A stretch of DNA of 64,000 nt, taken from the NCBI GenBank assembly GCA_029210325.1, contig JARGPU010000001.1:444126-508125 (forward strand), read 5' to 3'. This document shows, in pieces, positions 1 to 64,000 of this stretch. Source of the stretch: Alcanivoracaceae bacterium (GTDB lineage: Bacteria; Pseudomonadota; Gammaproteobacteria; Pseudomonadales; Alcanivoracaceae). Each line of letters begins with the position of its first letter. Position 1 is the first letter of the stretch. A program made the position numbers and the translations under genes. The notes under the pieces were generated by a model, which made no database searches, was not told where the DNA came from, and worked only from the letters and a program-made list of their open reading frames with translations.

Positions 1-1
1 T

Positions 2-829
2 ATTGGTCGAGATTATACCGGCGTCGGTGGCTATGGAGTTGAGGCTAACCTGACCAATCAGGAGAATGGCGGGGCCTGCAACCCGTCGGCCACCACCGGT
101 GCTTCAGTGTTGAATTGCCATTCCGGCATCAATTCTGTATCGGGATTTCTTTCTCTGGAGCTGTCCGCAGCAATACGGGCGCGCGCTAATATTCTCGGTT
201 TTACTGCAGACCTGAACACCTGCTTCGGTCGCATGACCCCGTCACAGTTTGGCTGCAACTCTGGCACCACACCCTTCTTTGTTGATGCAGGCGGCACGCG
301 ACTTAGTACTCTGCATATAGCCGCGGCAAAATTGAATATTGATAATATTAATCTGAACTGTGCATGGTGGAACTTCGCAGTTTGTCTCCCGGCCCAGGGT
401 CTGGCCAATGTAATTGTCGATGAGGGTTATGGCCAGTTGCGGATTGATACCAGACTGGTCCACTACCTGCTTACCCCGAATACCGAGAATTTCTTTCTGT
501 CTTTACAGCGTGAACCGGTATCCTGGCCGAATTACAGCAAAGCTCCACCGCCGTCCAATGTTGCCTTTGATTCCTGCAATCCAGCCTATGGGCAGCTCTC
601 GTCGCGATGTTCCAGTGCCTATGCACCGACAGCTAATACCGGTTGGTGGCTGAATGCTCCGGGCGTCAAGATACTGAATATTAACCCGCCCCAACGTCTC
701 GATGTTGGCAATGTTGATGTCGGTACCGCTATCAGTCTGCTCGGCCCGGAAGGCCGACTGATTATTGATAACCCGAAGGTTGATCTGCGGCGGATAGATA
801 ACTGCCACGGCACAGCGATATTTTGCTGA
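2..829 (+). CDS. Secreted/surface protein of unknown function, 3' part
   Basis: The reading frame is open from the left edge of the window to the TGA at 827-829, so the start lies outside; an internal GTG at 107 is probably not the true start. I do not recognise the family. About 275 residues are visible. They are rich in Gly, Asn and Thr, with beta-strand-like alternation and roughly ten cysteines spread over the segment, the last being the final residue. That pattern is typical of an exported protein with disulfides. The next gene begins 9 bases downstream on the same strand and is also exported, so the two are probably cotranscribed. Function is unknown. Confidence 0.7.
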   Translation: MGRDYTGVGGYGVEANLTNQENGGACNPSATTGASVLNCHSGINSVSGFLSLELSAAIRARANILGFTADLNTCFGRMTPSQFGCNSGTTPFFVDAGGTRLSTLHIAAAKLNIDNINLNCAWWNFAVCLPAQGLANVIVDEGYGQLRIDTRLVHYLLTPNTENFFLSLQREPVSWPNYSKAPPPSNVAFDSCNPAYGQLSSRCSSAYAPTANTGWWLNAPGVKILNINPPQRLDVGNVDVGTAISLLGPEGRLIIDNPKVDLRRIDNCHGTAIFC

Positions 830-838
830 GGGTGATAT

Positions 839-3013
839 ATGCAGCCAACTAGCATGACAGCCGGCTTTTTACTTTCAGTACTGCTATGTATGCCATTTAG
901 CGCTCTGGCAATGCAGCCACTGGATGACGTGGATCTCTCTGATATTGATGCGCGAGATGGAATCAGTGTTGCGTTTGGCAGTAATGCCGGCATTCAGGCT
1001 GACCAGATCAGCTGGGTCACCGATGCGGGAGCTGCCATGCCAGGGCAGTGCTCGGGCGGCGATACCAATCGTCATGCCTGCACTCTATTAAGCGACCTGT
1101 CATTAAATGGGGTCGGCGGCCCCATGCAAATAAATGCGGATATAGATGTGGGCGGCGACGGCTCAGGCAACGCTCACCTCGCACTGGCAGTCGATTGGCA
1201 ACCGCAGCGTGCGGTGCTTGGCGGGCTGACATTCCATACTGACGCAGTCAATGCATCAAGCCAATCACTTGGCCAGTTTGCTCTGCAATCTCAGGGATCA
1301 ATGCAATGGGGTAATCGTGGCGGATTATTTCATGCCGGCGGAGACTTCGGCCGTTTTAAACTGCAGTCCAGCGGGGATCTAATCTATCGGCAGGGCATTG
1401 CTGGTGCTGCAGAGTTAAGCTTCGCAAACATAGTGTTTGACGCCGCATTTACCAACGGAGCTGCAGCAGGCCATGCGCCAGCAGCGGGACGGATTGCATT
1501 AAATAATAATGGCCTTGAATTCAGTGCGCCCCATGCGGATGTTGAGCTGACATTCGATCTGGCGTTTAAACAGGCGCCAACGGATTTCGATGTAGCCGGC
1601 CGGGATCATTTAATCCGGTTCGGTTGGCAAGGTGGCCTGATTAATGCGCTGCAACGGCTGGGAAGTGGTGGATTTGGCTATGCAACGTATATGGATGGCC
1701 CGAATACCTTTCAGGACTTTGATGGCAGCCAGGCTGGCGTGCGCTCCGAGGGCATCCACCTTCTCAGTCAGTGGGACTTTGATACTGATTTTGCCTTGAT
1801 ACTTGGCGAGGCAGCAGGCAACAGAACATTCATTCGCTTTTCTGATTGGCGGCGATTCGGCAATGCGCCCGGTCCAATGTTCTCCTTTCCGGTAATCTTT
1901 GATGTATTTCAAGGTGGGGCTGGGCCGGCGGGACTTTGCGCTGGCAGCTTCACCAGCGGCGTCCCGGATCAGGTTTCCTGCGTTGCTTCCGGGGGCGAGT
2001 GGCTCGCTAGTGATCCGCCATCCTCCGGTGACGCGGCATTTGGCATTCTACTGCGAGACGCCCACCTGCACGCTTACAGCTCTCGCGTCGAAGTTATAGA
2101 TCCTCTCGCCGGCGGCACGGTTACGCCGATTAACTGGGGCCTTGTTTTCACCTATGGCAAGCTTGATGCGGATATCTTTATACGCCCGCAGGGCCGAGAA
2201 AATGGTGTGGCAGTGGCTACCAACGATACCGGTATACGTGCAGATATTACCTTGCTGGCCCAGTCTCCGGATGCCTGGCGCCGGGCAAACAGTAACAACC
2301 CTGCAGTGCGTGCAACGGCTGGTGATGGCTGGCGTACTAATACCCACTTCCTGCTGGCGGACACCGCCGCACCGCTGGGCAGCGGTAGTACCGGCGTGGG
2401 CTTTATCAATGGCGATATTATGTATCGTGCCCGTGACCTGTTTTTGCGGGTAACGGACGGAGACAGCGCCTACCCTGATCTGCCGGGTGGGTTATGGCTG
2501 CAGAGCGATTCACTGGCTCAGTATCGGTTCCGGGGGATTTTCGGGGGTGGTGACCTTGCTGATCTGAGCTACGCTGGGATTACCAAAGTTTCCCTGATGG
2601 ACGTGAATCTGCAAACAAACCGGTTTATCTTTGTTGTTAACCCTTTGCCGGTTGACGGCACCACCGGTGCGGCACCAATCGGTTTCAATGGCCTGCTGGA
2701 TTTTGATGGTGGCAGCTACATTACTGTTGGCGAGGTCTCCAGTCCTCAGTCACAGTTCTTCGTGCGCGATGTTAGTGGCCGCATCGGTTGGCGCGATGGC
2801 AGTATATCCATCGTGTCAGGGCAGAATACCGCGGATGGCTTGCCACAGCTTGCCATACGCAACGATCTCGACATCGGCCAGTCTGCGCACTTCGGTGGCC
2901 CCGCCGGCCAGCCTTTGATTGGCACAGTCGGCTTTGGTACTGAGAACTTTGGTCGTATCGCTATTCCTGCTGGCACCTGGAGTAGCGAAGTGATCATGAA
3001 AATTCCTAACTGA
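839..3013 (+). CDS. Large exported protein with FilA/DUF6160-like N-terminus
   Basis: This is a 724-residue protein with a clear Sec signal peptide (hydrophobic core at residues 8-21, Ala-Leu-Ala cleavage site near 24). The mature N-terminus reads MQPLDDVDLSDIDARDGIS. This resembles the 'M-x-x-L-x-D-x-x-L-S-x-V-x-G-Q-D-G' motif I recall at the start of FilA-like/DUF6160 surface proteins of Acinetobacter and marine gammaproteobacteria. The remainder is Gly/Asp-rich, strand-like, has no other recognisable domain and ends without a membrane anchor. ATG at 839 follows a weak GAGGGTGAT ribosome site. The partner gene at 2-829 lies 9 bases upstream. A surface filament or outer-membrane role is an inference from the N-terminal motif only. 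Confidence 0.7.
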   Translation: MQPTSMTAGFLLSVLLCMPFSALAMQPLDDVDLSDIDARDGISVAFGSNAGIQADQISWVTDAGAAMPGQCSGGDTNRHACTLLSDLSLNGVGGPMQINADIDVGGDGSGNAHLALAVDWQPQRAVLGGLTFHTDAVNASSQSLGQFALQSQGSMQWGNRGGLFHAGGDFGRFKLQSSGDLIYRQGIAGAAELSFANIVFDAAFTNGAAAGHAPAAGRIALNNNGLEFSAPHADVELTFDLAFKQAPTDFDVAGRDHLIRFGWQGGLINALQRLGSGGFGYATYMDGPNTFQDFDGSQAGVRSEGIHLLSQWDFDTDFALILGEAAGNRTFIRFSDWRRFGNAPGPMFSFPVIFDVFQGGAGPAGLCAGSFTSGVPDQVSCVASGGEWLASDPPSSGDAAFGILLRDAHLHAYSSRVEVIDPLAGGTVTPINWGLVFTYGKLDADIFIRPQGRENGVAVATNDTGIRADITLLAQSPDAWRRANSNNPAVRATAGDGWRTNTHFLLADTAAPLGSGSTGVGFINGDIMYRARDLFLRVTDGDSAYPDLPGGLWLQSDSLAQYRFRGIFGGGDLADLSYAGITKVSLMDVNLQTNRFIFVVNPLPVDGTTGAAPIGFNGLLDFDGGSYITVGEVSSPQSQFFVRDVSGRIGWRDGSISIVSGQNTADGLPQLAIRNDLDIGQSAHFGGPAGQPLIGTVGFGTENFGRIAIPAGTWSSEVIMKIPN

Positions 3014-3064
3014 TGCCTTAGCTCCGACTTCCGATCCGGCCCCTGTTGGCTCAGAATCGGCGAT

Positions 3065-3484
3065 ATGGCGACTCTTGTTTTTGTTTACGGTACCTTGATG
3101 CGAGGTGAGCGCAACCATCACTGGATGCGTGGCGCACGATTCGTTGGCGGTGCTGTCACGGCAGCGAGATTCTCACTGTGGTCGTTAGGTGCTTATCCGG
3201 TGATTTGTCCGAAGGGACGGACACGGGTTCGCGGTGAAGTATTTCGCCTCAGCTATGCGCATTTGCGCCGTCTGGATATTCTTGAGGAGTACCCCCGCTT
3301 CTACCATCGCTGTCGCGAGCCAACCCGTTTCGGTCCCGCGTGGATTTATTACCAGAGCAACCCGCCACTACAGTCCCGGCTTTTGCCCGGTGGCAATTGG
3401 CGCCGTCGAACCATGCGGCCTCTATCACGAAGTGGTTTTGCTGGTGTCGAAGCGGTACAGGGGCGCCTGCGCGATCTATGCTAA
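3065..3484 (+). CDS. Gamma-glutamylcyclotransferase (AIG2/YtfP-like) family protein
   Basis: A 139-residue protein with the family's N-terminal substrate loop VFVYGTLMRGERNHHW (residues 5-20), a central V-x-G-E-V-F segment (about 56-61) and LDILEEYPRFYHR (about 71-83), which carries the probable catalytic glutamate. A G-G-N-W segment matches the usual end of the family's fold. Members cleave or sense gamma-glutamyl compounds, but the exact substrate of YtfP-like proteins is generally unknown. The roughly 28 residues after GGNW are Arg-rich and not part of the standard domain. The stop codon abuts the stop of the convergent dNTPase gene with no base between. Confidence 0.8.
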   Translation: MATLVFVYGTLMRGERNHHWMRGARFVGGAVTAARFSLWSLGAYPVICPKGRTRVRGEVFRLSYAHLRRLDILEEYPRFYHRCREPTRFGPAWIYYQSNPPLQSRLLPGGNWRRRTMRPLSRSGFAGVEAVQGRLRDLC

Positions 3485-4840
3485 TCAGTAGCGGGTTTCG
3501 GCCATGCCGGCAAACTGCTTTGCCAGGTAGGTGGCATAGTTGTCGGTCATCCCGGAGAGAAAATCCACTGCCCGCATAATGCATTGATAGATGCGTTGCT
3601 GCTCATCAAGCGCATTCAGTTCAGGTGGAAAGCTGTGCCGGCCGATCAGATCAATGATGCGTTGATGTCGATAGTTCGATTCGTCATGGCGAGCATGGGA
3701 CACAGCGGCTTCAATCAGGCCGTTGAGCAATGTGCCGATCACTTCAAAGGCACCAATTTCCAGCTCTATTTTGCGCGGGTGTTCAAAGACCTTTGTTTTG
3801 GCTAGTTGTTTGGCGTTCTCAACCACATCACGCACTGCTGGCTCGCAGTGGGAAATCAGGTCGCCTTGCAGAGTTCCGGCGAGAAGTTTGTCGTGATTGG
3901 CCATAAAGGCCTCGATGCCTGCCTCAATAAAACGCTCGATAATTTTGCCGCGCAGCAGAGCAGCCTTGCGGCCGACACGCATATCGGATTGCAGCAGTGA
4001 GCGCACTTCATCGCTATCCGGGAATGCGGGTGCAAGCAGTGCATGCACCTCATCCCAGTGCAACAGGTCCATTTCCAGCCCGTCTTCCAGATCGATAATG
4101 GCGTAGCAAAAATCGTCAGCGGCCTCCACCAGATAGGCCAGCGGGTGGCGCACATAGTGCATCGGCCCCAGCTTTATCAGTCCGGTGGCTTGACAGGTTT
4201 CCTCAAAGGCGGCGCTGTCAGCAACAAATGCGCTGTATTTTCCCGGGCGCGGACAGTCGTTATCGTCACAGGTGGAAGACAGCCACGGGTACTTCAGAAA
4301 AGTGGCAAGCGTCGCATAGGTCAGACGCATACCATCGTCATACTGGTGATATTCCGATTTGGTCAGAATGCGGAAACCCTCCGCGTTGCCCTCGAACAGG
4401 GAGAGATCATTACGCTGGGACGGGGCAACCAAGTCCAGCCATTGGCTACCTTGATGTCGGAACCAGGCACGGATTGCTCGCTCGCCAGTGTGACCAAATG
4501 GTGGATTGCCAATGTCGTGCGCCAGACAGGCTGACTGGACAATATCGCCGAGATCCGCGGCATCAACTTGTGGCGGCAGAAGGCCCTGTTTGGCCAACCG
4601 CTGACCTACCTGAATGCCAAGCGTTCTGCCGACGCAGGACACCTCCAGAGAATGGGTTAGACGGTTGTGGACATGATCATTGGTGGCCAGCGGATGGACC
4701 TGAGTTTTTCTTGCCAATCTTCGGAATGCACCAGAGAAAATGATCTTGTCGTGGTCGCGCAGAAAGGCAGTGCGGCCTGACTCATCCTTAGGGCTTCGCT
4801 GGCCTAGTCGACCTTTGTTAAGAAGTGTTGCCCAATCCAT
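3485..4840 (-). CDS. dgt: dGTPase-like dNTP triphosphohydrolase (HD domain)
   Basis: 451 residues. HD-superfamily phosphohydrolase that hydrolyses dGTP or other dNTPs to the nucleoside and triphosphate. N-terminal R-T-A-F-x-R-D-x-D-K-I-I-F-S-x-A-F-R-R-L is followed by H-x-x-R-L-T-H-S-L-E-V and the metal-binding HDIGNPPFGHTGE; together these supply the His and Asp metal ligands. I start at the ATG at 4840, five bases after GGAG, rather than at the longer in-frame start at 4891, which would run into the crcB coding region. It lies 13 bases downstream of the two crcB genes and is probably cotranscribed with them. Substrate preference cannot be told from sequence. Confidence 0.9.
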   Translation of the reverse strand: MDWATLLNKGRLGQRSPKDESGRTAFLRDHDKIIFSGAFRRLARKTQVHPLATNDHVHNRLTHSLEVSCVGRTLGIQVGQRLAKQGLLPPQVDAADLGDIVQSACLAHDIGNPPFGHTGERAIRAWFRHQGSQWLDLVAPSQRNDLSLFEGNAEGFRILTKSEYHQYDDGMRLTYATLATFLKYPWLSSTCDDNDCPRPGKYSAFVADSAAFEETCQATGLIKLGPMHYVRHPLAYLVEAADDFCYAIIDLEDGLEMDLLHWDEVHALLAPAFPDSDEVRSLLQSDMRVGRKAALLRGKIIERFIEAGIEAFMANHDKLLAGTLQGDLISHCEPAVRDVVENAKQLAKTKVFEHPRKIELEIGAFEVIGTLLNGLIEAAVSHARHDESNYRHQRIIDLIGRHSFPPELNALDEQQRIYQCIMRAVDFLSGMTDNYATYLAKQFAGMAETRY

Positions 4841-4853
4841 TTTTTCTCCGTGC

Positions 4854-5255
4854 TCAGGAAGCTGCAAGTCGTTTGCCAGAAAGATAGCCAAGCGTCACTG
4901 CGCCGAGCCACAGAGTCACCGACAGGATTAGCCAGCCGACTCCGTATAGCCATTGCTGTTGCTGAAATAACATCACCATTTCCAGGCTGAATACAGAGAA
5001 AGTGGTGAAGCCTCCACAGACACCAGCGGTGACAAAAAGGTGCATGCCGCCACGGGTCCAGAAATGGGTCGCGGGCAGGGCGGTATAAAAGCCGATCAGC
5101 AGGGAGCCGACAACATTGGCAATTAGAGTGGGCCAGGGCAGATCAGTACCGGCCAGAGCAAGACTGAGCAAGTAGCGACTGCCGCCGCCGATCGCACCGC
5201 CGACTGCGACCAGCAAGTACAGGCGCCACATTGGAGCGCTGGACGGGTTACTCAT
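4854..5255 (-). CDS. crcB: CrcB-type fluoride channel, second copy
   Basis: 133-residue, four-helix membrane protein of the CrcB/Fluc family, which expels fluoride through dual-topology dimers. Diagnostic features are G-G-x-I-G-G-G-x-R-Y near the N-terminus, the N-V-V-G-S-L-L-I-G-F helix and the T-A-G-V-C-G-G-F-T-T-F-S-V-F-S signature. ATG at 5255 overlaps the stop of the upstream crcB by four bases (ATGA), so translation is probably coupled. A longer in-frame start at 5360 lies inside the other crcB and was rejected. Two adjacent copies suggest a heterodimer with fixed, opposite topologies, as known for paired Fluc genes in some bacteria. Confidence 0.88.
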   Translation of the reverse strand: MSNPSSAPMWRLYLLVAVGGAIGGGSRYLLSLALAGTDLPWPTLIANVVGSLLIGFYTALPATHFWTRGGMHLFVTAGVCGGFTTFSVFSLEMVMLFQQQQWLYGVGWLILSVTLWLGAVTLGYLSGKRLAAS

Positions 5256-5629
5256 AACAGCGTGGTCGCCAAAGTCAGGCCAAGCGCTGCACCAATCAGA
5301 CACAGGGTTAGCGAAGCGAGCACATTGATGGCCGCACGTTGCCACTGATTGGCCTGCCAAAGGGCGAGGGTTTGTAAGCTGAATGAGGATACGGTGGTAT
5401 AGCTGCCGAGCATGCCAACCACTAGCAGTGCCCAGCCCGAAGTATGCTGCGGGCTTAACCAGTCCACCATTCCGCCGGCCAGCAGACCGATAGCAAGCGC
5501 TCCGCTAGCGTTGACCACCAATGTGCCCCAGGGAAAGCCGGACGGCAGCAGGCGCTGTACCTGATTGACCAGCCACAGTCGCGTCATGGCGCCTAACGCG
5601 CTACCGGTCATTACCCAGAGCAAGGTCAT
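5252..5629 (-). CDS. crcB: CrcB-type fluoride channel, first copy
   Basis: 125 residues with four predicted membrane helices. It carries the CrcB landmarks: G-S-A-L-G-A-M-T-R at the N-terminus, G-T-L-V-V-N-A-S-G-A-L in helix 2 (the Asn is pore-facing in Fluc channels) and G-M-L-G-S-Y-T-T-V-S-S-F-S in helix 3. I start at ATG 5629; the frame remains open to 5992, but that extension lies opposite the glutathione peroxidase gene and has no CrcB similarity. It overlaps the next crcB by four bases. A short in-frame coding-like stretch ends at this start with the same ATGA arrangement (see 5626-5757). No fluoride riboswitch was recognised upstream. Confidence 0.88.
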   Translation of the reverse strand: MTLLWVMTGSALGAMTRLWLVNQVQRLLPSGFPWGTLVVNASGALAIGLLAGGMVDWLSPQHTSGWALLVVGMLGSYTTVSSFSLQTLALWQANQWQRAAINVLASLTLCLIGAALGLTLATTLL

Positions 5630-5757
5630 TGCAGACAGCAACCCATGGCAATCTGATTCCGTAACTTGATATTCATCAGAGCCGAACCATACTGCACAAC
5701 CCAGTCTCGCTCCAGCCACTGATTGAGTTCCTCCTCGGTGCGGGTGATGATGCACTG
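5626..5757 (-). other. Possible small coding stretch or gene remnant before crcB
   Basis: Between a TAG at 5760-5758 and the TGA at 5628-5626 lies a 43-codon open frame whose translation looks protein-like (charged N-terminal half with TEEELNQWLERDWVVQYG, hydrophobic tail ending MGCCLQ). Its TGA overlaps the ATG of the first crcB as ATGA, the same layout as between the two crcB genes. No ATG, GTG or TTG lies at its left end; the first candidate starts are internal (GTG near 5697 or ATG near 5676). I do not recognise the family. It may be the tail of a decayed gene, a very short peptide gene or chance. Confidence 0.3.
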
Positions 5758-5785
5758 CTAACGGCCCAGGTAACAGGAGATACCC

Positions 5786-6265
5786 ATGACTACCGTATTC
5801 GATTTCACCGCCCAGGATATTGCCGGTAAAGATGTTGACCTTTCCCAGTACAACGGCAAGGTACTGTTGATTGTTAACACCGCCAGTAAGTGCGGCTTCA
5901 CCCCACAGTACAAGGGACTGCAGGCGGTTTTCGAGAAGTATCGGGAGCGTGGTTTTGAAGTGCTGGGTTTTCCCTGCAATCAGTTCGGGCATCAGGAGCC
6001 GGGCGATGAGGCGCAGATCAGTGAGTTCTGTGAACTCAATTTTGGTGTCGACTTCCCGCTATTTGGCAAGATCGATGTTAACGGCGACGATGCTCATCCG
6101 CTCTACCGCCACCTGAAGGAAGAGGCGCCAGGGTTGCTTGGCAGCAAAGCGGTGAAGTGGAACTTTACCAAGTTTCTGGTCAACCGCGATGGTCAGGTGG
6201 TGAAGCGCTATGCACCGACGGACAAGCCCGAAGCCTTGGCTAAGGACATTGAAAAGTTGCTTTGA
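5786..6265 (+). CDS. gpx: Glutathione peroxidase family thiol peroxidase
   Basis: 159 residues, the usual length of bacterial cysteine-type glutathione peroxidases (BtuE-like). The catalytic tetrad is visible: Cys36 in NTASKCGFTPQY, Gln70 in GFPCNQFGHQEPG, and Trp125-Asn126 in VKWNFTKFLV. Position 36 is Cys, not selenocysteine. Enzymes of this type reduce hydrogen and lipid peroxides, often with thioredoxin rather than glutathione as donor. AGGAG lies six bases before the ATG. The gene is transcribed divergently from the crcB unit. It is probably cytoplasmic, as no signal peptide is present. Confidence 0.93.
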   Translation: MTTVFDFTAQDIAGKDVDLSQYNGKVLLIVNTASKCGFTPQYKGLQAVFEKYRERGFEVLGFPCNQFGHQEPGDEAQISEFCELNFGVDFPLFGKIDVNGDDAHPLYRHLKEEAPGLLGSKAVKWNFTKFLVNRDGQVVKRYAPTDKPEALAKDIEKLL

Positions 6266-6268
6266 TTG

Positions 6269-6296
6269 AAAAAAGCAGGCATCCGAGGATGCCTGC
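6269..6296 (-). terminator. Intrinsic terminator of the YeeE/ArsR unit
   Basis: A perfect 9-bp stem (6275-6283 with 6288-6296, loop CGAG) is followed, reading leftwards, by six T residues. It therefore ends leftward transcription coming from the sulfur unit at 7531-6340, while sitting just after the gpx stop codon. Confidence 0.75.
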
Positions 6297-6339
6297 CAAA
6301 CGGACGCCTGCCAAAATAGAACCTTAGCAATTAGTGTAG

Positions 6340-6768
6340 TCAGGCTTTCTGTCTGGCGCGCTCGATAATCTCGAACAGACCCATTCCTGCCACCATGGCA
6401 GCGACGAAGATAGTGGCCTTCAGGCTACCGCTGCCAAAGGCGACCAGCGCCGGGCCGGGGCAGAAACCGGCCATGCCCCAGCCCGCACCGAAAACCAGGG
6501 AGCCAATCACCAGGCGGTGGTCGATATCGCTGTTGGTGGGAATACGCATGGGCTCGCCAATCAGCGAGGTGGTGCGGCCGCCAGCGATTTTGAAAGTCAC
6601 CAGACCGATCACCACAGCGCCGCCCATAACGAGAGCCAGCGATGGGTCCCAGTTGCCGAACAGGTCAAGAAAACCAATTACTTTGGCCGGGTTAGTCATG
6701 CCGCCAAGAATCAACCCAAGGCCGAAAATCAGGCCGACCAGCAATGCACTGACAAGATGCTTTTGCAT
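6340..6768 (-). CDS. YeeE/YedE family half-transporter (second half)
   Basis: 142-residue membrane protein with about four hydrophobic helices. The segment GAGWGMAGFCPGPALVAFG carries the conserved Cys motif (C-P-G-P) of the DUF6691/YeeE-YedE half. Family members (TsuA-like) move thiosulfate or other reduced sulfur compounds across the inner membrane through conserved cysteines. It lies two bases after the other half (6771-7217), so the pair presumably makes one pore. The upstream ArsR gene suggests sulfide or persulfide control. The substrate is inferred from the family. Confidence 0.82.
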   Translation of the reverse strand: MQKHLVSALLVGLIFGLGLILGGMTNPAKVIGFLDLFGNWDPSLALVMGGAVVIGLVTFKIAGGRTTSLIGEPMRIPTNSDIDHRLVIGSLVFGAGWGMAGFCPGPALVAFGSGSLKATIFVAAMVAGMGLFEIIERARQKA

Positions 6769-6770
6769 AT

Positions 6771-7217
6771 TCAGAATCCTCCAGTGACGTGAACAATGAC
6801 GTAGACGGTAACAAAGCCTGCGGCCATAAATGACAGTGTGGCGATTAATGAACGCATGGAAAGGCGGGACAGGCCACAGACACCATGGCCACTGGTGCAG
6901 CCGGAACCATAGCGAGTGCCGATCCCGACCAGCAGGCCGGCGACCACCAGCATCGGATAGCTGGCATCAATCTGCGCATGTGGCAGGGCGGTGACCAGCA
7001 ACCAGGCACTTGGAGCGATCAACATGCCGGCAAGAAAGGCCACGCGCCAGGCGATATCACCGCTCTTCGGTACCAGCAGGCCACCGAGTATGCCGCTGAT
7101 GCCAGCAATGCGCCCGTTTACCAGCAAGAACATGGCGGCCGCCAGACCGATCAGCGCCCCGCCGGCCAACGATGCCCAAGGGGTAAAGGCATTCCAGTCG
7201 ATAGTCATTTTGGTCAA
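6771..7217 (-). CDS. YeeE/YedE family half-transporter (first half)
   Basis: 148-residue integral membrane protein. The segment [17 protein letters not shown] (about residues 105-121) is the hallmark double-Cys motif of YeeE/YedE sulfur transporters. Four hydrophobic stretches are visible. Its ATG overlaps the stop of the ArsR gene by four bases (7214-7217), and the second half follows two bases later, giving a three-gene unit regulator, half A, half B. The likely cargo is a small reduced sulfur species such as thiosulfate. No rhodanese or sulfide:quinone reductase gene adjoins. Confidence 0.82.
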
Positions 7218-7531
7218 TCCTCCACAGGACAGAAAAGCTGTTGTAGTTGGGCCAGCATGCTCATTACCCGTGGATCGGCGATTCGGTAGTAGATCTGTTT
7301 ACCGTCTCGGCGCGTTTCCACCAGTTCTTCGCGGCGCAGTACCGCCAACTGTTGTGACAATGTCGGTTGCGTAATACCCGTGTGCGCTTCCAGTTCACTG
7401 ACGCAGGACTCATCCAGGGTGAGCTGGCAAAGCAGCATCAGTCGGTCAGGGTTGGCCAGCGTGCGCAGAAAGCCGGTAGCGGCATCGGCGGAGCCACGCA
7501 GTGCGTCAATATCCAGAGTGGCTTGGGGCAT
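7214..7531 (-). CDS. ArsR-family regulator, probable persulfide sensor (BigR/SqrR-like)
   Basis: 105-residue winged-helix repressor. The recognition helix region is [20 protein letters not shown], followed by the wing [14 protein letters not shown]. Cysteines lie at 35, 43 and 101. Cys35 (in LMLLC) and Cys101 are 66 residues apart, the same spacing as the persulfide-sensing pairs known in SqrR (41/107) and BigR (42/108). The expected role is repression of the sulfur transport unit until reactive sulfur links the two thiols. An AT-rich inverted repeat lies 35-48 bases upstream. The family is certain; the sensing chemistry is inferred from the Cys spacing. Confidence 0.85.
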
Positions 7532-7565
7532 GGTCTGCCTCCGGCATCATTTAAGCGGAAGACAA

Positions 7566-7579
7566 TATATAAAAATATA
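7566..7579. promoter_or_regulatory. Candidate ArsR/BigR-type operator
   Basis: Perfect inverted repeat TATAT-AAAA-ATATA in a short AT-rich patch upstream of the ArsR start at 7531. AT-rich palindromes are typical of BigR/SqrR sites, but low-complexity AT sequence can form such repeats by chance. Confidence 0.35.
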
Positions 7580-7635
7580 AAATGTTATGCAACAGGTGTT
7601 ATGCAGCACAAGGTCACGCCAATAATCGTTGGTGT

Positions 7636-8301
7636 TCACAGGCCGTAGGGCAGGACGGCGTAATAGATGGCGAGGAAGTGGCACAGGCTGCCACCGACGG
7701 TAAACAGATGCCAGATTGCGTGGTTGTAGGGCATTTTGTCGGCCAGGTAGAACACCACGCCTGTGGTGTAGACGACGCCACCGGCGACGGTCAGTTTGAC
7801 CCCCAGTGGGCCGACCTGGGTATTGAGTTCGCCGGCGGCGAACAGGATTAGCCAGCCCATGGCCAGATACACCAGCACCCGCAGAATCTTGTAGCGGTGG
7901 CCGAATACCAGCTTGAGGGCGATGCCGGCCAGCGCCAATCCCCAGACCACGGCGAACAGCGTCCAGCCAGTGGGGCCGCGCAGGTTGACCAGCACAAATG
8001 GCGTATAGGTGCCGGCAATCAACAGGAAGATGGCGCAGTGGTCGAGCATCTTCCAGATTTCTCTGCCCCGCGGCGAACGGCTGGCGTGGTAGAAGGTGGA
8101 AGCGGAATACAGCAGGATCAGGCTGGCGCCAAAGATGCTGAAGCTGACAATTTTCCAGATATCACCCAGCGCTGCGGCCTTGCTGACCAGAAGTACCGTG
8201 CCAACCACACTCATCAGGGCGCCAAGGCCGTGGCTCAGGCTGTTCAGGCGTTCTTCGCGTAGCGTGTAGTGAGCTTCGTGGGGAAATTGTTCCAGGGTCA
8301 T
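7636..8301 (-). CDS. Hemolysin III / TrhA (YqfA) family membrane protein
   Basis: 221 residues with seven predicted membrane helices. It shows the PAQR/hemolysin-III landmarks: E-R-x-N-x-x-S-H-x-x-G near the N-terminus, S-A-x-x-F-Y-H in the first third, the L-D-H-C-A-I-F-L-L-I-A-G-T-Y-T-P-F block, and a late H-x-x-W-H-L-F (here H-A-I-W-H-L-F). The His, Ser and Asp residues form the presumed metal site. ATG at 8301 is preceded by GGAG five bases away; a longer start at 8334 has no such site. Bacterial members are linked to membrane-energetics homeostasis rather than true haemolysis. It appears monocistronic. Confidence 0.9.
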   Translation of the reverse strand: MTLEQFPHEAHYTLREERLNSLSHGLGALMSVVGTVLLVSKAAALGDIWKIVSFSIFGASLILLYSASTFYHASRSPRGREIWKMLDHCAIFLLIAGTYTPFVLVNLRGPTGWTLFAVVWGLALAGIALKLVFGHRYKILRVLVYLAMGWLILFAAGELNTQVGPLGVKLTVAGGVVYTTGVVFYLADKMPYNHAIWHLFTVGGSLCHFLAIYYAVLPYGL

Positions 8302-8368
8302 AAATGCTCCGGCAACCGGCCGCCAGCCTAGCATCTATACAATTGTGCAGGAAATATATTGAGTGATT

Positions 8369-8459
8369 TGGCGGAGAGGGAGGGATTCGAACCCTCGTTA
8401 CGCTATGAACGTAAACACGATTTCGAATCGTGCGCATTCAACCACTCTGCCACCTCTCC
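8369..8459 (-). tRNA. tRNA-Ser (anticodon CGA)
   Basis: Read on the minus strand from 8459, the gene has a GGAGAGG acceptor stem pairing with CCTCTCC, a D arm, and an anticodon stem-loop ACGATT-CGA-AATCGT. It has the long variable arm typical of serine tRNAs, a T arm containing GGTTCGAATCC, discriminator G and an encoded 3' CCA at 8371-8369. Anticodon CGA reads UCG codons. The tRNA body without CCA is 8372-8459. Confidence 0.96.
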
Positions 8460-8634
8460 AGATGGTGTGAGGCACGCATTCTAGCGGCAACATAGCGATC
8501 AGGCGAGCACGGGCTCTCTCAGTGTTTGTATCGGTGAAACTATTTCAATAGGCTTGGGCTATGAGGCTCATTCTTTTGTATGCATCGCACGTCTTCGCTC
8601 ATCGGCGTACGGTGAGCGTGTCAGTGCCGTAGTG

Positions 8635-8660
8635 CACGCATTCACAACACGCATTCACAA
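8635..8660 (+). repeat. 13-bp tandem direct repeat before dps
   Basis: Two perfect, directly adjacent copies of CACGCATTCACAA (8635-8647 and 8648-8660) lie immediately upstream of the ribosome-binding site of dps. They may be a slippage duplication in the leader or a paired regulator site; nothing else supports a function. Confidence 0.6.
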
Positions 8661-8670
8661 GGAGTGACAC

Positions 8671-9117
8671 ATGATTGAACATAGCAAAGAGGTAGCCGAT
8701 GAGCTGGCCAAACTGCTGGCCGAGACCTATACCCTTTACTTAAAAACCCATAACTATCACTGGAACGTGACCGGCCCCATGTTCCATGGCCTGCATACCA
8801 TGTTCGAGGTGCAGTACACCGAGTTGGCTTTGGCGGTGGACACTATTGCCGAGCGCATTCGGGCGCTGGGTTCTTTTGCACCGGGCAGCTATGCCGCCTA
8901 TGCGCGCCTGTCTGAGGTGAAGGATGATGAAGCGGTGCCGCCGGCCGCCACCATGCTGGCTAATCTGGCTAGCGATCACCGGCTGGTAGCAGAGCGAGCT
9001 AACAGGGTGATGAAGCTGGCCGCCAAACATGAAGATGAAGGCACTGCGGCGCTAGCCAGCGCGCGGATTGAAGTTCATGAAAAGACCGCCTGGATGCTGT
9101 CCGCACATCTTGAATAG
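8671..9117 (+). CDS. dps: Dps-family DNA-protecting mini-ferritin
   Basis: 148 residues. Four-helix ferritin-like protein that forms a dodecamer, oxidises Fe(II) with hydrogen peroxide and stores the iron, shielding DNA. The inter-subunit ferroxidase residues are recognisable: His30 in HNYHWNVTGPMF, His42 in LHTMFE with Glu46, and Asp57 and Glu61 in DTIAERIRALG. The N-terminal tail is short and not Lys-rich, so direct DNA binding is uncertain. AGGAG lies upstream of ATG 8671. A promoter must lie within the preceding 210 bases after the tRNA; I could not assign hexamers with confidence. Confidence 0.93.
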   Translation: MIEHSKEVADELAKLLAETYTLYLKTHNYHWNVTGPMFHGLHTMFEVQYTELALAVDTIAERIRALGSFAPGSYAAYARLSEVKDDEAVPPAATMLANLASDHRLVAERANRVMKLAAKHEDEGTAALASARIEVHEKTAWMLSAHLE

Positions 9118-9194
9118 GTCTGGACCTGAGGCAAAGTCCGCAGCGGCTTGCATGGGTGTATAGTCGAAAAAACAGTGACAGGGAGGAGCTGCCC

Positions 9195-9602
9195 ATGACC
9201 AGTAAGGGAGAAAGCGTTCGCGACATCATGGCCCGACATCCGGCATCAATTCGCGTTGGTACGGATTTGACTGAAGTCGTCGAGGTGTTGCTGCGCCAGC
9301 ATATGACTGGCTTGCCAGTGGTGGATGAGGCCGATCGGGTGGTCGGCTTTGTCTCAGAGCAGGACTGCCTGCGCACTTTGCTGGTGTCCAGCTATCACGG
9401 CGAAGGGTCGCCACGGGTTGAGGATGTGATGTTTCGAGAGCCGCTCACCGTGAAGCTCGACGATGCGGTGGTGGATGTTGCTGAGCAGATGGTCAAGCAG
9501 AAGCCGAAGATCTATCCGGTGGTGGATCAGGGTGGCCGTTTGCAGGGGCTATTGATGCGCGGCCAGGTGTTGGCCCATCTGATTGAAAGCCGGCGCCAGT
9601 AG
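9195..9602 (+). CDS. CBS-domain pair protein
   Basis: 135 residues made almost entirely of two CBS motifs. The first is V-R-D-I-M-A-R-H-P-A-S-I-R-V with MTGLPVVDEADRVVGFVSE; the second is V-E-D-V-M-F-R-E-P-L-T-V with YPVVDQGGRLQGLLMRG. CBS pairs bind adenosine nucleotides and act as energy or ligand sensors. I start at ATG 9195, which follows GGGAGGAG, instead of an earlier GTG at 9156. Being stand-alone, its partner is unknown; location between dps and a lipoprotein gene gives no firm hint. Confidence 0.88.
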   Translation: MTSKGESVRDIMARHPASIRVGTDLTEVVEVLLRQHMTGLPVVDEADRVVGFVSEQDCLRTLLVSSYHGEGSPRVEDVMFREPLTVKLDDAVVDVAEQMVKQKPKIYPVVDQGGRLQGLLMRGQVLAHLIESRRQ

Positions 9603-9614
9603 GCGCCGGCTTTT
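9589..9614 (+). terminator. Intrinsic terminator of the CBS-domain gene
   Basis: A 9-bp GC-only stem GCCGGCGCC / GGCGCCGGC (9589-9597 with 9602-9610, loop AGTA) is followed by TTTT. The stem's first arm and loop overlap the last codons and the stop of the CBS gene. Confidence 0.8.
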
Positions 9615-9618
9615 AGTC

Positions 9619-10671
9619 TTATGCCGGGCCGATGATGATTGGATCAATGATGAAGATGGGTGGAATGAGCTCGCCTTCAACTAGCTCCAGATCAAGCGTG
9701 ATATCAAAGCTCTTGCTGACTAGCTCAGCTCCAGCCACAGCCGCACTGCCTTTCAGGCGCACTACTGCGGTGGTGCCGACCTCTCCGATGCCATCGCCCT
9801 GTGCGCTGATGCTCAGGCTCTGCAGTTCCACCTCATTTTCGACGGCGCCGCTGAGCAAATCTTCCAGTGTTTCAGTTAACCCTTCTGGAGTGATGTCGAT
9901 TTGAATTCCTTCGCCGACTTCATTGACTGTCTCACCGGCAAAAGTACCTGTGGCAGTACCGTTCCAGGCAGTTCCCGGAGTGCTAACCAGACTGCCCAGC
10001 CCGTCAACAATGTGGAAGTCAGAGGGGGCTTCATCGAGGTCCGTTTCCGGGTTAAAGCTTTCCGGGTCGAAGTTTCTCAACACGCTATCAAAGCCAGTGT
10101 TGTCGGCGCTGAACAGGGTGTTGAAGAAGTTGAAGGTGCCGTTGCCTTCCAGTGAGTAGGCAAGGTCGTTGAAGTTCCAAATAAAGCCTGTATTACTGCA
10201 GAAATCACCGCTGGCGCCATCGTTCCACACGTCATAGGCTTCGCCGACGTCAGCGGTGCCCCGCATGACAAAATCTGTCAGAGTATGAACATTGACGGTG
10301 TCGATGGTGGAGCCAAATTGGCTGTACACCACATTGCATAACACCGAATGATAGGTTTGTTCGTTATAGTCCACCCTCAGGATAATGGGGCCTTCTAGCG
10401 GGCTGTACTCCGTGTCTTCATCTTCGGGGTCCTGCTCAAGTGAAAAATAGCCGCTGCTTTCAACGTAGGCGACATATTCGGCCCCGTTGGCGTCCTTGAT
10501 ATCCACACGAGCACCAACCATCGGGCCATCAGTTGTTGTGGCCGTGCCTTGCAGGGCAACAAAGCTGGTTTTTTCATCGCCATCCACCAGGTCAGACAGT
10601 TTGCAGCCGCTCAGGCCGACACTGGCGCACACCGCCACAGTTAATGCTGAGTATCTGAATACTTGCTTCAT
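9619..10671 (-). CDS. Outer-surface lipoprotein of unknown function
   Basis: 350 residues. The N-terminus is a lipoprotein signal with lipobox L-S-G-C (Cys23). The mature part is acidic (many Asp, Glu and Gly), with an N-terminal segment, about residues 38-75, resembling a carboxypeptidase-regulatory-like or Ig-like beta-sandwich (A-L-Q-G-T-A-T-T-T-D-G-P-M-V-G-A-R-V). The hydrophobic tail I-I-D-P-I-I-I-G-P is not long enough for a membrane helix. It follows the TraF-like gene by 26 bases on the same strand, so the two are probably one operon encoding an envelope pair. No enzymatic motif was recognised. Confidence 0.75.
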   Translation of the reverse strand: MKQVFRYSALTVAVCASVGLSGCKLSDLVDGDEKTSFVALQGTATTTDGPMVGARVDIKDANGAEYVAYVESSGYFSLEQDPEDEDTEYSPLEGPIILRVDYNEQTYHSVLCNVVYSQFGSTIDTVNVHTLTDFVMRGTADVGEAYDVWNDGASGDFCSNTGFIWNFNDLAYSLEGNGTFNFFNTLFSADNTGFDSVLRNFDPESFNPETDLDEAPSDFHIVDGLGSLVSTPGTAWNGTATGTFAGETVNEVGEGIQIDITPEGLTETLEDLLSGAVENEVELQSLSISAQGDGIGEVGTTAVVRLKGSAAVAGAELVSKSFDITLDLELVEGELIPPIFIIDPIIIGPA

Positions 10672-10697
10672 GCTGTTCTCCTTTGAATTCTCTTGGC

Positions 10698-11867
10698 TCA
10701 GATCTTGAAGCCAATTTGCATGCCGACCGCGTAGGTGTCGCCTTCGCCAATACCGCCACCAATATCAATATTGAAGCGGTCCCACGGAGTGATACCGATA
10801 CCACCGGTGAGCATGTCGGAGACATTGCTCTTAAGATCGGTGCGGTAACCGCCGCGAAGGTGGAAGTGGCGCCCTGCAGAAAGTTCTACGCCGACCCGGG
10901 CAAACTGGGTGTCGAGCAACAGGTCGTAACCATTGCGTTGGGTAAGATCCAGATTGGCTTCCAGCTTGAATAGCTCGCCGTTATAGCCTGCGGCGGCGGT
11001 GAGTACCGGTGCCATATCGTAGTCGGTGCCGTTGGGGCCGCTGTAACTCTGGGGGATCAGGTTTTCGATGGTGCCTGCCAGGGTTATCTTGCCGTCCTCG
11101 CCCACCCGGGTGCTCAGGCCCAGGTCCACGTTCAGGCCGCTGTGCGAGTTGACGTTGGTGGAGTCAACAATATCGCCCGCATCGAAATTGGCAATGTTCT
11201 CCTGATAGGCGATCAGCTCAATAGTCTGGATTTTTACCGTGGCGCCACCGTCAACTTGCAGTCCGGCGAGCTCAAATCCCTTGCCTATCATCAGGCCGTA
11301 CTCCGCCAGCCATAGCACCGACGCGTTAACCTGCGAGTTCAGGTTGTCCTGATCGCCAACGCCATTGGCAATGGCCTCCAGCACGGTTCTGTCGGCGGGA
11401 TCGTAGGCGAATGCAGTGCCAATAGCGGCTTTGCCTTTGCCAACAAATGCCATTGGCAGGGAGTCATTGGGGATGGCGACCATTAATGCGCCACCCGCAT
11501 CGATCTGAACCAGCTTGTTGCTGATGTCTAACAGGGCGGCTTCGGTGTCATCAACCGCTTGATCCCGTGCAGGGCCAGGCGGTGGTGGATTGTTTTCCAG
11601 TTCGTCGAGAAGGTCTTGGGCATCTTCTGACGATTCGATAAAGCCATCCTTGTCGGAGGCAATTACACCGAAGTTAACGGCAAAACTAAACTGATCATCT
11701 TCATCAAACCGATTGAGCATGGCCGGGTTGTACAGGGCCTGATTATATTCACCCATGGTCATGCCGGTGCCGCCTCGGGCCATGGCTCGGGCATCGTAAA
11801 CCTCGGCAAAGGCCAGAGGGCTAATAACGGTGCCAGCAATGGCGCTGGCAAGCAGGATTTTTCGCAT
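10698..11867 (-). CDS. TraF-like (F-plasmid TraF family) envelope protein
   Basis: 389 residues with a signal peptide cleaved near Ala-Phe-Ala (about residue 21). The mature start A-R-A-M-A-R-G-G-T-G-M-T and the porin-like C-terminal half match what I recall of the 'conjugal transfer protein TraF' family (PF13729), which despite the name is widespread outside plasmids. Repeated G-G-x-R/G-x-x-x strands and a terminal aromatic-containing V-G-M-Q-I-G-F-K-I suggest an outer-membrane beta-barrel, much like FadL/OmpP1 proteins. ATG 11867 follows GGAAG. No conjugation genes are nearby, so a transfer role is unlikely. Confidence 0.75.
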   Translation of the reverse strand: MRKILLASAIAGTVISPLAFAEVYDARAMARGGTGMTMGEYNQALYNPAMLNRFDEDDQFSFAVNFGVIASDKDGFIESSEDAQDLLDELENNPPPPGPARDQAVDDTEAALLDISNKLVQIDAGGALMVAIPNDSLPMAFVGKGKAAIGTAFAYDPADRTVLEAIANGVGDQDNLNSQVNASVLWLAEYGLMIGKGFELAGLQVDGGATVKIQTIELIAYQENIANFDAGDIVDSTNVNSHSGLNVDLGLSTRVGEDGKITLAGTIENLIPQSYSGPNGTDYDMAPVLTAAAGYNGELFKLEANLDLTQRNGYDLLLDTQFARVGVELSAGRHFHLRGGYRTDLKSNVSDMLTGGIGITPWDRFNIDIGGGIGEGDTYAVGMQIGFKI

Positions 11868-12070
11868 GATGGCTTCCTTGGTGTTATTTGGTCCGATCCC
11901 CGCCGGCCGTGGGATCCCCATCTAAGCCGGATGACTGACTCTAGCATGCTGCGAATAATGTATAAAACCCCAGCCCAAGAGTGCTTGCAGGCCATTTGTA
12001 TGCTTGGTGATTGGCCTGTCTGTTTGCCTCCGGTAGGGTGACGGCTCCCCCAAATTGATGAGAGATCACC

Positions 12071-12934
12071 ATGGAGTATCAGGATATTCGCTATCAGGTC
12101 AGTAACCGCATTCTGACTTTGACCTTGAACCGCCCTGAGCGCATGAACGCCTGGACTCTGCGGATGCGGGACGAAATGCTGGATGCGCTGTCCCGTGCCA
12201 ACGCCGACGACGATATCCGGGTAATTGTGGTCACTGGCGAAGGCAAGGCCTTTTGCGCCGGGATGGAGCTGGTGCGCCCGGAAGGCAACATTTTTGGCTA
12301 TGACACCCCTCAGGGGGACGAGCTGAATATCGAGGAAATACGCGATTCTGGCGGTGAGTTATCGCTCGCTTTGTATAACTGCAGCAAGCCAGTTATCGCG
12401 GCCATTAATGGCGCCGCGGTGGGCATTGGTATAACCATGACCCTGCCCATGGATTTTCGTATTGCGGCTGAGGGGGCCAAGCTCGGCTTTGTCTTCAGTC
12501 AGCGGGGGATCGTCCCGGAAGCCTGTTCAAGCTGGTTCCTGCCCCGCCTGGTGGGTATGCAGCAGGCGCTGGAGTGGGTCTTGTCGGGGGAGATCTTTAC
12601 TGCCGAGGAGGGCCTCGCCGGTGGCTTGATTCGTAGTGTCCATCCCCGTGGCACGGTGCTGGAAGCGGCCTATGCGCTGGCGGAAAAGCTGATGCACAAG
12701 ACCTCGCCAACGGCGGTGGCGCTGGCTCGGCAGATGCTGTGGCGCAACCCGACCTTTGATCATCCGATGATGGCCCACCAGATTGATTCACGGTTGATGT
12801 ATATCGCCAGTGAGCGCATGGATGGCCGGGATGGCTTCAAGGCTTTCCTGGAGAAGCGTGATCCGGTTTTCACGGCCAAGGTCTCCAGCGACATGCCGGC
12901 AACGCCATTCTGGCAGGACCCGCCGCTGACTTGA
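12071..12934 (+). CDS. Enoyl-CoA hydratase/isomerase (crotonase) family protein
   Basis: 287 residues. The crotonase fold is clear: L-T-L-N-R-P-E-R-M-N-A-W at the N-terminus, the oxyanion-hole segment GEGKAFCAGMEL (about 57-68) and the second oxyanion segment I-N-G-A-A-V-G-I-G-I-T-M-T (about 115-127). The acidic residues usual for hydratases are replaced in part: the 'E-x-x-G-x-x-P-E' region reads FSQRGIVPEACSS, retaining one Glu. This is the pattern of many annotated crotonase/enoyl-CoA hydratase proteins of uncertain substrate. It is monocistronic, so the pathway cannot be assigned. Confidence 0.87.
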   Translation: MEYQDIRYQVSNRILTLTLNRPERMNAWTLRMRDEMLDALSRANADDDIRVIVVTGEGKAFCAGMELVRPEGNIFGYDTPQGDELNIEEIRDSGGELSLALYNCSKPVIAAINGAAVGIGITMTLPMDFRIAAEGAKLGFVFSQRGIVPEACSSWFLPRLVGMQQALEWVLSGEIFTAEEGLAGGLIRSVHPRGTVLEAAYALAEKLMHKTSPTAVALARQMLWRNPTFDHPMMAHQIDSRLMYIASERMDGRDGFKAFLEKRDPVFTAKVSSDMPATPFWQDPPLT

Positions 12935-13024
12935 GCGGTGGGTGCCGACGTCAGTTCCATACAAGGCATGGCACCGGCAAGTGGTTAGGCTGCTCCCTGA
13001 AAACATTATTCAGGGAGTCTGGCT

Positions 13025-13507
13025 ATGCGTAATCTTGAGCAATTTCTTGAGGCCTATGGCGAGAGTCACCGCCACCCGGTCAATCAGGTGGTTCACTTTA
13101 TCTGTGTGCCGGCAATCTTTTTCTCGACGCTTGGTTTGCTTTGGCTGGTGCCGATTGGCGCCTGGCTGGGGTTGTCCGAATGGATTAATGGTGCCACTGT
13201 TCTGGCGGCCGTCGGCTTTGTTTTTTATGCGCGATTGAAGTTCTGGGTGCTGGCCATGATGGCGGTCTGGTTTGCCGTTTCGCTGGCCGGCATTCTGGCG
13301 ATTCAGAGTGCAGGCTTGCCACTGCTGTGGATCTCACTGGCAGTCTGGCTGGTGGCATGGGCGGTACAGGTGTGGGGACACAAGGTTGAGGGTAAGAAGC
13401 CATCCTTTATTGATGACTTGGTATTTTTGCTAGTCGGGCCGGTTTTTGTTTCTGTGGAGATTGGCGCCAAGCTTGGCATTCGCAGCCGATACGCGTTGCA
13501 CTCCTGA
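13025..13507 (+). CDS. Mpo1-like (DUF962) membrane protein
   Basis: 160 residues with about four hydrophobic helices. The N-terminus L-E-Q-F-L-E-A-Y-G-E-S-H-R-H-P-V-N and V-V-H-F-I-C-V-P contain the conserved His residues of DUF962. In yeast the family member Mpo1 (YGL010w) is an Fe-dependent dioxygenase of 2-hydroxy fatty acid alpha-oxidation. The C-terminal V-W-G-H-K-V-E-G-K-K-P-S is the second conserved His block. Start ATG 13025 follows a GGGAG site. A strong terminator follows immediately. Confidence 0.85.
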   Translation: MRNLEQFLEAYGESHRHPVNQVVHFICVPAIFFSTLGLLWLVPIGAWLGLSEWINGATVLAAVGFVFYARLKFWVLAMMAVWFAVSLAGILAIQSAGLPLLWISLAVWLVAWAVQVWGHKVEGKKPSFIDDLVFLLVGPVFVSVEIGAKLGIRSRYALHS

Positions 13508-13518
13508 AGCTAAAATAG

Positions 13519-13554
13519 AACGCCAGCTACCCTTGCGGGTGGCTGGCGTTTTTT
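13519..13554 (+). terminator. Intrinsic terminator between DUF962 gene and ahpF
   Basis: A 14-bp stem (13519-13532 with 13537-13550, one G-T pair, loop TTGC) is followed by a run of T on the plus strand, ending the DUF962 transcript. The convergent ahpF stop lies at 13557, so the hairpin may also slow leftward transcription. Confidence 0.85.
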
Positions 13555-13556
13555 CG

Positions 13557-15143
13557 TCAGGCGGTTGCTGCTGCGGCCTGCGGTGCACGGTCTTCCACTG
13601 ACGTGCGGATCAGGTGGTCAAAAGCAGCCAGCGACGCTTTGGAGCCCTCTCCCATGGCGATGATGATCTGCTTGTAGGGTGCAGTGGTGCAGTCACCGGC
13701 AGCGAATACTCCCGGCACACTGGTTTGACCACGCGCATCCACTTCAATCTCACCGCGATTGCTAAGAGCAACAGTGCCTTTCAGCCAATCCGTATTGGGC
13801 AGCAAGCCGATCTGCACGAACACGCCCTGCAGCTCAAGCTTGACCACCTCATCGGTGACCCGATTCTTGTAGGTCAGGCCATTCATGCGCTCGCCATCAC
13901 CGTGCACTTCGGTGGTTAACGCAGAAACGATGATGTCCACATTCGCCAGGCTGCGCAGCTTGCGCTGCAGTACTTCATCGGCGCGCAGCTTGTCGTCGAA
14001 CTCGATCAGGGTGACATGGGCAACCACGCCGGCCAGGTCAATAGCTGCTTCCACACCGGAGTTGCCGCCACCAATTACCGCCACCCGCTTACCCTTGAAT
14101 AGTGGGCCGTCACAGTGGGGGCAGTAGGCTACGCCGCGCCCCCGGTATTCCTGCTCGCCGGGTACGTTCATTTCGCGCCAGCGAGCACCGGTGGCAAGCA
14201 GTACGGCCTTGCTGCGCAGTACTGCACCATTGGCCAGATGAACTTCGGTAACGCTGCCCGGCACCAGCTTGTCGGCGCGCTGATTATTCATAATGTCCAC
14301 CGGGTAGTCCTTAACGTGCTGTTCAAGGCCAGCTGCCAGCTTGGGCCCGTCGGTTTCCTTCACCGAGATAAAGTTCTCGATGGCCATGGTATCCAGTACC
14401 TGACCTCCAAAACGCTCCGCTACCACGCCGGTGCGAATGCCTTTGCGTGCCGCGTAAATTGCCGCCGCCGCGCCAGCCGGGCCGCCGCCGACGATGAGCA
14501 TGTCGAACGGTTCTTTGCCGTTGAGCTTTTCCGCATCACGCTCGGCGGCACCGGTATCAACCTTGGCGAGAATTTCCTCCAGAGTCATGCGGCCCTGGCC
14601 GAAGCTTTCTCCGTTCAGGCGCACTGCCGGTACGGCCATAATCTGTTTTTCGTTCACTTCATCCTGAAACAGTGCGCCATCGATCATGGTGTGGCGCACG
14701 CCCGGATTCAGAGCCGCCATCAGGTTCAGTGCCTGGACCACGTCCGGGCAGTTGTGGCAGCTCAGGGATATAAAGGTTTCAAATTCGAAGTTACCGTCCA
14801 GCGCTTTGATCTGGTCGATCATTTCCTGCTCAACCTTGGGCGGGTAGCCACTGACTTGCAGCAGGGCCAGCACCAAAGAGGTGAACTCATGTCCCATTGG
14901 CAGGCCGGCAAAATGCACGCCAGTGTCTTCGCCGGGGCGATTTACCGCAAAAGTCGGCTTGCGCACATTGGCATCATCAGCTTGACGCATGGTGATCTTG
15001 TCACTCAGCGGTACGATGTCATCAAGCAGCGCCAGCATTTTTTTGCTGTTTTCGCTGTCATCAGCATAGGCGACCAGTTCGATCGGGCTGACCAGTCTTT
15101 CCATATAGGCGCGAAGCTGAGTTTTGAGAGCGTCGTCAAGCAT
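13557..15143 (-). CDS. ahpF: Alkyl hydroperoxide reductase subunit F
   Basis: 528 residues, full length. The flavoprotein passes electrons from NADH to AhpC. The N-terminal double thioredoxin-fold domain has the redox pair Cys129/Cys132 in S-C-H-N-C-P. The FAD-binding [12 protein letters not shown] lies near 219-230, the thioredoxin-reductase-like active site is Cys341/Cys344 in AYCPHCDGP, the NAD-binding [10 protein letters not shown] follows, and FAAGDCT is near the C-terminus. Cys positions match those of E. coli AhpF to within a few residues. It lies 134 bases downstream of ahpC, separated by hairpins that probably lower its expression relative to ahpC. Confidence 0.97.
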
Positions 15144-15207
15144 GAGTCGAATCCTTTGTAAGAATTTCAGGAAAATACAATCGCATTAGAGCAGTGCTAT
15201 TGGGGGT

Positions 15208-15264
15208 GTTACACCGGCGCTTGTGGCGCCGGAGTAACCCTGCACCCGGATCGCGGATGCAGGG
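15208..15264 (-). promoter_or_regulatory. Two stem-loops between ahpC and ahpF
   Basis: First hairpin: 5 bp plus 7 bp (GTTAC and CCGGCGC with their complements, 15208-15220 with 15226-15238). Second: CCCTGCA with TGCAGGG (15238-15244 and 15258-15264). Neither has a T run on the minus strand, so they look like an mRNA-processing or partial-termination element rather than a full terminator. Confidence 0.5.
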
Positions 15265-15277
15265 GAGTACAGGTCAA

Positions 15278-15844
15278 TCAGATCTTGCCAACCAGATCCA
15301 GAGACGGTGCCAGAGTGGCTTCGCCTTCTTTCCACTTGGCCGGGCATACTTCGCCTGGGTGAGCGGCAACGTACTGTGCTGCTTTTACCTTGCGCAGCAG
15401 CTCGGAAGCGTCACGGCCGATGCCGCCGGCGTTGACTTCGATGATCTGGATCTTGCCGTCCGGATCGATTACGAAGGTGCCACGCTCAGCCAGACCAGCT
15501 TCTTCGATCATTACTTCGAAGTTGCGGGAAACCAGGCCGGTCGGATCGCCGATCATCGGGTACTGGATTTTCTGGATGGTGTCAGAGGTGTCGTGCCAGG
15601 CTTTGTGGGTGAAGTGGGTGTCGGTGGAGACAGCGTAGATTTCCACGCCCATCTTCTTGAACTCGTCGTAGTTGTCGGCCAGATCGCCCAGCTCAGTTGG
15701 GCAAACGAAGGTGAAGTCCGCCGGGTAGAAGAATACGACCGACCACTTTCCCTTCAGGTCAGCTTCGCTAACGTCAATAAATTTGCCGTTGTGGAAGGCT
15801 GTCGCTTTGAATGGCTTCACTTCAGTGTTGATCAGGTTCGACAT
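15278..15844 (-). CDS. ahpC: Alkyl hydroperoxide reductase subunit C (peroxiredoxin)
   Basis: 188 residues, the standard length of typical two-Cys AhpC. The peroxidatic cysteine is Cys48 in [13 protein letters not shown] and the resolving cysteine is Cys167 in [10 protein letters not shown]. The arginine of the active site is in the F-V-I-D-P-D-G neighbourhood's preceding R-G-T. It reduces hydrogen peroxide and organic hydroperoxides, then is recycled by AhpF. A ribosome site AAGGAG precedes ATG 15844. A TATAAT box and an OxyR-like dyad lie upstream, and a divergent AraC-type gene starts at 16011. Confidence 0.97.
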
Positions 15845-15925
15845 GAGTAGCTCCTTAAGGTTGATTAGTCGGCCATCGGCGTGTGCCGAGAAAGCATATT
15901 AGGGAAAAATGACCCTAGGGTTAAT

Positions 15926-15961
15926 ATTATAATTCTTTCCGCTCTGATAGCTTATGGCTAT
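15926..15961 (-). promoter_or_regulatory. ahpC promoter with OxyR-like half-site
   Basis: On the minus strand a perfect TATAAT (15931-15926) is preceded at a 17-bp distance by a poor -35 (TAAGCT, 15954-15949). Overlapping it is the dyad ATAG-N7-CTAT (15961-15947), which equals one half of the known OxyR consensus. The second half is not recognisable. A weak -35 covered by an activator site is what an OxyR-dependent promoter should look like; binding is inferred. Confidence 0.5.
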
Positions 15962-16010
15962 GATTGCCCGGTAAGACTATGTCGGGCGGATACTTTTTAT
16001 ACAGGTGCTA

Positions 16011-16772
16011 ATGAATCTGCAGGGTGGCTTGTTTCTCTGGGCTGATGGCTGGTTGCTAATGGCGGGGCCGATCCATAATCGGCCGCACCGGCATGTGGCG
16101 GCGTCATTGCTGTTTGGCCTGGATCAGACGCTGAGCGCACAAGTGGCTGGTGACAAAGTGGTTGCCCGGGCCCTGCTAGTGGCCCCGGATGTGGAGCAAT
16201 CCCTCGACTCCGCTGGCGCTACCATGGTGGTTCACCTTGATCCGGATAGCCCGCTCTGGTTGCCATTGCGAGGGCTGCTGGTAAACGGCCATGCCCAGCT
16301 TGATTGGGGCGATGAACAGGCAGCCAGATTTCGCCAGCTGGCAGATAGTGTTAGCAGCGAGCCGGCCCATGATCTGCTTGCCAGTCTGTTACCGGTGCCA
16401 GCCGCTGATGCCGGGTCTGAGCGCCCCGTTGATCCCCGCGCTATGACGTTGGCTTACCGGCTGCGCACCGAGCTGCCCGAGCAGCTTAACCTCACCCAGA
16501 TTGCCTCCCAGCTGGGCCTGTCCGCCGCTCGTCTCAGCCGGCTGTTTCGTGAGGCTTTTGGTGTCACGCCAAAGCGCTTTCTGCTGCACCTGAAAATACA
16601 GGGCGCTCTGCATTGCTGGCAGCCGGGAATCAGTGCTGCCGAGCTGGCAATGCGAGCTGGCTTTTACGATCAGCCGCACCTGATCCGCACTGCCCGGGAA
16701 ATGTTTGATACCCTGCCTTCGGCATTAATGGGTAATCCTGCTTTCCGCCTGATTCGCGCCGAGCAGCGGTGA
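16011..16772 (+). CDS. AraC-family transcriptional regulator
   Basis: 253 residues. An N-terminal cupin-like region (about 1-125) precedes a C-terminal double helix-turn-helix: LTQIASQLGLSAARLSRLFR (about 162-181) then F-G-V-T-P-K-R-F-L-L-H-L-K-I-Q-G-A and A-E-L-A-M-R-A-G-F-Y-D-Q-P-H-L-I-R-T. I start at ATG 16011 because AGGTG sits just before it; a GTG lies two codons upstream. It is divergent from ahpC, sharing a roughly 165-base promoter region, but also lies 64 bases before metY. The ligand and the target are unknown. Confidence 0.85.
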   Translation: MNLQGGLFLWADGWLLMAGPIHNRPHRHVAASLLFGLDQTLSAQVAGDKVVARALLVAPDVEQSLDSAGATMVVHLDPDSPLWLPLRGLLVNGHAQLDWGDEQAARFRQLADSVSSEPAHDLLASLLPVPAADAGSERPVDPRAMTLAYRLRTELPEQLNLTQIASQLGLSAARLSRLFREAFGVTPKRFLLHLKIQGALHCWQPGISAAELAMRAGFYDQPHLIRTAREMFDTLPSALMGNPAFRLIRAEQR

Positions 16773-16836
16773 TATAGTCTGCCTCGCAGATCGACCTGAT
16801 TCTAATAACTCGTGTATCTCTAACAGGGAGCTTTTC

Positions 16837-18105
16837 ATGAAACCGGAAACTATTGCCATTCACGGCGGCTTTGCTGGCGACCCCGAAACCCATGCGGTGG
16901 CGGTGCCGGTTTATCAGACCACCAGCTATTACTTTGACAACACCCAGCATGGTGCAGACCTGTTTGACCTGAAAGTGCCGGGCAATATCTATACCCGCAT
17001 TACCAATCCCACCAATGCGGTGCTTGAGCAGCGCGTGGCCGAGCTGGAGGGTGGTATTGGTGCGCTGGCGTTGGCTTCTGGCATGGCGGCGATTACTGCG
17101 GCCATTCAAACCGTTGCCAAGGTGGGGGATAACATCGTTTCTGTTAGTCGGCTGTATGGCGGCACCTATAACTTTTTCGCCCATACCCTGCCGCAGCAAG
17201 GCATTGAAGTGCGCATGGCGTCCGGTGATGATCCGGCCGCGCTGGAAGCATTGATTGATGACAACACCAAGGCTGTGTTTTGCGAGTCCATCGGCAATCC
17301 GGCGGGTAATATTGTTGATCTGCAGGCGTTGGCTGATGTGGCCCACAAGCATGGCATTCCCCTGATGGTCGATAATACTGTGGCGACGCCGGTGCTGTGT
17401 CGGCCGTTCGATTTCGGTGCCGACATTGTTATCCATTCACTGACTAAATACATGGGCGGCCATGGCACCACAGTCGCTGGTGTGATCGTTGATTCCGGCA
17501 AGTTTCCGTGGAAAGACAACCCCCGTTTCCCGCAGTTTAATGAGCCTGATCCGAGCTACCATGGTGTGGTTTACGCAGAAGCTCTGGGGCCAGCCGCCTT
17601 TATTGGCCGCGCCAGAGTGGTGCCGCTTCGCAATATGGGCGCAGCACTAAGCCCATTTAATGCATTTTTGATTCTGCAGGGTATTGAAACCCTGTCATTG
17701 CGTATGGAGCGGCATTGCGAAAATGCCCAGAAGGTGGCGGAGTACCTGAAGGCGCATAAAAAAGTTAAGTGGGTCAACTATGCCGGTCTGACCGATGATC
17801 GCTACCACGATCTTTCCAAGCGCTATATGAAGGGCACGCCCTCAGCCATTCTCAGCTTTGGAATTGACGGTGGGCGTGATGCGGGTGGGCGTTTTATTGA
17901 CGCACTGCAGATGTTCAAGCGTCTGGTGAATATTGGTGATGCCAAGTCACTGGCCTGTCATCCTGCAACCACCACCCACCGGCAGTTGGACGAGCAAGAA
18001 ATGGAGCGTGCTGGCGTGTCGGTAGATATGGTCAGGCTGTCCATTGGTATTGAGCATATCGATGATATTCTCGCCGACATTACCCAGGCGCTGGAAAATG
18101 CCTGA
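16837..18105 (+). CDS. metY: O-acetylhomoserine sulfhydrylase
   Basis: 422 residues, PLP-dependent Cys/Met metabolism family. It makes homocysteine (or methionine from methanethiol) from O-acetyl-homoserine and sulfide. The PLP lysine is Lys204 in HSLTKYMGGHGTT. Other landmarks are TRITNPTN (about 53-60), the cofactor loop S-G-M-A-A-I (81-86), V-D-N-T near 178-181, and CHPATTTHRQ near the C-terminus. The inserted region FPQFNEPDPSYHGVVY and total length near 420 distinguish MetY from shorter MetB/MetZ proteins. A strong terminator follows. No metX gene is in the window. Confidence 0.95.
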   Translation: MKPETIAIHGGFAGDPETHAVAVPVYQTTSYYFDNTQHGADLFDLKVPGNIYTRITNPTNAVLEQRVAELEGGIGALALASGMAAITAAIQTVAKVGDNIVSVSRLYGGTYNFFAHTLPQQGIEVRMASGDDPAALEALIDDNTKAVFCESIGNPAGNIVDLQALADVAHKHGIPLMVDNTVATPVLCRPFDFGADIVIHSLTKYMGGHGTTVAGVIVDSGKFPWKDNPRFPQFNEPDPSYHGVVYAEALGPAAFIGRARVVPLRNMGAALSPFNAFLILQGIETLSLRMERHCENAQKVAEYLKAHKKVKWVNYAGLTDDRYHDLSKRYMKGTPSAILSFGIDGGRDAGGRFIDALQMFKRLVNIGDAKSLACHPATTTHRQLDEQEMERAGVSVDMVRLSIGIEHIDDILADITQALENA

Positions 18106-18135
18106 TAGAAGAATGATGTCCTGATAATAAGCGAT

Positions 18136-18167
18136 AAAAAAGGCCCCGCTATGGCGGGGCCTTTTTT
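18136..18167. terminator. Bidirectional terminator between metY and AraC gene
   Basis: Stem AAAAAAGGCCCCGC / GCGGGGCCTTTTTT (18136-18149 with 18154-18167, loop TATG). T runs exist in both orientations, so it ends both metY and the convergent regulator gene whose stop is at 18168-18166. Confidence 0.9.
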
Positions 18168-19128
18168 ATGCGCACTGATCGCGGTACTGGCCGGGTGACA
18201 TGCCGGTCCAGCGTCGAAATGCTTTGGCGAAAGCGCTCTCGTCAGAAAAGCCAAGTTGTTCAGCGACGTCGCTAATACGGGCTTCTTGCTGCAAGGCTTT
18301 TTGGGCAAGCTGTAGCAGCTCTCTGTCGCGTATCTGTTTGAATGACATGCGCTCATCAGCCAGCAGGCGAATCAAATGTCGGCCGCTCATACCGAGGCTG
18401 TCCGCAACTTTCTCTTTGCCCCAGCGAGGTTGACTGCAGATTAGCGCGGCCACCTGCCGTGACAGGCTGTGATCACCCAGCTGGCTTAGCTGAGTGTCGG
18501 CCAGTTTGAGTAACTGGTCGCGCATTGCCGCGTTTGCTTGAATCAGCGGCAAGGAGAGCATGCTATGGGGGAAGCATATGCTGTTATTGGTGCTGTTAAA
18601 TATCACCGGGCAGCCAAGCATTTCCTGATAGCGGGAAGCGTCATCCAGAGGCCCGTGGCACAGCTCAACGCGGCTGGCCTGAAACCCTCCACCACTATTC
18701 CAGTGGCTCAGGTTAAGCAGCGCGGCGATTACCGTTTCCACCCGCTCCGCCATCCTTACCTGATAATGGGCGTGATAGCTGAGGCAAACTTCATCGACCC
18801 CTGTTTGCAGGGAAAAGTCCCCGCCTTCGCCAACGATTGGATAGTACTCAAGCAGGGCATCAAGGGACTCGCCATAGGTTTCGCAGCTCATCAGTAGCAA
18901 GCCAGCCAGGTCGAGGTGGCCGGCTTGCAGCTCAAGGCCAAGGCATAGGCCAATAAGAGGCTCGTCTGCGGCGCTGCAGAAGGCCTCCCATAAGGCATCC
19001 TGGGACGCCAGCGGAACACGTTCAGTGTCATCTTGCTGGGCCAGCGGCAGATCAATGCCGAGGCGCCCGGCAGCCTGCCGGATGGCCTGAGCAAAACGTA
19101 AGGTAACCGTAGGCTGCCGTTGGCTCAT
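18166..19128 (-). CDS. AraC-family regulator with N-terminal arabinose-binding-like domain
   Basis: 320 residues. Residues about 20-200 form the ligand-binding region seen in ArgR/OruR-type AraC regulators (PF12625-like). The C-terminal part has the two helix-turn-helix motifs: KEKVADSLGMSGRHLIRLL and I-S-D-V-A-E-Q-L-G-F-S-D-E-S-A-F-A-K-A-F-R-R-W-T-G-M-S-P. The last motif is the classic AraC signature. It is transcribed divergently from the monooxygenase operon, 113 bases away, and is the obvious candidate to control it. A self-complementary TTAATATTAA at 19167-19176 lies between the two starts. Confidence 0.9.
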   Translation of the reverse strand: MSQRQPTVTLRFAQAIRQAAGRLGIDLPLAQQDDTERVPLASQDALWEAFCSAADEPLIGLCLGLELQAGHLDLAGLLLMSCETYGESLDALLEYYPIVGEGGDFSLQTGVDEVCLSYHAHYQVRMAERVETVIAALLNLSHWNSGGGFQASRVELCHGPLDDASRYQEMLGCPVIFNSTNNSICFPHSMLSLPLIQANAAMRDQLLKLADTQLSQLGDHSLSRQVAALICSQPRWGKEKVADSLGMSGRHLIRLLADERMSFKQIRDRELLQLAQKALQQEARISDVAEQLGFSDESAFAKAFRRWTGMSPGQYRDQCA

Positions 19129-19241
19129 GTCCTGAATTAACCGAGGTGCGGTCCCGAGGGAGCCGTTTAATATTAAGAATAATTGCGTAGTGTGGGCCCT
19201 GTCTCAGGGTAAATCTATCCCGCTCTTGTTGAGGTTTTGTC

Positions 19242-20567
19242 ATGTATGCAGTGATTGGCGCCGGCCCCATGGGCCTGGCCACGGCCCGTAATCTGAAAAA
19301 ATATAATATCCCGTTTACTGGCTTTGAAATTCACAGTGATGTTGGCGGCCTGTGGGATATCAATAGCCCGACCAGCACCATGTATGAGTCGGCCCATCTG
19401 ATTTCCTCCAAGCGCATGACCGAGTTCAATGAGTTCCCCATGCCAGACGATGTGGCGATCTATCCTCATCATCGGCAGATGGCGAAGTACTTCCGTGACT
19501 ACGCAGAGCATTTTGGCCTGTACCAGCACTATGAGTTTTCCACTGAGGTGCTGTCGGTGCAGCGTAACGGCGATCGCTGGCAGGTGACAACCCGCAAAGA
19601 TGGCAAGGACATGGTGCGTGATTTTGACGGAGTGTTGATCGCTAATGGCACCCTGCATGAACCTAACCTCATCAGTTTGCCCGGCGACTTCTCCGGCGAG
19701 CTGATGCATGCAGCTCAATACAAGAGCGCGGATATTTTCCGTGATAAACGTGTGTTGATCGTAGGCTGCGGGAACTCCGGTGCGGATATTGCAGTGGATG
19801 CCGTACATCAGGCCGCCAGTGTCGATATGTCGGTACGCCGAGGATACTATTTCTTGCCGAAATTTCTGCTTGGAAAGCCAGTCGATACGTTGGGCGGAAA
19901 GTTGAAAATGCCGCGCGCACTGAAGCAACGACTCGATGCTCTTCTGATCCGCACAGTGATGGGCAAGCCGTCCGATTATGGCCTGCCCGATCCCGACTAT
20001 CGTATGTATGAGTCACATCCGGTAATCAACTCTCTGGTGCTGCATCACCTCGGCCATGGCGATATCCGTCCGCGTACGGATATCAGCAAGGTGGAAGGTA
20101 AAACGGTCACCTTTGTCGACGGAAGCCAGGCGGACTATGACTTGATACTGACCGCCACAGGTTACAAGCTACACTATCCGTTTATTGACCATAAGCAACT
20201 TAACTGGAGTGCTGGCGACGCTCCGGCCTTATATCTGAATGCCATGCATCCGGATCTAGACAACCTGTTTGTGATGGGCATGGTGGAGGCTACGGGTCTC
20301 GGTTGGGAAGGGCGTAACGAGCAGGCAGAAATGGTGGCGTTGTACATTCGCCAGCTAAAGGACGGCAAGTCTTCGGCACAGAATTTGCGCCGCATCAAAA
20401 AGCAGAAGGCTGGCAAAAGGCTGGATGGCGGCTATAACTATCTGGCTCTCGAGCGGATGGCCTATTACGTCAGCAAAGACGAATACCGGGCTGCGGTGCT
20501 TGCCAATATTGCAGCGCTGAAATCCGACCTTGATCCCACGCCAGAATCTCGAGCACTAGCATCGTGA
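19242..20567 (+). CDS. Flavin-containing monooxygenase (FMO/BVMO-like)
   Basis: 441 residues. Two Rossmann motifs are present: GAGPMG (6-11) for FAD and GCGNSG (175-180) for NADPH. Between them the FMO fingerprint F-x-G-x-x-x-H-x-x-x-Y is met exactly by FSGELMHAAQY (150-160). The later T-A-T-G-Y (about 304-308) matches the L/F-A-T-G-Y motif. Such enzymes insert one oxygen from O2 into a nucleophilic S or N, or do Baeyer-Villiger oxidation of ketones. It heads a five-gene operon; its stop overlaps the start of the BASS transporter as GTGA. The substrate is unknown. Confidence 0.9.
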   Translation: MYAVIGAGPMGLATARNLKKYNIPFTGFEIHSDVGGLWDINSPTSTMYESAHLISSKRMTEFNEFPMPDDVAIYPHHRQMAKYFRDYAEHFGLYQHYEFSTEVLSVQRNGDRWQVTTRKDGKDMVRDFDGVLIANGTLHEPNLISLPGDFSGELMHAAQYKSADIFRDKRVLIVGCGNSGADIAVDAVHQAASVDMSVRRGYYFLPKFLLGKPVDTLGGKLKMPRALKQRLDALLIRTVMGKPSDYGLPDPDYRMYESHPVINSLVLHHLGHGDIRPRTDISKVEGKTVTFVDGSQADYDLILTATGYKLHYPFIDHKQLNWSAGDAPALYLNAMHPDLDNLFVMGMVEATGLGWEGRNEQAEMVALYIRQLKDGKSSAQNLRRIKKQKAGKRLDGGYNYLALERMAYYVSKDEYRAAVLANIAALKSDLDPTPESRALAS

Positions 20568-21469
20568 CTGATATGGCGCCGATGACTGGTGTGGCGATGA
20601 ACTTCAACAGCGCCGATCTGGTAGTGATGAATGCTGCCATAGCCTTGATGATGTTCGGCGTGTCACTGCAGCTAAAAAAAGAGGATTTCTCACGCCTTCT
20701 GGTTGAGCCAAAGGCACCCATTGCCGGATTGATCGCCCAGTTTCTTTTCTTGCCGCTGGCCACCTGTTTGGCGACCTGGGCGTTGTGGGTGCCGGCAGAG
20801 TTTGCTCTTGGCATGATTCTGGTGGCGTCCTGTCCGGGAGGAACTTTCTCAAACATTATGACCTGGATGGCGAAAGGGAATGTGGCCGTTTCCGTGACCA
20901 TGACGGCAATCTCCAGTTTGGCTGCCGTGGTGATGACACCATTTAACTTTGCTTTCTATGGTTGGCTAAACCCCCATACCAGACCACTGTTGCAGCAGAT
21001 ATCTATTGATCCGGTCAATCTGCTTTTTCTGGTGGCTCTGGTGTTGGCTTTGCCGATTTTTCTTGGCATGGCAGTGGGCAAGCGCTTCCCGTCTCAAGCC
21101 GCCAATGCGGAGCAGCCCATGCGCTGGTTCTCGCTGCTGCTATTTTTTGCCTTCATCGTAATCGCCCTGCAAAAGAACTTTGCTTTGTTTATTAATCATG
21201 TTGGCGCCATATTCCTGTTGGTGATTGCCCACAATGCGGTTGCCCTGCTGGTGGGGCATGGCGCTGGATTGGTCGCTCGCCTGCCGCGGGCCGATCGTCG
21301 TGCGGTAACTATGGAAGTGGGCATCCAGAACTCCGGCTTGGGACTTATGATCCTGTTCACTTTTTTCCCCGAGGCCGGCGGAATGATCCTGATTACCGCC
21401 ATGTGGGGAGTCTGGCATCTGGTTTCCGGTTTGACGCTGGCGCAGATATGGGCAAGGAGGCCGCTATGA
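20564..21469 (+). CDS. Bile acid:sodium symporter (BASS/SBF) family transporter
   Basis: 301 residues with nine to ten hydrophobic helices. Family features are M-M-F-G-V-S-L-Q-L at the N-terminus, A-S-C-P-G-G-T-F-S-N (about 87-96) and E-V-G-I-Q-N-S-G-L-G-L near 247-257, which are the crossover-helix motifs of SBF proteins. Known relatives import organic acids, bile salts, pyruvate or pantoate with sodium. The start is GTG at 20564, overlapping the monooxygenase stop by four bases. The stop overlaps the next gene's ATG. It probably brings in the substrate, or a relative of the substrate, of the operon enzymes. Confidence 0.88.
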   Translation: MTDMAPMTGVAMNFNSADLVVMNAAIALMMFGVSLQLKKEDFSRLLVEPKAPIAGLIAQFLFLPLATCLATWALWVPAEFALGMILVASCPGGTFSNIMTWMAKGNVAVSVTMTAISSLAAVVMTPFNFAFYGWLNPHTRPLLQQISIDPVNLLFLVALVLALPIFLGMAVGKRFPSQAANAEQPMRWFSLLLFFAFIVIALQKNFALFINHVGAIFLLVIAHNAVALLVGHGAGLVARLPRADRRAVTMEVGIQNSGLGLMILFTFFPEAGGMILITAMWGVWHLVSGLTLAQIWARRPL

Positions 21470-22410
21470 GTGATCGCCCCCGGGTATTGATAACTGGCAT
21501 TGGTGGCTACATTGGCAGTCAGCTTGCCCATCAATTGATGCAGCTCTGCTACGTTACCGGCATTGATCTCCGCGAGAACAAGTCATTGCCCTGCGCCCAC
21601 CAGATTATGGATATACGTGATCCCCGGCTGGCGGATTTCCTGCGCAGAGAGGAAATTACCCACGTTATCCATCTTGCTGCGGTGTTGGAGGATAGCGGCG
21701 ACAGACAGAGGGATTTTGATATTGATGTAAATGGCACGCGCAATGTTCTGGATGCCTGTGTCGCCGCCGGTGTAAAGCACCTCACTGTGACCAGTTCTGG
21801 CGCCGCCTATGGCTATCACGCGGACAGCCCGGCCTGGTTGGATGAGCAGGATCTGCTGCGTGGTAATGTTGAGTTTGCCTACTCCGACCACAAGCGTCAG
21901 GTGGAAGAGATGCTGGCCAATTACCGTGACTCCCATGCTGACCTTGAGCAGCTCGTTCTTCGCCCTGGAACCGTGCTGGGAGAAAACACCAGAAACCTGA
22001 TTACCAATCTGTTTGCCCGAAAGCGACTGTTGGCCATCGCCGGTAGCGAGTCCCCCTTTGTCTTTATCTGGGATCAGGATGTGGTCAATATTATTCGTCA
22101 GGGTGTGCTGCAAAATAAAGCCGGGGTATTCAATCTTGCTGGCGATGGCGCGCTGCCGATTCGCCAGATCGCAGCAACTCTTGGCAAGCCGGTGCTGAAC
22201 TTGCCGCCACAACTACTCCGAATTGCGCTTACCGTTGGCAGAAAGCTGGGCATTGGTCGCTATGGCCCTGAGCAGATGGATTTCCTGCGCTATCGGCCGG
22301 TGTTGAGCAACCGGCGCTTGAAGGAGGAGTTTGGCTACACGCCAATGAAAACCTCAGAGCAGGTTTTTCAGTTCTATGTTCTCCATGCGCGTGCTCGAGG
22401 TGATCTATGA
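21466..22410 (+). CDS. NAD-dependent epimerase/dehydratase family protein (extended SDR)
   Basis: 314 residues. The N-terminal GIGGYIGSQLAHQL (about 11-24) is the extended-SDR G-x-x-G-x-x-G NAD site, with D-I-R-D-P-R near 49-54. The catalytic set appears as Ser in VTSSGAAYGYH (about 112-122) and the Y-S-D-H-K block (Tyr-x-x-x-Lys, with His in third place). It overlaps both neighbours by four bases (ATGA at each end). SDRs of this type act on nucleotide sugars, hydroxysteroids or similar alcohol groups; the neighbourhood does not contain sugar-nucleotide genes, so a 3-beta-hydroxysteroid-like substrate is as likely as a sugar. Confidence 0.87.
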   Translation: MSDRPRVLITGIGGYIGSQLAHQLMQLCYVTGIDLRENKSLPCAHQIMDIRDPRLADFLRREEITHVIHLAAVLEDSGDRQRDFDIDVNGTRNVLDACVAAGVKHLTVTSSGAAYGYHADSPAWLDEQDLLRGNVEFAYSDHKRQVEEMLANYRDSHADLEQLVLRPGTVLGENTRNLITNLFARKRLLAIAGSESPFVFIWDQDVVNIIRQGVLQNKAGVFNLAGDGALPIRQIAATLGKPVLNLPPQLLRIALTVGRKLGIGRYGPEQMDFLRYRPVLSNRRLKEEFGYTPMKTSEQVFQFYVLHARARGDL

Positions 22411-23198
22411 ATCGGGTGGTGTTGGTTACCGGTGCCGCCAGTGGTTTAGGTTGGGCGTTGAGTCGCGCCTTCCTCGCCGTAGGGGACAAGGTGGTGCTGG
22501 TGGACCGGGATGAACAGCTATTGCAGCAGCGCCAGCAAGAGTGCGGCGAGCCGGGCCGAATACGCACCTGTGTTTGTGACGTCACCGAACAGCAGCAGCT
22601 TGCCAGTCTTATTGCCGAAGTAGATAGTCACTTCGGCCGTCTTGATGTGTTGGTTAATAATGCCGGCATTACTCACCGCTCTCCCGCGGCTGACACCAAT
22701 GCAGCAGTGTTAAAGAAAGTCATGGCGGTGGACTGGCAGGGGCCGGTCGAACTCACCTTGTTGGCATTGCCAATGCTCAAACGTAGTGGCGGCCAGATTA
22801 TTTGCATAGGCTCCATGGCCGGTTGGATGCCGGTGCCGGGCAGGGCAGCCTATTGTGCGGCCAAGTCCGCGCTGGCCCAGTTCTTTGAAGTGCTGCGCCT
22901 GGAAGTTGCTGCCGATGGGGTGGCTGTATTGATGGTGTATCCGAGCTTCCTGGATACTCCGATTGAAAAAAATGCTCTGGGTCATGATGGTGGGCGGGCA
23001 AAGCACTCACGTTCCACCGTCGGCAATATTCGTAGTGCCGAGTGGATGGCCGAGAAAATTATTGGCGCCATGAACCAGCGTCGCCCATGGCTATTTCCTG
23101 ATGGTTTGTCTGCATTTGCCAGTATTCTGTGGCGAGTCTGGCCATCGCTGTATATGCGGCTAATTCGCCGTCGCTTTGCCAGCGAGCTCCAGCGCTGA
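22407..23198 (+). CDS. Short-chain dehydrogenase/reductase (classical SDR)
   Basis: 263 residues. It has the T-G-x-x-x-G-x-G NAD(P) motif (TGAASGLG, 8-15), D-V-T near 58-60, V-N-N-A-G-I (86-91), the catalytic Ser in C-I-G-S-M-A-G and the Tyr-x-x-x-Lys pair in AYCAAKSAL (about 150-158). The basic C-terminal tail with two aromatic-rich hydrophobic stretches suggests membrane association. It starts with ATGA overlap and its stop shares one base with the start of the TSUP gene (TGATG). It likely interconverts an alcohol and ketone in the pathway begun by the monooxygenase. Confidence 0.9.
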   Translation: MNRVVLVTGAASGLGWALSRAFLAVGDKVVLVDRDEQLLQQRQQECGEPGRIRTCVCDVTEQQQLASLIAEVDSHFGRLDVLVNNAGITHRSPAADTNAAVLKKVMAVDWQGPVELTLLALPMLKRSGGQIICIGSMAGWMPVPGRAAYCAAKSALAQFFEVLRLEVAADGVAVLMVYPSFLDTPIEKNALGHDGGRAKHSRSTVGNIRSAEWMAEKIIGAMNQRRPWLFPDGLSAFASILWRVWPSLYMRLIRRRFASELQR

Positions 23199-23932
23199 TG
23201 GAGCATCTCTGGCTATTGGCCATCTTTATTCTGTTCGCCTACACGGTGGAAGCGGTTACCGGCTTTGGCAGCATTGTTATTGCGCTGTCACTTGGTGCCT
23301 TGCTGATGCCGGTGCCGGAACTGCTGCCGATCCTCGTGCCGCTGAATATTTTGATGACTGGCTGGTTGACCTCGCGGTTCTATCGGAATATCGATGTCCA
23401 GCTTCTACTCAAGCGTATTGTGCCGCTCATGTTGGCCGGAACACTTCTAGGCTATCTATTGCTCCCATGGCTCAGTGAGCGTTGGCTAAAGCCGTTGTTC
23501 GGTGTTCTTATCCTGTGGTTCTCTGCCCGGGAGTTATGGCGTCTTCATCATGGAGGGGCGGTACATCATCCAAAATGGCTAACCCCACCGCTTATGTTTT
23601 CGGCGGGCATTACCCATGGACTATTTGCTTCCGGTGGTCCGCTGCTGGTTTATGCCTTGGTCGGCACATCGTTAGACAAGGCCCGCTTTCGGGCGACCTT
23701 GATTGCAGTGTGGTTTCTCCTTAACAGCAGTCTCACTATTGCCTTTTTGCTTGATGGGCGGCTGCAGCCCGCACTGCCTGCGGTATTAATGTTGGCGCCG
23801 CTATTGCCTGTCGGCGTCTGGCTTGGTGAAGAGCTGCATCATCGGGTTGACGAGGGCTTGTTTCGCAAGCTGGTCTACGGGCTGCTGATGGCGACTGGCT
23901 CAATACTGCTAAGCGCACCATTGCTAAATTGA
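23198..23932 (+). CDS. TauE/SafE (TSUP) family sulfite/organosulfur exporter
   Basis: 244 residues, eight hydrophobic helices. Two repeats of the TSUP fold are visible, with V-T-G-F-G-S-I-V-I near residue 18-26 and G-I-T-H-G-L-F-A-S-G-G-P-L-L-V-Y (about 132-147), the conserved second-half motif. Characterised members export sulfite, sulfoacetate or related anions. ATG 23198 shares one base with the previous stop; a longer frame from 23129 lies within the dehydrogenase gene. It is the last gene of the five-gene operon and probably exports a product or a toxic by-product. Confidence 0.87.
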   Translation: MEHLWLLAIFILFAYTVEAVTGFGSIVIALSLGALLMPVPELLPILVPLNILMTGWLTSRFYRNIDVQLLLKRIVPLMLAGTLLGYLLLPWLSERWLKPLFGVLILWFSARELWRLHHGGAVHHPKWLTPPLMFSAGITHGLFASGGPLLVYALVGTSLDKARFRATLIAVWFLLNSSLTIAFLLDGRLQPALPAVLMLAPLLPVGVWLGEELHHRVDEGLFRKLVYGLLMATGSILLSAPLLN

Positions 23933-23948
23933 TGGGTGTACTCGCTAA

Positions 23949-25085
23949 TCACGCTGGGTTGGCATACAGGAGCTGTCTGAAAAGGGTAAGCGCGCGGCTT
24001 TGCGGCAGAGATATCTGCTCCCAGCGGATTGGGCTGCCGGCCTTAATATGCTTCTCTACCGTAGCCTGCTGAAGCAGTCCGATTGGCGGGTATTGGTGGT
24101 GTGATGAGAATGGCACCGCTTCACCTCGACACTGGAATCCACCCAGAGCCCGATCAATTTTTTCGCCGGGCTGCATGTCTTTCTTGGCCAGAGCGATCAC
24201 TCCGGTGTTGGGCTGTTTGCTATTGTTTAGCAGAACCTCGCCCCGTAATGCCATGGCGATAGTGGCCGGGATCTCCAGGTGGCAAAGGTGAAATGGCTGG
24301 AGCAAAAAATAATAAGGCCCGTCACCCAGTTTCAGATAGCGGAGCGCGTCTGCATCCGGGTGTTTGCCAACAATAAAGATGCCAGCGGGGCCGCCCGCGT
24401 TTAGCACATAATCACTGATGGGCTGGCCCAGGTTTTCTGCCTCAGCAGCTAGCGCTAGCGCTGCCTCCGGCAGATTGGCTGATACCGGACCAAGCATGCC
24501 GGGTCTGGCGATGCGCGCATCGCAGCCATTGGCAACCAGTGCCTGCTCGCACTGAATCTTACTGCCATCGGTAAATGCGGTGACCTGCGCCAGGCTGATG
24601 CCCTGGCGTTCCGCCCAGTACTGCATGTCCTTCGCGGTCGGGTGGTGATTGAGAAAGCCTTTGATATTGCCGAGCACCAGCGGCTCAAAGCCCATGCTCA
24701 ATGCCCGGCCATATAATGCCGCCAGACTGCCGGGCTGATCGCCCTCGGCCTCGCTGAGTATTCCCTGGCCAACAAAGGCGGTGCCTACGGTGATATGAAA
24801 TTCCGTGTTCATGGTGACTACCGGCTTGTCGGCAGCCAGTGCTTGCTCGACCACCTCGGTGGCATGCAACACATCGCCGCTGCATTCAACAATCAGGTCG
24901 GAGTGGCGTAGCAGGGTGTCCATATCGCCGCAGAGCTTTTCCGCATAGGGGTGACGGACGTCTGCAGCGGGGCGTCGTGATAGCACTGGTCCCAACTGAT
25001 ATTGACTGCCGCGGGCCAGATGATCGGCAAGGCCGCGGCCGATAAAGCCGCTTCCGCTGATACCGATAACCGGTTTGGCTGGCAT
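23949..25085 (-). CDS. Homoserine-dehydrogenase-like oxidoreductase with SAF domain
   Basis: 378 residues. The N-terminal Rossmann motif G-I-S-G-S-G-F-I-G-R-G-L (7-18) is followed by V-E-C-S-G-D (about 66-71) and V-T-M-N-T-E-F-H, typical of the homoserine/aspartate-dehydrogenase-like fold. The last third (about 280-360: E-V-L-L-N-N-S-K, V-I-A-L-A-K-K-D-M-Q-P-G-E-K-I-D) is a SAF-type domain. Such SAF-dehydrogenase fusions are known but their substrates are mostly unassigned. ATG 25085 follows AAGGGGGCGG; the frame runs on to 25196 without a better site. It is convergent with the TSUP gene and divergent from a sulfotransferase. Confidence 0.8.
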   Translation of the reverse strand: MPAKPVIGISGSGFIGRGLADHLARGSQYQLGPVLSRRPAADVRHPYAEKLCGDMDTLLRHSDLIVECSGDVLHATEVVEQALAADKPVVTMNTEFHITVGTAFVGQGILSEAEGDQPGSLAALYGRALSMGFEPLVLGNIKGFLNHHPTAKDMQYWAERQGISLAQVTAFTDGSKIQCEQALVANGCDARIARPGMLGPVSANLPEAALALAAEAENLGQPISDYVLNAGGPAGIFIVGKHPDADALRYLKLGDGPYYFLLQPFHLCHLEIPATIAMALRGEVLLNNSKQPNTGVIALAKKDMQPGEKIDRALGGFQCRGEAVPFSSHHQYPPIGLLQQATVEKHIKAGSPIRWEQISLPQSRALTLFRQLLYANPA

Positions 25086-25219
25086 ATCCGCCCCCTTGAA
25101 GATGGAAGAAAAGAGACCCTGAAAAGGGGATTGGTTATATTGCCACGCTAATCTGCAATGAGCGACGCCGTTGCCGGCATACGGTAACATGCACAACTCC
25201 AGATTCCCCGGGGAGTGTC

Positions 25220-26077
25220 ATGCCGTCAGTCCGTGAATCCTTTGCCCGTGCCATCAACCGGCTGGTTCGCCCGTGGCTACTGCAGTACCGCAAACTGACC
25301 TCCAGCGGGCGGGCCTTGCCGTCGTTTATTATCATCGGCACACAGAAAGGCGGTACCACCAGTCTGTTTCATTATCTCAGCCAGCACCCCCAGTTGGTGC
25401 CGTCCTATCGCAAGGAAGTGCACTATTTCGATGGCGGCTTGAAACCGAAGCGCGACAACTTTGCCCTTGGTGAGCGTTGGTATCGTTCCAACTTTCCGTT
25501 GCGCAAACATATCCGGCCAGATCAGCAAGCTTTTGAGGCTTCGCCTCTGTATGTGTTTCACCCGTTGGCGCCGGAGCGTATCCATGCTCTGCTTCCTGAT
25601 GCCAAGCTTATTCTGTTACTGCGAGAGCCAACCGAGCGCGCGCTTTCCCATTACTTTCATCAGTCACGCAAAGGGCGCGAAACTCTGTCAGTGATGGATG
25701 CACTGCAGGGTGAGGAAGCACGTCTTGCACCGGTGCTGGCCGAGCAGAATTACAAGCACCAGAGTTTTATGCATTTTTCTTACAAGCTGCGCGGCCACTA
25801 TGCGGAGCAGATTCGTCGTTATCAGGATATTTTTCCAAAAGAGAATCTTTTGATTCTGGGCAGCGAGCAGTTTTTTTCTGATCCTCATACTGCCCTTGAG
25901 AAAGTATTCGAGTTTGTCGGAGTGGATTCATCTTTTCAGGTCCCGAATCTTAACGCTCGCAATGTGGGTAGCAATCGCAAGAGCGTTCAGGCAGATGTCT
26001 ATCAGTACCTGCAGGACTATTTTGCCCCCCATAATCAGGAGCTTTACACGTTGCTTGGTGAAAATTTCGACTGGTAA
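25220..26077 (+). CDS. PAPS-dependent sulfotransferase (N-sulfotransferase-like)
   Basis: 285 residues. The 5'-phosphosulfate-binding loop is GTQKGGTTSL (40-49) and the 3'-phosphate site is LREPTERALSHY (134-145). These match the heparan-sulfate N-sulfotransferase-type family. It transfers sulfate from PAPS to a hydroxyl or amine, probably on a carbohydrate or lipid. No signal peptide is evident; residues 1-35 are basic. It stands alone, in opposite orientation to its left neighbour, and ends with its own terminator. Another four sulfotransferase-like genes lie at 54.8-58.5 kb, so the cell probably makes a sulfated surface compound. The acceptor is unknown. Confidence 0.9.
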   Translation: MPSVRESFARAINRLVRPWLLQYRKLTSSGRALPSFIIIGTQKGGTTSLFHYLSQHPQLVPSYRKEVHYFDGGLKPKRDNFALGERWYRSNFPLRKHIRPDQQAFEASPLYVFHPLAPERIHALLPDAKLILLLREPTERALSHYFHQSRKGRETLSVMDALQGEEARLAPVLAEQNYKHQSFMHFSYKLRGHYAEQIRRYQDIFPKENLLILGSEQFFSDPHTALEKVFEFVGVDSSFQVPNLNARNVGSNRKSVQADVYQYLQDYFAPHNQELYTLLGENFDW

Positions 26078-26079
26078 TA

Positions 26080-26105
26080 AAAAAGGGCGCATGGCGCCCC
26101 TTTCT
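26080..26105 (+). terminator. Intrinsic terminator of the sulfotransferase gene
   Basis: A 6-bp GC stem GGGCGC / GCGCCC (26085-26090 with 26094-26099, loop ATG), flanked by A residues upstream and a T-rich tail (TTTCTTT). It follows the stop codon by a few bases and may also act on the convergent pirin gene. Confidence 0.7.
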
Positions 26106-26135
26106 TTAACCAGAACCTCTAGATAACGTGCCTGA

Positions 26136-27002
26136 TCATAGTGCCTGTACGCCCCCGCTTGTTAAAGTGCCATCGCGATAATCCCGCAGTGCTTGATCAA
26201 TTTCTGCTGCAGTATTCATCACGAAAGGACCATACTGAGCCACCGGCTCATTAAGTGGCCGTCCGGCGATCAGCAGGAATCTTGCTCCTTCTGCTCCAGC
26301 GATTACCTCCAGTGTATCGCCACTACCTAGTAGTGCCGCTGCATGGGTGGGGATGTCTTTGCTATCGCTTTGCAGTGTTCCTTCAAACACATAGATAAAT
26401 GCGTTGTGGCTGCTTGCCACTGGCAAGCTCAGGGATTGACTGGCGGCCAACTCTACATCCATATAAACAGGCTCAGTGCCACCGGCCTGTATTGGCCCGC
26501 TATATTGATGGTTGGCGATCTCCAGAGTGCCCGCAATCATCTTGAGGCGCACCCCCGCAAAAGGTTCATGCCATGGCATGCTTGCCGCAGGGACATCACG
26601 GTACGCTGCCGGCTTCATCTTGTCCCTGGCCGGAAGATTCAGCCAAAGCTGAAAGCCGCGCATTCGTCCCTCTTTTTGCTGCGGCATTTCCGAGTGAATG
26701 ATGCCTCGACCACAGGTCATCCACTGCACGTCTCCGGGCCGCAGATCGCCGCGATTGCCCATGTGATCTTCATGCAGCATGTGCCCGTCTAGCATATAGG
26801 TGACGGTTTCAAAGCCGCGATGGGGATGAGATGGGAATCCTCCAATATAGTCATCGGCTTTATCGCTAGAGAACTCATCCAGCATCAAAAACGGATCCAG
26901 TCGAGCGAATTGGGATTGTCCCAGCGTGCGGCGTAGTTTTACCCCAGCGCCATCACTGGTGTTCATGCCAGGAATGATGCGAGCAAGTGTGCGTGTGGTC
27001 AT
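26136..27002 (-). CDS. Pirin-like bicupin protein
   Basis: 288 residues. Pirin family member with metal ligands His59, His61 (FPSHPHRGFETVTYML), His103 and Glu105 (GIIHSEMP), all present, so an iron-binding site is expected. Related proteins such as YhhW show quercetinase activity. The C-terminal cupin (about 170-270) is also recognisable. ATG 27002 overlaps the stop of the glutathionyl-hydroquinone reductase gene by four bases, and azoR lies upstream, so the three form one unit acting on quinones or phenolics. The gene could instead be regulatory, as pirin is in eukaryotes. Confidence 0.92.
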   Translation of the reverse strand: MTTRTLARIIPGMNTSDGAGVKLRRTLGQSQFARLDPFLMLDEFSSDKADDYIGGFPSHPHRGFETVTYMLDGHMLHEDHMGNRGDLRPGDVQWMTCGRGIIHSEMPQQKEGRMRGFQLWLNLPARDKMKPAAYRDVPAASMPWHEPFAGVRLKMIAGTLEIANHQYSGPIQAGGTEPVYMDVELAASQSLSLPVASSHNAFIYVFEGTLQSDSKDIPTHAAALLGSGDTLEVIAGAEGARFLLIAGRPLNEPVAQYGPFVMNTAAEIDQALRDYRDGTLTSGGVQAL

Positions 27003-28006
27003 GTCGCCATCTCCTTGTTTGCCTGTGTTCTGGTTTGCCGATTGTGCGGCGCTGAGTAATCGATCTGCGGGCCAAGCGGAACAACCCGCGACGGATTAAT
27101 GGTCGGGTGGCTGCGGTAGTAATGGTGCTTGATATGCATCAGGTTAACCGTATCGGCGATGCCCGGCTGCTGGTACAGGTCGCGCAAGTAGTTGCTCAGT
27201 GCCGGGTAATCGGCGATGCGTCGCAGGTTGCACTTGAAGTGGCCCACATAAACCGGGTCGAAGCGAACCAGTGTGGTGAACAAGCGCCAGTCTGCTTCGG
27301 TAATTTGATCGCCCACCAGCCAGCGTTGTTTTGTCAGCCGTGCTTCCAGCCAATCCAGTTCAGTAAACAACTCCTCAACCGCCTTTTCGTATGCATTCTG
27401 CCGGGTGGCAAAGCCAGCTTTATAGACGCCGTTATTAACGCGGTCGTAGACCCGTGCATTTACCTCATCAATCTGTTGACGAAGCGCCTTAGGATAGTAG
27501 TCCCCATCGCTCGCGCCGATGCCATCGAAAGCATTGTTGAACATGCGAATAATGTCCGCAGATTCATTGCTGACAATGGTTTGTTGTTGCTTGTCCCAGA
27601 GCACCGGTACCGTTACCCGACCGGAATAATCGGGGTTCGCTTTCAGGTACAACTCATACAAATAAGCTAGTCCATACAGCTCATCACCGGTTGCGTCGGC
27701 AAAGTCAGTATCCAGCGGCCAGCCATTCTCCAGCATTAGCGGGTTGACTACCGATACGCCAATCATCTGCTGCAGGCCTTTAAGCTCACGCATGATCAGT
27801 GTGCGATGGGCCCAGGGGCAGGCCAGTGACACATAAAGGTGGTAACGACCGGCTTGCGCCTGGAAGCCGGCCCTGCCATCGGGGCCGGCGCTGCCATCGG
27901 CCGTTACCCAGTTGCGAAACTGGGCTGCCGAGCGCTCAAAGTGACCGCCGGTGCTATCGGTGTCATACCACTTGTCCTGCCACTGTCCTTTTACCAGTAA
28001 TCCCAT
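26999..28006 (-). CDS. Glutathionyl-hydroquinone reductase (Xi-class GST)
   Basis: 335 residues, the typical length of the YqjG/ECM4 family. The catalytic cysteine is Cys63 in SLACPWAHRT, the family hallmark; a conventional GST has Ser or Tyr here. The N-terminal segment with K-G-x-W-x-D and F-R-N-W-V precedes the thioredoxin fold, and the C-terminal all-helical domain includes the conserved D-x-R-L-F-x-T-L-V-R-F-D-x-V-Y-V-x-H-F-K-C-N block. It removes glutathione from glutathionyl-hydroquinones. Its context (azoR upstream, pirin downstream, overlapping) supports detoxification of quinones. Confidence 0.95.
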   Translation of the reverse strand: MGLLVKGQWQDKWYDTDSTGGHFERSAAQFRNWVTADGSAGPDGRAGFQAQAGRYHLYVSLACPWAHRTLIMRELKGLQQMIGVSVVNPLMLENGWPLDTDFADATGDELYGLAYLYELYLKANPDYSGRVTVPVLWDKQQQTIVSNESADIIRMFNNAFDGIGASDGDYYPKALRQQIDEVNARVYDRVNNGVYKAGFATRQNAYEKAVEELFTELDWLEARLTKQRWLVGDQITEADWRLFTTLVRFDPVYVGHFKCNLRRIADYPALSNYLRDLYQQPGIADTVNLMHIKHHYYRSHPTINPSRVVPLGPQIDYSAPHNRQTRTQANKEMAT

Positions 28007-28047
28007 GATGTCCTCCGACGTCGGTAAAAAATCACACCGTTTTTTGT

Positions 28048-28668
28048 TCAGGCCGCGCTACCGCTATTTCGCAAAAGTGCGTCAATTTTGGCGTGAGCAC
28101 CCTGCAGCGCTTTAGCTTTGGCATCGTCACCCATGTTGACGCCCTCAGCGAAAACGAACTGGACGTCAGTCAAGCCGATAAAGCTTAGGAACTGACGCAC
28201 GAAAGGCTCCTGATGGTCATTTGGGGTATTGGCATAGATGCCGCCGCGGGCGGCAAATACCCGCACCGGTTTGTTATCCAGCAGGCCAACCGGGCCGCTA
28301 TCCGTGTACTTGAAGGTAATGCCGGCCCGGGCAATGTTGTCCATCCAGGCTTTGAACTGGGACGGCACGCCAAAGTTATACAATGGCAGGCCGATCACCA
28401 CGATATCTGCGCTACGCAGCTCGGCTATCAGGGCATCTGACTCGTCTACGTGTGCTTGCTGTTCGGCAGTGCGCTGCTCTGCAGGGGTAACGAAAGCCCC
28501 TACTCGGTTGCCATCCAGATGCGCCAGAGGCTGTTCGGTGAGGTTGCGCTGGAGCACCTGACCTTGCGGATTGGCCGCTTGCCAGCGCTCGATAAAGGCC
28601 TTGGACAGCTGACTGCTGTTGCCGTTGTCGCCAAAGATGCTGCTGCTGATATGGAGAAGAGTTGCCAT
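28048..28668 (-). CDS. azoR: FMN-dependent NADH:quinone/azo reductase
   Basis: 206 residues, flavodoxin-like fold. Features are S-I-F-G-D-N-G-N-S-S-Q-L (phosphate-binding loop of FMN), L-P-L-Y-N-F-G-V-P-S-Q-F-K-A-W-M-D-N-I-A-R (about 97-117) and A-A-R-G-G-I-Y (about 143-149), the signature of AzoR. It reduces quinones and azo compounds by two electrons. It is the first gene of the unit azoR, glutathionyl-hydroquinone reductase, pirin and is divergent from a LysR-type gene across 119 bases. ATG 28668 follows GGAGAAG. Confidence 0.95.
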   Translation of the reverse strand: MATLLHISSSIFGDNGNSSQLSKAFIERWQAANPQGQVLQRNLTEQPLAHLDGNRVGAFVTPAEQRTAEQQAHVDESDALIAELRSADIVVIGLPLYNFGVPSQFKAWMDNIARAGITFKYTDSGPVGLLDNKPVRVFAARGGIYANTPNDHQEPFVRQFLSFIGLTDVQFVFAEGVNMGDDAKAKALQGAHAKIDALLRNSGSAA

Positions 28669-28704
28669 GTTGAGGTCCTCGCTGGCTGATTGGACAAGAT
28701 GTAT

Positions 28705-28720
28705 CCAGTATCAGATCTGG
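28705..28720. promoter_or_regulatory. Candidate LysR-type dyad between azoR and lysR genes
   Basis: CCAG-N8-CTGG dyad centred in the 119-base divergent intergenic region. LysR-type regulators usually bind such interrupted dyads near divergent promoters. This is a single match with no consensus to test it against. Confidence 0.25.
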
Positions 28721-28787
28721 CATTAAGATGAAAAACCGCATAATTTGGCGCCATTAAATCTAATAAACTGATGAGTCGGAGTGGCCC

Positions 28788-29687
28788 ATGGACTTGAAGG
28801 TGTCTCTGGAGCAGTGGCGGGCATTGCTCGCGGTGGTTGATGCGGGCGGCTATGCGCCGGCGGCAGAGGCGCTAAACAAGAGCCAGTCAGCGGTCAGCTA
28901 TGCCGTCCAGAAGATGGAAACGGCGCTACAGGTGAGGGTATTCCGGCTTGAGGGGCGGCGTGCGGTACTGACCGAGGCCGGTGAGATCCTCTACCGCCGG
29001 GCTCAGGCGCTAGTGGAGGAAGCGAGCCGGCTGGAAACCTCGGCGGAGAGTCTGGCACGCGGGGTCGAGGCGCAGTTGTATATCGCGGTCGACGCCATTT
29101 TCCCGATGTGGCTGTTGCTGCAATGCCTCGACCGGTTTGCCTCCGAGTTTCCCGAGACTCGGGTGGAGTTGCTGGAAACGGTACTTAGTGGAACCGATGA
29201 AACCTTGCTTCAGCATCAGGTTGATCTGGCCATTACTCCACGGGTGCCGCCGGGTTTCATTGGTGATGCGCTGATGCGCGCCCGTTTTATCGCCGTGGCG
29301 CATCCTGAACATCCGCTACATCATCTTGGTCGACCGCTGGTGTTCCAGGATCTACGTCGCCATCGTCAGCTGGTGGTGCGTGACTCTGGCAGTCGCCGCA
29401 TGGACGCCGGATGGCTTGGCGCAGAGCAGCGTTGGACAGTAAGTCACCTGAGTACATCAATTCGTGCCGCAGCGATGGGTTTGGGCTTTGCCTGGTATCC
29501 AGAGGAGAAAATTCGTGATGAGCTAGACGAAGGCTCCTTGAAGCGGCTGGCGATGCAGGAGGGAGAGGAGCGATTTGCAGATCTGTATCTGGTTTATGCT
29601 GAGGCGGATTACGCCGGTCCGGCGGCGCGTCGATTGGGTGATATCCTCAAGCGTTCCTGTGCTGCGCTATGCAATAAAAAAGCCTGA
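28788..29687 (+). CDS. LysR-family regulator of the azoR unit (probable)
   Basis: 299 residues, standard LysR length. The N-terminal winged helix-turn-helix reads Y-A-P-A-A-E-A-L-N-K-S-Q-S-A-V-S-Y-A-V-Q-K-M-E (about 22-44), followed by the linker helix and a two-lobed effector domain from about residue 88. It is divergent from azoR, and LysR regulators commonly control the adjacent divergent gene, so an electrophile- or quinone-responsive role is likely. The effector cannot be read from sequence. Its last codons form one arm of the terminator serving the convergent lipoprotein gene. Confidence 0.9.
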   Translation: MDLKVSLEQWRALLAVVDAGGYAPAAEALNKSQSAVSYAVQKMETALQVRVFRLEGRRAVLTEAGEILYRRAQALVEEASRLETSAESLARGVEAQLYIAVDAIFPMWLLLQCLDRFASEFPETRVELLETVLSGTDETLLQHQVDLAITPRVPPGFIGDALMRARFIAVAHPEHPLHHLGRPLVFQDLRRHRQLVVRDSGSRRMDAGWLGAEQRWTVSHLSTSIRAAAMGLGFAWYPEEKIRDELDEGSLKRLAMQEGEERFADLYLVYAEADYAGPAARRLGDILKRSCAALCNKKA

Positions 29688-29708
29688 CCAGGTTTCCTGA
29701 TCAGGCTT
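29674..29708 (-). terminator. Intrinsic terminator of the choice-of-anchor gene
   Basis: On the minus strand the stem AAGCCTGA / TCAGGCTT (29680-29687 with 29701-29708, an inner CAGG/CCTG pair and loop of three) is followed by six T residues. It ends the leftward transcript of the gene at 31373-29730 and overlaps the last codons of the LysR gene. Confidence 0.75.
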
Positions 29709-29729
29709 GGTCAGCGCACGGAGAGCGGA

Positions 29730-31373
29730 TCAGAGTTCGATCACATCAATCTCGTACACCGTGGTGGTGCCGCTGACTTCGTTGCCGACAATCAACAGCG
29801 GCTTGCCTGACGGGCTTTGCTTGGCATCTACGAACACCAGGCCTTCTGGCGCCAGATCACCGGCGGTACCGAGGGACGGATCGCCGCTGAAGTCGCGATT
29901 GTTGATGTACTGAACGAACTGCGGCGCCTGCGGGTTGCTGATGTTGTAAACCATGATGCCGCCGACTCGCTCCAGACCGATAAATGCGAAGGTCTGACCA
30001 TTGATGCTGCCAAGTGCCAAACCTTCCGGCTCCGGGCCCTTGTCGTCCGAGCGCGCATCAAAGCCGTTTTCGTCGTTAGTGGAATTAAAGAACTCCGGAT
30101 TGCGCGCTGCAGTAATGCGCTCGAAATCATTGCCGCTGTCAAACACCAGCGTGCCGTCAGCAGCGCGAATCGAGAACGAGCGAGCGCCATAGGAATACAG
30201 CGTATCGTATTCGCAATCGACTTCCGGGTCGGTTGTCAGCAAAGACGGGTCGCAGCCATTGCTGACGCCAAGCGTGCTGGTGACATTGAGTCGGCCCAGA
30301 TCTTCATCCGCCTGAATGTCGGCATCGTCAATGTCGTCTGTCAGGATCATATCCTTGACCCGGATCTCTTCTGACCAGGTGTCGTAGTCGCGAGCATCGC
30401 CTTCGTTGGCGGTCACGATATAGGTTTCGCCATTGAAGGTGTAAGCAGCGATGGTATCGGGCTGGTACATGCCGAATACAGGCCAGTTGCGGATATTGAT
30501 GCTGTCGTCACGGTTGCTGGCATCAAGCTCATTGCCAAAGATGCGGTGATCCTTGAAGCCCAGCGCAACGATATCTTCCACTACTGCATCATCAACGTTA
30601 ACGATGGCCATGGCGTTGTTTTCCTGCAGCGCAACCCATGCTGTGCTGCCATCTTCAGATACGGCGATGTACTCCGGCTCCAGATCCTGAGCAACGGTGG
30701 CGCCAGGCCCGAAGACCCGCACGCCACTGCTGATCAGCGACGGCCCCTGAGCATTGAAGCTGGTAAATGACGCAGTGCTGACGGTCAGGTTGTCGACGCC
30801 GTTGCTGATGTCGATGATGCTGACCGATCCTTCCGGGTCAATGCTGTAATCATCATTCGGTTCGCCTTCATTGGCGACCAGAACCTTGTTGCCGTCAGGG
30901 GTAAAGGTGAGCATGTCAGGCAGCGCGCCAACGGTAGCCTCACCCACTTTGGCCAAGCTGGTGGAGTTATAGAAAACCACCTTGCCCGGATCCGTTTTGG
31001 TGCTTGCTTCAATGGCAACTGCCACCAGTTTCCCGCTGACCGCAACGCTATTGGCAACACCACCTTCGGCGCTCGCATCAATGGTGCTCATCAGTGACGG
31101 CATGGCCGGATCAGACATGTCCAGCACATCAACGGTGACATCGTTTGCATTCACCACAAACAGGCGACGCTGACGAGCATCATAGGCGACGATCTCTGCT
31201 GCGGACTCATCGAAAAAGTCAGCCGGATTGCCGGGCGGGGTGTAGGTGCCGGCAACTTTTAACTGTAGCAGGGTCGCGCTGGTGCCATCACTGCCATCAT
31301 CGCCGCCACAGGCGCTCAGACTGACGGCGCTGACGGCAATAGCCAGTGCGGAAAGAGTATGTTTCAGATTCAT
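29730..31373 (-). CDS. Choice-of-anchor I lipoprotein (beta-propeller, phytase-like)
   Basis: 547 residues. A lipoprotein signal ends with L-S-A-C (Cys22) and is followed by a Gly/Asp-rich linker. The remainder shows repeated propeller blades such as V-Y-x-F/N, P-D-G-N-K-V-L-V-A-N-E-G-E-P-N-D-D-Y (about 168-185) and T-A-N-E-G-D-A-R-D-Y (about 329-338), and ends with P-E-G-L-V-F-V-D. These match the choice-of-anchor I / esterase-like-activity-of-phytase family of secreted proteins. A typical proposal is surface phosphatase or phytase-like binding; I see no proven catalytic motif. It is monocistronic. Confidence 0.82.
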   Translation of the reverse strand: MNLKHTLSALAIAVSAVSLSACGGDDGSDGTSATLLQLKVAGTYTPPGNPADFFDESAAEIVAYDARQRRLFVVNANDVTVDVLDMSDPAMPSLMSTIDASAEGGVANSVAVSGKLVAVAIEASTKTDPGKVVFYNSTSLAKVGEATVGALPDMLTFTPDGNKVLVANEGEPNDDYSIDPEGSVSIIDISNGVDNLTVSTASFTSFNAQGPSLISSGVRVFGPGATVAQDLEPEYIAVSEDGSTAWVALQENNAMAIVNVDDAVVEDIVALGFKDHRIFGNELDASNRDDSINIRNWPVFGMYQPDTIAAYTFNGETYIVTANEGDARDYDTWSEEIRVKDMILTDDIDDADIQADEDLGRLNVTSTLGVSNGCDPSLLTTDPEVDCEYDTLYSYGARSFSIRAADGTLVFDSGNDFERITAARNPEFFNSTNDENGFDARSDDKGPEPEGLALGSINGQTFAFIGLERVGGIMVYNISNPQAPQFVQYINNRDFSGDPSLGTAGDLAPEGLVFVDAKQSPSGKPLLIVGNEVSGTTTVYEIDVIEL

Positions 31374-31468
31374 TGGTGGTCCCCTGATATGGCATTGGAA
31401 TCAATGCATCAGGGTAGAAGTGGATTGTGACAGGGCAGAGGCGAAGATATGACAGCGGGATAACAGTT

Positions 31469-31981
31469 CTATTTCCGGGAAGTCCGCTGATAAACTACAA
31501 AACTGTAGTCGTAGGGGTTTGGCCCTTCTGCTTTGAAATCCTGCCGCCCTGCCTCCTGCCACAGTACCGTATCGTAGTCTGGGAAAAATGCGTCTCCATC
31601 TACGTCCGCATGTACCTCGGTAATATACAGCACGTCAGCGCGCGGCAGTGCTTCGGCATAAATCTGCGCGCCGCCAATCACCACCACTTCATCAACGCCA
31701 TCAATAAGAGCAATGCTCTCGGCAAGACCAATGGCGTCATCCAGACTGGCAACGACCTTTGCGCCCTCGGCAACATAATCCGCCTGACGACTGATGACGA
31801 TATTGGCGCGGCCCGGTAATGGCCCTTTCAGCGACTCCCAGGTTTTCCGCCCCATGATAATCGGCTTGCCAAAAGTCGCCTGTTTGAAATACTTCAGGTC
31901 GCCGGGCAGATACCAAGGCAGCTTGTTGTCACGGCCGATACAGCCGTTTGCGGCTTTGGCAACAATCAGCGACAGCATCAT
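31469..31981 (-). CDS. folA: Dihydrofolate reductase
   Basis: 170 residues, reduces dihydrofolate to tetrahydrofolate with NADPH. It shows [11 protein letters not shown] (residues 6-16), the [10 protein letters not shown] block with the substrate-binding acid, and [11 protein letters not shown] (40-50). Its start overlaps the stop of thyA by four bases (31978-31981), as expected for the folate/thymidylate pair. It is the last gene of the unit TSUP, lgt, thyA, folA. No obvious trimethoprim-resistance substitution can be claimed from inspection. Confidence 0.96.
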
Positions 31982-32811
31982 ATGGCCACCGGCGCCTTGA
32001 TGTGCGGATGCGGGTCGTAGCCTTCGAGGGTGAAGTCTTCGAAGCGGAAAGCGAACAGATCTTTCACCGCCGGATTGATTTTCATCACCGGCAGCGGGCG
32101 GGTGTCTCGCGACAGTTGCAGTTCGGTTTGCTCCATATGGTTGCTGTACAGATGAGCATCGCCGAGGGTGTGGACAAAATCACCCGGCTGCAGACCACAG
32201 ACCTGCGCCATCATCATGGTCAGCAGGGCATAGGAAGCGATGTTGAATGGGACGCCAAGGAAAATATCACCGCTGCGCTGATACAGCTGGCAGGATAGCT
32301 TGCCGTCGGCCACATAGAACTGGAACAGACAGTGACAAGGTGGCAGTGCCTGTCGACCCTGCTCGGCATTCTTGTCCGGACTTAACGTTGGCTCCGGCAG
32401 CACCGCCGGATTCCATGCCGAGACAACCAGACGGCGCGAATCAGGGTTGCGTTTGATCTCTGCGAGAATCTCGCTGATTTGATCAACCACTCGTCCATCA
32501 TGGGTTTTCCAGCTACGCCATTGCTCGCCGTAGACCGGACCTAGTTCACCCTCGTCAGTGGCCCACTCGTCCCAGATTGATACGCCGTTTTCTTTCAGAT
32601 AGCGGATATTGGTCTCGCCGGAGAGAAACCAAAGTAGTTCGTGAATAATTGACTTCAGATGCAGTTTTTTCGTCGTCAGCATTGGAAAGCCTTCGCTGAG
32701 ATCAAAGCGCATTTGGTAACCGAACACGGCCCGGGTGCCGGTGCCGGTACGATCACTCTTGACCACGCCGTTATCGCGGACGTGGCGCAGTAGGTCGTGG
32801 TATTGCTTCAT
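31978..32811 (-). CDS. thyA: Thymidylate synthase
   Basis: 277 residues. It methylates dUMP with methylene-tetrahydrofolate. The catalytic cysteine is Cys159 in [19 protein letters not shown] near 21-26 and the dUMP phosphate-binding Q-L-Y-Q-R-S-G-D (about 174-182) are intact. Compared with the 264-residue E. coli enzyme, it has about 13 extra residues just before the active-site loop ([16 protein letters not shown]), an insert I recall from other gammaproteobacteria. ATGA overlaps couple it to lgt upstream and folA downstream. Confidence 0.97.
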
Positions 32812-33599
32812 GGGTTGGCTCCCTGTTTGCGATAGCCCCAGACCATCAAGCCGGCACCAACAAAAATCATCGGCACGCTGAGCAGCATGCCCATGGTTAG
32901 CCAGTTGCCCATCAGATAGCCGATATGGGCGTCCGGTTCGCGGAAGAATTCTGCGCCAATGCGAGCGCAGCCATAGCCGATACCAAATAGGCCGGTGACC
33001 GCTGCGGCAGGGCGGGGTTTGCGTGAGTAAATCCAGAGCAGGGCGAATAGCGCCACGCCTTCAAAGATAAACTGGTACAGCTGCGATGGGTGGCGAACCA
33101 GCTGCAACGGATCGCCCGGGAACACCATGCCCCATGACACATCCGTTGGTCTGCCCCACAGTTCGCCATTGATAAAGTTGCCGATACGGCCAGTGGCTAG
33201 ACCGACCGGCACCATCGGCACGATAAAGTCAGCAACGGTGAAATAGCTCTTGCCGGTTTTGCGTTTGAAATACCAGAACGCGGTTAGCACGCCGAGCATG
33301 CCACCGTGGAAAGACATGCCGCCCTGCTGCAATTTAACGATCCACAGCGGATCACTCAGCCACTGATCCAGACCATAGAACAGACCATAACCGAGCCGCC
33401 CACCGATGATCACGCCGACCGCACCGTAGAAAATCAGATCGCCCACCTGCTCGCGGGTAAAAGGGCTGTCCGGCTTGCCCGCCCGCCAACTGCCCAGTAG
33501 CCAGGCGCCGGTGAAGCCGAGCAGGTAGGTCAGGCCATACCAGTGAACAGATAAGGGGCCAATTGAGAAAGCAACGGGGTCAATCTGCGGAAAAGTCAT
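32808..33599 (-). CDS. lgt: Phosphatidylglycerol:prolipoprotein diacylglyceryl transferase
   Basis: 263 residues, seven membrane helices, inner membrane. First enzyme of lipoprotein maturation, adding diacylglyceryl to the lipobox Cys. Signature segments include [10 protein letters not shown] (about 65-74), [18 protein letters not shown] (about 134-151, the conserved Lgt motif), and [12 protein letters not shown] near 175-186. ATG 33599 overlaps the stop of the TSUP gene by four bases; the frame is open to 33836 but that extension lies inside the TSUP gene. Substrates in this window include the lipoproteins at 10671, 31373 and 40722. Confidence 0.97.
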
Positions 33600-34393
33600 A
33601 GCACCAATTTGAGTCCGATCAGAAACAGGGCGCCGGCAAATATACGCTTGAGTGTCGTCGCCGGCAGTCGGTGAGCCAGCCTGGCGCCGAGCCGGGCTAG
33701 CGGGAAGCTGGTCAGCACTATACCTGCCGCCGCAGGCAGATACACGAAGCCAAGGCTTCCGTTGGGTAAGTCCGGATGGTGCCAGCCGGCCACCACAAAG
33801 CCAATGCCGCCGCCGACAGCAATGGGCAGGCCACACACCGCCGAAATGGCTACAGCCTGTTGCATGCGCACCCCGCAGGCACTGAGAAACGGCACAGTCA
33901 GTGAGCCGCCACCAATACCGAACATGGCTGATACTGTGCCAATGGCACTCCCGGCCAGCGCCAGTGCGCCACGGCCCGGTAGGCGCTCGTTATCCCCATT
34001 GGCCAGACGGCCACTGCTCAGCCCCATCTGTACGGCGATCAGCATGGCAAAAATGCCGAACAACCTGCCTAGCATGGCGCTACTGATGGCACTGGCGAAA
34101 AAGGCGCCGGCGAAGGCGCCGACAAGAATGCCCGCGGATATGGGCAGGGCCACTGGCCAGCGCACCGCGCCGAGCCCTTGGTGAGTGAGGATGGCACTGG
34201 TCGAGGTGGCTGCTATGGTGGCCAGAGAGGTGGCGACGGCCAGCTGGGCGGTGATCGCGGCGGGAAAGTCCATCAGCGGGAAGATCATCAGCAGGGCAGG
34301 AACAATCACCACGCCGCCGCCCAAGCCAAGCGTGCCAGCCAGCAGCCCGGCAACAATGCCAAGGGCAAGAAACAGGATTAGGATTTCAAGCAC
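33596..34393 (-). CDS. TauE/SafE (TSUP) family membrane transporter
   Basis: 265 residues with eight hydrophobic segments. The first repeat has G-T-L-G-L-G-G-G-V-V-I-V-P-A (about 20-33), and the second has F-G-I-G-G-G-S-L-T-V-P-F (about 158-169). These are the paired TSUP signatures. The family exports or imports small anions, mainly sulfur compounds. It heads the unit with lgt, thyA and folA through a four-base overlap, a placement also remembered from Pseudomonas. It is a different subgroup from the copy at 23198. The substrate is not inferable. Confidence 0.9.
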   Translation of the reverse strand: MLEILILFLALGIVAGLLAGTLGLGGGVVIVPALLMIFPLMDFPAAITAQLAVATSLATIAATSTSAILTHQGLGAVRWPVALPISAGILVGAFAGAFFASAISSAMLGRLFGIFAMLIAVQMGLSSGRLANGDNERLPGRGALALAGSAIGTVSAMFGIGGGSLTVPFLSACGVRMQQAVAISAVCGLPIAVGGGIGFVVAGWHHPDLPNGSLGFVYLPAAAGIVLTSFPLARLGARLAHRLPATTLKRIFAGALFLIGLKLVL

Positions 34394-34479
34394 GGCAAGA
34401 ACCTCAGCTACACTGCGCCGGTATGCTATCCCAGAAGTCCGGCCGGGTCTGCCCGGCGCTGCAGGAGTGGGTCTGATTC

Positions 34480-35238
34480 ATGTGTATTGTGTTGTTCGCT
34501 TGGCAAGTTCATGACAAACATCCACTGCTGGTGGCGGCCAATCGTGATGAGTTCCATCATCGCCCGGCGGAGGCGGCCCGCTGGCGTGGCGACCTGCTGT
34601 GTGGGCTCGACCTGGCGGCTGGTGGCACCTGGCTGGGTATCAGCCGTGCAGGCCGCTTTGCCGCGGTAACTAATTATCGCGAACCCATTGCCGATCGGCT
34701 GCCGGGTAACCGTTCCCGTGGCATGTTGCCGATGGGCTTTCTGGAGAGTGAGCTGGCGCCGCTGGAGTACCTTCAGGGCCTGCAGTCGGAGCAGCAGGAG
34801 TATGGCGGCTTCAACCTGCTGGTCAGCAATGGCCGGGAGTTAGCCTGGATGAGTAACCGTGGTGCCGAGCCTCAGCTAGTGGCGCCGGGAATTCATGCGC
34901 TAAGCAATGGCCAGCTGGACACGGATTGGCCGAAGGCTAAGCACGGTCAGGCTCTACTGGGGCAAGTGGTGGCGGATGGCGCTGGGCAGGGAGTGGAGCC
35001 CCAGCGATTGCTGCAAATTCTCGAAGACGACAGCCTGCCGGATGACGATGCCTTGCCCGATACGGGTGTGGGTCTGGAGATGGAGCGCTTGGTGGCGCCG
35101 ATTTTCATTCAGTCGGCAGCCTACGGCACTAGAGCCAGTACGGCGGTAATTCAGCATGCGGATGGCTGCTTTGATTTTGCTGAGCAGCGCTGGCAGCCGG
35201 GCGGCGGCCGGGCTGGCGACCCTAGTCGATTCGACTGA
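34480..35238 (+). CDS. NRDE family protein (TANGO2-like)
   Basis: 252 residues. Begins Met-Cys-Ile-Val, with L-L-V-A-A-N-R-D-E-F-H-H-R-P (about 16-29) giving the family its name, followed by W-R-G-D-L-L-C-G-L-D-L-A-A-G-G-T-W-L-G (about 36-54). The Cys at position 2 is the conserved N-terminal residue of this Ntn-hydrolase-like fold. TANGO2/NRDE proteins are linked to haem trafficking or Golgi-membrane organisation in eukaryotes; the bacterial role is unknown. ATG 34480 is preceded by a rather distant AGGAG. It is divergent from the TSUP-folA unit. Confidence 0.9.
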   Translation: MCIVLFAWQVHDKHPLLVAANRDEFHHRPAEAARWRGDLLCGLDLAAGGTWLGISRAGRFAAVTNYREPIADRLPGNRSRGMLPMGFLESELAPLEYLQGLQSEQQEYGGFNLLVSNGRELAWMSNRGAEPQLVAPGIHALSNGQLDTDWPKAKHGQALLGQVVADGAGQGVEPQRLLQILEDDSLPDDDALPDTGVGLEMERLVAPIFIQSAAYGTRASTAVIQHADGCFDFAEQRWQPGGGRAGDPSRFD

Positions 35239-35343
35239 TGGGGCCATCCCAACAAAAGGTAATAAACTTCTGCGTTTTTATTATTTCTGGTTTGGCTCCC
35301 GGTACGTAAACTAGGCGCCTCTCGTGATTCCGGGACCATACCG

Positions 35344-37119
35344 ATGGATTGGCAAGGCTGGCTAACGATCTTTATCACAGCGGGTGTATTTATCACCCTG
35401 GTGAGCTCATCCCGATTGGGGCCGGACCTGGTGCTGATGGGTGCATTGCTGCTGTTAAGTATCAGCGGTGTGCTTAACCCCGAGGAGGCACTGTCCGGGT
35501 TCAGCAACAGCGGCTTGATTACCGTGGCTGCCATGTTTGTGGTGGCGGCGGGTATCCGCGCCTCCGGCGGGGTTGATCTGGTGGTGAATCGCATTCTCGG
35601 CAGGCCGAAAGGTGAGCGTGCTGCCATGGTGCGGTTGGCGGCGCCGGTGATTGCTCTGTCCGGGTTTCTCAATAACACCCCGGTGGTGGCCACCATGATT
35701 CCGGCGGTGACTCGCTGGGCCAAGCAGCTAAATCTGCCTGCTTCCTCGTTAATGATTCCGCTTAGCTACGCCTCAATTCTGGGCGGCACCCTGACGCTGA
35801 TCGGTACCAGTACCAATCTGGTGGTCAATGGCCAGTACCAGACGCTTACCGGTAAGGCAGGCTTTGGCCTTTTTGATATTACTGTGGTGGGTTTGGTCGC
35901 TGCCGCTGCTGGCATTGCTTTTCTGTTGTTGGCAGGGCCACGGCTGTTACCGGCGCGGCGCAGTCCGGATGAAACCTTTGCCGATATGCGCAGTTTTACT
36001 TTTGAGGTGGCAGTGGCTACTGACGGCCCGCTGGTTGGCAGGTCGATTGTCGAAGCGGGGCTGCGGCATTTGCAACGTATATATCTTGCTGAAATCGAAC
36101 GTCATGGCAGTGTGCTCACTGCGGTGGCACCGGATGAAATACTTCAGGGCGGTGATCGTCTGGTTTTTGTTGGTGAAACCGAAGCGATTATCGACGTATT
36201 AAGAATCAACGGGTTGGTGCCTTCCGTTGGCCGCCAGCCAGTTATTGAGCGCAACGTGCCAGAGCGAAAACTGGTTGAAGCGGTGGTTGCCCCAGGTTGT
36301 GAAGGAGTCGGAAAAACCATCAAAGATGCACGCTTCCGTGACCGCTACGGCGCTGTGGTGCTGGCGGTGGCCCGCAATGGTGAACACATCAAAGGCCGAC
36401 TCAGTTCCATCATTTTGCAGCCGGGTGATGTGTTGCTACTGGAGGCGCGCCAGGCATTCGTCAGTCGACAAAAATACTCCCGCGACTTTCTGTTGATCAA
36501 TGAGCTTGATGAGGAGCGCCCAGACCATAGCCGGGCATTGTTGTCATGGAGCATTCTAGGTGGCTTGGTAATGCTGGCGGCATTTGGTGTGACCAGCATG
36601 CTGAACGCGGCGCTGCTCGGTGCTGGCACCATGATTATGACCCGCTGCGTATCTGTGGCTGAGGCTAAACGCAGCCTTGATCTGACCGTGATTATCACTA
36701 TTGCTGCCAGTTTTTCCATTGGTGCGGCGCTGCAGAAAACCGGTGCTGCACAGTACCTCGGCGAGGGCATTCTTGGGGTGGCCGGGGATAACCCGATCCT
36801 GTTGCTGGTACTTACCTACCTTGCGGTATCGCTGCTGACGGAAACCATTACTAACAATGCGGCGGCGCTGATTATGCTGCCCATAGTGCTCGCCATTACC
36901 TCGGCGCTGGGCCTCAATGAAGGGCCGTTTGTTCTGGCCGTGATGATGGCAGCCTCTGCCAGCTTTGCCACGCCGCTGGGCTATCAAACCAACCTGATGG
37001 TGTATGGCCCGGGGGGCTATCGATTCAGCGATTTCCTGCGCATCGGTGTGCCCATGAATATCGTTGTCGGCTCGGCAACCATCGCTGCAATCACTGTGTT
37101 CTGGCCACTGTCTGGCTGA
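35344..37119 (+). CDS. SLC13/ArsB-type permease with TrkA-C domains
   Basis: 591 residues. Two blocks of hydrophobic helices (about 1-200 and 395-590) flank two RCK/TrkA-C domains (about 215-295 and 305-390). Landmarks are the helix-hairpin S-G-F-L-N-N-T-P-V-V-A-T-M-I-P (about 115-129), G-T-S-T-N-L-V-V-N (about 157-165) and the second-half E-T-I-T-N-N-A-A-A-L-I-M-L-P and T-P-L-G-Y-Q-T-N-L-M-V. Members carry dicarboxylates, sulfate or similar anions coupled to sodium or protons; the cytoplasmic domains may sense a ligand. It is monocistronic, convergent with ptsP. Confidence 0.9.
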   Translation: MDWQGWLTIFITAGVFITLVSSSRLGPDLVLMGALLLLSISGVLNPEEALSGFSNSGLITVAAMFVVAAGIRASGGVDLVVNRILGRPKGERAAMVRLAAPVIALSGFLNNTPVVATMIPAVTRWAKQLNLPASSLMIPLSYASILGGTLTLIGTSTNLVVNGQYQTLTGKAGFGLFDITVVGLVAAAAGIAFLLLAGPRLLPARRSPDETFADMRSFTFEVAVATDGPLVGRSIVEAGLRHLQRIYLAEIERHGSVLTAVAPDEILQGGDRLVFVGETEAIIDVLRINGLVPSVGRQPVIERNVPERKLVEAVVAPGCEGVGKTIKDARFRDRYGAVVLAVARNGEHIKGRLSSIILQPGDVLLLEARQAFVSRQKYSRDFLLINELDEERPDHSRALLSWSILGGLVMLAAFGVTSMLNAALLGAGTMIMTRCVSVAEAKRSLDLTVIITIAASFSIGAALQKTGAAQYLGEGILGVAGDNPILLLVLTYLAVSLLTETITNNAAALIMLPIVLAITSALGLNEGPFVLAVMMAASASFATPLGYQTNLMVYGPGGYRFSDFLRIGVPMNIVVGSATIAAITVFWPLSG

Positions 37120-37126
37120 GTGCTAC

Positions 37127-39397
37127 TTAAACAGCGCGCCGGTGGCTGATCAGATCGCCTAGTCCTGCCTTGTCGAGCTGCAGGCTGATGTAAGACGCAA
37201 TGACTTCGCCATTGTCCATGGCCAGCACTTCAAAGAGTAATTTGCGTGCCGCGGTAATTTTCATCTTTCGGATCGCTGCCTTGACCCGCAAAAGGTGTGA
37301 GGCATTCATACTCAGGGTGTCGACTCCCATCGCCATCAGCATTAGCGCCGATGCCGGGTCGCCCGCCATTTCTCCGCACACCGAAACCGGCTTGCCTTCA
37401 GCATGAGCACTCTCAATGACATGAATGATGGCCTGCAGTACGGCCGGGTGCCAGGAGTTGTACAGTGCCGCTACTTGTCGGTTGTTACGGTCTACCGCTA
37501 GCAGATACTGGGTGAGATCGTTGGTGCCAATTGAAAGAAAATCTACCCGCTGGGCGAGCGCGCGGGCCTGATAAACAGCAGCCGGCACTTCAATCATTAC
37601 GCCAACGGGCGGCATCACCACATCAAAGCCTTCGCCGCGCACTTCCAGCCAGGCGCGGTGGATAAGATGTTGCGCTTCCTCCACTTCGAAAACCGTTGTC
37701 ACCATCGGCAACATGATGCGCAGATTGTCCAGGCCTTCGCTTGCCTTGAGCATGGCGCGAATCTGCACCATGAAAATTTCCGGGTGGTCGAGGGTCAAGC
37801 GGATGCCGCGCCAGCCGAGAAACGGGTTTTCTTCTTCGATGGGAAAGTAGGGTAGCTCCTTGTCGCCGCCCACATCCAGGGTACGCATGGTGACCGGGTG
37901 CGGCGCAAAGGCCTCTAGTTGCTCCCGGTAGATGACTTTCTGTTCATCTTCGGAAGGAAAACGGTCACGAACCATAAACGGGATTTCTGTTCGGTATAGC
38001 CCTACGCCCTCGGCACCCCGCTCCAGTGAGCGAGATATGTCCGTCATCAGGCCGGTGTTGACCATAATGTCGATACGCTTGCCATCTTCGGTTTCCGCCG
38101 GCAAGTCTCGCAGCTTTTCGAGCCCGGCAAGCAGGCTCTTTTCTTCCAGAATGATCGCTTCAAACTGATGCTTAAGTTCGCTATTGGCGTTAGCAATCAG
38201 ACGACCCTTGAAACCATCGACAATGACCTCGCGGCCATCGAGTTGTTTTAGGGGTAGCCCGGCGGCACCCACCACCGTGGGGATGCCCATGGAGCGAGCA
38301 ACAATAGCCATATGCGAATTGCGCGAACCGCGACTGGTGGCGATGCCGACAATGTTTTCTCGCGGCACCTCCATCAGCATGGCGGTAGTGATTTCTTCGC
38401 CAACCAGAACCGTCTCTGCCGGGTACTCCACCTCGCGGCGCTGATCGCTTTGCAGATGTGCCAATACCCGGCGACCGATATCACGGACGTCGGCTGCTCG
38501 TTCGCGCAGATAGGCGTCATCCATTAGTTCAAAGTTGCGCACATGCTCGTCAATGACCATGCGCAGGGCGCCTTGGGCCCATTGGCCAGCACGGATTTTT
38601 TCCACCACTTCGCCGGGCAAGGCATGGCGGTCAAGCATGCGCAGATAGACTTCAAACAGAGCCTGTTCTTCACGGCCGAGACTGCGGCTGGCCCTTTCTG
38701 CCAATGCCCTGACTTCGTGGCGAGCTTTGACCAGGGCGTTGTCCAGCAGGGCGATTTCCGCATTGATATCCTCGGCCTCTCGGTCTGGCACGGAGGACAG
38801 ATCAGCCGAGGGGTAAACCCGGATCGCAATCCCGATGGCCGCACCTTGAGCGCCGGGCAGGCCATCAAAGAATGCCGGCTCAGGCTCTCCGCCGCTGCTA
38901 TCGGTGGTCAGGTCGCCGGTGGCGCGGGCATGGGCCACCACAGCAGAAAGCTGGGCCGATATGGTTACCAGGAAAGCTTCTTCGCTCTGGTCGAAGCGGC
39001 GACTGTCGCGCTGCTGCACCACCAGCACACCGAGTACTTCGCCCTGATGCATAACTGGCACGCCAAGAAACGCGTGGAATGGATCTTCTCCGGTTTCCGC
39101 CAGATAGAGGAATTTGGGGTGGGTGAAGGCGTCCTCGAGGTTAAGCGGTTCCTCGCGCTGGCCCACATGGCCCACCAGACCTTCGGTCACATCAAGACTG
39201 ACATGGCCTACTGCTTCTGCCTTGAGGCCCTCCGAGGCCATCAGTACGTAGCGCTGGCGGTCGCGGTTTAACAGGTAAATGGAGCACACTTCTGTGCCCA
39301 TGGCATCACGCACGCGGCGGGCCATCAGGTCCAGAGCGGTGCGCAGGTCGGTGGCGCTATTGACCTCCTGAACAATGCGTCTCAGGGTATCAAGCAC
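37127..39397 (-). CDS. ptsP: PTS-Ntr enzyme I (phosphoenolpyruvate-protein phosphotransferase)
   Basis: 756 residues. An N-terminal GAF domain (about 15-165) precedes the EI phosphotransferase core, with the phosphohistidine site in [14 protein letters not shown] (about 355) and PEP-binding signatures N-T-G-L-M-T-D and [10 protein letters not shown] and the G-E-M-A-G-D-P near the C-terminus. PtsP feeds phosphate to PtsO/NPr and PtsN, coupling nitrogen and carbon status to transporters. The start is GTG at 39397, overlapping rppH by 8 bases; it gives a length near the Pseudomonas homologue. It cotranscribes with rppH. Confidence 0.95.
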
Positions 39398-39908
39398 GCT
39401 CGTTCTCCCGTCGCAGCCGGCGCATTGCCGGAGCCAGCTCCCGCAGTGCCCGCACATATACGCCGCGCTTGAACTGGACCACTTTGCGTACCGGATACCA
39501 ATAGCTGACCCAGCGCCAGTCGTTGAATTCGGGGCTGTCGCTGGCGGTGAGATCAATGGCGGACTCGGCGCTGATCAGTTTAAGCAGGAACCATTTCTGC
39601 CGCTGACCAATACAGGATGGCTGGGATGGATAGCGCTTGTTGCGCAGAAAGCGCCGGGGCAGCCGGTAGTTGAGCCAGCCCTCGGTGCATGCCATCAACT
39701 CAACATCCTGTTGTCGCAGTCCCACTTCTTCATGGAGCTCGCGGTACAGGGTCTGCTCCGGGGTCTCGCCCGGCATCATGCCCCCCTGAGGAAACTGCCA
39801 GGCGTCCCGGTTGCCGACGCGCCGGCCCCAGAACACCTTGCCTTCGGGGCTCATCAGAATGATGCCCACGTTCAGCCGATAACCCTGTTCATCAATAATG
39901 CCGGACAT
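39390..39908 (-). CDS. rppH: RNA 5'-pyrophosphohydrolase (Nudix)
   Basis: 172 residues. The Nudix box is [22 protein letters not shown] (about 42-63; consensus GX5EX7REUXEEXGU). RppH removes pyrophosphate from the 5' end of mRNA to open it for RNase E. ATG 39908 is chosen as [11 protein letters not shown], the canonical RppH N-terminus; an in-frame start at 39935 lies further upstream. It overlaps the start of ptsP, the gene pair found in many gammaproteobacteria. Confidence 0.96.
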
Positions 39909-40059
39909 TTCAACCGCCTTATAACTATCTGGCAATTAAACCTTGCTGGAGCCTGCTGTCGCAATGCGAACTGGCCGATAACCTAAATATTGTCGCCACA
40001 AATCATTGGAATCCTTTGATATGCTAGCCACGGGGTACCGGTTACCAAGGGGAGTAGTG

Positions 40060-40725
40060 ATGACGCTGGCGATTTTCGATTTGGACAATACGCTGATTGC
40101 TGGTGATTCAGATCATCTGTGGGGCGAGTTTCTGGTAGAGCGTGGATTGGTCGATAGCCAGCAGTTCAAGGCGTCCAACGATCAGTTCTATCAGGACTAT
40201 AAGGACGGCCAACTGGATATTGAGGCGTATCTGCGTTTTGCCTTGCAGCCGCTGACTGAGCACGCCATGTCGAACCTGATTGACTGGCGCAGTGAATTCC
40301 TCGCTGAAAAAATTGCGCCGATCATGCTGCCGGCCGCTGAGCGCTTATTGCACAAGCATCGTGATCAGGGCGATACCCTGATGATTATTACGGCGACAAA
40401 CGATTTTATTACCGGGCCGATTGCCGAGCAGCTCGGTGTTGATCATTTGCTGGCCTCGCGTGCGCAGATGATTGGCAATCGTTACACCGGTGAGATTGAC
40501 GGCGTACCGTGCTTCCGGGATGGCAAGGTTCAACGGCTGTATGAGTGGCTTGAGCAACACCATGAGTCACTGCCCGGTAGCTGGTTTTACAGTGATTCCC
40601 ATAACGACCTACCGCTACTTCGCAAGGTCAGCAATCCGGTGGCGGTGGACCCGGACCCAGTGCTGTTGCGTGAGGCCCAGACAGAGGGCTGGCAGGTAAT
40701 TAGCCTGCGGGGGCAGCAGATATGA
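40060..40725 (+). CDS. HAD-IB family hydrolase (SerB-like phosphatase)
   Basis: 221 residues. The HAD motif I is IFDLDNTLIAGDSDH (about 4-18) with nucleophile Asp; motif II is I-I-T-A-T-N (about 108-113), and motif IV the Y-S-D-S-H-N-D-L-P-L-L block (about 186-196). The cap between motif I and II is of the SerB type. HAD-IB enzymes hydrolyse phosphomonoesters; the substrate here is unassigned. The ATG at 40060 follows AAGGGGAG. It is divergent from rppH, a layout seen in Pseudomonas, and overlaps the imelysin-like gene by four bases (ATGA). Confidence 0.9.
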   Translation: MTLAIFDLDNTLIAGDSDHLWGEFLVERGLVDSQQFKASNDQFYQDYKDGQLDIEAYLRFALQPLTEHAMSNLIDWRSEFLAEKIAPIMLPAAERLLHKHRDQGDTLMIITATNDFITGPIAEQLGVDHLLASRAQMIGNRYTGEIDGVPCFRDGKVQRLYEWLEQHHESLPGSWFYSDSHNDLPLLRKVSNPVAVDPDPVLLREAQTEGWQVISLRGQQI

Positions 40726-41741
40726 GCCAGTGGCGACTTACGCCGCTGCTGGCGGCGCTGGTGTTGAGCGGCTGTGATCAGGGCCCGACGGCTACGCAGG
40801 AGTCTTTTGCTCCGGTGGATGAGCGATCTGTGGAAAGAGTCGCAGTAGAGGCCTTGTTGCGTCAGGAACAAACCGAAAGGCTGCGCCGGCTCAGCGCCAG
40901 CAGTCGGGTTTTTCAGGATGCCATTAATGGACTGCTGGGTGATCCTGTCGATGAACGTTTAAATACTGCCCGAGAAGCGTGGAGCCAGCTCTATCGCAGC
41001 TTCAATGAGGCTGTAGTTGTGCTGGCCTGTCGCGCTGCGGAGTCACCGCAATTGGCTACCATGCTGCAACGTGCTGACCCATTTCCCATCCTGCCCGGCT
41101 ACATCGATGGACTGCAGCAATGGCCGGACAGCGGCATCGTTAATGATGTAAGCCTGCCGCTCAGTCGAGAGTCCTTGTTGGCTCAGCAGGGCGTCAGTCT
41201 GCAGGAGGAAATCAGTGTTGGCTTTCAGGTCATCGGGTTCCTGTTGTTCGGTGAGCCAGATGCGCCTCGCACCGTGGCGGGCCTGAGCGTCGTCGATAAA
41301 GTGCCTGAGGGCAGCCCGCTTGCGCTGGAAGAACAGCCGGAGAATCGGCGCCGCGCCTATCTGGCATTGGCCAGCACGTTGCTGGTAGAAGATCTTTTGG
41401 CCATGTCGGTTAATGCGGAGCAGTCTGCGTCCGTGGGGCCTGGTTGTCCGGTGGATGCTTTGCGTCGCACTGCGGAGAGGATGATCCGGGTGGTTGGAAT
41501 GGAGGATCGGCAGTCTGTCGCCGGCGAATACTATTCGGCTCGGGCCCGTACTATTGCCATGGCCGGTTTGCAGCAGGCCATGGCGTCCTGGCTGGGGCAG
41601 GACTCGGCACTACGAAGCTGGTTGATCGAGAGTGGTGTGCAGGCCCCTTTGCCGGTGCCCTCGGCGGTCGGCGAGCCGGACATCCTGTTGCTTCAGCAGT
41701 TGCATGCTGGTCTTAGTGCGGGGCGCTCATTGTTGCAATAG
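40722..41741 (+). CDS. Imelysin-like lipoprotein lacking the GxHxxE motif
   Basis: 339 residues with a lipoprotein signal ending L-V-L-S-G-C (Cys18). The helical body resembles imelysin/EfeO-type proteins of iron uptake: an A-R-E-A-W block (about 84-88) is followed by a segment V-G-F-Q-V-I-G-F-L-L-F-G-E (about 167-179) where the family carries G-x-H-x-x-E-x-L-L-x-G. Here His is Gln and Glu is Gly, so the known metal-site residues are lost. It may bind a protein or other ligand instead. It overlaps the HAD gene by four bases and is followed by a hairpin. Confidence 0.75.
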   Translation: MSQWRLTPLLAALVLSGCDQGPTATQESFAPVDERSVERVAVEALLRQEQTERLRRLSASSRVFQDAINGLLGDPVDERLNTAREAWSQLYRSFNEAVVVLACRAAESPQLATMLQRADPFPILPGYIDGLQQWPDSGIVNDVSLPLSRESLLAQQGVSLQEEISVGFQVIGFLLFGEPDAPRTVAGLSVVDKVPEGSPLALEEQPENRRRAYLALASTLLVEDLLAMSVNAEQSASVGPGCPVDALRRTAERMIRVVGMEDRQSVAGEYYSARARTIAMAGLQQAMASWLGQDSALRSWLIESGVQAPLPVPSAVGEPDILLLQQLHAGLSAGRSLLQ

Positions 41742-41772
41742 CGGTCGGGGGCGGCTTGGCCATCCCCGACCG
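41742..41772. terminator. Hairpin between imelysin-like gene and beta-barrel gene
   Basis: A 9-bp stem CGGTCGGGG / CCCCGACCG (41742-41750 with 41764-41772, loop of 13). It sits just after the stop of the plus-strand gene and before the stop of the convergent gene. There is no T run, so a rho-independent role is uncertain. Confidence 0.4.
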
Positions 41773-41779
41773 TCCGCGG

Positions 41780-42379
41780 TCAGAAGCTTAAACGGCCAAA
41801 CACGCCAATCGAGTTGATGTCGTCGCCGAGCTGCAGGTCCGCCCCGACGTTGAACTTCTCTGATACTTTGAACAGCGCTTCGCCATACAGACCGATGTCG
41901 TTGTTATCGTACATTCTCATGGCAAAGGCTCCGCCGGAGAGTTCGACTTGGTCACTTGTCTGATGGCGTACGCCGCCAGCCAGACGCAGGCCGGATTCGC
42001 TATCGCGATTGTTGCCGACATCAACCCGGTCAAATAGCAGGTCACCGCTTACTACCAGATCCAGTCCTTGCTGCAGAGGAGTATGGAAGCCGAGGCCGCC
42101 GCTAAGGCCAAAACCATCGTAATCAACGACGCCCACTTCCCCGTCATACAGGCTCAGGCCAGCGCGCAGGAAAAGGTGTTCGTCCAGAGCCCAGGAAACA
42201 CGACCGTAAAGCGCGTCGCGGTCGAAGCCGCGGTCCATGTCCTGGAAATCTACGCCGAACTGGAAAAAGCTCCAGTCGAAATTATTGTCACGCACCGGGC
42301 TTGTCTGCGGTTGGGCAATGGCGACACTGCTAATGGCGCCGGCTAGCGGAACAACGAGAAAAAGCGTGCTGCGTTTCAT
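41780..42379 (-). CDS. Small outer-membrane beta-barrel protein, unknown role
   Basis: 199 residues: signal peptide (cleavage near Ala-Ile-Ala, residue 22), then an alternating strand pattern rich in Gly, Asp and aromatics with about eight strands, and a terminal S-I-G-V-F-G-R-L-S-F that ends in Phe, the classic C-terminal beta-signal of outer-membrane proteins. OmpX/PagP-sized but not recognisable as either. ATG 42379 follows a GAG site; a longer start at 42409 exists. It appears monocistronic and separated from its neighbours by hairpins. Confidence 0.75.
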   Translation of the reverse strand: MKRSTLFLVVPLAGAISSVAIAQPQTSPVRDNNFDWSFFQFGVDFQDMDRGFDRDALYGRVSWALDEHLFLRAGLSLYDGEVGVVDYDGFGLSGGLGFHTPLQQGLDLVVSGDLLFDRVDVGNNRDSESGLRLAGGVRHQTSDQVELSGGAFAMRMYDNNDIGLYGEALFKVSEKFNVGADLQLGDDINSIGVFGRLSF

Positions 42380-42478
42380 AAGCTCAATCCTTGCTGGTGG
42401 AACGAACAAGACCCGATCCTACTGGAGAAGTTCCAGTCGGTATCGGGCACAGTGGCAAAATGCCAAATCAGTCACAGG

Positions 42479-43159
42479 TCACGGCTGACCGGTTTGTTCT
42501 CTGGTCAGTCCGTAATAGCGGAACAGGAAAACATGCAGTACCGCGCCGGCCACCGCAGTCAGCAGGTCTAATATGATGCCGGCAGCCATATTGCTGCCAC
42601 TAAGGTTAGTGAGAATGGCTCCTGCCATGCCGCTGACGGCGAGCAGGCCAAGCAACATTGCCAGCCAGCCAGCGAGCATTTCCCACTGGGTTTCACGGGT
42701 GCGCAGCACGCTCTGTTTCAGCGCTTCCGCTGGGCCAGCTTTTTCAAGGGTGACTACAAAGGGGGCCATCGACAGGCGAATATAAATCCATGCGCCGGGA
42801 AGAATAAAAAGAAACAACCCCAGTGTGGCGCCCATCAGAACGGCAAGGTTGCACAGCAGCATGGCCGGCATGACGGCTAGTGCCAGCAGGGAGCACTCGC
42901 CAATGCCCCGCGCTTTGCCAGCGAGGATGGCGGCAAGCTGGACTATCAGAGCCGCTTCCGCAAAAGTGCGAATAATAAAAATAAGCGATAGCGTTGTGCC
43001 GTTAATGCTTATGGTTTCGTCTGGCTGAGCGGTCAGCGGCGCGCCCAGAATCAGGGTCATCAGACTGGAAAGCAGCGAGAATGGAATCGCAATCAGGGCA
43101 ATGGCTGGCAAGTTGCGCCACCAGAAGCTGAAGGTTTCTCGTAGTCGTTCAGAAAGCAT
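42479..43159 (-). CDS. YciC-like (UPF0259) membrane protein
   Basis: 226 residues with six hydrophobic segments, all of the inner-membrane type. The central segment L-F-L-F-I-L-P-G-A-W-I-Y-I-R-L-S-M-A-P (about 117-135) and the following S-V-L-R-T-R-E-T-Q-W-E resemble the YciC/UPF0259 and BPSS1780-type families. Function unknown. It lies 33 bases downstream of the gene at 43714-43193 on the same strand and may be coexpressed. Confidence 0.7.
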   Translation of the reverse strand: MLSERLRETFSFWWRNLPAIALIAIPFSLLSSLMTLILGAPLTAQPDETISINGTTLSLIFIIRTFAEAALIVQLAAILAGKARGIGECSLLALAVMPAMLLCNLAVLMGATLGLFLFILPGAWIYIRLSMAPFVVTLEKAGPAEALKQSVLRTRETQWEMLAGWLAMLLGLLAVSGMAGAILTNLSGSNMAAGIILDLLTAVAGAVLHVFLFRYYGLTREQTGQP

Positions 43160-43192
43160 GGCAAGGGTCGCGACGGAAAACGGAGTCGCAGT

Positions 43193-43714
43193 CTACCACC
43201 AGTACTTGCCCCAGTTCTCGGGGTTGGCCCAGAAGCGGGAATTGTTCCATTCGCGGCTGAAGTTGTAGCGGGCCAGGTCATAGCTATACAGGGCCATTTC
43301 CCGGTCATCCTGACGGAACAGGGCATCGCGGCGCATGCCCATGGCAAGGAAGCCGTTTGATGCCCAGCGCAGTGTCTGCGGCGCCAATTGCTGCTGATAT
43401 AGAACCACCACCCGCTCCGTATGCAAGTTGCGTAGCAGACCAATTAGTTGGGCGCCCGCTTCGCGGGTCATGTATTCAAGCTGGTCGGCAATGATGGCCA
43501 TATCGAAGCGCTCCAGCTTGCCAAGCGGAGTTACAGGATCGCTTTCACTGAGGGTCTGCAAGCTGGCGCCGTGATGTTGGCACCACTGTTCGATTTGCGG
43601 CACCGGGTTCAGGCTAATCAATAGCAGCGATGATGGCTGCACGCTTTCGAGGATGGCGGCCAGCGCCGTCTGAGGTGTGGCCGCTGAAGCTGAGGAGGCA
43701 ATTGGCTGATTCAT
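43193..43714 (-). CDS. Conserved hypothetical protein, Rossmann-like (DUF6231-like)
   Basis: 173 residues. Pattern L-L-L-I-S-L-N-P near 30-37 then R-F-D-M-A-I-I-A-D-Q-L-E-Y-M (about 69-82) suggests a methyltransferase-like nucleotide-binding fold without a clear S-adenosylmethionine glycine motif. The distinctive C-terminus N-S-R-F-W-A-N-P-E-N-W-G-K-Y-W-W is Trp-rich. I recall similar unassigned proteins (possibly DUF6231) in Pseudomonas. It is upstream of the YciC-like gene on the same strand, and 78 bases downstream of the pit gene's stop, after a hairpin (43746-43780) without a T run. Confidence 0.65.
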   Translation of the reverse strand: MNQPIASSASAATPQTALAAILESVQPSSLLLISLNPVPQIEQWCQHHGASLQTLSESDPVTPLGKLERFDMAIIADQLEYMTREAGAQLIGLLRNLHTERVVVLYQQQLAPQTLRWASNGFLAMGMRRDALFRQDDREMALYSYDLARYNFSREWNNSRFWANPENWGKYWW

Positions 43715-43791
43715 GCCTTCAGCATAGCGTCATTTTTCCGGCAGTGCCGCCCCTGCAGAGAAAAATTCTGCGCGGGCGGCCGGTTGGCTGC

Positions 43792-45060
43792 TCAGCCGCC
43801 GAACAGCCCTTTGAAGAAGTAGAAGAACAAAATCGACAGGAACGCACCGGCAGGCAGGGTCACCACCCAAGAGGTAAAGATGGTGCTGATTACTCTCAGG
43901 TTCAGGGCGCTGATGCCGCGGGCCATGCCCACGCCCAGTACCGCGCCGACCAGTGTATGGGTGGTCGACACCGGCACGCCGATGCCAGAAGCCAGCACCA
44001 CGGTGGAGGCGGCGGCCAGCTCGGCGGCAAAGCCCCGGCTAGGGGTGAGCTCGGTAATACGTTTGCCAACCGTTTTCATAACCCGGCCGCCAAGAATGGC
44101 CAAGCCGAAAACAATACCAATGGCGCCAATCAGCAGGATCCAGTGCGGCATTGCCGACTTGCTGCCGATCTCGCCGCCAGAAGTTAGTACGCTGTGAATC
44201 GCCGCCAGCGGGCCAACCGCATTGGCGACATCGTTAGAGCCGTGGGCAAAGGCCATGGCGCAGGCGGTAAAAATCATCAGGATGGCAAACACACGTTCCA
44301 CCGAGGTAAAGCGAAAGCCACGGTTTTCTTCCGGGATTTCCTTTACCCGGGTTAGTAGCAGGGCGCCAATAATGGCGATCAGCACGCCCAGAGCAACAGA
44401 GTAAAGCACTGACTGGGTAATGCTCAGGTGCAGGCCAACATGCTTTAAGCCCTTGGTCATGGTAATCATGGCAACCATGAAGCCGGTCAGGAACATATAG
44501 AACGGTACGTAGCGCTTGGCACGGGCAAATGGATTTTCGGTGTCCAGAATCAGCTTCTGTACGCTTTTCACCAACGCAAAGGCAATAAACCCGGCCAGCA
44601 GCGGCGAGGTCACCCAAGACAGCACGATATTGCCCATCTTGTCCCACTTCACCGCTTCCATGCCGATGCCAACAGCGGCGAAGCCGACGATAGCGCCGAT
44701 AATGGAGTGAGTGGTAGAAACTGGCCAGCCATAAGCGGATGCCACCGCCAGCCACAGGCCGGCGGCTAACAACGAGGCCATCATCCCATAGATCAGCAGG
44801 TGCGGGCTCTGCATGATCGAGTCAGAGCTGACAATGCCCTTGCGTATGGTCTCGGTGACCTCGCCGCCGGCCAAATAGGCGCCGGCGAATTCGAACACGA
44901 TGGCAATCATAACCGCCTGTTTAACGGTCAGCGCCTTGGCGCCTACCGACGTACCCATGGCGTTGGCGACATCATTTGCACCTACGCCCCAGGCCATAAA
45001 GAAGCCGCACATGGCAGCCAGAATCAGAATCAGTGTGGTGTGCTCGACAAGCCATTCCAT
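43792..45060 (-). CDS. pit: Low-affinity inorganic phosphate transporter (Pit family)
   Basis: 422 residues with ten to twelve hydrophobic helices in two homologous halves. Each half has its PiT signature: GANDVANAMGTSVGAKAL (about 27-44) and G-S-N-D-V-A-N-A-V-G-P-L-A-A-I (about 276-290). It imports metal-phosphate complexes with protons. A phosphate-transport regulator gene of the DUF47 type lies 12 bases upstream on the same strand; the two are a well-known pair in which the DUF47 protein modulates the transporter. ATG 45060 follows AGGAGG. Confidence 0.95.
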   Translation of the reverse strand: MEWLVEHTTLILILAAMCGFFMAWGVGANDVANAMGTSVGAKALTVKQAVMIAIVFEFAGAYLAGGEVTETIRKGIVSSDSIMQSPHLLIYGMMASLLAAGLWLAVASAYGWPVSTTHSIIGAIVGFAAVGIGMEAVKWDKMGNIVLSWVTSPLLAGFIAFALVKSVQKLILDTENPFARAKRYVPFYMFLTGFMVAMITMTKGLKHVGLHLSITQSVLYSVALGVLIAIIGALLLTRVKEIPEENRGFRFTSVERVFAILMIFTACAMAFAHGSNDVANAVGPLAAIHSVLTSGGEIGSKSAMPHWILLIGAIGIVFGLAILGGRVMKTVGKRITELTPSRGFAAELAAASTVVLASGIGVPVSTTHTLVGAVLGVGMARGISALNLRVISTIFTSWVVTLPAGAFLSILFFYFFKGLFGG

Positions 45061-45072
45061 CGCTGCAGCCTC

Positions 45073-45753
45073 CTATCGGGCAACCAGAATTTGCAGGAAG
45101 CCACCGACCTTCTGGGCTCGGTCAGCGAGATCTCCTACCCAGTCGACGATCTGATAGAGGAAGATCATGTCCACGGGTGGCCAGTCTTTCTCCAGAGTAA
45201 ACAGGGTGCTACGGATGCGTATCTGCTGCTCATCGGTGTCGCCTTCAATCCGATCGAGCTCTTCAAGCATGCGCTCAATCAGCTTGACCACCTGTCCGCC
45301 GAAGCCGGTTTCCACCAGTTCGTCCAGCTCGTTAATGGCCGTCAGGGTCTGCGCGGATGCGTCTATGGCGCGGCGCACCAGTGCCAGCATGTCTTCAGCA
45401 ATGGCTGCCGGAATCTTCATTTCCCGACCCAGCATCAGGCCGGCGATATCCTTTGCCTTGTTGGCCACGCGGTCCTGCATACCGACCATATCCAGCAAGT
45501 CGCTGCGGGGCATGGGCAGAAACAGGCTGTTGGGCAGGTTGCGGCGGAACTCCCGCTTCAGGGTGTCGGCCTGATTTTCCAGCTCCTGAATACGTTGCTG
45601 GCACTCCCGGGCACGCTGCCAGTCATCGGCAATGACCGCCTCAAAGAACGGCACTAGAGCGGCGGTACAGGCTTGTACGGTTTCGTAGTGGGCTTGCAGG
45701 GGGGTAATCGGTGAGCGGCCAAACAGGCCTGCTATAGAGCTGCCGAATGTCAT
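45073..45753 (-). CDS. DUF47 / PhoU-like accessory protein of Pit
   Basis: 226 residues, all-helical, no membrane segment. TIGR00153/DUF47 family; a C-terminal helix bundle with acidic metal-ligand patches (E-x-x-x-D and similar, e.g. ESFV-type positions about 150-190) resembles PhoU. It begins with the typical M-T-F-G-S-S-I-A-G-L-F-G-R-S-P-I. These proteins sit next to Pit transporters and probably gate them. It is the first gene of the leftward pair (DUF47, pit). A 145-base gap separates it from the divergent secretion-ATPase gene. Confidence 0.92.
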   Translation of the reverse strand: MTFGSSIAGLFGRSPITPLQAHYETVQACTAALVPFFEAVIADDWQRARECQQRIQELENQADTLKREFRRNLPNSLFLPMPRSDLLDMVGMQDRVANKAKDIAGLMLGREMKIPAAIAEDMLALVRRAIDASAQTLTAINELDELVETGFGGQVVKLIERMLEELDRIEGDTDEQQIRIRSTLFTLEKDWPPVDMIFLYQIVDWVGDLADRAQKVGGFLQILVAR

Positions 45754-45898
45754 GCTAGTGACTCCGCATTGTCATCTTATCGTCATGGTGCGGCGAGTAT
45801 AGGGGGCAGGGAACGGCAAGTCATTCCTGATGTGCGCCGGGGCTGACTCCGGGGCAGGCGCCGGGTACAGTGGAGCAAATAACTGGGAAGCAACGACG

Positions 45899-47710
45899 TT
45901 GAGCAACCGTACTCCTGCCAGCAAGGCCGCACCTCACAAACCCGTGGACATGGATATCGATGTTCGCTGGGTCATGCGTGAGCTATTGGAAGAGGGACGC
46001 GTCCCTCAGGAAGACTACAACGTTATCTCGACCACCCCGCGAGATAAGAAGGAGCTGGGCTGGCACCCCCTGCAGGTGGTGGCCAAGTACCAGCTGGCGG
46101 ACAAGCTCCGCGGTGGTCGGATTCTGGATATAGATTTCCTGTCTGAATGGTTGGCAGAGAGGTCAGGGCTGCCGCAGTTTCATGTGGACCCACTAAAGAT
46201 AAAGGTCGATCAGGTGACCACGGTGATGTCCTACGCGTTTGCCGAGCGGCACGGCATCCTTGCAGTAGACGTCTCCCGGGATAGCGTCACGGTAGCCTGT
46301 GATCAACCGTTCCGCCGCGACTGGGAAGACCACCTGCGCGCCACACTGCGTGAGCGTGAGCTGAAAGTGGTGTTCGCTAACCCGGAAGACATGCAGCGTT
46401 ACCGCATTGAGTTTTATAACCTCAGCCGGTCCATTGCAGGGGCGCGAGATCAGAGTGGCCAGTCACTTAGTAATGTGACTAATTTCGAGCAATTACTGGA
46501 GCTTGGGGGTCGTGGCAATCTTGATGCTGAAGATCAGCATGTGGTTGCCATTGTTGACTGGATTTTGCAGTACGCCTTTAGCCAGCGGGCATCAGATATC
46601 CATCTGGAGCCACGACGGGACGTTGGCAAGATGCGCTTCCGTATTGATGGGGTGCTGCATGATGTTTACGAGCTGCCGGCGACGATTATGGCGGCGGTAG
46701 TGGCCCGTCTTAAAATTCTTGGCCGTTTGAATGTGGCAGAAAAGCGCCGCCCGCAGGATGGTCGACTGAAAACCCGGAATTCCGAAGGCGCAGAAATCGA
46801 ATTGCGCTTATCTACTTTGCCAACTGCCTTTGGCGAAAAAATGGTAATGCGGATCTTTGATCCGGATGTACTGGTGCGTTCCTTTGATCAGCTCGGCTTC
46901 AGCAAGGAAGATCACGAAATCTGGCAGCGCATGACGCGCAGCACGCACGGCATTATTTTTGTTACCGGGCCGACCGGATCGGGTAAAACAACTACGCTCT
47001 ATTCAACCCTGAAGCAGCTCTCTACCTCTGAGGTGAATGTCTGCACCATTGAAGACCCGATTGAAATGGTGGAGCCAAGCTTTAATCAGATGCAGGTGCA
47101 GCACAATATTGACGTCGGCTTTGCCGACGGTGTTAAGGCGCTGCTCCGTCAGGATCCGGATATCATCATGATCGGTGAGATCCGTGATCTGGCGACTGCC
47201 GAGATGGCAGTGCAGGCGGCACTTACTGGCCATCTGGTGCTTTCAACACTGCACACCAATGATGCGCCATCATCGATTACCCGTTTGATTGACCTTGGTG
47301 TGCCGGCCTACCTGATTACATCGACGGTGATAGGCATCATGGCGCAGCGCTTGATCCGTACCCTGTGCCCGGACTGCAAGCAAGAAGTAGCCACCGATGA
47401 GGCTGCATGGAATGAACTGGTGCGGCCGTTCAAGATGAAAATGCCGGACAAGGTTTGTCGTCCGGTGGGTTGTTTGGAGTGTCGCGGTACAGGTTATCGT
47501 GGCCGTGTAGGCGTGTATGAAACCCTGCCGGTTACTGGGCCATTGAAGTCCGTTATTCATCGCAATAATGACCTTGAGGCCATTACTCGACAGGCACTGA
47601 AAAACGGCATGAAGCCACTGCGAATCAGTGGTGCATTAAAAGTAGCTCGCGGCCTGACTACTATTGAAGAGGTCATGCGAGTAACGCCAATTCAGGACAT
47701 CCTTTTTTAA
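45899..47710 (+). CDS. GspE/PilB-family secretion ATPase (orphan)
   Basis: About 603 residues from the TTG at 45899 (ATG 45950 or GTG 45830 are alternatives). An N-terminal MshEN-type region (about 1-200) precedes the GspE core. Walker A is GPTGSGKTTTLYS, the Asp box and Walker B are in QDPDIIMIGEIRD, and the His box is GHLVLSTLHTNDA. A late tetracysteine zinc site is present as C-P-D-C ... V-G-C-L-E-C-R. It would power a type IV pilus or type II secretion machine, yet no other pilus or secretion genes lie in this window. Its companion genes may be elsewhere on the chromosome. Confidence 0.9.
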   Translation: MSNRTPASKAAPHKPVDMDIDVRWVMRELLEEGRVPQEDYNVISTTPRDKKELGWHPLQVVAKYQLADKLRGGRILDIDFLSEWLAERSGLPQFHVDPLKIKVDQVTTVMSYAFAERHGILAVDVSRDSVTVACDQPFRRDWEDHLRATLRERELKVVFANPEDMQRYRIEFYNLSRSIAGARDQSGQSLSNVTNFEQLLELGGRGNLDAEDQHVVAIVDWILQYAFSQRASDIHLEPRRDVGKMRFRIDGVLHDVYELPATIMAAVVARLKILGRLNVAEKRRPQDGRLKTRNSEGAEIELRLSTLPTAFGEKMVMRIFDPDVLVRSFDQLGFSKEDHEIWQRMTRSTHGIIFVTGPTGSGKTTTLYSTLKQLSTSEVNVCTIEDPIEMVEPSFNQMQVQHNIDVGFADGVKALLRQDPDIIMIGEIRDLATAEMAVQAALTGHLVLSTLHTNDAPSSITRLIDLGVPAYLITSTVIGIMAQRLIRTLCPDCKQEVATDEAAWNELVRPFKMKMPDKVCRPVGCLECRGTGYRGRVGVYETLPVTGPLKSVIHRNNDLEAITRQALKNGMKPLRISGALKVARGLTTIEEVMRVTPIQDILF

Positions 47711-47738
47711 AAACTGATTCTAAACTCGGAGATACACT

Positions 47739-48653
47739 GTGGTCGCTATTGTTATTGGCTTTGTAATTTTACTACTGGTGCTGGTGGTTATGGGCGCCAA
47801 GATGGTGCCTCAGGGCTATGAGTATACGGTGGAGCGTTTTGGCCGTTATACCCATACGCTGCGGCCGGGTTTGGGCATCATTATTCCGCTGGTCGATTCT
47901 ATCGGCAGCAAGATCAACATGATGGAAAGTGTGCTGGACATTCCTCCTCAGGAAGTGATTTCAAAAGATAACGCGATGGTCACTATTGATGCGGTTTGTT
48001 TCTATCAGGTAATCAGCGCTGCCAAGGCTGCCTATGAAGTGAATCAGCTTGAATATGCCATCCGCAATCTGACCATGACCAATATCCGTACTGTGCTTGG
48101 CAGCATGGATCTGGATGAAATGCTCAGCCAGCGAGATGGCATTAATGAGCGCTTGCTGCAAATTGTTGATCTGGCCACCAACCCTTGGGGCGTCAAGGTA
48201 ACGCGCATAGAGATTCGTGATATTTCACCGCCGGCGGATCTGGCAGAGGCCATGGCTGGCCAGATGAAAGCCGAGCGGGTAAAGCGTGCCAATATTCTCG
48301 AGGCGGAAGGTTTGCGGGCTGCGGCGATTTTGAAAGCCGAAGGTCTCAAGCAAGCAGATATCTTGCGTGCTGAAGGTGCCCGTCAGGCCGCCTTCCTGGA
48401 TGCTGAAGCACGCGAGCGTGCCGCTGAGGCAGAAGCCCGGGCCACGGATATGGTGTCGAAGGCAATTGCCGAGGGTGACATTCAAGCAATCAACTATTTC
48501 GTTGCACAGAAGTATGTCGAGGCTCTCGGGCAAATCGGCGCCTCGCCAAACAGTAAGGTATTTATGTTGCCGGTAGACGCTACCGGTGTCATGGGAGCAA
48601 TTGGCGGCGTCACTGAGATCGTTCGTCAGACCGTGGGCAAAGGAAAAAGCTGA
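47739..48653 (+). CDS. qmcA: SPFH/stomatin-like membrane protein
   Basis: 304 residues. A single N-terminal membrane helix (about 2-19) precedes the SPFH domain: [43 protein letters not shown] long Ala/Glu-rich coiled-coil follows (about 175-245). The protein forms large membrane-scaffold assemblies that influence protein quality control and membrane fluidity. The start is GTG 47739 after CGGAG. It shares one base with the next gene, nfeD (TGATG), the classic stomatin/NfeD pair. Confidence 0.93.
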
Positions 48654-49120
48654 TGGATTGGCTTTATCAGCTCGACTATCACCACTGGATTGTTCTCGGT
48701 TTGGTGCTGCTGGTGCTTGAGGTTTTTGTCGGCGGTAGTTTGCTGATGTGGAATGGCCTGTCGGCAATCTGTGTCGGCATTCTGGTGCTAGTACTTCCGT
48801 TGGTTGGCATCTATCCCGGCTGGGAAATGCAGCTGATCATGTTCGGGGCCGGCGGTCTTGTTGCATTGTATGCCTGGCGCCGCTACATCAACGAGCCGGT
48901 TGCCAGTGACGCACCTGCACTTAATCGCCGTGGAGCCAGTCATGTTGGCGAGGTGGTCAGGCTGGATCAGGCTATCGACAATGGCACCGGCTATATCCAT
49001 CTGGATGACACTCGCTGGCCGGTGCACGGTCCAGACCTGCCGACGGGTTCGCTGGTCAGGCTGGTTGCACTGGATGACATGGCATTTCAGGTGGAGCAGG
49101 TGGATAATCCGCCGGCATGA
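48653..49120 (+). CDS. NfeD-like membrane protein
   Basis: 155 residues. Two to three N-terminal membrane helices (about 14-36, 40-60 and a weaker segment near 65-80), then a beta-rich OB-fold tail (about 100-150) with G-E-V-V-R-L-D-Q-A and D-D-T-R-W-P-V-H-G, as in short NfeD proteins (YbbK/NfeD1b type). It partners with stomatin-like proteins in membrane organisation. It shares a base with qmcA and overlaps glnE by four (ATGA), so all three genes may be one operon. Confidence 0.9.
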   Translation: MDWLYQLDYHHWIVLGLVLLVLEVFVGGSLLMWNGLSAICVGILVLVLPLVGIYPGWEMQLIMFGAGGLVALYAWRRYINEPVASDAPALNRRGASHVGEVVRLDQAIDNGTGYIHLDDTRWPVHGPDLPTGSLVRLVALDDMAFQVEQVDNPPA

Positions 49121-51999
49121 TGCCTGCTGACTTCTCCTGTTTGCCTGATTCCCTGCGTTCGCTGGTGGAAAGCCATTGGCGCGCTTTTATTGATTCCGGT
49201 CAGTCTCTGCCCGAGGTTCTGGTTGGTGACCTGCCTGTTGTATGGGCAGGCTCAGACTATGTCGCCGAGCAAATGACTCGCCGGCCGGAGCTAACCCAGT
49301 GGTTGGCAGTGCCCGGCCGGTTTGCCTCACGGTTGGATCCACTCGCTTTGCGCGGGGAGCTCGACCAGCTGTTAGACGGTGTCGACGATGAGGCGGAGCT
49401 GCAACGCCGCCTGCGGTTCATGCGCCACTGCCACCTGGTGCGGATTATCTGGCGTGATCTTCTCGGCTCATCGGGTCGCGGCGGCAGCGTGTACGCGGAT
49501 ACCGTCCATGACCTTAGCCTGCTTGCCGATACCCTGATCGATGTGGCGTTGACCGTGTTGTACCGTTGGGCGACCGCTCGTGATGGCACTCCTGCGGATG
49601 AGTCTGGCAGCCCGGTGCGGCTGACGGTTTTGGCAATGGGTAAGCTGGGCGCGCGCGAACTTAACCTTTCTTCCGATATTGATTTGATTTTCGCCTACGA
49701 ATCCGAAGGCGAAACCCGTGGCGGTCGTCGCGAACTTTCCAACCACGAATTTTTTGTTCGTCTTGGCCAGCAGTTAATCCGTGTCCTTGACCAACTGACT
49801 GCCGACGGCTTCGTATTCCGCGTTGATATGCGCCTGCGTCCGTGGGGTAAAAGTGGCGTGCTGGCAGTGGGCTTTGACGCCATGGAGGGCTATTACGAGC
49901 AGCAGGGTCGTGAGTGGGAACGCTATGCGATGATCAAGATGCGCCCGGTGGCGGGAGATATTGCTGCCGGTGAGCGTTTGCGCGAGCGCCTGTCCCCCTT
50001 CGTATATCGCCGCTATATCGATTTTGGCGCCTTCCAGTCGTTGCGGGAAATGAAAGCGTTGATCGAGCGAGAGGTTAATCGCAAGGGTATTCAGGCAGAC
50101 GTCAAGCTCGGTTCAGGCGGCATCCGCGAAGTGGAGTTTATCGTTCAGGCATTCCAGTTGATTCGTGGCGGCCAGCTGCCGGTGTTGCGAGACCCGAGGT
50201 TGTTGGCGGTATTGCCGAAGCTGGAGCAGGCCGGCCTTCTGCCTGCTGATGCGGTGGCGGAATTGCGCGAGAACTATATTTTCCTGCGCGACGTAGAGCA
50301 CCGGCTGCAGGCTGTGGCGGATCGCCAGACCCAGCGCCTGCCAGATACGGATATCGGCTGGCAGCGATTGGCCTTCGCTATGGGTTTCCCGGAGCCAGCT
50401 GAATTTCAGCGGCGCCTGGATCGGGTGCGTGATCAGGTGCGGGTGCACTTTGATCAGGTGGTGGCCGACCCGGAGCGCAATGCCGACGGTCACGTTGAGG
50501 CCGACGATGACCTCAGTGATTTATGGATGGGGCGCCTTGATCAGGCCGCCGCCATCGAGCGGCTGAATAATCTTGGCATTTGTGACCCGCAGGCGGTGTT
50601 GGGCCGCTTGGCAGTATTTCGTGAGTCACGGCCGGTAACCAATATGCAGGCCATCGGCCGTGAACGGCTCGATCGATTGATGCCGTTTTTGATCGAAGCC
50701 ATTGGCAATCAGGGCGAGGGCGACGTCGCCTGTGGTCGCTTGCTCGGCTTTCTTGAGGCAGTACTGCGTCGCTCGGCCTATATTGCTTTGTTGGTAGAAA
50801 ATCCACTGGCGCTGGGGCAGCTGGTCAAACTGTCTGCAGCCAGTCCGTGGATCAGTGACCAGCTAACCCGGCACCCGGTACTGCTGGATGAGCTTCTCGA
50901 TGTTCAGACGCTTTATGCTCCTCCGGGTCGCAGGGAGCTGGATGATGAGTTGCGCCAGCTACTTTTGCGTATTCCAGCCGATGACCTTGAGCAGCAGATG
51001 GAAGGGCTGCGTAATTTCAAGCAGGCGCACCTGCTGCGCGTGGCTGCCTCTGAGGTTACCGAGGTACTGCCTCTGATGAAGGTTAGTGATTACCTGACCT
51101 GGCTGGCGGAGTCGATTCTCAATGAGGTGGTATGGCTGGCCTGGATTCCGCTGGTGGAGAAGCATGGCAGGCCAGTACGTCAAGACGGTGAAAACTGCGA
51201 TCCCGATTTCGTGGTCATCGGCTATGGCAAGTTGGGTGGCATTGAGCTGGGACATGACTCGGACCTGGATCTGGTATTTCTCCACGATGCCTCAGCAGAC
51301 GGGATGACCGACGGCGATCGATCGGTGGCCAACGAACAGTTCTTTGCTCGCCTTGGCCAGCGCATCATCCATATCCTTACCGCCCGCACCATGAGCGGTC
51401 AGTTGTACGATGCCGATATGCGCCTTCGCCCATCCGGGGCCTCTGGCCTGCTGGTCAGCTCAATGGTGGCGTTCGAGCGTTATCAGAGTGAGCAGGCCTG
51501 GACCTGGGAGCATCAGGCACTGGTACGGGCCCGCTTTGTTGCTGGCTGCGAACGTGCCGGCCAGGTGTTTGAGGATGTCCGTCACCGAGTGCTATGCAGG
51601 CCGCGGGACGAGGCCAAGTTACGTCAGGATGTGCTCGACATGCGTGAGCGTATGCTGGCCCAGCTGACCTCCCCCGGGGACGGCATGTTTGATCTGAAAC
51701 GCAGCCCCGGTGGTATCGTTGATATCGAATTTATGGTGCAATATGGGGTTCTCAGATGGGCTCCCCGCTTCGGTGAACTGACCCGGTACACCGACAATGT
51801 GCGATTGCTGGAAACCCTGGCATCGCTTGATCTGATGCCGGCGGCGGACGCCGGCCTGCTTCGTGAGGCGTATCTCGCTTTTCGCTCTGCTGCCTACCGG
51901 CTAGCGCTGCGCAAGGAACCCGCCGTGGTCCCCGAGACCCGGTTTAGCGAGCTCAGCGAGGGAGTCCGCACTATCTGGAAAACCTGGTTTGAATTGTAG
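49117..51999 (+). CDS. glnE: Bifunctional glutamine synthetase adenylyltransferase/adenylyl-removing enzyme
   Basis: 960 residues. Two nucleotidyltransferase domains are visible, each with its two-Asp active-site motif: N-terminal deadenylylase KLGARELNLSSDIDLIF (about 174-190) and C-terminal adenylylase GYGKLGGIELGHDSDLDLVF (about 702-721). It adds AMP to glutamine synthetase when nitrogen is plentiful and removes it when scarce, under PII control. ATG 49117 overlaps nfeD by four bases. A REP-like hairpin begins at its stop codon. Confidence 0.97.
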   Translation: MMPADFSCLPDSLRSLVESHWRAFIDSGQSLPEVLVGDLPVVWAGSDYVAEQMTRRPELTQWLAVPGRFASRLDPLALRGELDQLLDGVDDEAELQRRLRFMRHCHLVRIIWRDLLGSSGRGGSVYADTVHDLSLLADTLIDVALTVLYRWATARDGTPADESGSPVRLTVLAMGKLGARELNLSSDIDLIFAYESEGETRGGRRELSNHEFFVRLGQQLIRVLDQLTADGFVFRVDMRLRPWGKSGVLAVGFDAMEGYYEQQGREWERYAMIKMRPVAGDIAAGERLRERLSPFVYRRYIDFGAFQSLREMKALIEREVNRKGIQADVKLGSGGIREVEFIVQAFQLIRGGQLPVLRDPRLLAVLPKLEQAGLLPADAVAELRENYIFLRDVEHRLQAVADRQTQRLPDTDIGWQRLAFAMGFPEPAEFQRRLDRVRDQVRVHFDQVVADPERNADGHVEADDDLSDLWMGRLDQAAAIERLNNLGICDPQAVLGRLAVFRESRPVTNMQAIGRERLDRLMPFLIEAIGNQGEGDVACGRLLGFLEAVLRRSAYIALLVENPLALGQLVKLSAASPWISDQLTRHPVLLDELLDVQTLYAPPGRRELDDELRQLLLRIPADDLEQQMEGLRNFKQAHLLRVAASEVTEVLPLMKVSDYLTWLAESILNEVVWLAWIPLVEKHGRPVRQDGENCDPDFVVIGYGKLGGIELGHDSDLDLVFLHDASADGMTDGDRSVANEQFFARLGQRIIHILTARTMSGQLYDADMRLRPSGASGLLVSSMVAFERYQSEQAWTWEHQALVRARFVAGCERAGQVFEDVRHRVLCRPRDEAKLRQDVLDMRERMLAQLTSPGDGMFDLKRSPGGIVDIEFMVQYGVLRWAPRFGELTRYTDNVRLLETLASLDLMPAADAGLLREAYLAFRSAAYRLALRKEPAVVPETRFSELSEGVRTIWKTWFEL

Positions 52000-52021
52000 G
52001 AGCGCCGCCCCCGGCGCGAAC
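51995..52021 (+). repeat. Pseudomonas-type REP-like palindrome after glnE
   Basis: The sequence TGTAGGAGCGCCGCC followed by CCCGGCGCGAAC reproduces the layout of Pseudomonas REP elements (TGTAGGAGCGGC... hairpin ...GCCGCGAA). The inner stem is GCGCCG/CGGCGC. The stop codon TAG of glnE (51997-51999) is part of the element. I see only this copy in the window. Confidence 0.6.
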
Positions 52022-52048
52022 ATTTGCTGATTACTTGAGGGTATGGCC

Positions 52049-52975
52049 ATGTCGATGGCGGATCGTGACGGTGTTATCTGGTTGGATGGTGAAATGGTTC
52101 CGTGGCGCGACGCCAAGGTTCACGTGCTGACGCATACGTTACATTACGGTATGGGCGTTTTTGAAGGTGTGCGTGCCTATGCAACCGATAAAGGCGCCAG
52201 CATTTTTCGTCTGCGTGAACATACTGATCGGTTGTTCAATTCCGCGCATATCATGAATATGAAAGTGCCGTTCAGCAAAGATCAGATCGATGCTGCCCAG
52301 CTGGCCGCAGTGCGAGAGAATAATCTGCCATCTGCCTATCTGCGGCCAATGGTGTTCTTTGGTAGCGAGGGCATGGGCTTGCGTGCCAGCAACCTGAAAG
52401 TGCATGTCATGGTTGCCGCTTGGGAGTGGGGCGCGTACCTGGGAGCGGAAGCAATCGAAAAGGGCATCAAGGTGCGCACCAGTTCCTATACCCGTCACCA
52501 CGTCAATATCACCATGTGCAAGGCCAAGGCCAACGGCAACTATATCAACTCCATGCTGGCTCTTAATGAAGCACTGTCGGCGGGCTGTGATGAAGCCTTG
52601 CTGCTGGACCCGGAAGGCTGTGTTGCCGAGGGCAGCGGCGAGAATATTTTTATCGTTAAGGATGGCGTTCTATATACGCCGGAGCTGACTTCTTGCCTTG
52701 ACGGTATTACCCGCAAGACATTGATCCAGTTGGCCGAGGAAAACGGCATTAAAGTAATCGAAAAGCGCATCACCCGCGATGAAGTATATATCGCTGATGA
52801 AGCTTTCTTTACTGGTACTGCCGCCGAAGTGACGCCGATTCGTGAGCTGGATGGGCGAGCCATTGGTGAAGGTCAGCGAGGTCCGATCACCGAGAAGCTG
52901 CAGAGCATCTATTTCGCATTGGTGCGCGGTGAGCTTCCCCAATACAACCACTGGCTGTCCCCGGTCACGGGCTGA
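52049..52975 (+). CDS. ilvE: Branched-chain amino acid aminotransferase
   Basis: 308 residues, fold-type IV PLP aminotransferase. It interconverts valine, leucine and isoleucine with their keto acids. The PLP lysine is Lys160 in TMCKAKANGNY, and the P-loop-like V-A-E-G-S-G-E-N-I-F motif (about 192-201) is present. I choose ATG 52049 because GAGG sits eight bases before it; ATG 52043 would be too close. It lies directly after glnE, as in Pseudomonas, and its stop shares one base with the first glycosyltransferase gene (TGATG). Confidence 0.96.
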   Translation: MSMADRDGVIWLDGEMVPWRDAKVHVLTHTLHYGMGVFEGVRAYATDKGASIFRLREHTDRLFNSAHIMNMKVPFSKDQIDAAQLAAVRENNLPSAYLRPMVFFGSEGMGLRASNLKVHVMVAAWEWGAYLGAEAIEKGIKVRTSSYTRHHVNITMCKAKANGNYINSMLALNEALSAGCDEALLLDPEGCVAEGSGENIFIVKDGVLYTPELTSCLDGITRKTLIQLAEENGIKVIEKRITRDEVYIADEAFFTGTAAEVTPIRELDGRAIGEGQRGPITEKLQSIYFALVRGELPQYNHWLSPVTG

Positions 52976-53871
52976 TGAAAGATAGCTTGCAGCTAGCTTT
53001 CTATCGCCTGGCGGCGAAAGGTTTCATTCCGGCGCGCTGGTTTGAACCGGATTTGCCGCCGCTGGAAAATAGGGCGGCCCGAACGGGCCGCCTGTCTGTT
53101 GAGGTAGTCAGCCACTGTTGGAATTACTCCCACTTTCTGGTCTATCAGCTCAGTTCATTAGTACGTTATCCGCCTCAGGATGTGGACGTCATCATGACGG
53201 TGTTTTACGCGCCCGAAGATGAAAAGACCGCCCGGCTTTTGCAGTTCTTTGCCACTCAGCAGGTGCCTGGTGTGAGCTGGAACTGGAAGCCGCTACCCAG
53301 ACAGCAGCTGTTTCGTCGGGGCATTGGTCGCAATTTGGCTGCGCTGGAGACCAAGGCGGATTGGGTCTGGTTTACCGACTGTGATCTGATGTTCCGCGAC
53401 GGCTGCCTTGATACGCTGGCAGAACTACTGCAGGGTCGTCGTGACGCTCTGGTGTTTCCCCAAGACGAACACTGTACTGACCTGCTCGAAGAAGATAACC
53501 CGATGCTGAGAGTTACGGCCGGGGAAGAGCAGGTTTTGGATATCGATACTTCCGAGTTCGTTACATTTCACCCGTCAAGAGCCACTGGGCCGTTGCAAAT
53601 CGCCCATGGCGATGTATGTCGAGCAGTTGGCTACTGCCGCAACATTCGTCTCTACCAGACGCCCGTGGAGAGTTTCGCAAAATGCCACGAAGACAGAGCG
53701 TTTCGCTGGTTGCTACGTAGTCAGGGAGTGCCTCTCCCTATTCCTGGGGTATATCGTATCCGACATATCAAAAAGGGCCGCTATAGCGGTAGTGATACGG
53801 ATACTCGCTTCAGAACATGGCTGCGAGTAATGCAGTCTCGCCGGCGTGATCCAACGGATCGTCAGCCCTAG
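52975..53871 (+). CDS. GT-A fold glycosyltransferase, surface glycan
   Basis: 298 residues. A GT-A nucleotide-sugar domain shows SVEVVSHCWNYSHFLVYQLS near the N-terminus, a middle V-W-F-T-D-C-D-L-M-F (Asp135-x-Asp137) motif for metal/sugar-nucleotide binding, and a basic C-terminal tail. I recall similar proteins as galactosyltransferase-like members of LPS core loci, but the donor sugar is unknown. The gene starts one base into ilvE's stop, so it is translationally coupled. It opens the suspected surface-glycan/sulfation cluster. Confidence 0.75.
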   Translation: MKDSLQLAFYRLAAKGFIPARWFEPDLPPLENRAARTGRLSVEVVSHCWNYSHFLVYQLSSLVRYPPQDVDVIMTVFYAPEDEKTARLLQFFATQQVPGVSWNWKPLPRQQLFRRGIGRNLAALETKADWVWFTDCDLMFRDGCLDTLAELLQGRRDALVFPQDEHCTDLLEEDNPMLRVTAGEEQVLDIDTSEFVTFHPSRATGPLQIAHGDVCRAVGYCRNIRLYQTPVESFAKCHEDRAFRWLLRSQGVPLPIPGVYRIRHIKKGRYSGSDTDTRFRTWLRVMQSRRRDPTDRQP

Positions 53872-53888
53872 CCACTCAGGATGTGACC

Positions 53889-54791
53889 ATGTTGTTCTGT
53901 ATTTTTTCATTCAACCGCGGACAGTTTCTTGAGAACTGTATTGCAAGTATTGAGCAGTGTGCGCCCAGTGCTCGTATTGCCGTGTTTGATGACAATAGCT
54001 ACGACGAGTATACCCGTGGCGTATTAGAGAAAGTTGCTAGTAGGCACACTGTCATACAGCCTGGTCATCAGAGCCAACGTCGCCTTGGTGGTTTGTACGG
54101 CAATATGCAAACTGCCCTGGATTACGCCGCCAAGGAGGATTTGGTGTGCTACCTTCAGGATGACACTCAGATGGTCCGCCCGCTGACAGAGCAGGATGTG
54201 GCGGCAATTAATGCCCTGTTCGATGGCGACGAAAAGATAGGCTTTGTCAGCCCCTGTTTTCTACGTGGTCGTAATAGGCAGCGCGATATTTCCAGCATGG
54301 TTTTTGATGCCGCCCGACAGATTTACTTTCGTCAGGGTACCAAGCAGAGTGCCGGCCAGAATTTTTCAGCCCTGCTAATTATGCGCCCGGCAAGATTACT
54401 GGCGAAAAACTGGAGCTTCGGCCGTTCCGAGCCAGAAAATGATCGTCAGGCAGCTGCTTCGTTCGGCCCGATGGCCTACCTGAAGGTGCCATTCGCAATG
54501 TGGCTTCCAGAGGTGCCAACCTATCGCGGAAAGCGTAAAACGCTGGCTTTGAAAATTGCCGAACGGCAGCGCCGCTCCGGCTACTTTCCATTTCGCCTTC
54601 TGACCGACGAGCAGGTGTCCAGCATGGCAGAGCGCTCCCCTGAAATTCTGCCAATAGCGGAAGATTTCCTTTCATGCAGCAATGGTGACCCAGCTAAGCC
54701 TTGGGCTTACCATCCAATGCAGGATGATCGTTGGTTGCAGAAGCTCAGTAGTGTTGAGTTAGCACTGCGCCGTTGGTTTCAGCGCGGCTAG
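53889..54791 (+). CDS. GT2-like glycosyltransferase
   Basis: 300 residues from ATG 53889 (GTG at 53883 is an alternative). N-terminal FCIFSFNRGQFLENCIASI resembles the GT2 start, with D-D-N near 34-36 and the metal-binding D-D-T at 91-93 (Y-L-Q-D-D-T-Q-M). The C-terminal half contains G-P-M-A-Y-L-K-V-P-F-A-M-W-L-P-E-V-P. Donor and acceptor unknown. It lies 17 bases after the preceding glycosyltransferase stop and 8 bases before a sulfotransferase-like gene. Confidence 0.75.
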   Translation: MLFCIFSFNRGQFLENCIASIEQCAPSARIAVFDDNSYDEYTRGVLEKVASRHTVIQPGHQSQRRLGGLYGNMQTALDYAAKEDLVCYLQDDTQMVRPLTEQDVAAINALFDGDEKIGFVSPCFLRGRNRQRDISSMVFDAARQIYFRQGTKQSAGQNFSALLIMRPARLLAKNWSFGRSEPENDRQAAASFGPMAYLKVPFAMWLPEVPTYRGKRKTLALKIAERQRRSGYFPFRLLTDEQVSSMAERSPEILPIAEDFLSCSNGDPAKPWAYHPMQDDRWLQKLSSVELALRRWFQRG

Positions 54792-54799
54792 GGGGCACC

Positions 54800-55417
54800 A
54801 TGCGAGTGTTTGTTTTGACCACCGGGCGTGCAGCTTCGACAACCTTTGCCGAGGCATGTGCGCATATAGACGGAATGACCGCTGGCCATGAAACGCATAA
54901 GGGCATGGTAGAAGGCAGGTTGGAGTACCCGGATAACCATATCGAATCGGATAACCGACTGGTTTGGTTTCTGGGCACGCTGGATCGACTTTATGCAGAT
55001 GAGCAGACTTTTTATGTTCATCTCTCGCGGGATCCTGACAAGGTGGCAAGAAGCTATCGTGAACGTTGGCACATAACTGTGTCGATTGTGCGAGCTTTTT
55101 ATCACGCATTTCTGATGAATCGTAAGAAGCCGGATGCACAGCGTGCACTGCAGGCCTGTAGGCTCTTTGTTGATACGGTGGAAGATAATATTCAGTTCTT
55201 TCTCAAGGGCCGAAGCAACTGGATTGACGTGCGGGTTGAGTCGCTGGAGGAAGATTTTTTCCGGTTTATGGACAAGGCAGGCTTGCAGGGCGATCGGCAG
55301 CAGATATCGGCTGCGCTGAATCAGGTAAGCAATATCAGCAAGCGGAAAGGTAAGAAGGGCGGTGTGTTTAGTCGAATGCAGTCACGCCTTTCATCGAAGA
55401 AGCTGGATCTTTCCTGA
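54800..55417 (+). CDS. Sulfotransferase-like protein, atypical
   Basis: 205 residues from ATG 54800, preceded by GGGGGCACC. The N-terminal R-V-F-V-L-T-T-G-R-A-A-S-T-T-F (2-16) resembles the 5'-phosphosulfate loop, and V-H-L-S-R-D-P-D-K-V-A-R-S-Y (72-85) resembles the 3'-phosphate site. The family match is weaker than for its neighbours, and the last 30 residues are Lys/Ser-rich and basic. It could be a sulfotransferase or a related nucleotide-binding enzyme. It sits between two glycosyltransferases and two clear sulfotransferases. Confidence 0.6.
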   Translation: MRVFVLTTGRAASTTFAEACAHIDGMTAGHETHKGMVEGRLEYPDNHIESDNRLVWFLGTLDRLYADEQTFYVHLSRDPDKVARSYRERWHITVSIVRAFYHAFLMNRKKPDAQRALQACRLFVDTVEDNIQFFLKGRSNWIDVRVESLEEDFFRFMDKAGLQGDRQQISAALNQVSNISKRKGKKGGVFSRMQSRLSSKKLDLS

Positions 55418-55447
55418 AGTCATGGGCGGCTTGTCCGGGGGCGGGTA

Positions 55448-56149
55448 ATGATTGTTTGTCACAAGTATCGATATATTTTTCTTAAGACTACCAAAACGGC
55501 GGGCACCTCCGTGGAGATCGCTCTTTCACAATTTTGTGAGGACGGCGACATCATTACACCGATTTCTCCGGTGGATGAGGAATTGCGCATCAGCTTGGGC
55601 GGTCATCCATCCCGGTTCTATGCGGCGCAATGGCACGAGTATCACCCGCTTGATTGGTGGCGCAAGCTGACCAAGGGCAAGGTAAAGCAACGTTTCTATA
55701 ACCACGTCCCGGCAAGAAAGGTTCGGGCACGGTTGCCTCGGGAAGTGTGGGATGGCTATTACCGCTTTGCGATTGTGCGTAATCCGTGGGACAGGGTGAT
55801 TTCTCAATACTTTTGGCGCTGCCGCAAGCTCTCTGAGGACCAGCGTCCGAGTATGGATGAGTTTCTCGAGTCCAGCGATGTTCGATCTCTGATGCGCAAG
55901 GGTTATCAGCTTTATACTATCGGGGGCCAGTCGCAAGCCCATCGATTGATTCGATATGAGAGCCTTGCTGAAGAGTTGGATGAAGTACGCCGTCATCTCG
56001 GTTTGCCGGAGCCGCTGGAGCTGCCGGGGGCTAAATCAGGGCATCGTACCGATCGCCGCCACTATCGCGAAGTGCTTAATGAAAGGCAGCGCGACAGGAT
56101 TGCGGAGCTGTTTCGTGACGAGCTAAAGATAACCGGATATACCTTCTGA
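55448..56149 (+). CDS. Sulfotransferase family 2 protein, first twin
   Basis: 233 residues. 5'-PAPS loop IFLKTTKTAGTSVEIAL (10-26) and 3'-phosphate motif FAIVRNPWDRVISQYFWR (107-124). These are the P-loop and the R-N-P-x-D-R-x-x-S-x-Y block of carbohydrate (Sulfotransfer_2/3-type) sulfotransferases. The N-terminal region lacks a signal peptide or membrane helix. A tandem copy of the same length follows 22 bases later. The acceptor is probably a sugar of the glycan built by the adjacent glycosyltransferases. Confidence 0.88.
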   Translation: MIVCHKYRYIFLKTTKTAGTSVEIALSQFCEDGDIITPISPVDEELRISLGGHPSRFYAAQWHEYHPLDWWRKLTKGKVKQRFYNHVPARKVRARLPREVWDGYYRFAIVRNPWDRVISQYFWRCRKLSEDQRPSMDEFLESSDVRSLMRKGYQLYTIGGQSQAHRLIRYESLAEELDEVRRHLGLPEPLELPGAKSGHRTDRRHYREVLNERQRDRIAELFRDELKITGYTF

Positions 56150-56171
56150 TTATGCAGTGCAGGGCCAAGCC

Positions 56172-56873
56172 ATGATTGTCTGCCATAAATACAAGTTCAT
56201 TTTTCTAAAGACTAATAAGACGGCCGGTACATCGGTCGAGATTGCGCTTTCCAAGTTCTGCGACGATGGTGATATTGTGACCCATCTTTCTGGAGATGAG
56301 GAGGCGTTGCGGGCAGGTGGCGGTGGGTTAGCCTCGCAGCGGTATCATGCCCCGTGGACCATGTATAACCCGCGGGATTGGTACAATCGGATCGTCCATG
56401 GTCAGCACAAGAAGCTCTATTACAATCATATCCCTGCATGGAAGTTAAAGAGTCGCCTCGATCCGCAGGTATGGGATGGGTACTACAAGTTCTGTGTTGA
56501 GCGAAATCCCTGGGATCGAGTTATTTCCCAGTACTATTGGCGTTGCCGCGACCTGGCGGAGGCGGATCGGCCTTCCATTGATGAGTTTCTCGAGTCAACC
56601 CATGTGCGCTCATTAAAGCGCAAGGGCTTTCAGCTCTATACCATTAACGGTGAGTTGCAAGTGGACAAGATTTGTCGTTATGAGAGTCTGGCAGAGGATC
56701 TGGAAGAGGTGCGCCAGCATCTGGGTTTGCCGGAGCCATTAGCGCTACCTAAAACCAAGGCCACATTCCGTAGTGATCGACGTCCCTACAAACAGGTGTT
56801 AACGCCAGCGCAGCGTGATCGTATTGCCGAACTGTTTGCCGACGAAATTCGTCTGATGGGTTACGAGTTCTGA
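56172..56873 (+). CDS. Sulfotransferase family 2 protein, second twin
   Basis: 233 residues from ATG 56172 (AGGG eight bases upstream; a GTG at 56157 is a less likely start). PAPS loop IFLKTNKTAGTSVEIAL and 3'-site FCVERNPWDRVISQYYWRCR. It aligns without gaps to the protein at 55448-56149 over the whole length: the PAPS-binding motifs, the D-E-F-L-E-S block and the C-terminal R-D-R-I-A-E-L-F are nearly identical, while the region about 40-90 differs most. That variable region is where the acceptor sugar should sit, so the twins may sulfate different positions. The last 13 bases overlap the convergent glycosyltransferase gene. Confidence 0.88.
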   Translation: MIVCHKYKFIFLKTNKTAGTSVEIALSKFCDDGDIVTHLSGDEEALRAGGGGLASQRYHAPWTMYNPRDWYNRIVHGQHKKLYYNHIPAWKLKSRLDPQVWDGYYKFCVERNPWDRVISQYYWRCRDLAEADRPSIDEFLESTHVRSLKRKGFQLYTINGELQVDKICRYESLAEDLEEVRQHLGLPEPLALPKTKATFRSDRRPYKQVLTPAQRDRIAELFADEIRLMGYEF

Positions 56874-57715
56874 TCTGCGGACGACTTTCTCTGCTGAAAC
56901 TCCGGTAGCTGGGCGATACCGTAATCCGTCCACGTCACGCCATGGCGAGCGTTATAAATGCGCAATTGCTTGTTCTCGGTGACTAGTTTTGGGTCCTTGT
57001 AGCCACGCTTGTGATCAAGGTGAACAACGATTGCGTTATAGCGAACATGTTTTGGTTTCACGCCGGCATTTATCAAGCGAACCCCAAACTCTCTGTCCAA
57101 GCCGCCCCACGGCATGCGTTCATCAAAGCCATTAATCTGCATCACGTCTTTCAGCCAGGCGGAGCCGTTTGACCCTTTGAAGTTGCATTTTGTCGGCGTC
57201 AGGGTGTTGAAGATGCGGGCTCGAGCCGGTGTGGCAGTGAGCTTGCTGTTTTTGTAGCTCGCCTTCAGGCCATGTGCTTTTAACCACTTCAGTTCGAAGC
57301 AGCGTCCGGACAGGATGTCCTCCTTGCTGATAGTCTCGCTGGTGCTCATTGGTAGCTTGTGATACCCGCCAGACAAATAGTGCTTCGGTCTTGCTTCCGC
57401 TGCATGCACGGCAAGAAAGTCCGCGCGAGGAATGCAGTCGCCGTCGGTAAAAACCAGATAGGGTGCATCGGCCTGCAAGATGGCTTTGTTTAGTATCCGA
57501 CATTTGCGAAATCCGTCGTCCTCCTGCCAGACATGCTTGATGGTCAAGCCAGTCTGTTGGCGCATGCGATCAATGGTTTCGCGGGTGTCTTCCCGGGAGC
57601 CATCGTCACCAATAACAATCTCAAAATCCTTGTGCTGTTGATTGCTGTAGCCCCAAAGCACTTTCTCCAGCCAGATCGGAGAATTATAGGTTGTCATAAT
57701 GACCGATATCTTCAT
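56861..57715 (-). CDS. GT2 family glycosyltransferase with C-terminal galactosyltransferase-like domain
   Basis: 284 residues. N-terminal MKISVIMTTYNSPIWLEKVL and G-D-D-G-S at 36-40 are GT2 signatures, with the metal motif F-T-D-G-D-C (89-94). The later W-L-K-D-V-M-Q-I-N-G-F-D-E-R-M-P-W-G-G-L-D-R-E-F-G matches the galactosyltransferase-type C-terminal segment (Glyco_transf_7C). ATG 57715 is chosen because the upstream frame (to 57778) overlaps the neighbouring gene. It runs leftward, unlike the twins. A surface-glycan role is inferred from context. Confidence 0.85.
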   Translation of the reverse strand: MKISVIMTTYNSPIWLEKVLWGYSNQQHKDFEIVIGDDGSREDTRETIDRMRQQTGLTIKHVWQEDDGFRKCRILNKAILQADAPYLVFTDGDCIPRADFLAVHAAEARPKHYLSGGYHKLPMSTSETISKEDILSGRCFELKWLKAHGLKASYKNSKLTATPARARIFNTLTPTKCNFKGSNGSAWLKDVMQINGFDERMPWGGLDREFGVRLINAGVKPKHVRYNAIVVHLDHKRGYKDPKLVTENKQLRIYNARHGVTWTDYGIAQLPEFQQRKSSADQNS

Positions 57716-57734
57716 TGTGGAAGCGTCTCTTATG

Positions 57735-58457
57735 TCAGGCCGGGAAGTCCGTGCTATAGCCAAAAGTGCTGAAATCATTCTGATACAGATCCTGTACCAA
57801 CTCGATCAGCTCGTTGTCATAGTAATGGCGCAGCTTATCGCCGGCGCCTGTGGCATTACGCTTGAACGAAGTGACAGGCTGTTCAAGGTCCGAAACAATG
57901 CGCCGTTTTATTTCCGCCAAATCCTCATCAAGTGATTCAACCTTGCCTATTAAATCAAACATTTCCACCGGGATAAGCATCAATGAAGACTGTGGTGCCC
58001 AGTGAGCATTGCTGTAGAGAAATGCTGGTGTTTGTTTGGCACGCAACAGGAAATCGCGAAATGAAGACTCCTTGCCGGCGCGTACTGCTCGTCGCTCGAT
58101 TTTGTCCAGATAGGCAGACAGTGTGCGGGTGTATGGATTACGCACTACGGTGAATTTGAATAGTGAGGCAAAGCGTTCTACCTCGGCGCCGCTAAGGCGG
58201 GCCGGGGTGGCAAACATTTTTTTTGCATCCGGCGAATCGATATCGCGGCCAAACTTCAGCCGGGCAAGATTGGTTACCACTGTGGAGTTGGCTGCCTTGG
58301 GTATCCGGTTGCAGAAAAAGCCTAACTCCATATCGACCATGCCGCGGTCATCGGCACTACGAATGGATGCCGGCGAACGGAATGGGTAGCGCCGGTAAAA
58401 TGGCCGCCAGGGCAGTGTCAGGCCGTTAAGTAATAGCTTGTCGAAGGCTGAGTGCAT
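57735..58457 (-). CDS. Sulfotransferase family 2 protein
   Basis: 240 residues. 5'-PAPS loop F-C-N-R-I-P-K-A-A-N-S-T-V-V (48-61) and 3'-site KFTVVRNPYTRTLSAY (101-116), followed by K-x-x-R-R. This is another carbohydrate-type sulfotransferase, distinct from the twins. N-terminus M-H-S-A-F-D-K-L-L-L is not a clear signal. It precedes the GT2 gene at 57715 by 19 bases on the same strand, forming a two-gene leftward unit, and shares the region with the LPS genes immediately to its right (58545-60178). Confidence 0.87.
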   Translation of the reverse strand: MHSAFDKLLLNGLTLPWRPFYRRYPFRSPASIRSADDRGMVDMELGFFCNRIPKAANSTVVTNLARLKFGRDIDSPDAKKMFATPARLSGAEVERFASLFKFTVVRNPYTRTLSAYLDKIERRAVRAGKESSFRDFLLRAKQTPAFLYSNAHWAPQSSLMLIPVEMFDLIGKVESLDEDLAEIKRRIVSDLEQPVTSFKRNATGAGDKLRHYYDNELIELVQDLYQNDFSTFGYSTDFPA

Positions 58458-58544
58458 GGGCGTCGTCAGTCGGTGCAGGCGGGCCTGCGGGTTATCAATA
58501 TGGGTGCTACTTTAGCACAGTCGGCGGGCCTGCCTGAGTCGCCT

Positions 58545-59273
58545 TTAGCTTTGGCTGTGATAGCCATCAAGCAATGCGGACCAGTTGTGCTCACTCCAGT
58601 GGAGGGCCGGGTGCAGGCGTTTTTCTTTGTGCAGTGAGCGTAGCAGTCTGGCCAGATTGTCCTGTTGCCAATTGCCCGGCGGGCGGGCGCTGCATTTGTC
58701 GAAATCGATTAGCCAGCTTGCGCCGTCATCATCAAGCAGGATGTTATGGATATTCAGGTCGGTGTGATCAATGCCGTTCAGATGAAAACGACGGATCATG
58801 GCCCCAATCTGCTGCCATTGGTGGACGGTAAGGGGCTGGCGCTGCAACACCGCCAACAGGTCGCTGGCGTTGGTAATGCGACCAATCAATAAGTCTGCCC
58901 GATACATGGCGCCGCGGCGGCTCATGCGCGCAGCAATCGGCTCAGGTACGGGCAGGCCGGCACGGAACATGGAGTCGAGTAAGCTCAGCTCGCGCATGGC
59001 GCGGCTATAGGCTGGGGTGATGCCGGTATACAGGTCTTTCACCAGGCGCCCGAACAAACCGCCGCGGCGGTAATGGCGCAGCACCAGCTGGCGCTCGCCA
59101 TCGCGGACAAACCAGGCAGTGCCACGACCCATGGCGGTGCCGATTACGGCATTGCGAGCGCGCCAGAACTCGGGCTCGAATACCTCACTGGACAGGGTCG
59201 AGAGACTGTCCTCCCGCAGCCAGCAGATGTGCGCTCCCTGACGGATTTCAACAAAGCCCGCTGGACGACTCAC
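58545..59273 (-). CDS. kdkA: 3-deoxy-D-manno-octulosonic acid kinase (KdkA-like)
   Basis: 242 residues from GTG 59273; it overlaps the stop of the acyltransferase gene by four bases (GTGA). The kinase-like fold shows a catalytic loop I-D-H-T-D-L-N-I-H-N-I-L-L (about 169-181) and the metal-binding L-I-D-F-D-K-C (about 188-194), as in KdkA and other LPS core kinases. It phosphorylates the Kdo residue of the inner LPS core, cytoplasmic face of the inner membrane. A longer start at 59324 would lie inside the acyltransferase gene. Confidence 0.9.
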   Translation of the reverse strand: MSRPAGFVEIRQGAHICWLREDSLSTLSSEVFEPEFWRARNAVIGTAMGRGTAWFVRDGERQLVLRHYRRGGLFGRLVKDLYTGITPAYSRAMRELSLLDSMFRAGLPVPEPIAARMSRRGAMYRADLLIGRITNASDLLAVLQRQPLTVHQWQQIGAMIRRFHLNGIDHTDLNIHNILLDDDGASWLIDFDKCSARPPGNWQQDNLARLLRSLHKEKRLHPALHWSEHNWSALLDGYHSQS

Positions 59274-60178
59274 CGGTAAGGATTCCTGCCGTCTGGCTGA
59301 TTCTTGAAGCGGCGATGTACCCACAGGTACTGCTCAGGGGCTTTACGCACATAGTCTTCGATGGTGGCATTGATCAGCGTGGCGTCGGCCAGAGCATCTT
59401 CGCCGGGAAAGTTCTCCAATGGCGCGCCAAACTCAATCCGGTAGCGGCCATTTGCGAGGCGATAGTGGGCCGTCGGCACAACCACAGCCCCACTCATGCG
59501 GGCAATCCGGGTGGTTGCGGTAATGGTTGCGGCGGGGACGCCAAAGAATGGCGCAAATACGGCGTGCTTCATGCCGTAGTCCTGATCAGGCGCGTACCAC
59601 ACCGCGCGCCCTGCTTTCAGGTGGCGTACCAGGCCGCGCAGGTCATCGCGGTCGATATAGTGCTCTACCTCGCGGCGGCCCTGCTTGATCAGCCAGTCCA
59701 GAACCATATTGTTGTTGGGCCGATAAACCACGCTGAATGGCCGCACCTTGCCGAGCAGTCTGCTGCCCACATCAATGGTGTTGAAGTGCATGCCAAGCAT
59801 GAGCACGCCTTTGCCTTCGCCAAGCGGGCCCTCGAGATTTTCCCGACCAATGATTTCCAGACGCTTACCCAAGTCAATGCGCTGGTTGCAGAAAGCACCG
59901 GCCATCTCGGTCAGAGCCTCGCCGGTGCTGACCATGATTTGGCGACTCAGTGCCTGCTGTTGGTTGGCATCAAGTTCAGGAAAACACAAGCGCACGTTGG
60001 TTTCCGCAATACGTCGTCGACTGCCAGCCAAGTACCAGGACAGTCGGCCAATACCGCGGCCCGCGGCAAGCAGGAAATTCCACGGCAGCTGGCCTGCCAG
60101 CCAGAACAGGGCAACACCAAACCAGGTCGGCCACCAGGTTGGATGAGCAAGAGAAGTTGATCGTTTGCGTTTGGCCAT
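59270..60178 (-). CDS. Lipid A biosynthesis acyltransferase (LpxL/HtrB family)
   Basis: 302 residues. One N-terminal membrane helix (about 19-45) precedes the acyltransferase domain with the catalytic H-x4-D pair in GMHFNTID (His131, Asp136). The G-x-x-x-W-Y-A-P-D-Q-D-Y block (about 190-201) and F-F-G-V-P-A-A-T (about 212-219) are shared with LpxL/LpxM. It adds a secondary fatty acid to lipid A. Which acyl chain is uncertain (lauroyl- or myristoyl-type). Start ATG 60178 follows GGGGG. It forms an overlapping pair with kdkA, head-to-head with waaA. Confidence 0.93.
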   Translation of the reverse strand: MAKRKRSTSLAHPTWWPTWFGVALFWLAGQLPWNFLLAAGRGIGRLSWYLAGSRRRIAETNVRLCFPELDANQQQALSRQIMVSTGEALTEMAGAFCNQRIDLGKRLEIIGRENLEGPLGEGKGVLMLGMHFNTIDVGSRLLGKVRPFSVVYRPNNNMVLDWLIKQGRREVEHYIDRDDLRGLVRHLKAGRAVWYAPDQDYGMKHAVFAPFFGVPAATITATTRIARMSGAVVVPTAHYRLANGRYRIEFGAPLENFPGEDALADATLINATIEDYVRKAPEQYLWVHRRFKNQPDGRNPYR

Positions 60179-60289
60179 GTCACCCCCGGAGGACAGCGCA
60201 GAAGTCTACTGGCTCGCCGGAGGCCTTTCCAGCACAGGGGGGCGTGGTGATCGTGTTAACATCGCCTCGCTGGTGACCCGGGAGCTTGC

Positions 60290-61555
60290 ATGCGTCTGTT
60301 ATATACCCTGCTTTGGTATCTGCTAATTCCTGTGGTACTGGTGCGCTTGTGGCAATTGGGCCGCCATGCGCCCGCCTACCGGCAGCGCTGGAAAGAGCGT
60401 TTCGCCCTTGGTTATGGCGATGAGCTGGCTGCCAGCGTCTGGGTGCATGCCGCTTCGGTGGGGGAGATGCTGGCCGCCGCGCCAATGATTGAAGCTCTGT
60501 TACAGCGCTATCCTGACACCCCCTTGCTTATCACCACCACCACGCCAACAGGCTCAGAGCGTGTTCAGGCGTTGTTCGGCAATCGCGTGCGTCATGTCTA
60601 CTGGCCCTGGGATACGCCCTGCGTGCTGCGCCGTTTCTGGCATGCTTTCAATCCACGGCTGGTGATTCTTCTGGAAACTGAATTGTGGCCGAATTTGCTC
60701 GCTGCGGCCGCCGCCCGGCGGGTGCCGGTGATGTTGGTTAATGGCCGGCTATCGGAGCGTAGTCACCGCCGCTACCGCCGCCTGAGCCGGCTGATGCGGC
60801 CGATGTTGGCCAGTCTTGAGGCGCTTGCTGTGCAGACTCCGGCAGAGGCAGAGCGCTTCGTTGATCTGGGCGCAAACCGTCAGCGGGTCACTGTCACCGG
60901 CAACGTGAAATTTGATATTGCTTTGGATGATGCTTTGGCAGATAGCGCTGCCCGTCTGCGCGAGGACCTGGGCCAGCGCCCCATATGGATTGCTGCCAGT
61001 ACCCATCCGGGGGAGGACGAGGTGATGCTGGCTGCTCATAAACGTCTGCGCGAGCAGCAACCTGATGCGCTATTGGTGCTGGTACCCCGTCATCAAGAGC
61101 GATTTGCCCAGGTCGCGGAGCAGGTGCTGGCCAGTGGTCACACTATGGCGCGGCGCAGTCTTGAGCAGCTGCCAGCGCCGCAAACCGCGGTCTATCTGGC
61201 CGATACCATGGGTGAGCTGCTGATGCTGTATGGCGTGGCGGACATTGCTTTTGTGGCTGGCTCATTAGCACCCATCGGTGGTCACAACTTACTGGAGCCT
61301 GCGCTCTGGTCAAAGCCGGTGATCAGTGGTCCGGTGCTGCACAATTTCACTTTGATCGCCGAATTGCTGGATGCTGCAGGTGGTCATCGGGTGGTGCGGG
61401 ATGCTGAGCAGCTTGGCGCGCTGCTGGGCGAGCTGTTCAGTGATCCGCAGCGGCGCCAGCAGATGGGGGACAGGGCTCGGCAGGTGGTGGAGCAGCATGG
61501 TGGCGCGCTCGCCAAGTTGCTTGAGGTGCTGGAGCAGTACTGGCCGGCGGCTTGA
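60290..61555 (+). CDS. waaA: Kdo transferase
   Basis: 421 residues. An N-terminal membrane helix (about 3-20), then the GT30 domain. The catalytic Glu59 is in HAASVGEMLAA, followed by T-T-T-T-P-T-G-S (about 79-86), and the C-terminal lobe has A-G-S-L-A-P-I-G-G-H-N-L-L-E-P (about 324-338), the CMP-Kdo-binding signature. It adds Kdo residues to the lipid A precursor. The gene is divergent from the acyltransferase/kdkA pair across 111 bases. Whether it adds one or two Kdo is not readable. Confidence 0.97.
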   Translation: MRLLYTLLWYLLIPVVLVRLWQLGRHAPAYRQRWKERFALGYGDELAASVWVHAASVGEMLAAAPMIEALLQRYPDTPLLITTTTPTGSERVQALFGNRVRHVYWPWDTPCVLRRFWHAFNPRLVILLETELWPNLLAAAAARRVPVMLVNGRLSERSHRRYRRLSRLMRPMLASLEALAVQTPAEAERFVDLGANRQRVTVTGNVKFDIALDDALADSAARLREDLGQRPIWIAASTHPGEDEVMLAAHKRLREQQPDALLVLVPRHQERFAQVAEQVLASGHTMARRSLEQLPAPQTAVYLADTMGELLMLYGVADIAFVAGSLAPIGGHNLLEPALWSKPVISGPVLHNFTLIAELLDAAGGHRVVRDAEQLGALLGELFSDPQRRQQMGDRARQVVEQHGGALAKLLEVLEQYWPAA

Positions 61556-61576
61556 TTCGCCGCCGACCAATGATCA

Positions 61577-62917
61577 TCACTCAGTCAGATCTACGTTAAT
61601 TTCGCTGCTCAGCCAGCCGTTGATCAGGTCAATATCATCCCTGGTCAGATCTCCCGCAGTGGCCTGCAATTGCAGGCTGGCGACGATGTAGTCGTAACGC
61701 GCTGCTGAGTAGTCACGCTGGTTGGCGTACAGATTGCGCTGGGCAGTCAGTACGTCGACAACATTGCGGGTGCCGACTTCATAGCCAGACTCTGTAGCGC
61801 GTAGTGCGGAGTCGGCAGAGCGCAGGGCTTGCTTGCGTGCCGCCACGTTGAGGGCGCTGGCCTGCACCTGGCGGGCCAGTGACTGGGCGCCTTGACCTAC
61901 ATCTCTCCATACCAGCCGGTAGGCTTCTTCCGCCGCTTGATAGCGGTAGCTGGCCTCCTTGCGCTGACTGTTCAGGCCGCCACCCGCGAATAGCGGCATG
62001 GAGGCCTCTATGCCGATACTTTTGCCGTCATAGTCGGTTTGACCGGGGACCACGGGCCCATCAACGTTCGAGTAGCCAACTACTTCGTAGCGGCCCACCA
62101 GATTGACGCTTGGCAATTGGGCGGAGGTGCGTTGCCGTGCGGCAGCTTTGGCGCTGTCAGCTTCGTAGCGGCTGGCCAGCACTTGCGGGTTATTGCTGCG
62201 CGCTCGTTCCATCCAGAAAGAAGGCAGCGCCGGTTCCGGGCCAGCCATGGGCAGGTCTTCACGCAGACCAGCCAGCTTTATCCAGGTTTTACCCGTCATT
62301 GCTTCCAGTTGGTCGCGGGAAATATCGAAATCCGCTTCGGCCAGAATCAGGCCGGCACGGGACAGGTCGTAAGCTGCTTTGGCTTCTTCGACGTCGGTAA
62401 TCGGCACCAGACCAACATCAAAGCGCTCCTGAGTCTGCTCCAGCTGCCGACTGAGTGCGCGCTCCTCTGCCTGCGCGGTGTGCAGGTCTTCCCAGCGGCG
62501 CAGCACATCCAGATAACGCTGGGTGACACGCAGCAGAAAGTCCTGCCGTGCTTGCTCGAAGCGGGCCTCGCCGGCATTGCTCAGGGCCTTGCCCTGATTC
62601 TTGCTGTACCAGGCATCTGGTCGAAACAACGGTTGCACCAGAGTCAGTGCCGCGACATCGCTGGTGGACCGGCTTTCAGCAACCGGGCCGTCGGGATCGC
62701 GGTAGCTGCGGGTTAATCCGTAGCTGGCGGTGAGGCTGGGCATTAATGCAGCGCGCCCCTGGCTGGCCAGTTGCTGGTCGGCCTGCAGCGAACGCTGCGC
62801 AGCAGCCCATTCCGGATCTGCGCTGGAAGCGGCGTTAAGAATATCTGTTAGATCGGCGGTATCAGCCAGCGCCTGACCGCAAAGCAGTGAGGCAAGCAGG
62901 ATGGTGGTAATTCGCAT
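61577..62917 (-). CDS. tolC: TolC family outer-membrane efflux/secretion channel
   Basis: 446 residues. A signal peptide (cleavage after Ala-Leu-Ala, residue 18) precedes a body with two repeated halves of long alpha-helices (Gln/Ala-rich) interrupted by short strands, as in TolC. Landmarks are D-L-T-D-I-L-N-A-A at the mature N-terminus and E-V-G-T-R-N-V-V-D-V-L-T-A-Q-R-N-L-Y near residue 380. It forms the trimeric exit duct for drug efflux and type I secretion. GAGGAC precedes ATG 62917. It is divergent from thiC and lies next to LPS genes, as in Pseudomonas. Confidence 0.95.
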   Translation of the reverse strand: MRITTILLASLLCGQALADTADLTDILNAASSADPEWAAAQRSLQADQQLASQGRAALMPSLTASYGLTRSYRDPDGPVAESRSTSDVAALTLVQPLFRPDAWYSKNQGKALSNAGEARFEQARQDFLLRVTQRYLDVLRRWEDLHTAQAEERALSRQLEQTQERFDVGLVPITDVEEAKAAYDLSRAGLILAEADFDISRDQLEAMTGKTWIKLAGLREDLPMAGPEPALPSFWMERARSNNPQVLASRYEADSAKAAARQRTSAQLPSVNLVGRYEVVGYSNVDGPVVPGQTDYDGKSIGIEASMPLFAGGGLNSQRKEASYRYQAAEEAYRLVWRDVGQGAQSLARQVQASALNVAARKQALRSADSALRATESGYEVGTRNVVDVLTAQRNLYANQRDYSAARYDYIVASLQLQATAGDLTRDDIDLINGWLSSEINVDLTE

Positions 62918-62960
62918 GACGAGTCCTCAAAGGATCGGTGGCGGCAGCAGTGGATAGTAA

Positions 62961-64000
<1,040 letters not shown>

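Follow-up and report, generated by a model that had tools for sequence, protein, structure and literature searches.

Positions 18166-23932 of the Alcanivoracaceae window (the whole stretch of DNA analysed, 64,000 nucleotides) hold a divergent AraC gene and the genes FMO, BASS, EPI, SDR and TSUP, where EPI is the extended SDR of the cassette and SDR the classical one. Judged from sequence, the cassette is a solid, uncharacterised unit. We tentatively favour, at somewhat less than even probability, an inducible catabolic or detoxifying role in which import by BASS, alcohol/ketone steps by the SDRs, a Baeyer-Villiger-type oxygenation by the FMO and export by TSUP would be combined.

Organization of the locus

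The six genes, including the divergent regulator, are present where the original prediction had placed them, and all six have Pfam matches. The features are as follows.

18134-18169, minus strand: terminator-like strong hairpin at the MetY/AraC boundary, a 16-pair stem with A/T tracts on both sides
18166-19128, minus strand: divergent AraC-type regulator (Pfam Arabinose_bd PF12625, 3e-33, and HTH_18, 1.3e-19)
19129-19165, plus strand: candidate tandem operator, GTCCTGAATTAACCG at 19129-19143 and GTCCCGAGGGAGCCG at 19151-19165, in the same direction and 22 bp apart
19242-20567, plus strand: FMO-like flavin monooxygenase of the HLISSK subfamily, with Ile54 replacing the catalytic Asn (PF00743, 1.6e-57)
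20564-21469, plus strand: predicted BASS (SBF) Na+-coupled organic-anion symporter (PF01758, 7.6e-31)
21466-22410, plus strand: EPI, extended SDR of the epimerase type (PF01370, 9.8e-26; TGxxGxxG, S109/S110, Y138xxxK142)
22407-23198, plus strand: classical SDR oxidoreductase (PF00106, 2.5e-51; NCBIfam PRK06181 over cut-off)
23198-23932, plus strand: predicted TSUP/TauE-SafE family membrane exporter (PF01925, 1.9e-31, 110 bits against a gathering threshold of 32.6)

Overlaps of one or four bases had been predicted between the five co-directional genes, and the sequence reads accordingly. The FMO stop overlaps the GTG start of BASS by four bases (GTGA, 20564-20567), the BASS/EPI and EPI/SDR junctions are four-base overlaps (ATGA, 21466-21469 and 22407-22410), and SDR and TSUP share one base (TGATG, at 23198). 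Based on a comparison of the window with Alcanivorax sp. 1008, dN/dS is 0.02-0.11 across the cassette, and all six genes are under purifying selection. A consensus scan retrieved no sigma-70-like promoter ahead of FMO, and its total matches were not above those in shuffles. AhpC/AhpF genes lie near the cassette within the window.

Conservation of the gene set

Conservation of the neighbourhood in relatives was the test on which the original prediction had been staked. The genes are kept together, far beyond chance adjacency. FMO was found in 32 of 35 other genomes of the family Alcanivoracaceae, and over 87 FMO loci with full flanks the adjoining genes are BASS in 81, SDR in 76, EPI in 71, AraC (upstream of FMO) in 59 and TSUP in 53; all six occur together in 35. 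Outside the family, the cassette extends to Marinobacter, Pseudomonas, Psychrobacter and Microbulbifer, and also to a different class of the phylum. The FMO, BASS and EPI core persists in further gammaproteobacteria and in genomes from that different class, with the order BASS-EPI-FMO in one genome. A linkage that outlasts such a change of order appears to be functional and not just a neighbourhood frozen in place. Pairwise distance matrices of the six proteins are correlated (r 0.75-0.89, 38 loci), which partly reflects shared species history.

Not all parts are kept everywhere. Several Pseudomonas lack EPI, Psychrobacter and Microbulbifer lack TSUP (as do 34 of the 87 loci overall), and a few loci are without BASS; a single linear pathway that uses all parts is therefore not universal. 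A search of plasmids found no EPI. Other genes are added in places: an amidohydrolase in Pseudomonas, a dienelactone hydrolase 3' of the cassette in one relative (L233) and an alpha/beta hydrolase after a 37% homologue in another (L055).

MetY is a neighbour in most Alcanivoracaceae, adjoins the cassette in just 14 of the 87 loci, and is separated from the divergent AraC gene by the terminator-like hairpin. We rejected MetY and AhpCF as operon members, since they are not conserved beside the cassette outside Alcanivoracaceae. One distant MetY copy does occur there, in L222, in opposite orientation.

A candidate tandem operator tracks the regulator

Just upstream of FMO lies a candidate operator with the consensus GTCCYGAATTAACCG, repeated in tandem at about 22 bp. 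Of 46 genomes of the family, 28 carry exactly one such tandem each; the reversed control pattern gave none. When a weight matrix was applied to loci outside the training family, the tandem was recovered at 33 of 41 AraC-bearing loci and at 0 of 17 AraC-less loci. Thus, the tandem operator tracks the presence of AraC. A scan of the cassette's own genome for single sites returned 214 matches, fewer than the 347 of the reversed control, so the tandem alone is informative and we rejected a wider AraC regulon. Also rejected was a QhpR/amine route, as the regulator scores 204 of 250 bits against NCBIfam NF049968, below the cut-off.

The FMO has an altered active site

The original prediction described the FMO fingerprint as exact. 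The fingerprint F-x-G-x-x-x-H-x-x-x-Y is indeed exact (FSGELMHAAQY), but the enzyme is less ordinary than this implied. The GxGxxG motifs for FAD and NADPH and FxGxxxHxxx[YF] are strictly conserved in homologues; at fingerprint columns 150, 152, 156 and 160, F is found in 45 of 46 sequences and G, H and Y each in 46 of 46. Based on alignment to AncFMO2 and DiatB, however, Ile replaces the catalytic Asn (human N61, DiatB N57), and this Ile54 is invariant in 168 of 168 orthologous FMO matches (at least 54% identity). The Asn stabilises the C4a-hydroperoxyflavin, and in human FMO3 loss of the Asn destabilises this intermediate and the N61S change abolishes trimethylamine N-oxygenation (PMC5676948). 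In the cassette FMO, Ile54 directly follows a Leu, a feature shared with Baeyer-Villiger-active FMOs (PMC10682829). The type I BVMO fingerprint FxGxxxHxxxW[PD] is lacking (Tyr rather than Trp in 46 of 46), and Ile also occupies the position of the active-site Asp of type I BVMOs. Baeyer-Villiger activity is therefore not implied by family membership. An AF2 model (pLDDT 90) has the flavin-dependent monooxygenase DiatB (8z12) as its closest solved structure. We rejected an arsenic reading (SBF includes Acr3, and ArsO is the best NCBIfam match of the FMO): NF040505 scores 103 of 425 bits, far short of its cut-off, and for the transporter BASS models are the better match.

A bolder proposal, possible but in our view doubtful, is that the HxISS[KR] FMO subfamily represents a new type of flavin oxygenation, the key step of an undescribed catabolic pathway. 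Asn, Gln, His or Asp has been reported at this site in the class B monooxygenases characterised so far, and the subfamily would manage its peroxyflavin with none of them.

Transporters and dehydrogenases

The closest solved chains to BASS are those of ASBT_NM (3zux/3zuy). Its Na+-site residues are kept: in 37 homologues, Q59, S96, N97, T114, E251 and N256 are conserved. The TSUP protein had no match among NCBIfam models. In EPI, the catalytic residues (TGxxGxxG, Ser, YxxxK) are invariant or nearly so across 45 sequences, and an AF2 model (pLDDT 93) has a UDP-sugar-epimerase fold at about 20% identity.

Proposed function and alternatives

The FMO, BASS and EPI core and its optional parts are consistent with import, with interconversion of alcohols and ketones, and with an oxygenation that may be of the Baeyer-Villiger type. 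In the scheme we favour, the AraC protein would bind the tandem direct repeat upstream of FMO and, with ligand, activate the five-gene operon. BASS would import a small organic anion with Na+, and the two SDRs would convert hydroxyl groups to ketones, or the reverse. Using NADPH and O2, the FMO-like enzyme would then insert oxygen at a ketone by a Baeyer-Villiger-type or related oxidative cleavage rather than by classical N- or S-oxygenation, and TSUP, where present, would export an anionic product. Transport direction, step order and the Baeyer-Villiger chemistry are the parts that we infer. The hydrolases in the two relatives could open an ester or lactone; the window cassette contains no esterase. 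The import-oxidise-export cassette of the original prediction stands as the best reading, except for sulfite as its product.

Sulfite would belong to a sulfonate or organosulfur cassette: a sulfonate or thioether acid would enter through BASS, undergo S-oxygenation or desulfonation by the FMO and have its carbon backbone processed by the SDRs, with sulfite leaving through TSUP. Exporters of sulfite and of sulfonates are known in the TSUP family, and MetY, a sulfhydrylase, is next door in most Alcanivoracaceae. We nevertheless consider this unlikely, given the many loci that lack TSUP or an adjoining MetY, the hairpin that sets MetY off, and an FMO without the Asn used by S/N-oxygenating FMOs. 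The best Xsc score in the genome is 313.5 of 676.4 bits, below the curated cut-off, and there is no other sulfonate hint. We conclude that sulfite export is not central to the cassette. A steroid or bile-acid transformation, with BASS importing a bile acid, the SDRs acting as hydroxysteroid dehydrogenases and the FMO acting on a ring or side-chain ketone, is suggested by the BASS family name, by a 3Beta_HSD Pfam match in EPI and by 17beta-HSD14 among the nearest SDRs of solved structure; the amidohydrolase of Pseudomonas could deconjugate. Family names of this kind are too broad to settle the substrate. The Epimerase model and sugar-epimerase folds match EPI better than 3Beta_HSD does, and KshA, the enzyme looked for as a sign of steroid 9,10-seco degradation, is absent from the genome (no PF19298 match). 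The steroid route that had been raised earlier is therefore not indicated, and we regard it as very unlikely.

Two further readings concern the FMO chemistry. In a YUCCA-like oxidative decarboxylation, a 2-oxo or 2-hydroxy acid would be taken up through BASS, the alpha-keto acid would be made by an SDR, and the FMO would remove CO2. The nearest specific NCBIfam transporter model for BASS is PanS, a ketopantoate/pantoate BASS transporter, and a rice YUCCA also lacks the Asn (PMC10682829). That YUCCA has His at this site, however, where the cassette FMO has Ile, and PanS is matched below its cut-off (138 of 400 bits), which leaves this reading improbable. Alternatively, the FMO-like protein may have lost oxygenation and act as an NADPH oxidase or reductase in a redox-stress or detoxification module. 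Consistent with this are the Ile in every FMO member, the destabilised hydroperoxyflavin of human FMO3 without Asn, and the proximity of AhpC/AhpF. Yet both nucleotide motifs and the fingerprint are strictly conserved, AhpC/F lie outside the conserved block, and polyketide synthase clusters, a setting in which one expects oxygenation, contain related FMOs of the Ile type; we find it quite unlikely.

Significance

Nearly all of the Alcanivoracaceae searched carry the cassette, as do many other Pseudomonadales from marine and soil habitats, and so it would handle a compound that these bacteria often meet. Its sharply defined operator makes inducers screenable with a simple reporter, and the FMO subfamily would show to what extent class B oxygenation relies on the conserved Asn.

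Comparison with known systems

As the original prediction had anticipated, full-text searches, with most subscription journals outside their scope, found no published pathway with this gene set and no described function for it. A plasmid block of Burkholderia ambifaria (L149; AraC-FMO-SDR-DUF962) shares the divergent AraC, an Ile-type FMO and an SDR directly behind it, but lacks BASS, EPI and TSUP, and its FMO is just 40% identical. ASBT_NM, the bacterial bile-acid sodium symporter, is of the same family as the cassette BASS, although the sequences are distant and the cassette context is an oxidation operon. Class B FMOs, including mammalian FMO5, share with the cassette FMO the fold, the FAD and NADPH motifs, FxGxxxHxxx[YF] and the Leu/Ile at position 61 of Baeyer-Villiger-active FMOs; at position 62 they have Asn where it has Ile. 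Relative to ancestral mammalian FMOs, it is about 26-29% identical and about 90 residues shorter. DiatB (31% identity, TM 0.85) retains Asn at this site (N57; entry 8z16 is the Ala mutant), in contrast to the Ile of the cassette subfamily; a literature search found no paper for these structure entries.

The virS-mymA regulon of Mycobacterium tuberculosis resembles the cassette, in a comparison by organisation only, in that a flavin monooxygenase heads the operon. Its regulator VirS we take to be of the AraC/XylS-type family. SDR genes belong to the operon, and to our knowledge it has no BASS, extended SDR or TSUP. MymA is described as a Baeyer-Villiger monooxygenase; a single promoter/operator, placed before the oxygenase gene, serves all seven genes of the operon, adhD among them (PMC13234193).

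Gene content and conservation

The cassette is a real, widely conserved and locally regulated operon. Its source genome is of the Alcanivoracaceae type (3.03 Mb), with Alcanivorax sp. 1008 as the nearest named relative (95% FMO identity). The original prediction of a five-gene overlapping operon with a divergent AraC regulator is borne out by the ORF listing and Pfam assignments, which give the order AraC (minus strand), flavin monooxygenase-like (FMO), SBF-type symporter (BASS), NAD-dependent epimerase-type extended SDR (EPI), classical SDR and TauE/SafE-family exporter (TSUP), and by the junctions GTGA, ATGA, ATGA and TGATG, which overlap by 4, 4, 4 and 1 bases. Between the window and Alcanivorax sp. 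1008, dN/dS is 0.02-0.11 across all six genes, and all six are under purifying selection.

Next to the cassette, here and in most members of the Alcanivoracaceae, lie the gene for the sulfhydrylase MetY and another AraC-type gene (window 16005-18105); beyond this family MetY is only weakly linked to it. Directly behind TSUP, in convergent orientation, is a gene whose product carries a DRL-type oxidoreductase domain (PF21135, window 23949-25085). It is kept in the 95% relative; in the next relative, G002, it was not found, and a pirin gene follows TSUP.

Conservation of the neighbourhood in relatives, proposed as a check, was confirmed. Of the 35 other family genomes searched, 32 carry FMO at 65-95% identity; among the remaining three, two are 86-89% complete and one is complete. 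Wider flanks show the six-gene block, with AraC divergent, intact almost throughout the family. A scan of named genomes recovered loci in Marinobacter, Halopseudomonas, Pseudomonas, Psychrobacter, Microbulbifer, Spongiibacter, Zhongshania and Parendozoicomonas. Among 87 full-flank loci, FMO is adjoined by BASS in 81, SDR in 76, EPI in 71, AraC in 59 and TSUP in 53, and all six genes occur together in 35; these are conditional frequencies because the scan was seeded by FMO. A close FMO is present in 37 of 293 genomes sampled across the order and EPI, at a strict threshold, in 3 of 369 sampled across the class. Thus, the distribution is patchy outside the home families.

Operator and regulation

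Comparison of upstream regions revealed a direct repeat whose copies, GTCCYGAATTAACCG and then GTCCYGAATNRGCC, are spaced by about 22 bp.

Window 19129-19165: tandem direct repeat, predicted operator, immediately adjacent to the araC start codon

A single copy of the gapped pattern is present in each of 28 of 46 family genomes and its reverse is present in none, a count that is partly by construction because the pattern was derived from such loci. Where FMO coordinates are known in the family, the repeat lies just upstream of FMO. For an out-of-sample test, a weight matrix trained on the family sites was applied to other taxa and scored against shuffles. Outside the family, p was ≤0.02 in 33/41 AraC-bearing loci versus 0/17 AraC-less loci (Mann–Whitney p = 5e-8, the loci being phylogenetically non-independent). 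This co-occurrence argues that the AraC protein is likely a direct, local regulator of the cassette. In six AraC-less Pseudomonas loci (L112, L126, L135, L139, L141, L144) another shared motif, approximately GGCGCCRATTGTCATTGA and then GGTCACGCRATAATT, replaces the AraC operator upstream of FMO.

Modular variants

The FMO-BASS-EPI core persists in other gammaproteobacteria and in members of a second class of the phylum. Two loci (L222, L224) retain it with a divergent TetR regulator where AraC stands elsewhere, and L233:5220-9109 is rearranged to BASS-EPI-FMO, with a dienelactone hydrolase behind it and an FMO identity of just 44%. Several Pseudomonas without EPI carry a metal-dependent amidohydrolase directly after TSUP, which it overlaps by 4 bases in L105.

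L105:11783-13576 (also L111, L112, L126 and similar loci): amidohydrolase PF07969 after TSUP, Pseudomonas variant without EPI

TSUP is missing at the cassette position in Psychrobacter and Microbulbifer, and one Pseudomonas has FMO and TSUP alone. From these variants, with EPI or TSUP missing or the order changed, we conclude that FMO, BASS and the dehydrogenases are central to the cassette, the exporter being optional. In two Pseudomonas (L113:7058-11608, L128:7041-12333), FMO stands alone or with TSUP, with no BASS or SDRs, and adjoins a class II DAHP synthase and a spermine-synthase-like gene.

Predicted structures and the FMO active site

The EPI model (pLDDT 93) has a UDP-sugar-epimerase fold at ~20% identity and the complete set of SDR catalytic residues. 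An Asp follows its second strand, which in SDRs generally marks NAD preference and here suggests NAD as cofactor. BASS keeps the residues aligned to the sodium sites of ASBT_NM.

The FMO model (pLDDT 90) is closest to the flavin-dependent monooxygenase DiatB (8z12; TM 0.85, 31% identity), with ancestral mammalian FMOs next. In a profile alignment its Ile54 falls on the Asn of both DiatB and AncFMO2, and the deposited DiatB structures include a mutant of that Asn, N57A. Ile occupies the site in 168/168 matches at ≥54% identity, a count in which some genes appear under several locus numbers, and in the wider HxISS[KR] group (36-44% identity); in other relatives the residue is Asp or Asn. Without regard to the root, the Asp/Asn forms group with one another and separate from the Ile forms; where one Ile form (L055) falls relative to the root is uncertain. 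According to a published survey (PMC10682829), this position is Asn in clades I-III of the FMOs, with Thr, His or Val as rare exceptions, Gln in NMOs and clade IV, and Asp in BVMOs, and the residue before it is Leu or Ile in enzymes with BV activity; the window FMO has Leu there. In human FMO3, N61S destabilises the intermediate and abolishes trimethylamine N-oxygenation, leaving some activity on other substrates (PMC5676948). Taken together, Ile for Asn, the preceding Leu and the N61S effect would lower the likelihood of classical N/S-oxygenation by the cassette FMO and raise that of a Baeyer-Villiger-type step. Ile-type FMOs of the same subfamily also occur within modular polyketide-synthase-like clusters (L148:5947-7236, L150:5932-7302) on plasmids of Azospirillum and Paraburkholderia.

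Comparison with known systems

The sulfonate route through Xsc was ruled out, the genome having no Xsc above the cut-off, as was the steroid 9,10-seco route, KshA not being found in the genome. Identity with an arsenic operon and with QhpR was also rejected. A full-text literature search, whose coverage leaves out most subscription journals, returned no paper with this gene set. The components belong to known families; what is unusual is their combination, together with the FMO active site. A conjugative Burkholderia ambifaria plasmid carries a simpler sister of the cassette (L149:4681-8631), comprising divergent AraC, FMO, SDR and DUF962. In organisation the cassette resembles operons that likewise combine a regulator, a flavin monooxygenase and a dehydrogenase, such as virS-mymA (PMC13234193).

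Follow-up and report, generated by a model that had tools for sequence, protein, structure and literature searches.

Our analyses suggested that the cell from which this DNA derives probably builds an unusual surface core, free of heptose and bearing sulfate. This is likely because a cassette of seven genes occupies the site where most relatives keep a heptose gene and because the heptose genes that were searched for are gone. We put at roughly two in three the probability that this cassette was acquired horizontally and replaced the heptosyltransferases of the LPS core, its three glycosyltransferases (GT_A, GT_B and GT_C) building a heptose-free core that its sulfotransferases decorate. The sulfation itself, its site (the core or another glycan), the enzyme activities, the sugar identities and the order of addition are what we infer.

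Organization of the locus

The host genome is a member of the Alcanivorax family, and the window is the whole stretch of 64,000 nucleotides that was analysed. All seven cassette reading frames were present and the genes are real (Table 1). Where the earlier note had counted three glycosyltransferase and four sulfotransferase genes, all reading frames held, with three GT2 glycosyltransferases and three PF03567 sulfotransferases; the remaining gene, ST_1 (54800-55417), is linked to the sulfotransferases only indirectly. The shared base by which the first gene was said to be coupled to ilvE was borne out, the ilvE stop and GT_A start having one base in common (TGATG), and ilvE itself is 78-86% identical to the ilvE of five relatives. 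Homologues place the start of GT_B most likely at 53889, a GTG at 53883 being possible, and that of GT_C at 57715 in a reading frame that opens at 57778, so that GT_C and ST_4 do not overlap. The identities of kdkA, lpxL and waaA are matches above the NCBIfam cut-offs. In the ten genes of 52975-61555, Pfam and NCBIfam profiles detected nothing that belongs to an export, polymerase or capsule family, and a capsule or exopolysaccharide reading was rejected for want of an export gene among them.

Table 1. Genes of the cassette and its neighbours, in window positions.
Feature	Coordinates	Strand	Assignment
ilvE	52043..52975	+	conserved gene bounding the LPS-core slot on the left
GT_A	52975..53871	+	GT2-type glycosyltransferase, PF00535 E 1.7e-5
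GT_B	53889..54791	+	GT2-type glycosyltransferase, PF00535 E 1.3e-7
ST_1	54800..55417	+	divergent sulfotransferase-like, 205 aa; start 54800 from homologues
ST_2	55448..56149	+	PF03567 sulfotransferase, E 8.2e-11
ST_3	56172..56873	+	PF03567 sulfotransferase, E 2.5e-12; paralogue of ST_2
GT_C	56861..57715	-	GT2-type glycosyltransferase, PF00535 E 1.6e-16
ST_4	57735..58457	-	PF03567 sulfotransferase, E 7.5e-24; strand and order as kdkA
kdkA	58545..59324	-	Kdo kinase; PF06293 E 1.1e-52; PRK01723 303 bits vs cut-off 142
lpxL-type	59270..60178	-	lipid A acyltransferase; TIGR02207 320 bits vs cut-off 297.8
waaA	60290..61555	+	Kdo transferase; NF004388 542 bits vs cut-off 438; PRK05749

Glycosyltransferases and sulfotransferases

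GT_A carries an invariant D-C-D (TDCD) motif. In PDB searches its profile matched chondroitin sulfate synthase 3 (E 0.003), and GT_C matched chondroitin synthase 2z87 (E 9.7e-15). No match to GT_A occurred among 72,556 plasmid records; GT_A-like genes were found at nine loci and ST_1-like genes at three loci in viral contigs, with identities of 29-43%.

The PF03567 cut-off of 22 bits was exceeded by ST_2 (42.9), ST_3 (47.9) and ST_4 (85.7), and ST_2 and ST_3 share 62% identity as paralogues. For ST_1 itself, Pfam gave no match even at E 10, and its profile showed no significant similarity when compared directly with the profiles of ST_2 and ST_4. Its assignment comes from the viral ST_1-like loci: a homologue in contig L149 (31% identity) scores 25.3 bits against a Sulfotransfer_4 cut-off of 22.8, and another in L147 matches Sulfotransfer_3 below the cut-off. 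Because these homologues match Sulfotransfer families, ST_1 is regarded as a putative divergent sulfotransferase, joined to the others through distant relatives by transitive homology only. Residues G9-R10 and R77-x(7)-S85, which may be PAPS-binding motifs, are invariant in eight sequences. PDB sequence searches returned nothing for ST_4 alone or ST_1 alone and only unrelated or chance-level matches for their profiles; the ST_2 profile gave weak sulfotransferase matches, from E 0.047. In PHROGs, ST_2 and ST_4 fell to a galactose-3-O-sulfotransferase family, and nothing useful was obtained for ST_1. The AlphaFold model of GT_A was poor (pLDDT 46), and the AF2 model of ST_1 was of low confidence (pLDDT 43.7) and had no Foldseek match at E<=0.001; we therefore make no claim about fold. 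In a search of the genome for PAPS supply that covered APS kinase alone, a single gene was detected, and it lay outside the window (C13:253020; PF01583, 226 bits).

Position of the cassette in the heptosyltransferase slot

Of the 43 heptosyltransferase-bearing genomes of the family, 35 have a PF01075 heptosyltransferase gene no more than 300 bp from ilvE (five compared in detail and 30 from a wider check), and in the five closely compared relatives lpxL bounds the far side of this slot. In the window genome, the cassette fills the interval from ilvE to kdkA-lpxL, where most relatives keep PF01075. PF01075 lies away from ilvE in four kdkA-bearing relatives (G033, G034, G037 and G038) and ilvE was out of view in four more (G012, G031, G036 and G044); use of the ilvE slot is thus frequent rather than universal. 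kdkA and a PF01075 gene are at most 3 kb apart in G031, G033, G034 and G038, and on separate contigs in G037. No match to GT_A, GT_B or the sulfotransferases was found at E 1e-8 in the ilvE stretches of the wider check.

The cassette in other genomes

The other cassette genes accompany GT_A in a subset of GT_A genomes, with GT_B copies 51-88% identical in loci L105, L107, L026 and L027. Alcanivorax sp. 1008 also carries the cassette (L025). In two distant MAGs, the cassette proteins are 51-73% identical to those of the window, as against 26-38% for the linked LPS genes; for L026 the figures are 54-73% for the cassette and 31-38% for kdkA, waaA, lpxL and tolC. Identity so far above that of the linked LPS genes indicates horizontal transfer. 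L026 and L027 each have the full set of six gene types, next to genes for a kinase, a Wzy_C ligase and an FkbM methyltransferase, and across distant genomes the cassette is linked to kdkA, waaA, lpxL or a Wzy_C-type ligase. Together with the post-ilvE position, which in 35 of 43 relatives belongs to heptosyltransferases, this linkage agrees with the earlier note in tying the cassette to LPS, a connection that is well supported by gene neighbourhood.

One copy departs from this pattern. In Alcanivorax limicola (G034), GT_A, GT_B, ST_1, one ST_2/3 and GT_C lie beside pyruvate kinase, away from the kdkA locus, and the genome keeps two PF01075 genes and HldE. The cassette can thus lie outside an LPS locus and can be present without heptose loss. 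Alcanivorax limicola was retained in all counts. In a Kuenenia MAG (L035), a stretch of 17 kb contains GT_A and a sulfotransferase and lacks a kdkA-like gene.

It is possible, though unlikely, that the glycosyltransferases make a heptose-free core and the sulfotransferases act on an exopolysaccharide, glycolipid or protein glycan, merely sharing the locus. A cassette sulfotransferase was not seen in 7/13 GT_A genomes (12-20 kb read around GT_A), which places sulfation outside the basic module; most of 80 ST_2-type loci had no kdkA-like gene in the stretch read, and the Alcanivorax limicola cassette is separate from kdkA. However, in the window, L105, L026 and L027 alike, GT_A is accompanied near LPS genes by ST_1, an ST_2-type gene, ST_4, GT_B and GT_C, and here one strand carries lpxL, kdkA, ST_4 and GT_C in that order.

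Mutual exclusion of GT_A and PF01075 in a gammaproteobacterial sample

GT_A (profile A3) was found in 9/369 sampled gammaproteobacterial genomes; these 369 were the whole scope of its genome-wide search (E<=1e-20), the family of 46 being searched with the ST_2 protein instead. PF01075 was present in 0/9 GT_A genomes of this sample vs 296/369 overall (Fisher p 3e-7 with genomes as the unit and 0.003 with genera; the genus shared by G412 and G316 was counted as PF01075-bearing because G316 has PF01075). An HldE match was absent from G316. The exclusion spans five families, and members of f78, f148 and f157 without a GT_A match have PF01075; only 20 of the 73 PF01075-free class genomes were named, and these families may therefore include further members that have neither gene. 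GT_A marks the PF01075-free state. In addition, 11/13 GT_A genomes have a gene of the Kdo/WaaP kinase family no more than 10 kb from GT_A. G047 and G049 are MAG genomes of unstated completeness.

These observations bear on an improbable explanation, by which the product of the cassette would be a sulfated surface glycan of another kind (capsule, exopolysaccharide or lipid-linked), unrelated to the core, the heptose loss being a coincidence of lineage. The likeness of GT_C to chondroitin synthase domains fits such a glycan, as does the Alcanivorax limicola copy, off the LPS locus in a genome that kept its heptose genes. The exclusion across five families, the kinase linkage and the ten central genes devoid of export, polymerase or capsule families all argue against it.

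Probable absence of the heptose pathway

Genome-wide profile search found no PF01075 gene in the window genome (G000) or in G043. In the family, PF01075 occurs in 43/46 genomes, and the three without it, one only 64% complete, are the whole genus of the window genome. G000 and G043, each with a completeness of 99% or more, likewise lack the HldE adenylyltransferase domain (TIGR02199); scored over its cut-off, the domain is absent in 12/13 GT_A genomes and present in 10/10 other family members tested, which were not searched genome-wide for GT_A. ADP-heptose synthesis was judged here by HldE alone. The loss of heptose is well supported on these profiles. That a divergent heptosyltransferase missed by PF01075 still adds heptose, the cassette merely extending an ordinary core, is very improbable: a profile absence is no proof and the search covered PF01075 and HldE alone among the heptose genes, but HldE is missing from two near-complete genomes and kept by every other family member tested and by Alcanivorax limicola. 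The earlier note had assigned the cassette to the outer core or a linked glycan; the link to LPS is strongly supported, but the cassette sits at the relatives' inner-core heptose site, with PF01075 and HldE not found.

Proposed model and comparison with known systems

In the favoured model of a heptose-free, sulfated core, the seven-gene cassette would have taken over the heptosyltransferase place in the LPS-core locus. First, WaaA would put Kdo on lipid A and KdkA would phosphorylate it. Second, GT_A, followed by GT_B and GT_C in either order, would extend Kdo with non-heptose sugars; we propose that GT_A stands in for the first heptosyltransferase, with Kdo or the sugar after it as acceptor. 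Third, ST_1 to ST_4 would transfer sulfate from PAPS to the resulting oligosaccharide, and our guess is that sulfate supplies the negative charge given elsewhere by heptose phosphates. Such a negative surface may, as the earlier note suggested, suit a marine or host niche. A broader proposal has about an even chance of being right: GT_A would define an undescribed heptose-free inner-core class in several gammaproteobacterial families, with a GT2 enzyme extending KdkA-phosphorylated Kdo, and its sulfated version would spread between phyla as a cassette of six gene types able to displace the heptose pathway, Alcanivorax limicola being a living intermediate that holds both.

Heptose is often found in the inner core of gammaproteobacteria; the precursor of this sugar acts as an immune signal and is a drug target. 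If true, a gene predicting heptose loss and a mobile cassette that apparently supplants the pathway and adds sulfate would explain in testable terms how the base of an outer-membrane glycan is swapped, and would contribute several candidate LPS sulfotransferases. The literature search found no LPS chemistry for the Alcanivorax group, the related work concerning Kdo2-lipid A evolution.

In Pseudomonas, heptosyltransferase genes follow ilvE, and those of Alcanivoracaceae have the same place; the window has GT2 and sulfotransferase genes there instead, and HldE was also not found. In the KdkA/OpsX inner core of Haemophilus, a Kdo kinase neighbours the enzyme responsible for extending phosphorylated Kdo, whereas the window genus has kdkA without a PF01075 partner and GT_A is proposed in its place. 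The LOS core of Acinetobacter baumannii is not known to contain heptose. As described in the available parts of two accounts, it is built on Kdo by LpsB, KdoT and GnaT, and so resembles our model in being a gammaproteobacterial core on Kdo with its own glycosyltransferase set; those parts mention no sulfotransferases, unlike the window (PMC10936431, PMC12856342). The LPS sulfotransferases met in the literature search, from sources available in part, were LpsS of Sinorhizobium meliloti and a proposed Vibrio enzyme. LpsS, an LPS-modifying sulfotransferase, is a single Stf0-family enzyme in the portion of the work consulted, whereas the window has three PF03567 enzymes and a divergent one in a core-assembly locus (PMC12445080). 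The marine gammaproteobacterium Vibrio sp. KMM 8419 carries, according to the sections consulted, a sulfated capsule cluster of glycosyltransferases and sulfotransferases, and its authors propose possible O-antigen sulfation by one sulfotransferase; unlike the product proposed for the window, this capsule is ABC-exported and has its own PAPS genes (PMC11641403).

Gene content of the cassette

The seven open reading frames that the earlier note had placed between ilvE and kdkA are all present, and Pfam assigns its three glycosyltransferase-type genes (GT_A, GT_B and GT_C) to the GT2 glycosyltransferases. The coupling of GT_A to ilvE was likewise borne out, one base being common to both genes, and the right-hand neighbours kdkA, lpxL and waaA all scored over NCBIfam cut-offs. 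The description of four sulfotransferase-like genes held for three, which belong to PF03567, but ST_1 had no match in Pfam. Since an ST_1 homologue on a viral contig (L149, 31% identical) exceeds the Sulfotransfer_4 cut-off and that of L147 touches Sulfotransfer_3 below cut-off, ST_1 is probably a divergent sulfotransferase. The GC content of the cassette is 52.4%, against 56.6% in the remaining window. The genome (3.03 Mb, 99.85% complete) gave a single match in the kdkA search and carries one APS kinase gene, outside the window and adjoining trk genes. In viral-collection contigs, GT_A-like proteins were seen in L130-L138 (32-40% identical) and ST_1-like proteins in L147-L149 (29-43%).

Coordinates of the cassette and of related features (starts corrected by homologues where marked)
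Feature	Location	Observation
Cassette	window 52975-58457	
GT_B	start 53889 (corrected)	
ST_1	54800-55417 (start corrected)	
GT_C	start 57715 (corrected)	
Another sulfotransferase	window 25220-26077 (+)	Sulfotransfer_3 (E 2e-14), Sulfotransfer_1; distant from the LPS slot
Third ST_2-type paralogue	L003:1498-2211 (G000:C13:789100)	41% identical; neighbour rpoD sigma factor-like by eye
Insert in Alcanivorax sp. 1008	L105:7290-12830	five genes that separate GT_C from the only ST_2/3 gene of the cassette: CTP_transf_3, HMGL-like, HAD hydrolase, two without Pfam match
Deltaproteobacteria bacterium IMCC39146	L029:7450-16589	one GT2 and four sulfotransferase-type genes, at least ~4 kb away from kdkA

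Heptose genes and the ilvE slot in the family

No protein of the heptosyltransferase family PF01075 was found in the window genome. Among the 46 family genomes 43 carry PF01075, and the remaining three all belong to the window's genus: G000 (the window's own, 99.85% complete), G043 (99%) and G042 (64%). The HldE adenylyltransferase domain TIGR02199 was not found in these three genomes either, and it was over cut-off in Alcanivorax limicola (G034) and in 10/10 other family members tested. The absence of both matches suggests that heptose was probably lost in the window genus.

The slot downstream of ilvE was compared in five relatives (L110, L115, L116, L117 and L118) and 38 further stretches around PF01075 genes. 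In the five, glnE-ilvE is followed by two PF01075 heptosyltransferases with further genes and then lpxL. Of the 43 PF01075-bearing genomes, 35 have such a gene no more than 300 bp from ilvE; the 43 include four (G012, G031, G036 and G044) whose stretch or contig has no ilvE in view. In the window, the cassette sits between ilvE and kdkA-lpxL; these gene orders suggest that the heptosyltransferases were exchanged for it at this site. In four genomes, all with kdkA (G033, G034, G037 and G038), PF01075 does not adjoin ilvE; weak ilvE matches there (28-34%) were rejected as other proteins, and the true ilvE of G037 is 7.4 kb away. Beside kdkA, on the side opposite lpxL, G037 and G038 (L112 and L113) also carry an additional waaA-like gene, with 47 and 44% identity to that of the window, so that some relatives possess two Kdo-transferase-type genes.

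GT_A and heptose genes across the class

A GT_A profile built from six rows matched nine of 369 gammaproteobacterial genomes at E<=1e-20. PF01075 was present in none of the nine, compared with 296/369 overall (Fisher p 3e-7 with genomes as units and 0.003 with genera, both uncorrected for relatedness). Within families f78, f148 and f157, listed members without a GT_A match do carry PF01075 (G357, G196, G205 and G316); among the members listed for f54, none is without a GT_A match. G316 has PF01075 and no HldE match; the two markers can therefore disagree.

Of the thirteen GT_A genomes tested, the class search had supplied seven, and the sulfotransferase and family searches the other six. PF01075 was not found in 12 of them, including all seven from the class search, and an over-cut-off HldE domain was missing in 12 as well (G126 and G241 show weak sub-cut-off matches); only A. 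limicola departs from the pattern, and does so in both tests. GT_A is a marker of the state without these heptose genes, A. limicola excepted.

GT_A is also linked to LPS genes. In 11/13 genomes (the window, L105, L026, L027 and L139-L145) no more than 10 kb separate it from a Kdo/WaaP-family kinase gene, the loci without such a neighbour being those of A. limicola (L107) and a Kuenenia MAG (L035). The L027 kinase may be of WaaP type, as it shares only 26% identity with KdkA and matches PF06293. Inside the cluster, L026, L027, L139 and L142 contain a Wzy_C-type O-antigen ligase.

Recurrence and transfer

Alcanivorax sp. 1008 (L105), the gammaproteobacterial MAG CSMAG_266 (L026) and a Desulfobacteraceae-labelled MAG (L027) each have all six gene types (GT_A, GT_B, ST_1, one ST_2/3, GT_C and ST_4); ST_4 was not seen in A. 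limicola (L107/L028). Cassette proteins are 54-73% (L026) and 51-71% (L027) identical to the window's, whereas kdkA, waaA, lpxL and tolC of L026 reach only 31-38%, which points to spread of the cassette by horizontal transfer. The GT_A tree sets the Desulfobacteraceae row beside those of Alcanivorax and CSMAG_266, a grouping supported below the starred level, and a mis-binned MAG contig may be the source of this placement.

No cassette sulfotransferase occurs in the 12-20 kb around GT_A in the seven genomes found only by the class search, and sulfation therefore appears to be an extra feature of a heptose-free core type that is itself more widespread; one of the seven, L141, has a GT_C 56% identical. 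The five-gene insert in Alcanivorax sp. 1008 may encode a route to an activated acidic sugar. The kdkA of L029 is 47% identical to the window's; that stretch has no GT_A match, and its host genome has PF01075 genes.

Proposed mechanism and known systems

Gene content, position, the absence of PF01075 and HldE, the exclusion between GT_A and PF01075, and the kinase linkage were observed. In the mechanism that we propose, with putative enzyme activities, sugars, order and sulfate site, Kdo would be added by WaaA and then phosphorylated by KdkA, and GT_A would begin a heptose-free core that GT_B and GT_C extend and the cassette sulfotransferases sulfate.

Among the matches listed in open-licence literature on LPS sulfation, heptose-deficient cores, Kdo kinase with heptosyltransferase, and Alcanivorax LPS or sulfotransferase, no title or abstract opening describes a cassette like this one. 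To our knowledge, heptose is absent from the core of Acinetobacter baumannii. Two reports describe that core as built on Kdo by the organism's own transferases (PMC10936431, PMC12856342). For sulfation, published studies present LpsS of Sinorhizobium as a Stf0-family LPS sulfotransferase (PMC12445080), report a sulfated capsule in Vibrio and suggest O-antigen sulfation as possible there (PMC11641403), and term a sponge-derived compound a highly sulfated LPS (PMC4052302).
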